A stretch of DNA of 34,640 bases, from positions 1-34,640 of the forward strand of contig SCQD01000312.1 of assembly GCA_004299145.1 (NCBI GenBank), read 5' to 3'. The notes beneath the pieces were generated by a model. The model saw only the letters and a list, made by a program, of their open reading frames with translations. It was not told the origin of the DNA and searched no databases. A program made the translations under genes and the position numbers. This stretch comes from Methylococcaceae bacterium (lineage in GTDB: Bacteria; Pseudomonadota; Gammaproteobacteria; Methylococcales; Methylococcaceae). Position 1 is the stretch's first letter. Each line of letters begins with the position of its first letter. Of this stretch, positions 1-34,640 are shown one piece after another.

Positions 1-86
1 TATTTGCCAAACCCATGCCCGCGCTGGAATTTGATGCCATGCTGCAAGGTCAATGCGGTTGAATTAAGCAGTCCATGCCACGCCAT
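1..86 (-). CDS. Possible 5' end of a gene following the TonB receptor (partial, runs off window)
   Basis: On the minus strand an ATG at 86-84 overlaps the TGA of the TonB receptor by one base (TGATG). An open frame of 28 codons then runs to the window edge, beginning MAWHGLLNSTALTLQ. The overlap would allow translational coupling, and genes behind TonB receptors often encode partner uptake proteins. I do not recognise the peptide and it is too short to assign a family, so this is a weak call that rests mainly on the arrangement. Confidence 0.3.
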   Translation of the reverse strand, partial: MAWHGLLNSTALTLQHGIKFQRGHGFGK

Positions 87-1963
87 CACAGTGAGGCATA
101 AACACCGGCATAGACTGCGGCACCGGGAAAACCAAACCCATTCAATTCCGGGCTGCGCTCGCTATTCAGGTTTTCGCCGCGCACGTAGAGTTTCCATTGT
201 GGCGTCAACTGATAATTGAGTTGCGCGTTCAATCGGGGCGCCGCCTCAGCTTGCAAGGTATTGGCCATATCGAACCAGTACGCATCGCGGAAGGTCAACT
301 CGACGCGCACCGATATCGGCTGGGTAATGCGGAATTCATTCCAGAACTGCCCCTGGTGGGAGGGACGCACCGGCACTTTTAAATCCGTTACGGCATTGCG
401 CGCGTCCAGAAAGGTATAGTTCAAGCCACTGCTCCAGATGTCGTTCCAGGCGTGGCGGGCCTGAGCTTCCGCTCCCCAGACGTTCGCATCGGCTACGTTG
501 GCTGCGTTGCTGGCGCCGGTGCGCGGGTCGGCCTGCAAAATAATCAAGTTATGGTAGCGCTGGTAGTAACCGCTGAAGCTGATCTCGCTTTTGTCGGCAA
601 TCTGCCAGCGCCAACCCGCTTCCCCGCCGACACTGCGCTCCGGTTTTAACAGGGGGTTGCCGAATATGGGGTGCAGGCGCTCATTGACGGCCGGCTGCCG
701 GTAGCCGGTGCCGCCTTTGACCCAAAGCAGCATGTCCCGGCTCAGGCGTCTTCCTCCACCCAGGGTGAAAACAGTATGGTTACCGTAGGGATCGTGGTGA
801 TCGAAGCGCGCTTCGGCGTTGGCCAGCCAGTCGCCGATTTCGGTCTCGGCGCGGACCAGTGGGCTGACGACGGTAGTGGTGGAAAGGACGTTGTTGAACA
901 GGCTGTCGGCGTGCTGCTGCTGGGCGTTCACGCCCCACACCACGCGCGCGACGTCTTTCGGCCCGCTGTTCAAGGCAAAACGGTGGGTGTTTTCCCAGCG
1001 CCCCAACCAGAGCTGGCTGGTCAAATCCAGCGGAAAACGTTGAGGGCCGATTTGTCCAACCGTGCCGGTTACCCGGTCTTTGGTGAAGCCGATCTGCAAC
1101 AGACTGTCCCAATCCGCCGTAACGGCGTAGCGGCCCCGCGTTTGCGCCACCCAGGTTTCGGTGACGCTCACCCCTCTGGGATCGTCTTTCCACCCGACCG
1201 TACCATTGGACAAAATACCGGGGCCGTCCATTTGCTCGCGGGTGCGCACAAAATAGAAAGAGCTGTCGAGGCTGCCGCGCTCAAAATCCTTGTCCCAGCG
1301 CAGCAAACCATTGGTCATCTGAAAGCCGTCGCGCTCGCGCCCGCCGCGTTCCGGTCCGGCCTGGCTGATCCCCTCGAAAATATCGCCGCGGCCGGCGGCG
1401 AAGGTCCAATCACCCAGCGCGTTCTGCTGGCCGGCGCCCAGGTTGGTGCGCAAAGTGCCGTAACTGCCGCCTTCCAGGTGCAAAAAAGCTTCATTGTCCT
1501 GCAGGCGGCGGCTTTGCAATTGGATGGTGCCGCCCAAAGTGCGGCTGCCGAGGCGCTCACCGCCCGGTCCGCGCACCAGGCTGACGCGGTCAAACAAGTC
1601 CAGCGGAAAATGGCTGAGCGGAAAAAAGCCGGCAAAGGAATTGAACAAAGGCACGCCGTCCAGGCTGACCAGACCCAGACCGCCACTGGCGCCGCGAAAG
1701 GTTATGCCGGTGGTCGTGCCTTGGCCGGTTTGGTTAAGCGTCAGACCGCCGAGATAGCGCAGCGCGCCGTTGAGATCGGCTTTCCCCCCGTCCTCCAGAT
1801 CGGCTCGTTCAAGACTGGTAGCCTGGCCTATTTCGGCCGTCAGGGGCATATTCGCCTGCGTATCGTAAACATCAACCGAGGGCAACTGGGGCGTGTCATC
1901 ACTTAAAGCCAAAGAACTGAAAAAGATGATGCCGGGGAGCGGCAGAAAGCGAACAATAAACAT
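86..1963 (-). CDS. TonB-dependent outer-membrane receptor
   Basis: The 625-residue product has a plausible signal peptide (about residues 1-21). An N-terminal plug domain follows, with LNGALRYLGGLTLNQTG, a conserved-type ITFRG segment and SLVRGPGGERLGSRTLGGTI at about residues 60-150. The rest is a long beta-barrel rich in alternating aromatic and polar residues, with the family's late segments (GYRQPAVNERLHPIFGNPLLKPERS, NYTFLDARN, LYVRGENLNSE). Such proteins import metal chelates, cobalamin or other scarce solutes across the outer membrane using TonB-ExbBD energy. The sequence does not identify the substrate. The barrel ends in Leu rather than the usual Phe. It is transcribed convergently with nothing nearby; rpoH lies upstream on the same strand but behind its own terminator. 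A copper or iron ligand is plausible given the multicopper oxidase close by, but that is inference. Confidence 0.9.
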   Translation of the reverse strand: MFIVRFLPLPGIIFFSSLALSDDTPQLPSVDVYDTQANMPLTAEIGQATSLERADLEDGGKADLNGALRYLGGLTLNQTGQGTTTGITFRGASGGLGLVSLDGVPLFNSFAGFFPLSHFPLDLFDRVSLVRGPGGERLGSRTLGGTIQLQSRRLQDNEAFLHLEGGSYGTLRTNLGAGQQNALGDWTFAAGRGDIFEGISQAGPERGGRERDGFQMTNGLLRWDKDFERGSLDSSFYFVRTREQMDGPGILSNGTVGWKDDPRGVSVTETWVAQTRGRYAVTADWDSLLQIGFTKDRVTGTVGQIGPQRFPLDLTSQLWLGRWENTHRFALNSGPKDVARVVWGVNAQQQHADSLFNNVLSTTTVVSPLVRAETEIGDWLANAEARFDHHDPYGNHTVFTLGGGRRLSRDMLLWVKGGTGYRQPAVNERLHPIFGNPLLKPERSVGGEAGWRWQIADKSEISFSGYYQRYHNLIILQADPRTGASNAANVADANVWGAEAQARHAWNDIWSSGLNYTFLDARNAVTDLKVPVRPSHQGQFWNEFRITQPISVRVELTFRDAYWFDMANTLQAEAAPRLNAQLNYQLTPQWKLYVRGENLNSERSPELNGFGFPGAAVYAGVYASL

Positions 1964-1982
1964 AAATTTTTTATTACCTATT

Positions 1983-2013
1983 ATTATATTGTGTTTTAAA
2001 TATTCACCATCAA
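1983..2013 (-). promoter_or_regulatory. Candidate sigma-70 promoter for the TonB receptor
   Basis: On the minus strand TTGATG (2013-2008) and a perfect TATAAT (1988-1983) lie just upstream of the receptor start at 1963 in very AT-rich DNA. The 19-base spacer is longer than ideal, so only the -10 is convincing. Confidence 0.35.
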
Positions 2014-2091
2014 CTGTTTAGTTTAACGACATTGAATCGTTCGGTTTTTTGAGCGGATGAAAGGGTATACAAACCGGCAAGATCCCTCCTT

Positions 2092-2120
2092 AAAAAGCGA
2101 AAGCGGCCCGGAGGCCGCTT
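2092..2120 (-). terminator. Rho-independent terminator of rpoH
   Basis: Read on the minus strand, AAGCGGCC, a TCCG loop and GGCCGCTT form an 8-bp GC-rich stem. After four bases comes a run of five Ts. It starts 9 bases past the rpoH stop codon and separates rpoH from the TonB receptor. Confidence 0.8.
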
Positions 2121-2128
2121 GCTTTGGC

Positions 2129-2983
2129 TTACATAGCCACCAATAACCGACTTTTAAGCTTATCCATCGCATTTTTTTCCAACTGCCGGATTCTTTCGGC
2201 CGATACGTTGTAACGATCGGCCAGTTGGTGCAGCGTGGCTTTCTCGTCGCCCAGCCAGCGGCTGGTGACGATTTCGCGGCTGCGCTCGTCCAGTTGCTCC
2301 AGCGCCTGGTGCAGCAACAGCTCCTGGCGTTGGTCCCATTCACCGGCTTCCAGCGCGTCGGCCGGATCGGCGTTATCGTGCTGCAAGTAGTGGATGGGCG
2401 AACTGTAATCGGTTTCGCCGTCCTCGGACTGGCCATCCAAAGCCACGTCGTAGTTTTCCAGGCGACTTTCCATTTCGTATACGGTTTCCACCTTGACGCC
2501 GAGATCGTCGGCCACGGCTTGCGCCTCGTCGCGCGTCAGCCAGCCCAGGTGTTTTTTGGCCTTGCGCAAGTTGAAAAACAGTTTGCGCTGGGCTTTGGTG
2601 GTGGCGATTTTGACGATACGCCAGTTCTGGATGATGTATTCGTGAATTTCGGCGCGAATCCAGTGCACGGCGAAAGAAACCAGACGCACGCCCATTTCAG
2701 GGTCAAAGCGCTTGACGGCTTTCATCAGGCCGATATTGCCTTCTTGCACCAAATCGCTGAACGGCAGGCCATAACCGCTGTAACCCCGGGCGATGTGCGC
2801 CACGAAGCGCAGATTGGACACTACCAGATGGCGCGCGGCATCCAAATCGCCTTCATCGCGATAGCGGCGAGCCAATTGCTGCTCCTCGCCCGCATCCAAA
2901 CGCGGTACCCGGTTGATGGCGGACACATAGGCATCAATGGAGTCGACGCCGAGATCGACAGGCAAAGCCAAAGCAGTGTTCAT
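2129..2983 (-). CDS. rpoH: RNA polymerase heat-shock sigma factor RpoH (sigma-32)
   Basis: This 284-residue protein directs RNA polymerase to heat-shock promoters (chaperones, proteases). Visible parts are sigma region 2 ([20 protein letters not shown] and [23 protein letters not shown], about residues 80-130), the RpoH box QRKLFFNLR that distinguishes sigma-32 from other group members, and region 4 with its helix-turn-helix ([25 protein letters not shown]) near the C-terminus. Length matches the family (about 284). The ATG at 2983 has a good GGAAGGA ribosome-binding site. A perfect CIRCE element lies about 40-65 bases upstream, implying repression by HrcA and so a link between the two heat-shock circuits. 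A terminator follows the gene. Confidence 0.97.
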
Positions 2984-3021
2984 ATTGATTCATTCCTTCC
3001 GAAATCAAGGATGGAACTAGT

Positions 3022-3048
3022 TTAGCACTCACCGAAATAGAGTGCTAA
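3022..3048. promoter_or_regulatory. CIRCE element (HrcA operator) upstream of rpoH
   Basis: The site reads TTAGCACTC, nine bases, GAGTGCTAA: an exact match to the CIRCE inverted repeat bound by the HrcA repressor. On the minus strand it is followed closely by TAAACT, so it probably overlaps the rpoH promoter. CIRCE normally precedes groESL or dnaK/hrcA operons; here the only gene it can serve is rpoH, since the multicopper oxidase start lies about 470 bases away in the other direction. Confidence 0.93.
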
Positions 3049-3078
3049 CACTTTGGATGACGCCACCGGAGCGCGGAC

Positions 3079-3115
3079 AAAAAAAAAAGCAGGCCGTCAT
3101 TGTCAAACGGCCTGC
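3079..3115 (-). terminator. Strong Rho-independent terminator on the minus strand, without an obvious gene
   Basis: On the minus strand GCAGGCCGT, a 9-base loop and ACGGCCTGC form a 9-bp GC-rich stem followed by ten Ts (3088-3079). It sits upstream of CIRCE and rpoH, so it must end a transcript starting further upstream on the minus strand (3116 to about 3450), where no credible protein gene is present. Confidence 0.8.
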
Positions 3116-3230
3116 CCAAGTAGTTTCGAGAGGAAGAGAGCTCGTAAAAGCATCAAAGAGTCGTCAGGAAACTGGAGGTAACCTTCAAACTTGGCGATAG
3201 ATTATCCGATAAATCCCTCTGAATAAATGT

Positions 3231-3302
3231 GGCAAATTGTCGCAGTTTCATAATTTGAAAAGAATGCGGCAAATACCGCAGCAACGAGGCAAATGCCGCA
3301 TT
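3231..3302 (+). repeat. Three degenerate copies of a GGCAAATnCCGCA repeat
   Basis: Copies lie at 3231-3244 (degenerate), 3268-3280 and 3288-3300. The last two also form an inverted repeat: AATGCGGCA at 3263-3271 pairs with TGCCGCATT at 3294-3302. The spacing and position in a divergent control region suggest a protein-binding array, but no known regulator is recognised. Confidence 0.5.
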
Positions 3303-3444
3303 TTCGCCCCACGGCCGTTACTCGAAACATTCGAGTACGCGCCAATAATGCATAGTTTAAGAAATTGATAGTTTTCACTTTGATACACAAACTATGCGCA
3401 ATCACCCCTCCAAGCGGCAACGCCTCCACCGCTTGGAGATGGCA

Positions 3445-3474
3445 TTGCCAATGCCGAGCAGATTGCTCTACAAT
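3445..3474 (+). promoter_or_regulatory. Candidate sigma-70 promoter of the multicopper oxidase
   Basis: TTGCCA (3445-3450) and TACAAT (3469-3474) are separated by 18 bases, each one or two mismatches from consensus, about 45 bases before the chosen ATG at 3520. A Fur-like palindrome lies immediately downstream, where a repressor would block initiation. Confidence 0.5.
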
Positions 3475-3482
3475 GCCCGACG

Positions 3483-3501
3483 AATAATATTCGTTCTCAT
3501 T
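3483..3501. promoter_or_regulatory. Possible Fur box
   Basis: Read on the minus strand the 19-mer begins AATGAGAA and ends ATTATT, the usual halves of Fur operators (NATNAT repeats around AATGAGAAT). About half of the positions match the E. coli consensus GATAATGATAATCATTATC exactly, so this is a suggestion rather than an identification. It would make the downstream oxidase iron-responsive. Confidence 0.4.
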
Positions 3502-3519
3502 AACGACACAGACATCCCC

Positions 3520-4560
3520 ATGAACCCTACCGCCCCGTTCCTCTCGCAGCGCTCACGTCGACAGGGAATGCTGTTGCTACTGCTGTTGCTGCTCTCTGTT
3601 TACGCACACGCCGCTGATCGCCATTATTACGTGGCGGCGGAGGACGCACGCTGGGATTATGCCCCCAGCAATTTCAACCTGGTCCATTGCCATGGCGACA
3701 GCATGCCCTGCGCGCTGCCTTATCCGTGGCGCACCAATCATGTGTACGCCAAAGTCCGCTACGTGGAATACCTGGACGCCGGATTCAGCACGCCAAAACC
3801 GCAGCCAGAGTGGCTGGGTATATTAGGACCGGTGCTGCGCGCCGAGGTCGGCGATACGCTGCACGTGCATTTTTGCAACAAATCGGCGAGCGGCAGTTAC
3901 AGCATGCATTCGCACGGCGTGCGTTACGACAAAGACAGCGAAGGCGCTCACTACATGGGCGTCAACAGCGGCATGCCGCCGGGACGCGGCGCCAGCGTGA
4001 GGCCGGGAGACTGTTTTGAGTATATCTGGCACGCCGACAAGTCCAGCGGTCCCGCGGAAGGCGACGTCAGTTCCAAAGTCTGGTGGTACCACTCGCATAT
4101 GGACGAATCCGACGAAACCAACAGCGGCCTGCTGGGTCCGCTCATCGTCACGCGCAAGGGCATGGCCAAAGCCGATGGCTCGCCCATCGACGTGGACAAG
4201 GAATTTATCGCCGCGTTTTTTATTTTCAACGAGCGGGACGGCGAAGAATCCGGCCTGATGCACAGCATCAACGGCTATATCTTCGGCAACCTGAAAGGAT
4301 TGATCATGAAAAAAGGCGATAAAGTGCGCTGGCACTTGCTGGGCATGGGCAACGAGGTCGATTTGCACACGCCGCATTGGCACGGCGAAACGCTGACCAT
4401 CGGCACGCCGCCGCGCCGCACCGACGTAGTGGAGTTGCTCCCCGCCTCCATGGTCACCGCCGACATGCGCGCATCCAACGTCGGTGAATGGCTATTCCAC
4501 TGCCACGTGGCGGATCATATCGACGCGGGCATGGTCACCACCTACCAAATCCAGCCTTGA
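3520..4560 (+). CDS. Two-domain multicopper oxidase (ceruloplasmin/hephaestin-like)
   Basis: The 346-residue exported enzyme should couple one-electron oxidation of a metal ion or phenol to reduction of O2 to water. A signal peptide covers about residues 10-32 (RSRRQG then a Leu run ending AHA). Domain 1 (35-215) supplies trinuclear-cluster ligands HSHG (H130, H132) and YHSH (H191, H193). Its GPVLRAEVGDTLHVHF and KDSEGAHYMG segments match ceruloplasmin and hephaestin. Domain 2 (225-346) has HTPHWHG (H283, H286, H288) and HCHVADHIDAGM (H327, C328, H329, H333, M338). A type-1 copper site is therefore visible only in domain 2. I chose the ATG at 3520 because it follows the promoter and precedes the signal peptide; an earlier in-frame ATG at 3394 adds a non-signal-like extension. 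A ferroxidase or copper-tolerance role is likely but unproven. Confidence 0.88.
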   Translation: MNPTAPFLSQRSRRQGMLLLLLLLLSVYAHAADRHYYVAAEDARWDYAPSNFNLVHCHGDSMPCALPYPWRTNHVYAKVRYVEYLDAGFSTPKPQPEWLGILGPVLRAEVGDTLHVHFCNKSASGSYSMHSHGVRYDKDSEGAHYMGVNSGMPPGRGASVRPGDCFEYIWHADKSSGPAEGDVSSKVWWYHSHMDESDETNSGLLGPLIVTRKGMAKADGSPIDVDKEFIAAFFIFNERDGEESGLMHSINGYIFGNLKGLIMKKGDKVRWHLLGMGNEVDLHTPHWHGETLTIGTPPRRTDVVELLPASMVTADMRASNVGEWLFHCHVADHIDAGMVTTYQIQP

Positions 4561-4591
4561 TGCATGCGGCTGATCGCTGCCGCCCTCTTCA

Positions 4592-5302
4592 TCAATAATG
4601 CCCAGCGCTGCCTACCCGTCCCGGCATGGTAAATGAGAAGGGCGGCACCCGGCCCACCAAGGCTTCGACCAAAGCCAGCTCCGCATCCGTATGGTCTACG
4701 ACCGGAGCAGGCTGGATGCGGTTGGCGCCCGTGCCGGCGATATAGCGCGGCGCGTCGTGATGTTGGGAGTAAATGCTCTCGCTTTGCTCCGGCGCGCCCA
4801 GGGCGGTGATTTGCGTCAGCCCATAGCAAGTGCACACGTAGCTCTGTTCCGGTTGTGATTCCACGTAGACCCCGGTGCCGCGTATGCCGATAGTGGCGTG
4901 GGCGGTTTGTATGGCGTGCTCGCGCTTGCCGAATACGGACAACAAGCCACCGGTCAGCAAGCGCAAGCCATGGACGATGAGGCCGTCGCGGCCGGTCAGG
5001 TGCAATTCCGAGCGGGGACGCAGGATGAAAGCGTCCTGCCCCACCGCAAAAATCACCTGGCCATTCGGCCCGGTCTGCACCTGGTCATTGGCGCTAATCA
5101 GCGTCTGTGCGTCAGCAGCCAGGCCGTTCACCGATACTTCGCCTTCGATGCGATAAATGGAGCGTCCCGGCGGCAACGGTCCCGGCGTTTTGCCCAGCGG
5201 CTCGGCGCGCAAAACCGGCGCCGCCCCCAGCATGAAACAACCCGCCCCCAAGCAGCGCAACAGCAGGCGCCGCTGTGACTCAAAAGCGTTTATTTGTGGC
5301 AT
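4592..5302 (-). CDS. FecR-domain exported protein
   Basis: The 236-residue product starts at the ATG at 5302, behind GGGAGACAGGGCA. Its N-terminal region (RRLLLRCLGAGCFMLGAAPVLRA, about residues 11-33) is an export signal; the paired arginines hint at Tat export but the full motif is absent. The FecR-type domain follows: RSIYRIEGEVSVNGLAAD, DQVQTGPNGQVIFAVGQDAFILRPRSEL and HATIGIRGTGVYVE. In true FecR this fold relays a TonB-receptor signal to a sigma factor; stand-alone exported versions like this have no cytoplasmic region and are of unknown role, possibly surface or adhesin assembly. It is divergent from the outer-membrane barrel gene 61 bases away, which suggests a shared control region and function. 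No sigma factor lies next to it. Confidence 0.75.
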   Translation of the reverse strand: MPQINAFESQRRLLLRCLGAGCFMLGAAPVLRAEPLGKTPGPLPPGRSIYRIEGEVSVNGLAADAQTLISANDQVQTGPNGQVIFAVGQDAFILRPRSELHLTGRDGLIVHGLRLLTGGLLSVFGKREHAIQTAHATIGIRGTGVYVESQPEQSYVCTCYGLTQITALGAPEQSESIYSQHHDAPRYIAGTGANRIQPAPVVDHTDAELALVEALVGRVPPFSFTMPGRVGSAGHY

Positions 5303-5363
5303 TGCCCTGTCTCCCGTTTCGTTGTTAGACTCGCCCGGCCTCACGAATTATAAAGGGTTAACA

Positions 5364-6266
5364 ATGACTATACAGCGTGTAGCGTGTGCCTGGATCATGG
5401 CCGGCTCGGCGATGTGCGCCTGGGCCGAGGATTATTACGGCCACATAAACAGCGGACTTGGCTATAACGATAACGTAACGCGCGGTGCCGACGACAGTTT
5501 TCGGCGCGGCGATTTTACTTACCGGGTGGGCGGCGCCGTGGGAACAAACTGGCGCATGAGCGAGCGTAGCGGCCTGGCCCTGGAGCTGCAGGTGGACGGC
5601 AACCAGTTCCAGCGGTTCGAGCGGCTCTCCTCTTTACGCGGCGCCCTGTTGACGCGCGCATTGTTCAAACCGTTCGAGACTTATGGAGCGCCTTGGCTGG
5701 CTTTGGAATCGGAAGCCGAACTGATCGGCCACAAAGACAGTGCCTTGCGGGACCGCTGGGGATGGAGCGGGCGCGCTTTGTCGGGGGCGCGTTTGACGGA
5801 TCGCGTGAGCGCCAGCCTGGGCTATCAATACAGTTTGAGCCGAGGCTCCCAGTGGGGCGTCTGGAATAGCGAAACCCATACCTTGCTGGCGGGGATGGAA
5901 TACGAATTAACCCAGCAATGGAAGCTGTTCCTCGACTACCAGATGGGCGTAGGAAAATTCAACGCCAGCGCGACCTGGTCGCCCACAACCTGGTCACCCG
6001 CAGCCTGGCCGTCACCGCGCCCCGGCGGAGCCATGCCTTCCTACGACGCGCGCTGGCGCGACAAAGCGCTGGAAGCCGAAGCGAACACCGTGGTCTACAG
6101 CTATCTTTTGGACGGAGTCAACCAGCAACTGACCGTGGGCAGCTTATGGATGTTTGCCCCTGATTGGCAACTGACGCTATCCGGCCAGTATTTCGCCCTG
6201 GACGGCGAAGCCGGCGCTTTCTACCAAGGCTTTGGCGCCAACGCGGGCGTCGACTATCGGTTTTAA
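5364..6266 (+). CDS. Outer-membrane beta-barrel protein of unknown function
   Basis: The 300-residue protein starts at the ATG at 5364 with a signal peptide ending about AWA (residue 22). The rest is a chain of amphipathic strands typical of a barrel (NSGLGYNDNVTRG, ALELQVDGNQFQRF, SLGYQYSLSRGSQWG, WKLFLDYQMGVGKFN) and ends GVDYRF, the C-terminal Phe signal for BAM insertion. The opening GLGYNDNV motif is common in surface-assembly and heavy-metal-cluster barrels of proteobacteria, but no specific family is secure. A short S/T/P/W-rich repeat (WSPTTWSPAAW, about residues 208-220) probably forms a loop. It is divergent from the FecR-domain gene and overlaps the stop of the next minus-strand gene by 4 bases. 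Confidence 0.7.
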   Translation: MTIQRVACAWIMAGSAMCAWAEDYYGHINSGLGYNDNVTRGADDSFRRGDFTYRVGGAVGTNWRMSERSGLALELQVDGNQFQRFERLSSLRGALLTRALFKPFETYGAPWLALESEAELIGHKDSALRDRWGWSGRALSGARLTDRVSASLGYQYSLSRGSQWGVWNSETHTLLAGMEYELTQQWKLFLDYQMGVGKFNASATWSPTTWSPAAWPSPRPGGAMPSYDARWRDKALEAEANTVVYSYLLDGVNQQLTVGSLWMFAPDWQLTLSGQYFALDGEAGAFYQGFGANAGVDYRF

Positions 6267-6841
6267 GGTAACCGTGCGGGGAGATTGAGCGCAGGCGTGG
6301 ATGGTTGCGGTTGCGGTTGAGGATTGACGCCGGGTTGCGGCACGGGCTGGTCGCCGGGACCGGGATGATTGCGGGAATCTTTGCCGGGGTAAGGATGAAT
6401 GCCGAATCCTGCCGGTGGCCGCCGGTTTTGCGGTATGGCGGGCGTGATAACGATCACCGCCGGTACGTCGGCACTGTGATTCAAGTTTTCCGCTGCCTGG
6501 GCTTTGAGCAAGTCACGCTGATAACGCGCACCGGCTTCGGCGGCGCGGGCCTGGCGTTCCGCCGCGCGCGCGGCGTCTTCCTCGGCGCGGACTTTACGCT
6601 CCTCCATTTCCCGTGCCTGCTCCGCTTGGCGCAAAGCTTCCTTACGCTGCTGTTCCTGGTATATCCGCTGCAACTCCTCGGCGCTGGGCTCGCTGACCGG
6701 TATATCCAGCCGGCGGCACGCCTCGTTCAGCGGTTTTTCGCTGTAATAAGGCTTGCCGTCCTTGTCACACAGATAAACCTCTTGGGCGCCGGCAACGGCA
6801 CTGACCAGCAATGCCGCCGGAAAGACGATGCGCCGATGCAT
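6263..6841 (-). CDS. DUF4124-domain periplasmic protein with coiled coil
   Basis: The 192-residue product has a signal peptide (to about residue 18, AVAGA). A DUF4124-type segment follows (EVYLCDKDGKPYYSEKPLNEACRRLDIP, about residues 20-47), a domain common in exported gammaproteobacterial proteins of unknown function. Next come a highly charged Glu/Arg/Ala coiled coil (about 55-115) and a proline-rich tail with PQPQPQP. Its start is two bases beyond the stop of the ferredoxin reductase gene, so it may be the last gene of the globin-reductase operon, although nothing in its sequence points to nitric oxide. I preferred the ATG at 6841 because the signal peptide starts there; the longer frame reaches into the reductase gene. 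Confidence 0.7.
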   Translation of the reverse strand: MHRRIVFPAALLVSAVAGAQEVYLCDKDGKPYYSEKPLNEACRRLDIPVSEPSAEELQRIYQEQQRKEALRQAEQAREMEERKVRAEEDAARAAERQARAAEAGARYQRDLLKAQAAENLNHSADVPAVIVITPAIPQNRRPPAGFGIHPYPGKDSRNHPGPGDQPVPQPGVNPQPQPQPSTPALNLPARLP

Positions 6842-6843
6842 GA

Positions 6844-7830
6844 TCACACGGCTTTGGGCGGATGTTGCGTGAAAGTGAAAGGATCGGTGTAAATATCCTG
6901 CAAGGAAGCACCGGCAATGAAGGCTTTTTGCTTGGTGCCTTGCACCATTTCCGGGTGGCCGCACAAATAAAGGCGCCAGCCGCTGAGCCGGTTGACGGAT
7001 TTCAAGGCCATTTCGTGCGCCCGGCCCAGCTGGATTTTCGGCAGTTCATGGGGCCGCGACAGCGTGGGCGTGTAATTGAAATGCGGATGCTGATCAGCCA
7101 GCGCGCTCATTTCTTCGACGTAATAAATACCGTCCTGGTGAGAACTGCCATGGTAAAGATGGATGGGACCGCTGTGGCCTTGGCGCAGCGCATCGCGGGC
7201 GATGCCATACAACGGCGCCAAACCTGAACCCGTGCCGATCAGCAGCAAGGGCTGCTCGTGGCGGGTGGGTACGTAAAAGCACTGTCCCATGGCTTCACTG
7301 ATGGTCAGGTGGGCGTTGACTTTCAAGTGATCGCACAACCAGGTGCTGACCAGGCCGGAAGGGATGCGCCGGACGTGCAGTTCCAGGTAGTCGTCCAGCT
7401 CCGGCACGCTGGCCAGGGAATAACTGCGCGAAACGTTGTTGGGCGTGACGATGTTGATGAACTGGCCGGCGCGGTAACTGAAACCGTCCGGTTGAGCCAG
7501 GCGAATGCGCACGATTTCGGCGCTCAGGTGTTCGATTTCTATGACCTGGCTGGTATAAGTCTTGGCGACCGTGCGCAGCTTGGCGACTTCAAGGTCCGCC
7601 TGGGGGCGGCACATGCAGGCAAGAAATTGCTTGTCGTATTTTTGCGTGTCTTTCAGTCCTTTTTGCGATTCGGGAGGCAGCGCGCCTTCGCCTGCCTGCA
7701 TCAGGCAGCTCTGGCACGCCCCCGCCTTGCATCCGTATGAGACGGACACGCCGTGACGAAGCAGACAATCCAGGACGCTCTCGTCCCCTTCGGTAACATA
7801 ACTATCGCCTTCGTGGTGAATTTGCGGCAT
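6844..7830 (-). CDS. Ferredoxin-fused FAD/NAD(P)H reductase, probable electron donor to the adjacent globin
   Basis: The 328-residue flavoprotein has three parts. A plant-type [2Fe-2S] domain shows C34-X4-C39-X2-C42 and a final Cys in LACMC (72 or 74). A FAD-binding barrel carries RSYSLAS (135-141). A NAD(P)-binding domain carries GTGSGLAPL (199-207) and YLCGHPEMV (288-296). This matches reductases of the phenol-hydroxylase/BenC type, which pass electrons from NAD(P)H through FAD to the iron-sulfur cluster. The start is the ATG at 7830 with GAAAGAGAG upstream, 24 bases past the globin stop, so the two form an operon. Together they carry the same functional parts as a flavohemoglobin (globin plus FAD/NAD reductase) on two chains, with an added iron-sulfur domain. 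The partnership is inferred from context and the NsrR site. Confidence 0.88.
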   Translation of the reverse strand: MPQIHHEGDSYVTEGDESVLDCLLRHGVSVSYGCKAGACQSCLMQAGEGALPPESQKGLKDTQKYDKQFLACMCRPQADLEVAKLRTVAKTYTSQVIEIEHLSAEIVRIRLAQPDGFSYRAGQFINIVTPNNVSRSYSLASVPELDDYLELHVRRIPSGLVSTWLCDHLKVNAHLTISEAMGQCFYVPTRHEQPLLLIGTGSGLAPLYGIARDALRQGHSGPIHLYHGSSHQDGIYYVEEMSALADQHPHFNYTPTLSRPHELPKIQLGRAHEMALKSVNRLSGWRLYLCGHPEMVQGTKQKAFIAGASLQDIYTDPFTFTQHPPKAV

Positions 7831-7854
7831 GTGCGTCTCTCTTTCGATCAAATA

Positions 7855-8223
7855 TCAGCGACCCAGCACGGGGTTGCGGGTGGTTTCGGCGATTTTCATC
7901 ACTTCGACGATGAGATAGCCGGGAACTCTCAGCTCTTGCAAGGTTTTTTGCAAATGGTTCAACACGGCGGTGACGTGGCTGTCGTTCAAGCCGCGCGCCA
8001 CCAAAGGCGCGTGAGCGGTCGTCAAATCCTTGCCGGTATAATTATTGGGGCCACCGAACGCCATAGTCAAAAAAGCTTTTTGCTTGGCGGCCTGCTTCTC
8101 TATATCCACGCCTTCGAAGAAAGGCTGGAGAGAGGGATCGGCTATCACCTTGCCGTAAAAAATGCCGACCGCGGCGTCTACAGCGGCTTCACCGCCCAAT
8201 TGTTCGTATATGGATTGAGTCAT
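7855..8223 (-). CDS. glbN: Group I truncated hemoglobin
   Basis: The 122-residue heme protein fits the group I truncated 2-on-2 globin family (TrHbN) from end to end: IYEQLGGEAAVDAAV at the start, FY with Tyr23 as the B10 distal residue, DPSLQPFF, FLTMAFGGPNNYTGKDL and the proximal His F8 as H71 in TAHAPLV. Members bind O2 tightly, and mycobacterial HbN oxidises nitric oxide to nitrate. The ATG at 8223 has an AGGAG site; the longer frame adds an unrelated 11-residue leader. It is the first gene of a minus-strand operon with the reductase, and the NsrR operator lies 51-73 bases upstream. Repression by NsrR, relieved by nitric oxide, is therefore expected, which supports a nitric-oxide dioxygenase role. 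Confidence 0.93.
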   Translation of the reverse strand: MTQSIYEQLGGEAAVDAAVGIFYGKVIADPSLQPFFEGVDIEKQAAKQKAFLTMAFGGPNNYTGKDLTTAHAPLVARGLNDSHVTAVLNHLQKTLQELRVPGYLIVEVMKIAETTRNPVLGR

Positions 8224-8273
8224 CTTATGCTCCTGGTGGATTAAGGGATTGTTCAAAAGGGTACAGCCGATTT

Positions 8274-8296
8274 AAGATGCATGCAAAATACATCTT
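8274..8296. promoter_or_regulatory. NsrR operator between the globin operon and nsrR
   Basis: This 23-base site starts AAGATGCAT, ends ATACATCTT, and is an 11-1-11 inverted repeat. It agrees with the published NsrR consensus (AAGATGYATTT, N, AAATRCATCTT) at all but two positions (GC in place of TT before the centre). It lies 51 bases upstream of the globin ATG and 82 bases before the nsrR GTG, placed to control the globin-reductase operon and perhaps nsrR itself. Confidence 0.92.
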
Positions 8297-8378
8297 GAAG
8301 AAAGTCTACAAAGCCTGCTCCCGCCTTGTCAAATGACGGCACCCAAGGGGCTCAAAAATCAAACCAAGGTTCTACACC

Positions 8379-8834
8379 GTGCAATTGACCAAACACACCG
8401 ACTACGCGATACGCGTCCTGATTTATCTGGTCACCCAGGAGGAGGCCACCATCAGCCAGATGGCCGATTACTACCAGATTTCCCGCAACCATCTGGTAAA
8501 AGTGGTGAATTCACTCAGCCGCAAAGGCTTCGTGATCACCACGCGCGGCAAAAACGGCGGCGTCAAACTGGCGCGTCCGGCCGCACAAATCCGCGTAGGC
8601 GAAGTGGTGCGCTGCATGGAGCCGAATTTCAACATGGTGGAGTGCTTCAATTACAAACGCGCCCACTGCGCAGCCTTGCCCACCTGCGGGTTGAAAAGCG
8701 CTTTCAATCTGGCCGCCGACCAGTTTTTAGCGGTATTGGACGGTTACACGGTGGCCGATGCACTGTTGACGGATAAAACCAGCGGAGCAGCGCCAGCCGC
8801 TGTCGAGAGGGTTTTGCCGGAGCTGCATGCATGA
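8379..8834 (+). CDS. nsrR: NsrR-type Rrf2-family nitric-oxide-sensing repressor
   Basis: The 151-residue regulator begins MQLTKHTDYAIRVLIYL, the Rrf2 winged-helix signature, with the recognition helix near ISRNHLVKVVNSLSRKGFV (about 34-52) and the wing TTRGKNGGVKLA. Iron-sulfur ligands C89-X7-C97-X5-C103 have the spacing of NsrR rather than IscR; C79 is extra. NsrR holds an Fe-S cluster that NO destroys, releasing DNA. The start is GTG at 8379, chosen because the domain starts there exactly. An NsrR site is directly upstream and the regulated globin operon is divergent, so autoregulation is likely. The 3' end overlaps the HPP gene by ATGA, so they are co-translated. The C-terminal 20 residues beyond the cluster domain are not conserved. 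Confidence 0.92.
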   Translation: MQLTKHTDYAIRVLIYLVTQEEATISQMADYYQISRNHLVKVVNSLSRKGFVITTRGKNGGVKLARPAAQIRVGEVVRCMEPNFNMVECFNYKRAHCAALPTCGLKSAFNLAADQFLAVLDGYTVADALLTDKTSGAAPAAVERVLPELHA

Positions 8835-9352
8835 GCCGGCGCGGCAAACACGAACCCTTTCACTGGTTACTGGCGGGATTAAGCTGGCTGGGCAGCTTGC
8901 TGGGCTTGGGGGGTGTGGGGTATTTGGGGGAGTGGCTGGCGCTGCAAGGCTTCGACATGGCGTTCCTGATCGCTTCTTTCGGCGCCTCGGCCGTACTCCT
9001 GTACTGCGCCCCCAGCGTTCCTTATTCGCAGCCCCGCAACGTTTTGGGCGGACAAATTTTTTCCGCTTTTGTCGGAGTCACCGCCTACCAGGCGGCACTC
9101 CCTCTGCCGCTGTGGTCGACGGCGGTGCTGGCGGTCACGGCTTCCATCGCCGTGATGCAGCTCACGCGAACGCTGCACCCACCCGGCGGCGGCACTGCCT
9201 TGGCCGCCGTGCTGAGTGACGAGCATATCCACGCCATGGGCTACTGGTACGTCTTGTCGCCGGTGGCGTTGGGAACCCTGGTCATGCTGGCGGTTGCCCT
9301 GCTGGTCAATAATCTGCCGCGCAGCCGCCGTTATCCTTTGACCTGGTTCTAA
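8831..9352 (+). CDS. HPP-family integral membrane protein
   Basis: The 173-residue protein has about four hydrophobic segments and the family hallmark TLHPPGGGTALAAVL (about residues 115-129), plus SFGASAVLLYCAPSVPYSQPRNVLGGQ (about 49-75), which is conserved in HPP proteins. Plant and cyanobacterial relatives have been linked to nitrite transport. The ATGA overlap with nsrR and the nearby NO-detoxification operon make a nitrite-handling role reasonable, since NO chemistry produces or consumes nitrite and nitrate; that function is inference. It converges with the TauE-family gene, 2 bases separating the stop codons. Confidence 0.85.
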   Translation: MSRRGKHEPFHWLLAGLSWLGSLLGLGGVGYLGEWLALQGFDMAFLIASFGASAVLLYCAPSVPYSQPRNVLGGQIFSAFVGVTAYQAALPLPLWSTAVLAVTASIAVMQLTRTLHPPGGGTALAAVLSDEHIHAMGYWYVLSPVALGTLVMLAVALLVNNLPRSRRYPLTWF

Positions 9353-9354
9353 AC

Positions 9355-10137
9355 CTACAAGACGAATTTGACGCCGATCACCAGCAGCAAGGTAGCCAGA
9401 ATCGGCCGCAAGATATACTCGGGAATGCGCGCGCTGAGGTGGCTGCCCAGATAAATGCCCGGCAAGGAACCGCCCAGCAGGCTGAACAGTAATTCAAAAT
9501 CGACATTGCCCATCAGCCAGTGACCAAAGCCGGCCACTGCGGTCAGCGGAATGGCGTGCGCCAAATCGGTACCGACAATTTTTACCGTCGGCAAACGCGG
9601 ATAAAGAAAGAACAGCGCCACCGTACCCAAAGCCCCGGCGCCCACGGAAGATAAAGTCACCAACACGCCCAACACGATGCCGGTAACAATGGTCATGGGA
9701 TTGGTCCAGCGGGCAAAACGGCCTTTGGTATCGTGGCAATCCAGCTCCAGGCTGGCTTTGACCAAACGGTTGCGGAACATCAGCGCCACCGCGGTAAACA
9801 GCAAAGCCACTCCCAGCGTATGCGTAATCAGGGTGGCGATTTCTTTTTGCGAACCTATCTGGGACAGTATATAAAGCACGCCGATGGCCGAAGGAATGCT
9901 GCCCAGCCCCAGCAAACCCACGACTTTCCATTCCACCGAACGGTGATTGTAATGGTGCACCAGCACCCCGCCGCTTTTGGTGATGGCGGCGAACAGCAAA
10001 TCGGTGCCCACGGCGGTGGAAGGCGAAAAACCAAACAGAAACACCAACAAAGGCGTCATGAGCGATCCACCGCCGACGCCGGTCAGCCCCACGAGAAAAC
10101 CCACCGCCAAGCCGGAAACAATGTACTCAATTTGCAT
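9355..10137 (-). CDS. TauE/SafE-family permease (sulfite/organosulfonate exporter type)
   Basis: The 260-residue membrane protein has the two repeated TauE/SafE halves. The first opens IEYIVSGLAVGFLVGLTGVGGGSLMTPLLVFLFGFSPSTAVGTDLLFAAITK, with the GxGGG and AVGTD motifs. The second contains LGVLVTLSSVGAGALGTVALFFLYPRLPTVKIVGTDLAHAIPLTAVAGFGHWLMGN. About eight transmembrane segments are expected. The family is thought to move sulfite, sulfoacetate or related anions, but most members are uncharacterised and the substrate here is unknown. It stands alone on the minus strand. The ATG at 10137 starts the first hydrophobic segment directly. Function beyond the family name is uncertain. Confidence 0.88.
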   Translation of the reverse strand: MQIEYIVSGLAVGFLVGLTGVGGGSLMTPLLVFLFGFSPSTAVGTDLLFAAITKSGGVLVHHYNHRSVEWKVVGLLGLGSIPSAIGVLYILSQIGSQKEIATLITHTLGVALLFTAVALMFRNRLVKASLELDCHDTKGRFARWTNPMTIVTGIVLGVLVTLSSVGAGALGTVALFFLYPRLPTVKIVGTDLAHAIPLTAVAGFGHWLMGNVDFELLFSLLGGSLPGIYLGSHLSARIPEYILRPILATLLLVIGVKFVL

Positions 10138-10277
10138 AATGAATGCCCGGAAAAGCGTGCAAGGTTAACAGATTTGCCTGCCCTGACTTAATGCATAAAG
10201 AGTTCTATGGAAATCACCAAAAGCTATAAGACTATGCGCTAAACTAGCTTGCGCACAACTTTCTGACCCTGCCGACC

Positions 10278-10781
10278 ATGACCATTGCCTGCCCCAGCCC
10301 CGACAACGACTACCAGAGCGCCCACGCTTTGCTGATTTTGGAAACCTACCGCCGCTGGTTCAACGAAGACTTGATCGCGCCCTGCGCCACGGCGGCGGAA
10401 ACGGCGCGGCGATTGTTCGAAGCCGACTTTGCCGTGCTCTCCCACGATGACGCCCCAGACCCCAGGTTCAACTACGCCAACCGCGCCGGCCTGGCCTTGT
10501 TCGAAATGGACTGGGCGCAACTGCTCGCCACGCCGTCGCGCGCCTCGGCGGAACCCATCAAGCAGGAAGAGCGGGAGCAATTGCTGGCAAAAGTCAGCCG
10601 CCAGGGTTATATCGACAACTACCACGGCGTGCGCATCTCCCGCACCGGCAAACGCTTCAGCATCGCCAACGCGCGCGTATGGAATTTACTGGACCCCGCC
10701 GACCAGCGTTATCTCGGACAGGCGGCATTGCTGCGCGCTTGGCAATACCTGCCGGGTGACGGCGGACCGAATAACATATAA
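10278..10781 (+). CDS. MEKHLA-domain (PAS-like) protein
   Basis: The 167-residue soluble protein matches the MEKHLA domain, a PAS-related fold first noted in plant HD-ZIP III proteins and found as single-domain proteins in bacteria. Recognised stretches are LLILETYRRWFNEDL, FAVLSHDDAPDPRFNYANRAGLALFEMDW, YIDNYHGVRISRTGKRFSIANARVWNLLD and GQAALLRAWQYL. No enzymatic residues are apparent; bacterial members are of unknown function, presumably ligand- or partner-binding. It ends 36 bases before sucB on the same strand, so the two may be cotranscribed, though no functional link is evident. Confidence 0.8.
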   Translation: MTIACPSPDNDYQSAHALLILETYRRWFNEDLIAPCATAAETARRLFEADFAVLSHDDAPDPRFNYANRAGLALFEMDWAQLLATPSRASAEPIKQEEREQLLAKVSRQGYIDNYHGVRISRTGKRFSIANARVWNLLDPADQRYLGQAALLRAWQYLPGDGGPNNI

Positions 10782-10817
10782 TGGCAACCACGCCTTAAAT
10801 CCGGACGAGTCGAACCC

Positions 10818-12026
10818 ATGTCTGAGCCATCCTTTGAAGTCCTCGTACCCAACCTGCCGGAATCCGTCAGTGACGCCACCGTCGCCGCCTGGCACAAACA
10901 AGCCGGTGACGTGGTGAAAAAAAACGAAAACCTGCTGGATTTGGAAACAGACAAAGTCGTCCTGGAAGTCCCCGCGCCCGCCGACGGCGTGCTGGGCGAA
11001 ATCCGCGGCAAAGTGGGCCAGCGCGTAAAAAGCGGCGAAGTGCTGGCATTGATTCAGCCGGCTGCCGGCGTTACCGCCCCCATCCCCGCAACCGCCGGAC
11101 CATCCTGCGCCACGGCCACTACCAGCCCTGCGGTGCGCAAACTGTTGGCGGAGCACAACCTGGATGCCGCCAAGGTATCCGGCACCGGCAAAGAGGGGCG
11201 TGTGACCAAAGAAGACGTGCTGGGTTATCTGGAAAAAGAAACCGCCGAACTGACCGAAGCGCCGCCGCTGGAAGACAATTTCCCGGCAGAGCCTGTGTCC
11301 ACCGCCGCACATCCCGGCAACAACAACCGCACGGAACAGCGCGTGCCGATGACCCGTTTGCGCGCCCGCATCGCCGAACGGCTGATGGAAGCCCAGCGCA
11401 GCACCGCCACCTTGACCACCTTCAACGAAGTGGACCTGCGCCGCATCATGGATTTGCGCGCCCAATACAACACCCGCTTCGAAAAAGAGCACGGCATCAA
11501 GCTGGGCATCATGTCGTTTTTCGTCAAGGCGGCCGTCGAAGCGTTGAAACGCTTCCCCAGCGCCAACGCCTCCATCCAGGGCGACGACATCGTTTACCAC
11601 AATTACTACGACATCGGCATCGCGGTATCGACCGACCGGGGGTTGGTGGTACCCATCCTGCGCGATGCCGACCGCATGATTTTCGCCACCATCGAAAAAA
11701 ACATCTCCGATTACGCCAAAAAAGCGCGTGAAGGACGTTTGACCATGGACGACCTCAAAGGCGGCACGTTCACCATCACCAATGGCGGCATTTTCGGTTC
11801 ACTGCTATCCACGCCCATACTCAATCCGCCGCAAAGCACCATTTTGGGAATGCACGCCATCAAAGAGCGGCCCATCGCCGAAAACGGTGCCGTGGTCATC
11901 CGCCCCATGATGTATCTGGCCCTGTCATACGACCACCGCCTGGTGGATGGCCGTGAAGCCGTACAGTTTTTATTTACCATCAAAGAATTGCTGGAAGATC
12001 CTGCCCGGCTGTTGTTGCACCTGTGA
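10818..12026 (+). CDS. sucB: Dihydrolipoyllysine-residue succinyltransferase (E2 of 2-oxoglutarate dehydrogenase)
   Basis: The 402-residue protein is a full-length E2: a lipoyl domain (1-77) with the lipoylated Lys46 in ETDKVVLEV, a linker, a peripheral subunit-binding domain ([36 protein letters not shown], about 107-140), and the catalytic acyltransferase core ending [13 protein letters not shown] with His373 and Asp377. It transfers the succinyl group from the lipoyl arm to CoA in the TCA cycle. The core ([38 protein letters not shown]) fits succinyl rather than acetyl or branched-chain transferases. The gene stands apart from sucA and lpd: no E1 or E3 gene is beside it, unlike the usual sucAB-lpd operon. 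Confidence 0.95.
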
Positions 12027-12152
12027 AATGCTGGATGGCCGCGCATATCGAGGATGGACGAGCTGTTCCGGCTCCCGGCGGAACAACAAACGCTACGCCT
12101 GTGCGATCCCCCACAGCGCTTGCCGCGTAAGCGAAGGGTAAACGCCATCCAC

Positions 12153-12182
12153 CACCCGAAGCCTGCCGGTAAGCTTCGGGTG
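12153..12182. repeat. Hairpin downstream of sucB
   Basis: CACCCGAAGC (12153-12162) and GCTTCGGGTG (12173-12182) form a perfect 10-bp stem with a 10-base loop. There is no T-run on either side, so it is not a normal intrinsic terminator; it may stabilise the sucB mRNA end or be a small repeat unit. Confidence 0.6.
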
Positions 12183-12311
12183 AAATCCATTCAAATATCG
12201 CTTTGTCAACGCCTGGCGTAGCACTGCCCGCCACATAGCCCCCCTTCATATATACCGCTAAATTGACGCGCATTTTAAACAGCCATCGTCCGGCAAAGAG
12301 TCTGTCGCCGG

Positions 12312-12438
12312 GTAATCGTTCACGCCCCCCCACCTTTATCCCCCTCTCCCTGAGGGAAAGCCGCCGCGAAGCGGTATCACTAAGGCTTCTGGAGAGGGCC
12401 GGGGTGAGGGCATAAAAGCAGGGGGCGTGAACGATTAC
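12312..12438. repeat. Composite nested palindromic element (intergenic copy)
   Basis: Three inverted repeats are nested. The outer arms GTAATCGTTCACGCCCCC (12312-12329) and its exact complement (12421-12438) are perfect over 18 bp. The middle arms are CCCTCTCC (from 12342) and GGAGAGGG (12391-12398). The inner core at 12358-12388 begins AAGCC, contains CCGC-GAA-GCGG and ends GGCTT. The core is 30 of 31 identical to the copy inside the hybrid kinase gene at 21881-21911. The nesting suggests that the smaller unit inserted into the larger one. Confidence 0.8.
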
Positions 12439-12547
12439 GTCGCCGGCGCGACCCGCAAAAACCACCGCGCCCGGATTGGGAATTTTCTCCGGGACCAGCT
12501 AGGCTAAGCCAAGCAGGGCCAACCGTCATTGTGTACAGGAATGCAGC

Positions 12548-13630
12548 ATGAATACTCAAACAGACACTCTCGGCAATATCGTGATTGTGGATGACCAGCC
12601 CAATAACCTGCGCGTGCTGAGCGGCATATTGCAGCAGGCGGGATACAAAGTGCGCCCGGCGCTGGATGGGGAAATCGCTTTGAAATCGATCAAATCCACC
12701 CCGCCCGACCTGATCCTGCTGGATATCCGCATGCCGGGCGTCGACGGCTACGAGGTCTGCCGGCAACTCAAAAGCAACGAGCAAACCCGGGAAATCCCGG
12801 TGATTTTTATCAGCGCCTTGCAGGACATGGAAGATAAATTGGCGGCGTTTCAAGCGGGCGGCGTCGACTACGTGTCCAAGCCGTTTCAAATGGAAGAAGT
12901 ACTGGCCAGGGTACAGGCCCACTTGCGGCTTTACCGTCTGCAACGCGATTTGCAAGTCATCGTCGATGAACGCACGCAAGCATTGCGGGCAACGCTGGAA
13001 TCTTTGCGCGAAAGCCAGCAAAGGTATTCCAGCGTTTTGGAAGAGACCATCCAGGCCATTTCCATGACCATCGAGAAGCGCGATCCTTATACCGCCGGAC
13101 ACCAATGGCGGGTATCGCTCATGGCCGTGGAAATCGCGCGTGAAATGGACATTGCCCCCACGTGCATCGAAGGCTTGCGTTTGGGCGCCATGGTGCACGA
13201 CATCGGCAAAATTTATGTGCCGGTCGATATTCTCACCCGTCCGGGGCGCTTGTCCGACATCGAATTCGCGCTGATCAAAACCCACGCCCAAGTCGGTGCC
13301 GACATCATGCAGCCAGTCCATTTCCCCTGGCCGGTGGCGGACATGATTTTGCAGCACCACGAGCGCATGGACGGCAGCGGCTATCCCCTGGGATTGAAAG
13401 GAGACGACATTTTGCTGGAAGCACGCGTCATCGCCGTGGCGGACGTGCTGGAAGCCATGGCGTCGCACCGCCCTTACCGGCCCGCCTTGGGACTGGAGCA
13501 AGGCTTGGCGGAAATTCGCCGCGGCGCAGGCGCCGGCATATACGATGCCGAAGTGAGTGCCGCCTGCCTGCGTTTGTTTGACGAGAGGGGCTATACGCTG
13601 CCCAAAGTCGGCCTGAATCTGGACCGCTAG
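12548..13630 (+). CDS. Response regulator with HD-GYP c-di-GMP phosphodiesterase output
   Basis: The 360-residue cytoplasmic protein has a receiver domain (8-125; acidic D15/D16, phospho-acceptor D59, K111), a coiled linker (130-165) and an HD-GYP domain. The HD pair is H217-D218 in MVHDIGKI; HHERMDGSGYP (270-280) carries the HHE metal ligands and the GYP signature. HD-GYP enzymes hydrolyse cyclic di-GMP to pGpG or GMP, lowering its level and favouring motility over biofilm. All catalytic residues seen are intact, so activity is expected. It is the first gene of a signalling run on the same strand, 44 bases ahead of the next kinase, and is the only protein of the cluster with an enzymatic output; the neighbouring kinases probably control it. 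The ATG at 12548 has AGGA eight bases upstream. Confidence 0.95.
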   Translation: MNTQTDTLGNIVIVDDQPNNLRVLSGILQQAGYKVRPALDGEIALKSIKSTPPDLILLDIRMPGVDGYEVCRQLKSNEQTREIPVIFISALQDMEDKLAAFQAGGVDYVSKPFQMEEVLARVQAHLRLYRLQRDLQVIVDERTQALRATLESLRESQQRYSSVLEETIQAISMTIEKRDPYTAGHQWRVSLMAVEIAREMDIAPTCIEGLRLGAMVHDIGKIYVPVDILTRPGRLSDIEFALIKTHAQVGADIMQPVHFPWPVADMILQHHERMDGSGYPLGLKGDDILLEARVIAVADVLEAMASHRPYRPALGLEQGLAEIRRGAGAGIYDAEVSAACLRLFDERGYTLPKVGLNLDR

Positions 13631-13674
13631 ACGTTCCGGCCCCACGCCAATCCCGCAACGAGGAGTAGTCCACC

Positions 13675-15177
13675 ATGAACGACAGCGGCGACCTCGAATA
13701 CCTGAAAACCCTGTCCATCCTTTACGTCGAGGATGACGACGGCATACGCCGGCAAATGGCGCAATTCCTGGCCCGGCGTTGCGCGGCCGTTTATACCGCC
13801 GCCGACGGCAAGCAGGGCCTGGAGGCTTTCCAGCGGCACCAGCCGGACATCGTCGTCACCGACATTCTCATGCCGGTCATGGATGGGCTGACCATGGGCG
13901 CGGCCATGCGCGCCGCCAGCCCGAAAACGCCCATCGTGGTTACCACGGCATTCGAGGAACCGCGCTACTTCCAGCAAGCCATCGACATCGGCATCGACAA
14001 ATACGTCGCCAAGCCGGTGAACGTCGACGTACTGCAAACCGCCTTGCTGAAATGCGCCCGCTCCATTCACGCTGAAGCCGAACTGGAATCATACCGGCGC
14101 CATCTGGAAGAACTGGTGACCGTGCGCACCGCCGAACTGGAAAAAGCCAAGGATCAGGCTGAATCGGCCAACCGCGCCAAGAGCGTGTTCCTGGCCAATA
14201 TGTCGCACGAATTGCGCACTCCGCTGAACGCCATCCTGGGCTTTGCGCAACTCATGGAACACGACCCGGCCCTGGCCGAACCACGCCGCCGCGAGTTGCA
14301 GACCATCATCCACTCCGGCCGCCACCTGCTGTCGCTCATCAACGACGTGCTGGAAATCTCCCGCATCGAAGCCGGCCGCACCCAGCTGCAGCAGGCGGCA
14401 TTCAATTTCGGCGAATTGATGAGTGCGGTCGAAACCGCGCTGCGCCGGCGCGCGGCAGCCAAAAGCTTGCGCTTTGTCTGCCAGCATGCCGGCACGCTGC
14501 CGCACTGTGCGCACGGCGACGCGCCGCGCTTGCAGCAAGTGCTGATCAATCTGCTGGACAATGCCGTCAAATACACCGAACGCGGCGAAGTGGCCTTACG
14601 GCTGTGCGGCGGAGGCGGCACCGTGCGGTTTGAAGTCGCCGACACGGGCGCAGGCATCGCTGAAGACGAACAACAGCTTATCTTCCAGGCGTTCTACCAA
14701 ACCCCGGCAGGCATCGCCAAAGGCGAAGGCACGGGCCTGGGGCTGACCATCAGCCACGAACTCGTCCGCCTGATGGGCGGCGAACTGCGCGTGAACAGCA
14801 CGCCGGGCCAAGGCAGCGTGTTTACATTTACCGTGCCGCTGCCGGAAATTGCGGCCCCGCAGGAATGCAGCGGCGGACCAGCGCCGGCTGCGGAACCGGC
14901 GCGGGCCTGGGCAGCCGAAGGCGGCGTCGATGACAAGGAACGGCTGTGCCGCCTGCTGCAAAATCTGGATGCAAACGTGCGCGCCGAACTGGCGCAAGCG
15001 GTGGAACGGCTGGATACCGAGGCCACGCAAGCCATCGCCGAACGCCTGCGCCCCGAACATCCCGAATTGGCGGCAGCCATCGCCGCGCTGATGGACGCCT
15101 ACCGCTTCGACACCTTGGCGCAGCTGTGCGAAAGTGGTTGCGGCAGCCAGGACGCAAGTCCCGCCGCAGGGGAATAA
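13675..15177 (+). CDS. Receiver-histidine kinase hybrid (REC-HisKA-HATPase)
   Basis: The 500-residue soluble protein has an N-terminal receiver (12-128; acceptor D63, K113), a coiled coil (133-168), HisKA with the phospho-His H178 in [16 protein letters not shown], and a HATPase domain with N-box N296 (LLDNAVKY), DTGAGI (323-328) and GTGLGL (352-357). The last 80 residues are a helical tail ([27 protein letters not shown]). A related tail ends the kinase at 19006; it has no HxxKG Hpt motif. With a receiver upstream of its own kinase, the protein is likely a phosphorelay relay or a kinase whose activity is set by another kinase. There is no membrane segment or sensor domain, so its input must come from partners. 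A GAGGAG site precedes the ATG. Confidence 0.93.
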
Positions 15178-15181
15178 AGCC

Positions 15182-16963
15182 ATGTCTAAATCGAACCCGC
15201 CCGGCAACCACCATCCGTTGTTCGTCAGCCCGCCGCACCTACAGCGCATGAGCGACCCGATAGGCAGCGATTGGAACGCCGCCTTGCCGCAGGATGATAC
15301 CGAACTGGCGCAGCTGATCGATTTCGGCCAGTTGAACCAGGTGTTCGAAGACTTTCTGGCGGTGGTCGGCCTGCCGGTGGCGCTGCTCGACCTTAACGCC
15401 CACGTGCTGGCGTCCAGCCGCTGGCAGCGCTTGTGCATGGAGTTCCACCGCGTCAATGCAGCCACCTGCGCGCGTTGCATAGAAAGCGACATTTCCCTGG
15501 CCAACGCCATGCGGCAAGGCCGCGAATACGCCATCTACCGCTGCCGCAACGGCCTTACCGACTGTGCCGCGCCCATCGTCATCGAAGGGCGGCACATCGC
15601 CAATCTGTTTATCGGCCAATTCCTGCTGACCCCGCCCGACATCGACGGCTTCAAGCGCCAGGCGGCCGAGTTCGGCTTCGATGAAGCGCACTATCTCGAC
15701 GCGCTGGCGGAAGTGCCGGTCATCGCCGAAGACAAACTGCCGGCCATCCTGCGCTTTCTGACCGGCTTTGCGCATTGGGTGGTCAATACCAGCCTGGCGC
15801 AAAAACGCAACCAGGCGATGCAGGAACAGCTGGAACAGCGCGTGCAGGAACGCACCCGCGAATTGTTCCATTCCCGGCAAATGCTGCAACTGGTGCTGGA
15901 CACCATCCCGCAAGGCGTGTTTTGGAAAGCGAGCGACCTCAGCTACCTGGGCGGCAACCGGACTTTCCTCAAAGACAGCGGCCTGGCGACGCCGGACGCG
16001 CTCATCGGCAAGCACGACGGCGAGCTGGCGTGGCGGGAATCCGCCGAACTCTATCGCGCCGATGACCGGCTAGTGCTGGAGTCGGGACTAGCCAAGGCCG
16101 GCTACGAAGAGCAGATCACCCGGCCCGATGGTGAAATCGCCTGGGTGCGCACCAGCAAACTGCCGCTGCAAGACCCGGACGGCGCGATTTTCGGGCTGTT
16201 GGGCGTGTACGAGGACATTACCGAACGCAAGCGGGTCGAAGCCGAACTCCAGCGCTCCAATGCCGAACTGGAGCAATTCGCCTACGCCGTGTCGCACGAC
16301 ATGCGCCAACCGCTGCGCATGATCAGCAGCTATCTGCAACTGCTGGACAAAGCCTTGCGCAATCAGCTCGATGCCGACACCCGCCAATACCTGGCATTCG
16401 CGCTGGAAGGCGCGCTCCGCATGGACGGCATGATTCTGGCCTTGCTGGACTTTTCGCGCGTGGGCCGCAAGACCGAACCGATGGCGCAGCTGGAAACCCG
16501 CACGGCGCTGGACGAGGCGCTGGCGTTTTTGGGACCCGAGCGCGCCGCCCAGCAGGGACACCTCGAAATATCCGGCGATTGGCCGCGGTTGCGCGCCAGC
16601 CGCGATGAAATCGTGCGGCTGTTGCAAAACCTGGTGGGCAACGCGCTCAAATACCACGAAGCCGGCCAACCGCCCCAGGTCGGCATTCATGGCAGATTGC
16701 TGCCCAAAACCTGGCGCTGTGAAGTGCGCGATCAGGGCGTAGGCATCGATCCGGCGCAGGCCGGCAGGTTGTTTCAGGTTTTCTCGCGCTTGCAGGCACG
16801 CAGCCGCTTCGACGGCGTCGGCGTGGGCCTGGCGCTGAGCCGCAAGATCGTCGAACACCACGGCGGACGCATCGGCGTGGAATCCGCCGGGGAGGGCCAA
16901 GGCAGTACATTCTGGTTCGAACTGCCTTTGCACGCCGGCATGCCGGAAAACGAGGAGGCATAA
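15182..16963 (+). CDS. PocR-PAS sensor histidine kinase
   Basis: The 593-residue cytoplasmic kinase starts with a PocR ligand-binding domain (about 45-205). It contains LIDFGQLNQVFEDFLAVVGLPVALLD, the Cys cluster C85, C96, C99, C121, C128, and EGRHIANLFIGQFLL. A coiled coil follows, then a PAS domain (232-350; WKASDLSYLGGNRTFLKDSGL, ending GVYEDITERK). The kinase module is of the phytochrome type: H372 in AVSHDMRQPLRMI, N-box LVGNALKYH, DQGVGID and GVGVGLAL. PocR domains are known from the propanediol regulator PocR and are thought to bind small organic molecules; the Cys cluster suggests metal or redox sensing. It lies 4 bases after the previous stop and 3 before the next start, so it is part of one operon. 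The ATG at 15182 has AGGGGA upstream; 15248 (MSDPIG) is an alternative. Confidence 0.92.
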   Translation: MSKSNPPGNHHPLFVSPPHLQRMSDPIGSDWNAALPQDDTELAQLIDFGQLNQVFEDFLAVVGLPVALLDLNAHVLASSRWQRLCMEFHRVNAATCARCIESDISLANAMRQGREYAIYRCRNGLTDCAAPIVIEGRHIANLFIGQFLLTPPDIDGFKRQAAEFGFDEAHYLDALAEVPVIAEDKLPAILRFLTGFAHWVVNTSLAQKRNQAMQEQLEQRVQERTRELFHSRQMLQLVLDTIPQGVFWKASDLSYLGGNRTFLKDSGLATPDALIGKHDGELAWRESAELYRADDRLVLESGLAKAGYEEQITRPDGEIAWVRTSKLPLQDPDGAIFGLLGVYEDITERKRVEAELQRSNAELEQFAYAVSHDMRQPLRMISSYLQLLDKALRNQLDADTRQYLAFALEGALRMDGMILALLDFSRVGRKTEPMAQLETRTALDEALAFLGPERAAQQGHLEISGDWPRLRASRDEIVRLLQNLVGNALKYHEAGQPPQVGIHGRLLPKTWRCEVRDQGVGIDPAQAGRLFQVFSRLQARSRFDGVGVGLALSRKIVEHHGGRIGVESAGEGQGSTFWFELPLHAGMPENEEA

Positions 16964-16966
16964 CCC

Positions 16967-18418
16967 ATGAACGATTGGCGCATGCTTTGCTGGCAAAGCT
17001 TGGCGGCATTTTTGCTGTGGAGCGGCTTGCTGGGCGGTTTTTTGTATTACGACGCGAATCTGGCGCACAAGCACGTAGAGGAACTGGCGCGCAAGGAAGC
17101 GCGCGCCAACTTCAACAAAGACCAGGCGTTTCGCTTGTGGGCTACCCGGCACGGCGGCGTCTACGTGCCCATAGACGCGCAAACGCCGCCCAATCCGGCG
17201 CTGGCCCATATTGCCGAGCGCGATATTCAGACGCCTTCCGGCAAAAAACTGACGCTGATGAATCCTGCCTACATGCTGCGGCAAATGATGGATGAGTTCG
17301 GCGAGCTGTACGGCATCAGGGGCAAGATCACCAGCTTCAAGCTGATGAATCCCAATAATGCGCCCGACGCCTGGGAAGCCGAAGCCATGCACCAGTTCGA
17401 TCTGGGCGTCAAAGAAGTGTTCGAATTCACCGACATCGACGGCGAACCTTATTTGCGGCTGATGAGCGCCATGCCGGTGCAGCAGGGCTGTCTCAAATGC
17501 CATGGTTTCCAGGGCTATAAGGTCGGCGAAGTACGCGGCGGCGTCGGCGTATCGGTGCCGATGCGGGCTTATCTGGACGAGTTGAACGAGAGCATCCGGC
17601 AAAAATGCCTGGCTTTCGGCGCCATCTGGCTGGTGGGCCTGTGCGGCATTCTGGGGTTGACCCGGCTGGGGCGCCGCCGGCTGCGGGAAAAAACCGAATT
17701 CGCCGCCCAGCAGCGGCGGCAACACCTCGCCGTCGAGCGCGCCAATGCCGAATTGACGCATTTCGCCAATATTTCGGCCCATCACCTGATGGAACCGTCG
17801 CGCCGGCTGCTGTCGTTCGCACAAAGATTACGCCGGCGGCTGGAGCCACGGGTGCAGGACGAGGACACGCGCTTATCGCTGGAATACATCGAGCAAGGCG
17901 CGGTGCGCCTGCGTGATTTGATTCGCGACATCGAGCGCTATCTCGCTGCTGGTATGCCGCGCGCCGCCGTGCAGCCATCCGACCCCGGCCTTGCGCTGGC
18001 CGAGGTCGAACAAAGGCTGGCGGCGCGCATCCTGGACAGCGGCGCGCAAATAGAAACAACAGCGCTGGATGCCGTGTGCCTGGACCGGCCACGCCTGATC
18101 GACCTGTTCGAAGTCCTGCTGGACAACGCGCTGATCCACGTCAACACCGGCGTCACGCCCATCGTCCGAATTTCAGGAGCCAGGTTACCATCCGCCGTGC
18201 GCATGCGCCTGGAAGACAACGGCCCCGGCATTCCCGAGGAATACCGCGAGCGCGTGTTCGGCGTATTCGAGCGGCTGGCGCCGAACCCGCTGGCGGGAAC
18301 CGGTATCGGTCTGGCGATCGCGCGGCGCATTGTAGAAAGCCGGAACGGCCGCATCTGGCTGGAGCCCTCGGCGCTGGGCGGCACCGCCGTGGTATTCGAG
18401 CTGCCTGACGGGGGTTGA
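16967..18418 (+). CDS. Membrane histidine kinase with c-type heme Tll0287-like (DUF3365) sensor domain
   Basis: The 483-residue kinase has a transmembrane segment at about 9-28, an extracytoplasmic Tll0287-like domain (30-205), a second transmembrane segment at about 213-233, and a cytoplasmic kinase core. The sensor carries CLKCH (C175, C178, H179), a CxxCH motif for covalent heme c, followed by GFQGYKVGEVRGGVGVSVPM as in DUF3365 proteins. The H-box FANISAHHLMEPSRRL is degenerate but keeps the likely phospho-His H272 (AH in place of SH). The N-box is LLDNALIH (384-391); DNGPG and GTGIGLA are present. It probably senses redox state, O2 or NO through heme. An excellent GAGGAGG site lies within the end of the preceding gene, three bases after which this one starts. 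The last gene of the first half-operon. Confidence 0.92.
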   Translation: MNDWRMLCWQSLAAFLLWSGLLGGFLYYDANLAHKHVEELARKEARANFNKDQAFRLWATRHGGVYVPIDAQTPPNPALAHIAERDIQTPSGKKLTLMNPAYMLRQMMDEFGELYGIRGKITSFKLMNPNNAPDAWEAEAMHQFDLGVKEVFEFTDIDGEPYLRLMSAMPVQQGCLKCHGFQGYKVGEVRGGVGVSVPMRAYLDELNESIRQKCLAFGAIWLVGLCGILGLTRLGRRRLREKTEFAAQQRRQHLAVERANAELTHFANISAHHLMEPSRRLLSFAQRLRRRLEPRVQDEDTRLSLEYIEQGAVRLRDLIRDIERYLAAGMPRAAVQPSDPGLALAEVEQRLAARILDSGAQIETTALDAVCLDRPRLIDLFEVLLDNALIHVNTGVTPIVRISGARLPSAVRMRLEDNGPGIPEEYRERVFGVFERLAPNPLAGTGIGLAIARRIVESRNGRIWLEPSALGGTAVVFELPDGG

Positions 18419-18559
18419 GCGTTCCGGCCCCGGCAGCGGAAAAACCAAGGCTTCTAGCATCCAGGGCGCTCGGAATAAGGGTTGCATTGCATAAGGTACA
18501 AAAAACACTCTGTATAACTTCATCAACGCCGGAACCTATAATTACACCGCGACATAGCC

Positions 18560-19005
18560 ATGACCACGCCCATCAAACCCTTTGAAATCCTGTTGCTGGA
18601 AGACGAACCGGCCGACGCCCACCTGGTGCGCGTTTCGCTCAAGGAAGCCCGCGTCCACTGCCGGCTGCACCACGTGCTCGACGGCCGTGAAGGCCTGGAC
18701 TTCCTGCGCCGCCAGCCCCCCTATCAGACGGAGCTGCGCCCCGATTTGATCCTGCTCGACCTCAACATGCCGAGAATGAACGGGCTCGAATTTCTCGCCG
18801 CCGTCAAAGCCGACGACAGCCTGAGCAACATCCCCGTGATCGTGCTGACCACCTCCGAAGTCGAACGCGACGTCATCGCCAGCTATAAAAGCGGCGCGGC
18901 GGGCTACATCACCAAACCGGTGGAAATCGAGCAGTTCGTGGCCGCCATCGCCCAACTGACCGACTACTGGTTCGTCTTGACACGCCTGCCCCGCGAAAAC
19001 CAGCC

Positions 19006-19009
<4 letters not shown>
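18560..19009 (+). CDS. Single-domain response regulator (Rcp1-like)
   Basis: The 149-residue protein is a stand-alone receiver: acidic pocket E14-D15, acceptor D67 in LILLDLNMPRMNG, T97/T98 and K119 in YITKPVEIEQF. The NMPRMNG loop and the longer insertion before the acceptor (RRQPPYQTELRPD) are typical of Rcp1-type regulators that partner phytochrome-like kinases. The PocR-PAS and heme kinases upstream have that kind of kinase core, so either may be its cognate donor. There is no output domain; it probably shuttles phosphate or acts by protein contact. Its end overlaps the next gene by ATGA. A 141-base gap separates it from the heme kinase, so it may begin a second transcript, but no clear promoter was identified. 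Confidence 0.93.
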
Positions 19010-20856
<1,847 letters not shown>

Positions 20857-20882
20857 AGAAGAAACTCCGGTAAACATGAAAC

Positions 20883-22646
20883 ATGCTTGAAAAATTCACC
20901 ATCCTGGTCGTGGACGACAACGCCAACAACCGCTACACCCTGCGCGTCTTGCTGGAACGGTTGCCCGATTGCGAAGTCGTGGAAGCGGAATCCGGCGAGC
21001 TGGCCCTGACCCTCACCGTGGAACGCGATATCCACCTGATTTTGCTGGACGTACAAATGCCCGGCATGGACGGCTACGAAACAGCGCGCCATTTGCAGAT
21101 GACCGGGCGTACCCGCAACATTCCCATCGTATTCGTCACGGCGGTGTTCAAATCGGAAGCCTTCGTCCAGCGCGGTTACGCCGTCGGCGCGGTGGATTAC
21201 CTGACCAAGCCGCTGGACGACAATCTGCTGCTGAATCGGGTGCGCCTGTATCAACGCCTGTACCTCCACGAACAGGAATTGAAAGCCCGGGAATGCCAGT
21301 TGCAGCGCAAGGAACAGGCGCTGACCGCCGCGCGCGACGCCGAAAAGGCAGCCGAGCAGGCCGCCCAGGCCAAGGCGATTTTTCTCGCCAACATGTCGCA
21401 TGAAATCCGCACGCCCATGAATGCGATATTGGGCTTCAGCGAACTGGGCGGCGAAGAAACCTCGGCGGCGGTCATCAAAGACTACCTGGCAAAAATCCAT
21501 CATGCCGCCGAAAACCTGCTGGGCATCATCGACGACATTTTGGATTTTTCCAAAATCGACGCGGGAAAGCTGGTTTTGGAATACGCGCCTTTCGACCTGG
21601 AGCACATACTGGCCGACGTAGGGCACATCATGCAGCTGAAAGCGGAAAGCAAAGGACTGTACCTGCGCTTCGGCATAGATGCCGACGTACCGCGCCGCCT
21701 GATGGGAGACGCGCTGCGCCTGCGCCAGATTTTGACCAACCTGATCAACAATGCCATCAAATTCACGGACAGGGGTGGGGTGGACGTACGGCTGAGTTGT
21801 AGCAACGGCGGCGCATGCATGGCGCCTGACATAGGTACGGCTTCCGGCTCCCGACCCCTCGCTTCGCTCTCCCCCCGGGAAAGCCGCCGCGAAGCGGTAT
21901 CACCAAGGCTTCTGGAGAGGGGGATTAACGGCCCTGGTCCATTGACAAATGCCAGGATACTGCTGCGCGGCGAAGTCAAAGACACCGGCATCGGCATTAC
22001 GGCGGAGCAGGCGGCCAAGCTGTTTGCGCCGTTCAGCCAGGTCGATTCATCCACCACCCGCCGCTACGGCGGCACAGGCCTGGGACTGGTCATCAGCCGG
22101 CAACTGGCGCAGGCCATGGGCGGCGACATCTACCTGCACAGCACAGTGGGCGAGGGCGCCACGTTTTATTTTGAAATCGGCTTCGACAGGGCCGAGGAAG
22201 AGGCCGGCACCCCGCAGAGCGCCGCCCCTGCCGCAAGGCGGGACAACTTTACGGGACTGCGGGTATTGCTGGTGGAAGACAACGCCGTCAACCAGATGGT
22301 AGCCCGGGCGATTTTGCACAAACTCGCCGCTACCGTCACCTGCGCAAGCAATGGCCTTGAGGCGGTGACCCTGCTGCGGCAGGCGCCGGAGGCCTATGAT
22401 CTGGTCTTGATGGACATACAAATGCCGGAAATGGACGGCCTGGAAGCCACTGCCGCCATACGCAACGAACTGGGCCTGAGCCTGCTGCCCATCATCGCCA
22501 TGACCGCGCACGCCATGCAGGAAGAACGGAAGCGCTACCTCGCCGGCGGCATGAACGACCACCTCGCCAAGCCGGTCAGCAGACAGGCGTTGGCTGAAAT
22601 ATTGAGCAAATGGACGCAGCTCCCAGTGCACGAAGCAGACCGGTAA
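20883..22646 (+). CDS. Hybrid histidine kinase (REC-HisKA-HATPase-REC) with repeat-derived insertion
   Basis: The 587-residue soluble kinase has a receiver (5-122; D56, K109), a coiled coil (130-165), HisKA with H173 in NMSHEIRTPMNAILGFSEL, a HATPase domain (N-box LINNAIKF at 287-294; DTGIGI at 367-372; GTGLGL at 397-402) and a C-terminal receiver (458-575; acceptor D511 in LMDIQMPEMDG, K563). It has the layout of BarA-like phosphorelay kinases but without an Hpt domain. Residues about 307-358, between the N-box and DTGIGI, are low-complexity and encoded by a palindromic element found elsewhere in the window. The frame is kept open, so the protein may still fold with a long loop, or it may be impaired. 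Last gene of the cluster. The ribosome-binding site is weak. Confidence 0.9.
   Translation: MLEKFTILVVDDNANNRYTLRVLLERLPDCEVVEAESGELALTLTVERDIHLILLDVQMPGMDGYETARHLQMTGRTRNIPIVFVTAVFKSEAFVQRGYAVGAVDYLTKPLDDNLLLNRVRLYQRLYLHEQELKARECQLQRKEQALTAARDAEKAAEQAAQAKAIFLANMSHEIRTPMNAILGFSELGGEETSAAVIKDYLAKIHHAAENLLGIIDDILDFSKIDAGKLVLEYAPFDLEHILADVGHIMQLKAESKGLYLRFGIDADVPRRLMGDALRLRQILTNLINNAIKFTDRGGVDVRLSCSNGGACMAPDIGTASGSRPLASLSPRESRREAVSPRLLERGINGPGPLTNARILLRGEVKDTGIGITAEQAAKLFAPFSQVDSSTTRRYGGTGLGLVISRQLAQAMGGDIYLHSTVGEGATFYFEIGFDRAEEEAGTPQSAAPAARRDNFTGLRVLLVEDNAVNQMVARAILHKLAATVTCASNGLEAVTLLRQAPEAYDLVLMDIQMPEMDGLEATAAIRNELGLSLLPIIAMTAHAMQEERKRYLAGGMNDHLAKPVSRQALAEILSKWTQLPVHEADR
21801..21956 (+). repeat. 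In-frame palindromic element inside the hybrid kinase gene
   Basis: About 156 bases (52 codons) interrupt the HATPase domain in frame. The centre has arms CTCTCC (21867-21872) and GGAGAG (21914-21919) around a 31-base core (21881-21911; AAGCC, CCGC-GAA-GCGG, GGCTT) that is 30/31 identical to the intergenic core at 12358-12388. The boundaries given are those of the residues that break kinase homology; the true element may be shorter. Confidence 0.8.
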
Positions 22647-22764
22647 TGACTACTTCCGTTACTGTCAAACAGGCATAACGTTGCCCAATAATGCTTCAGG
22701 ACAAATTAAAAACCGCCGATGGGCAGGCATGTTTTCAGCTGAATTCTTCCCGGGAGGCTCAACC

Positions 22765-23760
22765 ATGGCAAGCTCCACCAGCAGCAAACGGTTTCCGGCG
22801 CTAGCCCCGGAGGAACACGCCGCCGTCGCCACCAGACGCGTGCTGCGCGCTTTGCTGGTCGATTTGGAATTCAATCAGGCCGAGTTTTTGCGCGACGCCG
22901 CCGGCGATTATTTGCACGATTTTCGCGTGGCGCTGCGCCGCACCCGTTGCGCCTTGCGCCAGATCAAAGGCGTTTTCCCGGACGCGCCCACCCGGCGCTT
23001 TCTCGCCGATTTTGCCGCACTCGGCAAATTGAGCAGCGCCACCCGCGACTGGGAGGTGGGCCTGCAATTGCTCGCCGATCAGGCCGGCGATCACGGCACC
23101 GCTTTGCGCCAGCCGTTGCGGCTTGCCCTGCCCGCCGTGCAATTCCTCTACATGCAGCGCTACGCCGCAGCCAAGGAATCGCTGAAAACGCACCTGCTTT
23201 CGGCCGAACACCAGCGCCTGCTCCAGGACTGGCAGGCATTTATCCATGCAAAGCCTGACCCGAGCCAGGCACCGCCACGCGCCGCGCAGCCGATACAACA
23301 GCGGGTCGACCAGCGCATCGCCAAGCTGTACCGGCGCGCGCTGGATGAAAGCCATGCCCTCAATGGACAATCCCCGCCCGAGGCTTGGCACGCCTTGCGT
23401 AAAACCTGCAAAAACCTGCGCTATCTGCTGGAATTGTTTCACAGCCTTTACCCCGCCCGCCGGCACCGGCAGTTGGTCGCCTTGCTCAAGCGGGTGCAGG
23501 AACAACTGGGCACGTACCAGGATTGCCAGGTACAAATCGCCGCCGTGCTGCAACTGGCCGACGAGGCAGGCATCCTTGCATTAGGCGCTGCTGCCGCTGA
23601 AACAGCACCTGCTGCCGCGCCCCTGCCCCCCGGCGCGTTGCTGGCCATGGGCGCGCTGTTGCAACACTGGAACCAGCAAACCGATGCGGCCCGTGCCGGT
23701 TTTCAGCAGCGCTTTGCGCGCCTGGCCGCCAGTAAAACCTGGCGCCAGGTATTTCGCTAG
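22765..23760 (+). CDS. CHAD-domain protein
   Basis: The 331-residue protein carries a CHAD domain: conserved histidine- and arginine-rich helices, with VHDFRVALRRTR-type sequence seen as LHDFRVALRRTRCALRQIKGVFP (residues about 50-75) and a second half with AWHALRKTCKNLRYLLELFHSLYP and LGTYQDCQ. CHAD domains bind inorganic polyphosphate and localise to polyphosphate granules; many are paired with a CYTH triphosphatase, which is absent here. The ATG at 22765 has a strong GGGAGG site; an upstream in-frame ATG at 22681 lacks one. It follows the kinase cluster by 118 bases on the same strand. A link to signalling is not evident. Confidence 0.88.
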   Translation: MASSTSSKRFPALAPEEHAAVATRRVLRALLVDLEFNQAEFLRDAAGDYLHDFRVALRRTRCALRQIKGVFPDAPTRRFLADFAALGKLSSATRDWEVGLQLLADQAGDHGTALRQPLRLALPAVQFLYMQRYAAAKESLKTHLLSAEHQRLLQDWQAFIHAKPDPSQAPPRAAQPIQQRVDQRIAKLYRRALDESHALNGQSPPEAWHALRKTCKNLRYLLELFHSLYPARRHRQLVALLKRVQEQLGTYQDCQVQIAAVLQLADEAGILALGAAAAETAPAAAPLPPGALLAMGALLQHWNQQTDAARAGFQQRFARLAASKTWRQVFR

Positions 23761-23832
23761 GGACCGGCTTGCCGCCTTTCTGCAGACCAGCTAGCCTAAG
23801 CTCCCTCCCTACTCAGCCCCGGTATTACGTTT

Positions 23833-24687
23833 ATGTCAGAATCTGCTGCGATCCCTTTGCTTTCAGAAAAATCCGTGCTCATCACCGGCTGCTCCAGCGG
23901 CATCGGCTATTGCGTCGCCAAAGGCTTGCAGGCGCGCGGCTATCGGGTGTTCGCCACGGCGCGCAAGCCCGAAGACGTGGCGCAATTGCAAAGGGAGGGG
24001 CTGGAAAGCTGCCGGCTGGACCTCACCGATTCTGCCTCCATCCGGCTGGCGCTGGATTGGGTACTGGAGAAAACCGGCGGCACGCTGTACGCCTTGTTCA
24101 ACAACGGCGCTTACGGTCAACCCGGCGCGGTGGAGGATTTGCCGCGCGAAGCGTTGCGGGAGCAGTTCGAAACCAATCTGTTCGGCTGGCACGAGCTGAC
24201 CACGCTGGTGATACCCGTCATGCGCCGCCAGGGCTATGGGCGCATCATCCAAAACAGTTCGGTGCTGGGCTTTGTCGCCATGAAATACCGGGGTGCCTAC
24301 AACGCCAGCAAGTATGCGCTGGAAGGACTGAGCGACACGTTGCGACTGGAGCTCAAGGGGTCCGGCATTCACATAGTGCTGGTGGAACCCGGCCCCATCC
24401 TCAGCCGGTTTCGCGACAATGCTTATCAGCAGTACCAGCGCCATATTCAGCCCTGCCACAGCCCCCATCGCTTCGCTTATTTATCCATGGAGGCGCGTTT
24501 GCAAAAGCCGGGGCCGGCCGTGCCGTTCACCCAGGGACCGGAAGCCGTGTTGCACGCCGTGCTGCACGCGCTGGAAAGCAAGCGCCCCAAACTTCGCTAT
24601 TACGTGACCTTCCCCACCCACTTGTTCGCCTTGCTGCGGCGGATATTGCCGTTTCGCTGGCTGGACGAGATCTTGGGGAAGGTTTAG
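23833..24687 (+). CDS. Short-chain dehydrogenase/reductase (SDR)
   Basis: The 284-residue oxidoreductase is a classical SDR. It has the nucleotide-binding TGCSSGIG (18-25), the NNGAYG motif (90-95), the catalytic Ser in NSSVLGF (142/143) and YxxxK as Y156-K160. R44 after the second strand (ATARKPED) points to NADP(H). The extension at the C-terminus (LLRRILPFRWLDEILGKV) is hydrophobic and could sit on a membrane. The closest look is to SDRs annotated as ketoreductases or retinol-dehydrogenase-like enzymes; the substrate is unknown. The stop overlaps that of the convergent hypothetical gene by 3 bases. Confidence 0.9.
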   Translation: MSESAAIPLLSEKSVLITGCSSGIGYCVAKGLQARGYRVFATARKPEDVAQLQREGLESCRLDLTDSASIRLALDWVLEKTGGTLYALFNNGAYGQPGAVEDLPREALREQFETNLFGWHELTTLVIPVMRRQGYGRIIQNSSVLGFVAMKYRGAYNASKYALEGLSDTLRLELKGSGIHIVLVEPGPILSRFRDNAYQQYQRHIQPCHSPHRFAYLSMEARLQKPGPAVPFTQGPEAVLHAVLHALESKRPKLRYYVTFPTHLFALLRRILPFRWLDEILGKV

Positions 24688-25298
24688 CAAGGCCGGCTTT
24701 GCGCCGTATCAAACAGCCCGTGCCGCATCGGCAACAGCCGGTCGCGGTCGTACGGACGGGGCGCGGAAGCCGGCAGCTTGCCGCCCGCCGAGTCCTCGGC
24801 CCAAAGACGCCGTTCTTCTTCGTCGGCGTAATAGGTCAGGTAAAGCCGTTCTTCCTCCTCGCCGCCGCTGCCGAGCATGTCCAGATGGCAGGCGGAATCG
24901 GGGTCGTTCGGCATCAAAGGCAGCGGTTCGCGCAAATCGTCGTGCCATAGGCTACGGTACAACTCGCGATCGCTGAGGTGGTCGGTGTGGTACAGAAATA
25001 TCCGCAGCATGGCCAGCCCCTGAATGAGTTGCCACAACTTTTCCGAAAGCCGGCCATCGTCCATGGCTTCCGGTGCCGGCAGTTCCAGCCCGCCCTCGAC
25101 CAGTACGTCGAATGGCGAGGCCCAGGGGGCTTGTTCCATGTCCTGAATCTGCTGCCAAAAAAACTCCTGCATTTCCAGCGGGCATTCGTCCGGTTCCTGG
25201 GCGATGATCACCCGGTCCGCCAATTTGCCGACTCGGCGCTTCAGTTCGGCAATCCGGGCTGCGCGGGCCGGGGATTTAGGGGGGTTGCGTTTACTCAT
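24684..25298 (-). CDS. Conserved-type hypothetical acidic protein
   Basis: I do not recognise a family. The 204-residue protein is soluble, with a basic N-terminal helix (MSKRNPPKSPARAARIAELKRRVGKLADRV), then an acidic, aromatic-rich body (EFFWQQIQDMEQAPW, LWQLIQGLAMLRIFLYHTDHLSDRELYRSLWHDDLREPL, LYLTYYADEEERRLW) that looks like a compact helical domain. The ATG at 25298 has an excellent AGAGGTAGG site, which is a good reason to believe it is expressed; a longer frame starting at 25391 reads into the peroxiredoxin promoter region. It is divergent from the peroxiredoxin gene with 170 bases between them. Confidence 0.75.
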   Translation of the reverse strand: MSKRNPPKSPARAARIAELKRRVGKLADRVIIAQEPDECPLEMQEFFWQQIQDMEQAPWASPFDVLVEGGLELPAPEAMDDGRLSEKLWQLIQGLAMLRIFLYHTDHLSDRELYRSLWHDDLREPLPLMPNDPDSACHLDMLGSGGEEEERLYLTYYADEEERRLWAEDSAGGKLPASAPRPYDRDRLLPMRHGLFDTAQSRPC

Positions 25299-25468
25299 GA
25301 TACCTACCTCTGATTGCGTGCACCGGCTCTCATTGTAGCGATAAAACCCATCCCTGAAGCCGACGGTATTTCTGACTGCTTTTGTGTACAATTGTCAGGG
25401 CACTCGATGAGCGATTTCGCATCGCCCGATCCGTTTTTTTTCACTGCAATACTTTTTTGGAGGTTCTG

Positions 25469-26074
25469 ATGAGCGTACTCGTTGGCAAAGCCGCCCCCGA
25501 TTTCCGTGCCGCCGCCGTACTGCCCTGTGGCAGCATCGTAGGCGACTACTGGTTCCGCAAAGAAACCCAGGGCAAATATGCCGCCGTGGTGTTCTACCCG
25601 CTGGATTTCACCTTTGTATGTCCGTCCGAGCTGATTGCGCTCGATCATCGCGTCGACGAGCTGAAGCAGCGCGGCGTGGAAGTGATCGGCGTATCCGTGG
25701 ACTCGCAGTTCACCCACAACGCCTGGCGCAACACCCCGATCAACCAGGGCGGCATCGGCCCCTTGAAATACACGCTGGTCGCCGACGTATCCCACGCCAT
25801 TTGCCAGGCTTACGACGTGGAAGTGGCCGGTGCGGCCGTAGCCTATCGCGGCACTTTCCTGATCGACAAAGCCGGCATCGTGCGCCATCAGGTGGTCAAC
25901 GACCTGCCGCTGGGCCGCAACATGGATGAGCTGATCCGCATGGTGGATGCGCTGCAATTCTTTGAAGCCAACGGTGAGGTATGTCCCGCCGGCTGGACCA
26001 AAGGCAAGGCCGGCATGAAAGCCGACCCGGCAGGCGTGGCGGACTATCTGGCCAAGAACGCCGCCAGCCTGTAA
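25469..26074 (+). CDS. Typical 2-Cys peroxiredoxin (AhpC/Prx1 family)
   Basis: The 201-residue enzyme reduces H2O2, organic peroxides and possibly peroxynitrite. The peroxidatic Cys is C51 in FVCPSE, with the upstream Pro and Thr of PLDFTFVCP; the resolving Cys is C172 in EVCPAGW near the C-terminus. The GGIGP loop (94-98) associated with overoxidation-sensitive peroxiredoxins is present, but the C-terminal YF helix that normally accompanies it is not. The ATG at 25469 has a TTTGGAGG site. No AhpF- or thioredoxin-type reductase gene is adjacent. A strong terminator follows, so the gene is probably transcribed on its own. Confidence 0.95.
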   Translation: MSVLVGKAAPDFRAAAVLPCGSIVGDYWFRKETQGKYAAVVFYPLDFTFVCPSELIALDHRVDELKQRGVEVIGVSVDSQFTHNAWRNTPINQGGIGPLKYTLVADVSHAICQAYDVEVAGAAVAYRGTFLIDKAGIVRHQVVNDLPLGRNMDELIRMVDALQFFEANGEVCPAGWTKGKAGMKADPAGVADYLAKNAASL

Positions 26075-26115
26075 AACCAGGCATCATGGCAGCGCCGTCA
26101 TGATCACCGGCGACT

Positions 26116-26154
26116 AAAAAAGCGCTGTCCGCACCGACGGACAGCGCTTTTTTT
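26116..26154. terminator. Bidirectional Rho-independent terminator
   Basis: AGCGCTGTCCG (26121-26131), a 6-base loop and CGGACAGCGCT (26138-26148) form a perfect 11-bp stem flanked by an A-run on the left (26116-26121) and a T-run on the right (26148-26154). It can stop transcription of the peroxiredoxin gene and of the convergent small membrane protein gene. Confidence 0.93.
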
Positions 26155-26167
26155 ATAAGCGGCGCTA

Positions 26168-26470
26168 TTATTCGCCGGCGCCCGGATTCTGGGGCGGCTT
26201 GATTTTCAACAATACGAATTGATGCACCAACACCACGATGACTATTCCGGCCATGGTGGGGCCAAGACCGGCCAGCATCGACGGCCCGCTGCTGGTCATG
26301 TGGGGATTTTTGAGCATGGGGTTGATGAGCCAGGTCCACAGCCCCATCGGTATGTAGTAAAAAATTGCTCCGGCAAAAGCCCAGGGGAAAGGTTCGGCCC
26401 CCTTGGATTCAGCGGTACGATAGAACCAGACGGCGATCAGTATGGCGATGATGCCCCCAATAATGCGCAT
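26168..26470 (-). CDS. Small membrane protein of unknown function
   Basis: The 100-residue protein has three hydrophobic segments: at about 4-18 (IGGIIAILIAVWFY), about 32-50 (AGAIFYYIPMGLWTWLI) and about 67-88 (GLGPTMAGIVIVVLVHQFVLL). It ends in a short hydrophilic tail. The ATG at 26470 is preceded by a near-perfect GAGGAGGA site, which supports translation. It looks like a small inner-membrane protein; no family is recognised. It is transcribed alone, toward the shared terminator. Confidence 0.7.
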   Translation of the reverse strand: MRIIGGIIAILIAVWFYRTAESKGAEPFPWAFAGAIFYYIPMGLWTWLINPMLKNPHMTSSGPSMLAGLGPTMAGIVIVVLVHQFVLLKIKPPQNPGAGE

Positions 26471-26631
26471 GGCTTCCTCCTCTATTTTGTTTGTCGAATA
26501 TTATGGTTGGTCGGAAAACCGATTCTATACCTTGCAGGACGCGAAACGAACTCTGGCGCTGAAAAACCACGCCAAGCTGTCAACGTAACCCGGTTCGCTG
26601 TATATTCACCCTATAAAAAACGAGGAAAACC

Positions 26632-27477
26632 ATGGCAAAAACGGCGAGTGAGCTGGTCAGCGACATCGGCGGTTTGATTACCCTGCCGGACGTCTATCTC
26701 AAAATCGACCGTCTGGTAAACGATCCCAAATCCTCCACAACCGACATCGCCAAAGCGGTCAGCCAGGACCCTTCCTTTACGGCGAGGCTGTTGCGCGTCG
26801 CCAACAGCCCTTTATATAAAGTGTCGTCCACCATCGACAGCGTGCCCAAGGCGATATCCATCATCGGCGTCACCCAGATTCGCAGCCTGGCGCTGTCCAT
26901 GTCGGTCTCCAAGTGTTTTGCCGGCCTGCCCAATGAGCTGGTGTCCATGGAAAATTTCTGGCGGCACAGCCTGCTGTGCGCGCTGGCGGCACGCCTGCTG
27001 GCAAAAACGGCGCGCCGGTGCGACCCTGACACCTTATTCACAGCCGGCCTGCTGCACGACATCGGCGAGCTGATTATTTTCAATCGAATGCCGGAACAGG
27101 CCAAACAAGCCTTGGAGATGGTGCTGGACAGCCAGGATGAGATGGCGGTCAATGAAGCCGAACTGGCGGTCATCGGCTTCGATCACGCCGACGTGGGCGG
27201 TGCGCTGGCGGTTCGATGGCACCTTCCGCCGGTGCTGACCGAGTGCATCGCCTATCATCACAACCTGGCGGGCGCCATGCAGCACCCAAGGGAAACCGCA
27301 TTGGTGCACCTCGCCAACGTCATCGCGCTGATGGCTGAAGTGGATACCCTGGAACTGGACGACGTAGAACCCATCGACCCTGCCGCATGGGAAAAAACCG
27401 GGTTGGACCTTAGCGTGGTCGAGCCCGCTGTCCGCGCCGTCCAAACTGAAATCGTCGAAATAGAACAGTTATTTTAA
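26632..27477 (+). CDS. HDOD-domain signalling protein
   Basis: The 281-residue protein is a single HDOD domain: LITLPDVYLKIDRLVNDP, DIAKAVSQDPSFTARLLRVANSPLY, DSVPKAISIIGVTQIRSLALS, NFWRHSLLCALAARLLAK and LLHDIGELIIFNRMP. Unlike many HDOD proteins it retains an HD pair (HDIGEL). HDOD proteins act in signalling, often next to chemotaxis, c-di-GMP or stress genes, usually without proven catalysis. It precedes cheD by 12 bases on the same strand, so the two are very likely an operon and the context is chemotaxis or motility-type signalling. Confidence 0.9.
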   Translation: MAKTASELVSDIGGLITLPDVYLKIDRLVNDPKSSTTDIAKAVSQDPSFTARLLRVANSPLYKVSSTIDSVPKAISIIGVTQIRSLALSMSVSKCFAGLPNELVSMENFWRHSLLCALAARLLAKTARRCDPDTLFTAGLLHDIGELIIFNRMPEQAKQALEMVLDSQDEMAVNEAELAVIGFDHADVGGALAVRWHLPPVLTECIAYHHNLAGAMQHPRETALVHLANVIALMAEVDTLELDDVEPIDPAAWEKTGLDLSVVEPAVRAVQTEIVEIEQLF

Positions 27478-27489
27478 GTACCGCCACGC

Positions 27490-28131
27490 ATGCTAACCCC
27501 GTCCATCAAAAAACCGCCCCCTCCGCCGTTGCCGCTGCCCGGGTTTGAGCACGTCAAGCGCTCATGGAACGCTAAATACGAAGCTTATGCGGCGCGCATC
27601 TTGCCTGGCGAGTTTTACGTGACCCGGCGCGACGAAGGCATCTATACCACGCTGGGATCGTGCATCTCCGCCTGCATCCGCGATCCATTGCTCGGCATAG
27701 GCGGCATGAATCATTTCATGTTGCCGTCCATCAAGGAAATGTCGGACAGCCATGCCTGGGGCTCGGCCGCCACGCGCTACGGCAATTTCGCCATGGAACA
27801 CCTGATCAACGTCATTCTCAGCAACGGCGGCGCGCGCGAACGCCTGGAAGTCAAGATTTTCGGCGGCGGCTGCATTTTGCAGAACATGTCCGACGTCGGA
27901 CAGAGCAACATCGCGTTTGTGCGTGAATATCTGAAAACCGAAGGGCTACAGGTGGTTTCCGAAGACGTCGGCAGCCCTTATCCGCGCATCGTCGTTTATT
28001 TTCCCGCAACGGGGCGCGTGCGCGTCAAACGCCTGCGCTCCTTGCACAACAACGCCATCGTCGAACAGGAAACCAGCTACATCAACACCGTCAAGTCCAA
28101 GCCCATCGCCGGCGACGTGGAACTGTTCTGA
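27490..28131 (+). CDS. cheD: Chemoreceptor glutamine deamidase CheD
   Basis: The 213-residue enzyme deamidates glutamines on methyl-accepting chemotaxis proteins (and in some species binds CheC). The catalytic Cys is C58 in TLGSCISACI and the His is H75 in GGMNHFMLP; the rest (WGSAATRYGNFAMEHLINVILSNGG, LEVKIFGGG) follows the family. A proline-rich N-terminal stretch (KKPPPPPLPLPGFEHVK) and a 40-residue C-terminal tail are longer than in small CheD proteins but normal for proteobacteria. No chemoreceptor, CheA, CheB or CheR lies in the window, so this is an orphan copy beside an HDOD gene. Confidence 0.94.
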   Translation: MLTPSIKKPPPPPLPLPGFEHVKRSWNAKYEAYAARILPGEFYVTRRDEGIYTTLGSCISACIRDPLLGIGGMNHFMLPSIKEMSDSHAWGSAATRYGNFAMEHLINVILSNGGARERLEVKIFGGGCILQNMSDVGQSNIAFVREYLKTEGLQVVSEDVGSPYPRIVVYFPATGRVRVKRLRSLHNNAIVEQETSYINTVKSKPIAGDVELF

Positions 28132-28173
28132 CAACTATGCTGCAAATGTAGCTCGCCTATGCCGTGAATGTTT

Positions 28174-30831
28174 TTAATTCTCCCGCAACACCGTCGCCGG
28201 GCTGACCGTCACCGCCCGGCGCGTCAAGGCCAAGCCAAAGACCATCACCAACATGCCGCCGCCCAGCGGCAATCCCAGCCAATACCAGCCGTGCAGCGTG
28301 AACGGAATGTGCAACACCTGACGGTATAAAGCCCAGAGCGTGGCTTCGGCGATCAACACCGCCACACCGCCGGCCAGACCGCCCAGCAAGGCGAACTCAA
28401 AGCCGCGCGCCCGCCGCAGCAAACGCCGCTCGGCGCCCAGTACGCGCAACAGCGCATCTTCCTGCCGCCGTGCATCCAGTTGCAGCAGAATACTGGCCCA
28501 CAGCACCACCACGCCGCACGCCAGATCGATCCCCAACACCCCGTTTACCGCCAGGGTCACCTGTTGCAGCACCGTTTGCATCCGGCGCAACAACTGATCC
28601 ACGTCCAACACCGTCAGGCTGGGGAACTCGCGGCTCAATCCCGCCAGTTGCGGGCGCTGCTCGCTGGGCAGGTAAAAGCTGGTGAGATAGCTGTAAGGCA
28701 GGCCGTCCAACAGACCGGGCGCAAAAATCGCATAAAAATTCGGCGTCATGGTATCCCAGCGCAAAGCGCGCAAGCTGGTCAGCGTCACTTGCAACGGCCG
28801 GCCGGCGATGGAGAAGGTCAACCGGTCGCCGAGGTGCAGGTGCAGGCTTTCCGCCAGTTTTTGCTCGAACGATACGCCCGGCGCGCCGCCGCCGTCCCAC
28901 CAGGCGCCTTCCACGATGCGGTTGGCCTCGGGCAAGGCGTCGGTCCAGGTCAGGTTTAATTCGCGGTTCAGCGCCCGCTCGCCTTGGGAGTCGGGTTCGG
29001 CAAACTGCGCCGCCGGCTGGCCGTTGATCAACGTCAAGCGGCCGCGCACCACCGGATACAACCAGCTGCCGGCGGCGCCTGTACTCGCCAGGCGCTGCTC
29101 AAAACGCTGCCGCTCGGCTTCGAACAGGTTGATAACGAAGTAGTTGGGGGCTTTGGCGTCCAGGCGGCTACGCCAGTCTTCGAGCAAGTCGTTGCGCACG
29201 ATCAAGCTGATGGCGATGGCCGCCAGAGTAACGGCAAATGCCGTGATTTGCGTAAGGCTTTGGCCGGGATGGCGCTGGAGACTGCGTAGCGCAAAGCGCC
29301 AGGCCAGGTCAGTTGGCTGGAAAAGTCGGCTGAGCACTCCCCTCGCCCCCAATGCCGTTGAATGACGCTTCGTGCGTGGGGAAACATGTAGAAGGGTACG
29401 CTGTGCATACCCTACGAAGTTGGCACCCGAAGGTGTTTTTATTGCAACGGTATTGCTTTCCCGGGGAGAAAAGGAGAAAAAGGCTGCTGCGACTTTCATG
29501 GCGGCCCAGGCCAACCCCGTCACCAACAGCGCCAACAAGCCCATGCCCGCCAGCAGCAAGGCGGCAGTTGCGCCATCCGCCGCATAACGCCACAACAGCA
29601 AAGCCGCTATCGACATGGCGCCCAGCCCCGTCAACCAAACCGACGGCGACGGCGGTTCCAGATCGCGCCGCAGCACCCGCAATGGCGTGAGCTTTTCCAG
29701 GCGCTGCAACGCCGGCCAGGCAAAGCACGCCAGCACCAGCAGACCGCTGCCGGCACTGAGCAGCATCGGGCTCCACGCCGTAGCGGACGGCGCCATGGGC
29801 AGTAACGGCCGCAGCAGATGCAGCAACCCTTCCTGCGCCAGCCAACCCAAAGCCGCTCCCAGCACGACCGCCAGGCAGCCCACCGCCAGCCATTGGCTGG
29901 TGATGATCCAGCGCACGTAGCGCCGCGTAGCCCCCAGACAGCGCAGCATGGCGACGGTATCGTAATGGCGCCGGGCATAACGCCGACTGGCGCAAGCCAC
30001 CGCCACTCCGCTCAGCAAAGCCGCCACCAGCGCAGCCAATCCCAGATAGCGCTCGGCTTTGGCCAGGGTATTGCCCAGTTCGGGGCGCTCTTCGTCCACG
30101 TCCAGCAAACGCTGGTCAACGGATAGCCGGGGTTTGAGCCAGTCTTTGAATGCAGCAAGATTATCGTGGGGGCCGGCAAACAGGGCGTGGTAGTGCACGC
30201 GGCTGCCGGGCTGGATCAAACCGGCAGCCGGCAGATCGGCGGCATTCATCAACAAGCGCGGCGACAGGCTGTAAAAATCCGCTCGTTTGTCCGGTTCGTG
30301 GGTCAGCACGCGGGTGATTTTCAAGCGGATCAGGCCCAGTTCCACGGCACCGTTCAGGGCCACGCCCAGTTCGCTCAGCAAGCGCGCATCCACCCAGGCT
30401 GCGCCGGGCGGCGGAATGCCGTCAGCCGGCTGATCCTCTCCAGATATATCCCGCGTGGTGCGCAAAATGCCGCGCAAGGGATAGCCCGGCTCCACCGCCT
30501 TGACGCTGACCAGCAAAAATTGTTCGCCGACCGCCGCCATGCTGGGAAACTCCAGCACCTGGGTTTGCTGCAACCCCAAAGCCTGCGCCTGCTCGCGCCA
30601 CCGGGGCGGCGGCTGGTGGCTTTCCACCGATAAATCCGCTCCCAGCAACTCCGCCGCCCGTTCCTGCAGGGTGCGCTGCAGGCGCTCGGCCAACAGGCCC
30701 ACCGCCGTGCCGGCGGCCACCGCCAGCATCAGGGCGAATACCAGCACGGTGAGTTCGCCGGCCCGCCAGTCGCGGCGTAACAGTTTGAAACCCAGGGAGA
30801 AGGATATTAAGTGATTTTTATAGGCTGGCAT
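28174..30831 (-). CDS. ybbP: ABC transporter permease YbbP (FtsX/MacB-like)
   Basis: The 885-residue inner-membrane protein has the YbbP layout. An N-terminal transmembrane segment (TVLVFALMLAVAAGTAVGLL) and a large periplasmic domain come first. An FtsX-type block follows (AALVAALLSGVAVACASRRYARRHYDTVAMLRCLGATRRYVRWI, about 255-330) with further segments. A second periplasmic domain comes next, and a C-terminal FtsX block ends in GGGMLVMVFGLALTRRAVTVSPATVLREN. With YbbA it forms an ABC complex linked to lipid or lipoprotein trafficking. Residues about 454-499 are a repeat-derived insertion that keeps the frame. The ATG at 30831 was chosen as the first Met before the hydrophobic segment; the longer frame overlaps the DUF4926 gene. 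Its partner ATPase is two small genes upstream rather than adjacent. Confidence 0.92.
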   Translation of the reverse strand: MPAYKNHLISFSLGFKLLRRDWRAGELTVLVFALMLAVAAGTAVGLLAERLQRTLQERAAELLGADLSVESHQPPPRWREQAQALGLQQTQVLEFPSMAAVGEQFLLVSVKAVEPGYPLRGILRTTRDISGEDQPADGIPPPGAAWVDARLLSELGVALNGAVELGLIRLKITRVLTHEPDKRADFYSLSPRLLMNAADLPAAGLIQPGSRVHYHALFAGPHDNLAAFKDWLKPRLSVDQRLLDVDEERPELGNTLAKAERYLGLAALVAALLSGVAVACASRRYARRHYDTVAMLRCLGATRRYVRWIITSQWLAVGCLAVVLGAALGWLAQEGLLHLLRPLLPMAPSATAWSPMLLSAGSGLLVLACFAWPALQRLEKLTPLRVLRRDLEPPSPSVWLTGLGAMSIAALLLWRYAADGATAALLLAGMGLLALLVTGLAWAAMKVAAAFFSFSPRESNTVAIKTPSGANFVGYAQRTLLHVSPRTKRHSTALGARGVLSRLFQPTDLAWRFALRSLQRHPGQSLTQITAFAVTLAAIAISLIVRNDLLEDWRSRLDAKAPNYFVINLFEAERQRFEQRLASTGAAGSWLYPVVRGRLTLINGQPAAQFAEPDSQGERALNRELNLTWTDALPEANRIVEGAWWDGGGAPGVSFEQKLAESLHLHLGDRLTFSIAGRPLQVTLTSLRALRWDTMTPNFYAIFAPGLLDGLPYSYLTSFYLPSEQRPQLAGLSREFPSLTVLDVDQLLRRMQTVLQQVTLAVNGVLGIDLACGVVVLWASILLQLDARRQEDALLRVLGAERRLLRRARGFEFALLGGLAGGVAVLIAEATLWALYRQVLHIPFTLHGWYWLGLPLGGGMLVMVFGLALTRRAVTVSPATVLREN
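29335..29470 (-). repeat. In-frame repeat element inside ybbP
   Basis: About 136 bases encode residues 454-499 (FSPRESNTVAIKTPSGANF and following), which have no counterpart in other YbbP proteins. The left end has TCTCCCCGGGAAAGC on the minus strand, the same module as in the hybrid-kinase element, and the right end has GGGGAG, so the arms pair. Inside are two hairpins: GGGTA(C/T)GC...ACCC at 29394-29412 and CACC-CGAA-GGTG at 29425-29436. Confidence 0.65.
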
Positions 30832-30838
30832 TGCGCGG

Positions 30839-31045
30839 TTATGCCGCTTTGCCCAGTGAATGATGTAAAGGCAGCAAATCTTTGGCGGCAACTGCTGCAA
30901 ATGCATAGGTGTGTCCGTTCAAATCGGCAAATTCGACCTCGAATATTCCCGGTTGCCATTCTTCCACGATGACTCCGACCAACCCTGTCGGAAGACCTTG
31001 CTCTGGTAGATCACAACGCAAGGCAACGGTATCCAGAATTTTCAT
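30839..31045 (-). CDS. DUF4926 small protein
   Basis: The 68-residue protein matches DUF4926: ILDTVALRCDLPEQGLPTGLVGVIVEEWQPGIFEVEFADLNGHTYAFAAV, a small beta-rich SH3-like unit. Such proteins are often encoded directly after a DUF6883 protein, as here (10 bases separate them), and the pair behaves like a small mobile two-gene cassette. A toxin-antitoxin or immunity role has been suggested by context in many genomes but not shown here. It lies inside the ybbA-ybbP operon, 7 bases before ybbP. The ATG at 31045 has GAGAGGT upstream. Confidence 0.82.
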   Translation of the reverse strand: MKILDTVALRCDLPEQGLPTGLVGVIVEEWQPGIFEVEFADLNGHTYAFAAVAAKDLLPLHHSLGKAA

Positions 31046-31055
31046 CAGCTACCTC

Positions 31056-31403
31056 TCATAAAACAAAACAAGTGACCAAACGGGGCACGTCTTCTCCAAT
31101 TCGAATGATCCACGCGGTTCGCACCATGACCATGGTATTTTCACGCTTCAATTCAATATCGACCGTATAACGGCAGCCAAATGGCGTATTTTCCGAGTAG
31201 ATCACCATAGCCTTCTGAATGGCAACAAGAATTGCCGTGCGCAACCATTCGGCATCTTTTCGCACAATTCCCAATGCCGTCGCAAATACCCTGGCTTTAT
31301 GTCGGCCTTCTGGATGCAGCGGGTTCAGGCAATAATCCCGCAACTTGGCTATGTCGATAATGGCGCTGGACGCATTCGGCAAACTGTACGCTGGAGATGG
31401 CAT
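31056..31403 (-). CDS. DUF6883 small protein
   Basis: The 115-residue protein fits DUF6883: LPNASSAIIDIAKLRDYCLNPLHPEGRHKARVFATALGI, AILVAIQKAMVIYSENTPFGCRYTVDIEL and WIIRIGEDVPRLVTCFVL. Conserved residues include the NPLHPEGRHKA segment and the closing W-x2-x-GEDxPRLVT, suggesting a functional site, but no biochemical activity is known to me. It follows the ybbA stop directly. The ATG at 31403 is taken as start; a GTG one codon earlier overlaps the ybbA stop by one base. It is paired with DUF4926 in what looks like an accessory insertion. Confidence 0.82.
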   Translation of the reverse strand: MPSPAYSLPNASSAIIDIAKLRDYCLNPLHPEGRHKARVFATALGIVRKDAEWLRTAILVAIQKAMVIYSENTPFGCRYTVDIELKRENTMVMVRTAWIIRIGEDVPRLVTCFVL

Positions 31404-31405
31404 CA

Positions 31406-32083
31406 CTAATCCGCCACCAAACGCCCCGCGTCCAACCGCAGCACGCGCTGACAGCGCTCGGCCAATGGCGCTTCATGGGTAACCAGCACCAGCGTGGTCT
31501 GCTGTTGCCGGTTCAGCTCGAACAGCAAATCCATCACCCCCAGGCCGGTGGTAACGTCCAGATTACCGGTCGGCTCATCGGCAAACAGCAACGGCGGCCG
31601 GGTAATGAAAGCCCGCGCCAAGGCCACGCGCTGCTGCTCGCCGCCGGATAACTGGCGCGGATAATGGTGCAGCCGTTGCGCCAGGCCGACCTGCTCCAAT
31701 AACGCCGCCGCCCGCTGCGCCGCGTTCCTGGCACCGGCCAACTCCAAAGGCAGCATGACGTTTTCCCAGGCGGTAAGGCTCGCCAGCAATTGAAACGACT
31801 GAAACACAAAACCCAGCAAACGGGCGCGCAGCCTGGCCCTGCCGTCTTCGTCCAAATCGCTCAACAGCGTGCCGTCCAGCGAAACCGTGCCGGAACTCGC
31901 CTCATCCAAACCTGCCATCAAGCCCAGCAAGGTCGACTTGCCCGAGCCGGAAGCGCCCATGATCGCCACGCTCTCGCCCCGCGCAATCGAAAAACTGACG
32001 TCATACAGGATGTTGAGCACGCCGTATGTGACGGACACCCACTTGTTAAGGTTTTCCACCGTTATAATGGCGGACGACTTCAT
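31406..32083 (-). CDS. ybbA: ABC transporter ATP-binding protein YbbA (LolD/MacB-like)
   Basis: The 225-residue ATPase has Walker A GASGSGKST, the Q-loop FQSFQLLASLTAWENVMLPLEL, the signature LSGGEQQR, Walker B LLFADEPTGNLD and the H-loop VTHEAP. The Q-loop and NVMLPLEL segments are those of the LolD/MacB/YbbA group, which power FtsX-type permeases without direct solute transport. Its permease is YbbP, separated here by DUF6883 and DUF4926. The ATG at 32083 has AAGGTCGAGGTA upstream; the longer frame runs into tesA. It is divergent from tesA, 25 bases away, as in E. coli. Confidence 0.96.
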   Translation of the reverse strand: MKSSAIITVENLNKWVSVTYGVLNILYDVSFSIARGESVAIMGASGSGKSTLLGLMAGLDEASSGTVSLDGTLLSDLDEDGRARLRARLLGFVFQSFQLLASLTAWENVMLPLELAGARNAAQRAAALLEQVGLAQRLHHYPRQLSGGEQQRVALARAFITRPPLLFADEPTGNLDVTTGLGVMDLLFELNRQQQTTLVLVTHEAPLAERCQRVLRLDAGRLVAD

Positions 32084-32108
32084 TACCTCGACCTTGCGAC
32101 GATCTGCC

Positions 32109-32723
32109 ATGGGGAAACTCATTTTGCTAATGCTAGTAGGACTGGCCTGCTTACCGGTCAGGGCCGATACCGTGCTGCTCATGGGCGACAGCATCAGCGC
32201 CGGCTACGGCCTGCCGGCGGGGCGCGGCTGGGAAAACCTGTTGCGGGAAAAGCTGGGCCAAATGAACGCGAATTATACGCTGGCCAACGCCAGCATCAGC
32301 GGCGAGACCAGCGCCGGCGGTTCGGCGCGCCTGGATCAGGAATTGGCCCTGCACCATCCCGCCGTGGTCATTTTGGAGCTGGGCGCCAACGACGGCCTGC
32401 GCGGTATGCCGCCGGCACAACTGGAAGCCAATCTGGCGAGCATGATTCAACGTTGCCGCGCGGCCGGCGCCCGGGTCTTGCTGCTGGGCATGCGCCTGCC
32501 GCCCAACTACGGCGCCCGCTATTACGAATCCTACGCGGCGGTGTATCCGCGCCTGGCGGAAAAAACAGGGTCGTCCTTTGTGCCTTTTCTGATGGAGGAG
32601 TTTGCTGCCGACCCGGCCTGGTTCCAGGCCGACGGCGTTCATCCCAACGAAACCGCCCAACCACTGATGTTCGAGAAAGTCTGGGCCAAGCTGGCGGCCT
32701 TGTTGCCCGGAGGCAAGCCATGA
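32109..32723 (+). CDS. tesA: Multifunctional acyl-CoA thioesterase/lysophospholipase/arylesterase TesA
   Basis: The 204-residue periplasmic SGNH hydrolase has a signal peptide (MGKLILLMLVGLACLPVRA). Its blocks are GDSISAGYG (catalytic Ser), the Gly block (ISGETSAGG), GANDGLRG (Asn) and DGVHPNE (Asp and His). It hydrolyses acyl thioesters, lysophospholipids and esters. The gene is divergent from ybbA, the conserved neighbourhood, and ends with an ATGA overlap into the diguanylate cyclase gene. A perfect TATAAT lies at 32063-32068, about 40 bases before the start and inside ybbA, but a -35 at proper spacing is not visible. Confidence 0.95.
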   Translation: MGKLILLMLVGLACLPVRADTVLLMGDSISAGYGLPAGRGWENLLREKLGQMNANYTLANASISGETSAGGSARLDQELALHHPAVVILELGANDGLRGMPPAQLEANLASMIQRCRAAGARVLLLGMRLPPNYGARYYESYAAVYPRLAEKTGSSFVPFLMEEFAADPAWFQADGVHPNETAQPLMFEKVWAKLAALLPGGKP

Positions 32724-33778
32724 CCGCTAAAAACGCCAAGGAGCCTTTTTTCCGCCTCAACCAAGAACCCGATGCTTTAAGCGGATTTTCGCGCACCGTC
32801 GCGGAAATCGAATGGCTGTTGCTGGTACTGCTGCTGTTTTATCTGGTGGTGGGAGGGGCGAGTGAAGAGGTCAAACCACAGATTCTGGCGGGTTTGTGCG
32901 CCTTTGCCGTTTTTGTGATGGCGTTTCACTACCTGAATTTTTTCGCCAAAGCCAGCGTCTGGAAACTGGCGCTGGAAACCTGGGTCATGATACTGCTGGT
33001 CACCTGGAGCGTCTGGCTGACCGGACGTCAGGACAGCATACTGCTCAATCTGTACTTCCTCCCCATCATCACCAGCGCCCTGGCGCTGGGCAAATTGACC
33101 ACCCTGCTGGAAGTGATCCTGATCGGCACCTGCTACATATACCTGGGGCAAAGCAATACCGAGCTATTCTCGCTGCACCAGGGCGGCAACTTGCTGGCAT
33201 GGCTGTTTCCCATGCTGCTGGTGGGTTATATCACCACCATGCTGGCCAACGACATCTACCACGCTTTCAGCCGCCTCAAAACCACGGCGCAAACCGACGA
33301 ACTGACCAAGCTGTACAACCGCCAGGCTTTTTTGGAGTTGCTGGAAAAGCAATTGCAGCAAGCCCTGCGCGGCGGCCATACCTTCAGCCTGCTGCTGGCC
33401 GATTGCGACAACCTGAAAGTGGTCAACGACAAGTATGGCCACGAAGCCGGCAACCTGCTGCTGCAAACCATCGCCGACAGCTTTCGCCATTGTTTGCGCG
33501 GCAGCGACTACGCCGCGCGCTATGGCGGCGACGAATTTACCGTACTGCTGCCGGACACACCGCTGGAAGCCGCCAAAGTGGTCGCCGAACGCATCAAAAC
33601 CACCCTGGAATCCAGCAACTTTCGCTATCGCGGCGACATGCTGACCACCAGCGTCAGCATCGGCATTGCCTGTTATCCTGAGCAGGGCGGCAGCGTTGCG
33701 GAACTGCTGCACCAGGCCGACACCGCCATGTATGTCAACAAGCGCAACGGTAAAGCGCAGGCATCGGCGGTTGCATGA
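32720..33778 (+). CDS. Membrane diguanylate cyclase (GGDEF)
   Basis: The 352-residue protein has an N-terminal membrane domain of about five or six segments (residues 30-175) without a recognised sensor name, then a GGDEF domain (187-350). GGDEF is at 269-273 (ARYGGDEFTVLL), with the substrate-binding region ADCDNLKVVNDKYGHEAGN. An inhibitory I-site RxxD (R260-G-S-D263) lies five residues before GGDEF, so product feedback is expected. It makes cyclic di-GMP, the opposite of the HD-GYP protein at 12548. It is translationally coupled to tesA by ATGA overlap. The EAL domain is absent. Codons before the ATG at 32720 belong to tesA in another frame. Confidence 0.95.
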   Translation: MTAKNAKEPFFRLNQEPDALSGFSRTVAEIEWLLLVLLLFYLVVGGASEEVKPQILAGLCAFAVFVMAFHYLNFFAKASVWKLALETWVMILLVTWSVWLTGRQDSILLNLYFLPIITSALALGKLTTLLEVILIGTCYIYLGQSNTELFSLHQGGNLLAWLFPMLLVGYITTMLANDIYHAFSRLKTTAQTDELTKLYNRQAFLELLEKQLQQALRGGHTFSLLLADCDNLKVVNDKYGHEAGNLLLQTIADSFRHCLRGSDYAARYGGDEFTVLLPDTPLEAAKVVAERIKTTLESSNFRYRGDMLTTSVSIGIACYPEQGGSVAELLHQADTAMYVNKRNGKAQASAVA

Positions 33779-33783
33779 ACACA

Positions 33784-33806
33784 ACGCTGATGGGGAGTAT
33801 CAGCGT
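33784..33806 (+). terminator. Weak hairpin after the diguanylate cyclase gene
   Basis: ACGCTGAT (33784-33791) and ATCAGCGT (33799-33806) form an 8-bp stem with a 7-base loop just after the stop at 33778. A T-run follows only 14 bases further on, so termination is likely weak. Confidence 0.4.
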
Positions 33807-33867
33807 CGTTGAAATAAGGTTTTTCCGTTTCCCAGCAAAAAGAAAACCCTCAATCAATGTCCGTCGA

Positions 33868-33901
33868 AAGCCGCCGCGTCCTCGCGGAATCGCTAAGGCT
33901 T
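33868..33901 (+). repeat. Palindromic element copy at the 3' end of the DUF2887 gene
   Basis: This 34-base core (AAGCC, CCGCG-TCCT-CGCGG, GGCTT) is an exact inverted copy of the one at 34206-34239. It is a variant of the 31-base core at 12358 and 21881, with a TCCT loop in place of GAA. The reading frame of the DUF2887 gene ends inside it (stop at 33895-33893), so it supplies the last codons. Confidence 0.85.
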
Positions 33902-34639
33902 CCTGAAAACCGCACTCAGTGTTTTGGCATCCAAAATATTGTCGGCCCAGTGTTCCAACTGCTCTAGCGTGGCCAGTTCGATGCGCCGGTTGACTGCATC
34001 GCCCAGTGGGCCGAAACGCTTGTTCAATTGGCGCAACAGCAGTGTCTGTGCTTCGGCCATGCGGCCTTCCAGCTTACCTTTGCGCTCACCTTCCAATTCT
34101 CCTTCACTGAACACATCCTGGTAAAACCGGGTTTGTTTAAGTTCGACGTCTTGTATGCCTAACATGTGCTTGATCTCCTCGCGGGTCAGTTGGGGCAGTT
34201 TCCGGAAGCCTTAGCGATTCCGCGAGGACGCGGCGGCTTTGTAGATCAGTATAGTTTCGATTAAATCCAGCCATTCGTGAGTCGGCAGCGGCGGCGTGTC
34301 GTCCGCCGCCAAACTCCGGCTCAGGTCGGCGGCTTGTGCCGGCGGACAGATAATCAGGCTGACCAGACCCAGCATGCCGGTCGACCGGCGTGGAAAGTCT
34401 TCCAGGTAGACGCGCCGGACTTCGGGCAGGTTCAGCAAGGAAGCAAACGCCGCTGGCGGCGGGCGTTCGGCGGCGCGATTCGGGTAGATGACCACGGCGT
34501 ACCAGGGATGTGGAGAAACCTGTTGGCGCAGGCGGAGAAAAATTTCAGAGAAAAAACGCGGGTAAAAATTTTCGTCCGGTTGAAATTGGGCTTCGGCAAA
34601 CAGCGTGGGGCGCAGGCTGTCGCCATCCGGCGGCGACAG
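33893..34639 (-). pseudogene. DUF2887 (Rpn/PD-(D/E)XK nuclease-like) gene, broken by a palindromic element and cut by the window edge
   Basis: Read from 34639, the frame gives FAEAQFQPDENFYPRFFSEIFLRLRQ, WYAVVIYPNRAAERPP and LPEVRRVYLEDFPRRSTGMLGLVSLII, the central part of DUF2887 proteins, with an ExQ nuclease-type motif. It reaches LIETILIYK, then 39 inserted bases add an in-frame TAA (34213-34211). After the insertion the same frame resumes LPQLTREEIKHMLGIQDVELKQTRFYQDVFSEGELEGE and the Leu-rich C-terminal domain. Removing the insertion restores one continuous gene. A restart at the ATG at 34165 could make only a C-terminal piece. The start lies beyond the window. DUF2887 proteins are related to recombination-promoting nucleases; the function of an intact one here is not known. 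Confidence 0.85.
34206..34239 (-). repeat. Palindromic element copy inserted in the DUF2887 gene
   Basis: A 34-base core exactly complementary to 33868-33901. The disrupted coding sequence shows 39 extra bases (about 34199-34237), with AAA at both junctions, which could be a short target duplication. Thirteen codons are added, so the frame is kept, but the element brings its own TAA. Confidence 0.85.
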
Positions 34640-34640
34640 T

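Follow-up and report, generated by a model that had tools for sequence, protein, structure and literature searches.

The window analysed here is a 34,640-nucleotide stretch of DNA from a Methylococcaceae bacterium (contig SCQD01000312.1 of assembly GCA_004299145.1). The locus of interest lies on both sides of an intergenic region. The first gene on the reverse strand (7855–8223) encodes a group I truncated globin of 122 amino acids (Pfam Bac_globin, 64.6 bits). The next gene on this strand (6844–7830) follows 24 bases downstream and encodes a 328 amino acid NAD(P)H reductase composed of an N-terminal plant-type [2Fe-2S] domain followed by FAD and NAD domains (Pfam Fer2, FAD_binding_6 and NAD_binding_1). 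Divergent to the globin gene on the forward strand is nsrR (8379–8834), which has a GTG start and encodes an Rrf2-family repressor (Pfam Rrf2). The end of nsrR overlaps by four bases with a gene for an HPP-family membrane protein (8831–9352; Pfam TM_HPP, 174.9 bits), a putative nitrite transporter. Globin and reductase are probably encoded in one operon, with nsrR divergent. The first-pass annotation had placed such an operon within 7855–8834; the shared strand and the 24-base gap uphold the arrangement, although the reductase gene lies outside that interval.

The intergenic region contains a palindromic, strand-neutral NsrR-type operator of 23 bases at 8274–8296 (AAGATGCATGCAAAATACATCTT). The globin gene starts 50 bases to one side of it and nsrR 82 bases to the other. 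The operator matches the pattern AAGATGYATNNNNNATRCATCTT with no mismatches, which bears out the operator proposed from the first reading, and sites matching the pattern are also present before the globin genes of relatives. A scan of the 4.64 Mb assembly with AAGATGYATNNNNNATRCATCTT identified 8274–8296 as the only place with 0–2 mismatches, while the reversed control pattern gave no match. Three other places have 3 mismatches; these were considered as further NsrR targets in the genome and rejected, as their positions are unconvincing. NnrS is encoded in the genome, but none of the sites found (0–3 mismatches) is on the NnrS contig. A sigma-70-like promoter for the globin operon is predicted at 8332–8303 on the reverse strand from a consensus match (TTGACA-18-TAGACT, 10 of 12 positions; about 0.2–0.3 such elements are expected in the stretch by chance), and it stops six bases ahead of the operator. 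Since the promoter-like element lies this close to the operator, a bound repressor would cover the presumed start region of the globin operon. A weak terminator-like stem (8329–8308, reverse strand; 0.2–0.3 expected by chance) overlaps the promoter-like element.

The regulator had been named NsrR on first reading, with C89, C97 and C103 as its cysteines. The Rrf2 family, the divergent orientation and the three cysteines hold, but the protein scores 136.5 bits against the NCBIfam NsrR model, for which the cut-off is 182; this is nonetheless its best-scoring model. The three cysteines are kept in 40/40 matches over 110 residues and C79 is not. A search against the PDB gave a match to the NsrR structure 5n07 (E 1.9e-11). 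NsrR-type control of the globin operon, as predicted from these sequence features, is supported.

The assignment of the globin to group I, with Y23 at B10 and H71 at F8, is confirmed by the Pfam match and by alignment. The pocket residues are TyrB10 (Y23), GlnE7 (Q44), LysE10 (K47), GlnE11 (Q48) and HisF8 (H71), and all five are identical in 149/149 distinct matches above 50% identity, an identity filter that favours such agreement. The window globin has the features of group I truncated haemoglobins, namely a 2/2 fold, HisF8, TyrB10 and Gln at E7/E11. Its AlphaFold2 model (pLDDT 89.8) has as its best fold match Chlamydomonas THB1 (6cii; Z 17.7, rmsd 2.0 over 121 residues, 44% identity), with which a cyanoglobin and other group I globins are tied; mycobacterial HbN (Z 16.3, 30% identity) falls behind THB1 and the cyanoglobins. 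THB1 also has the best sequence score among relatives with structures. LysE10 is the sixth haem ligand in THB1, THB2 and THB4 and points away in the THB11 structure, according to the available text of the source (PMC7082302). It may likewise be the sixth haem ligand of the window globin, in which case O2 could bind more slowly.

The four cysteines of the reductase (C34, C39, C42 and C72) are kept in 122/122 matches with more than 35% identity and more than 270 residues. The best NCBIfam match is PRK05713, yet the score is 186.2 bits against a cut-off of 338, and the BenC and MmoC models give 132.4 bits (cut-off 430) and 131.6 bits (cut-off 500). The window reductase therefore has the Fer2-FAD-NAD order of the BenC, MmoC and PRK05713-type reductases but scores far under their curated cut-offs.

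That the globin and reductase would be found together beyond the source genome is borne out by a genome search, in which the pair is widespread. In 369 genomes of the class, the top 62 reductases (E <=4e-81, with at most six candidates per genome scored, among the matches listed) include 50 with a globin gene directly upstream, at a median gap of 26 bases. Weaker reductase matches, of which there are many (E about 1e-72 and above), were treated as another family. From the globin side, 84/369 genomes have a match at 1e-10, and 67 have a strong match (E about 1e-35 or better); the pair is present in 50 of those 67. Among the 87 strong globins of this sample, 37 have no adjoining reductase, a few of them being cut by contig ends, and this set includes tandem two-domain globins and one genus with the globin directly before an HPP gene. 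Tandem group I globin domains in a single frame with no adjoining reductase are found at L135 (1627–2490), L184 (3018–3830) and L188 (3071–3883). Three consecutive globin matches occur at two further loci (L032, L033), and one frame (L133, 811–1953) has a ZapG-like domain ahead of a group I truncated globin.

Among the 12 of 62 reductases that lack an upstream group I globin, three are fused to a globin, one is beside another truncated globin (L124), two are beside hemerythrin genes, one is at a contig end and five have no recognised partner (G035, G076, G286, G301, G306). Each of the three fusions (L121, L122 and L123, from at least 3/369 class genomes) is a single open frame that runs from Fer2, FAD and NAD domains into a truncated globin and ends in a CxxC...CxxC tail. 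These chimeras resemble flavohaemoglobins with the domain order reversed. Their globins are distant from the window globin (23–41% over partial alignments), and Lys/Gln at E10/E11 is kept in all three (K397/Q398 in L123). In the phylum sample of 398 genomes the only full-length fusion match is in a genome already in the class sample (G367), and no fusion of a truncated globin with a Fer2 reductase was found among the papers listed, judged by title or the start of the abstract. Hemerythrin genes adjoin the same reductase family at L127 (556–1128, Pfam-checked) and L128 (3338–3889); a switch of partner from globin to hemerythrin may have taken place at these loci.

A tree of the reductase matches above 270 residues (137 rows, 132 different, built by a quick method) places the window reductase with 125 others, 112 of which are in truncated-globin operons, and a branch with support of 99 splits off eight outgroup reductases. 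Of the 126 rows on the globin side of this branch, 113 are reductases of globin operons; the others are the three fusions, both hemerythrin neighbours, the L124 reductase and seven partnerless reductases. The far side contains the outgroup and three further partnerless reductases. Long branches are placed unsurely and the details are uncertain, and the three fusions do not form a single group. In this tree the Methylococcus capsulatus reductase groups with one from a genome of the same family as the window genome (G136), which suggests that the window genome belongs to the methanotroph order.

The partnerless members would fit a reductase that serves a different acceptor and shares only its regulation with the globin. 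We consider this very unlikely, as three members of the same family are fused to truncated globins and others neighbour hemerythrin genes. The fusions and hemerythrin neighbours suggest that the reductase is specialised for O2- or NO-binding proteins of the haem or di-iron type. The pairing of globin and reductase that the first-pass annotation put forward is supported by conservation and by these natural fusions, and on sequence grounds the fusions are the strongest support for electron transfer between the two proteins short of biochemistry.

A scan of named contigs with the globin found 130 relatives, of which 80 loci were kept, and methanotroph-order taxa appear in 50/80 of the record titles. 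Methylococcus capsulatus carries the pair at L009. Three records under other names, Gallionellales (L060), Ferrovum (L023) and Mariprofundaceae (L072), have it as well. Outside the class, the best-scoring loci (L140–L153) of the 66 genomes with a match, from 398 genomes of the phylum, were inspected; with the window itself (L148) excluded, one or two globins and the reductase occur together in 13/13, and nsrR adjoins the pair in 12/13. These loci group with L072, from which we infer that they belong to Mariprofundaceae.

The upstream regions of 96 globins from the 80 loci (>50% identity, at least 150 bases upstream) were compared. The globin is the first gene of its operon in 87/96 cases, with a reductase within 600 bases in 77 of these 87. 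Where a divergent nsrR is present (22 operon-first globins), a site with at most 4 mismatches is found in 22/22, with at most 3 in 19 and a perfect one in 10; for the remaining 65 operon-first globins, which have no divergent nsrR, a site with at most 4 mismatches is found in only 17. The reversed pattern gives such a match in 1/96, and random stretches in 39/1920, some perhaps over true sites. In 151 genomes of the order, at least 116 of which have the globin, the operator pattern is matched to within one mismatch at 17 sites in 16 genomes, compared to one site for the control pattern. Sixteen of the 17 precede this globin (15 by coordinates among the matches listed, and L154), and the remaining one precedes an nsrR-type gene elsewhere (L155). 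At L154 (G438), next to an operator with one mismatch, both the globin and the reductase are broken into two frames, through decay or sequencing errors. Near-perfect sites are specific to the globin and nsrR where present; since the site is missing from most operon-first globins that lack a divergent nsrR and, at no more than one mismatch, from 135/151 genomes of the order, NsrR control is a sub-type of the system.

The predominance of methanotrophs among the record titles would suit a globin that acts as an O2 supply or O2 buffer, either for respiration or for methane monooxygenase, with the NsrR control incidental. The available text of a 2024 paper gives the view that truncated globins of groups II and III bring O2 to the monooxygenase (PMC11102522). 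The Gallionellales, Ferrovum and Mariprofundaceae records speak against this explanation, as does the globin operator being the sole strong site of its kind in the genome, and we regard it as highly improbable.

Full-length Hmp over the family cut-off is found in 1/151 genomes of the order (G378, which also has this globin), and ten further genomes match Hmp in the reductase half only. Hmp was ruled out as a candidate in the source genome, where a Globin search returned three weak single-domain matches (26–30 bits, frames of 142–162 amino acids). Three short single-domain Globin-family genes (L136, L137, L138) are present elsewhere in the genome, two of them ~0.8 kb apart on one contig (C159). 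Given the near-absence of Hmp, the pair probably takes its place in this order.

HPP proteins are nitrite transporters of cyanobacteria and chloroplasts according to the available text of PMC10605003, which cites Maeda 2014. An HPP gene also follows nsrR in a genome of the same genus (G376, L156). HPP matches occur in 10/80 of the relatives' loci, a raw count over loci that are related to one another, with the Pfam check made for L081. They also follow the unpaired globins of L173 (Pfam-checked), L175 and L177 (by eye), all of one genus. Other unpaired globins are beside a Rieske gene (NirD-like, L170) and a molybdopterin oxidoreductase gene (L176). These neighbours favour a role in nitrogen assimilation, in which the globin would handle nitrite or NO. 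It would serve as an NO buffer or a nitrite reductase, and the task of the reductase would be to hold it in the ferrous state so that it can reduce nitrite instead of oxidising NO. Such a role is unlikely in our view, because the NsrR-type control and the TyrB10/Gln pocket suit NO detoxification, and the gas that induces the operon would itself be the product of nitrite reduction. A literature search for NsrR, the HPP family and nitrite together found no paper.

We favour a two-component, NO-inducible NO dioxygenase, and judge it likely from the gene order, operator, protein families, conserved pocket, conservation and fusions present in the sequences. Without NO, holo-NsrR would bind at 8274–8296 and block the globin promoter. 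NO would damage the iron-sulfur cluster of NsrR, allowing transcription of the globin-reductase operon. The truncated globin in its ferrous-oxy form would then convert NO and O2 to nitrate, leaving ferric haem, and the reductase would restore the ferrous state with electrons that NADH or NADPH delivers and that reach the globin by way of FAD and the [2Fe-2S] cluster. The HPP protein would move nitrite. The whole system would amount to an Hmp divided between two chains, in which the globin is of the 2/2 type and an iron-sulfur domain is added. The earlier reading of the pair as the parts of Hmp on separate chains is supported.

Hmp has globin, FAD and NAD modules and is under NsrR control; these features and the presumed NO dioxygenase function are common to the window pair. 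The pair is not an Hmp in the strict sense, as Hmp is a single chain with a 3/3 globin while the window has two genes, a 2/2 globin and an additional [2Fe-2S] domain. The three natural fusions also differ from Hmp in that the reductase comes first. Mycobacterial HbN is, like the window globin, a group I truncated globin, and it is an NO dioxygenase; it is not known to have an adjacent dedicated reductase. Chlamydomonas THB1 is likewise a group I 2/2 globin with Tyr/Gln/Lys/Gln at B10/E7/E10/E11 and a separate flavin reductase, but it is eukaryotic, has a different enzyme as its donor and is not in an NsrR operon. THB1, THB2 and THB4 are reduced by the diaphorase of nitrate reductase and by ferredoxin/FNR (PMC7082302, available text).

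The closest known system is the glbN-lpg2536 operon of Legionella pneumophila, which encodes a cyanoglobin-type truncated globin and a ferredoxin reductase with the same proposed function (PMC1274295, PMC3820574). This operon is a predicted NsrR target, the sole one in that genome, where hmp is absent, as far as the available text of these sources describes it. The window likewise has a truncated globin gene followed by one for a ferredoxin-type flavin reductase, with an NsrR-type site, lpg2536 being compared by description. It differs in its lineage, in the divergent nsrR followed by the HPP gene and in the presence of nnrS in its genome. The novelty implied in the first-pass annotation does not stand: oxidation of NO by an NsrR-controlled globin/ferredoxin-reductase operon was proposed by Rodionov in 2005 (PMC1274295) and repeated in a 2012 review by Gardner, in which ferredoxin reductases are suggested as common donors of truncated globins (PMC3820574). 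The window is a further, better supported case of this published idea. A literature search by the tag lpg2536 found no further paper, and work under other names is possible. In a Methyloprofundus a group I truncated globin gene is among the ten most transcribed, and the authors suggested a response to NO (PMC8788690, available text). The additions to the 2005 idea from sequence comparison are the broad conservation, the fusions, the invariant LysE10 pocket, the near-absence of Hmp in the order and the HPP link.

More tentatively, and with slightly more doubt than belief, the reductase family may be dedicated to haem and di-iron proteins and may define a second class of flavohaemoglobins, itself widespread. 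In the two-chain form of this class, a LysE10 group I truncated globin and a [2Fe-2S] flavin reductase would stand in for Hmp, both in Mariprofundaceae and in gammaproteobacterial methanotrophs. The inverted form would be a single chain that starts with the reductase and ends with the truncated globin and CxxC...CxxC tail, and in a further form the reductase would be paired with hemerythrin. HPP nitrite transport would be linked to the class. Single-domain truncated globins have to be re-reduced, and how this happens is a long-standing problem; a conserved, NO-regulated partner gene together with natural fusions makes the electron donor directly testable. The pair would explain how organisms that lack Hmp survive NO, above all the methanotrophs, which make or meet it.
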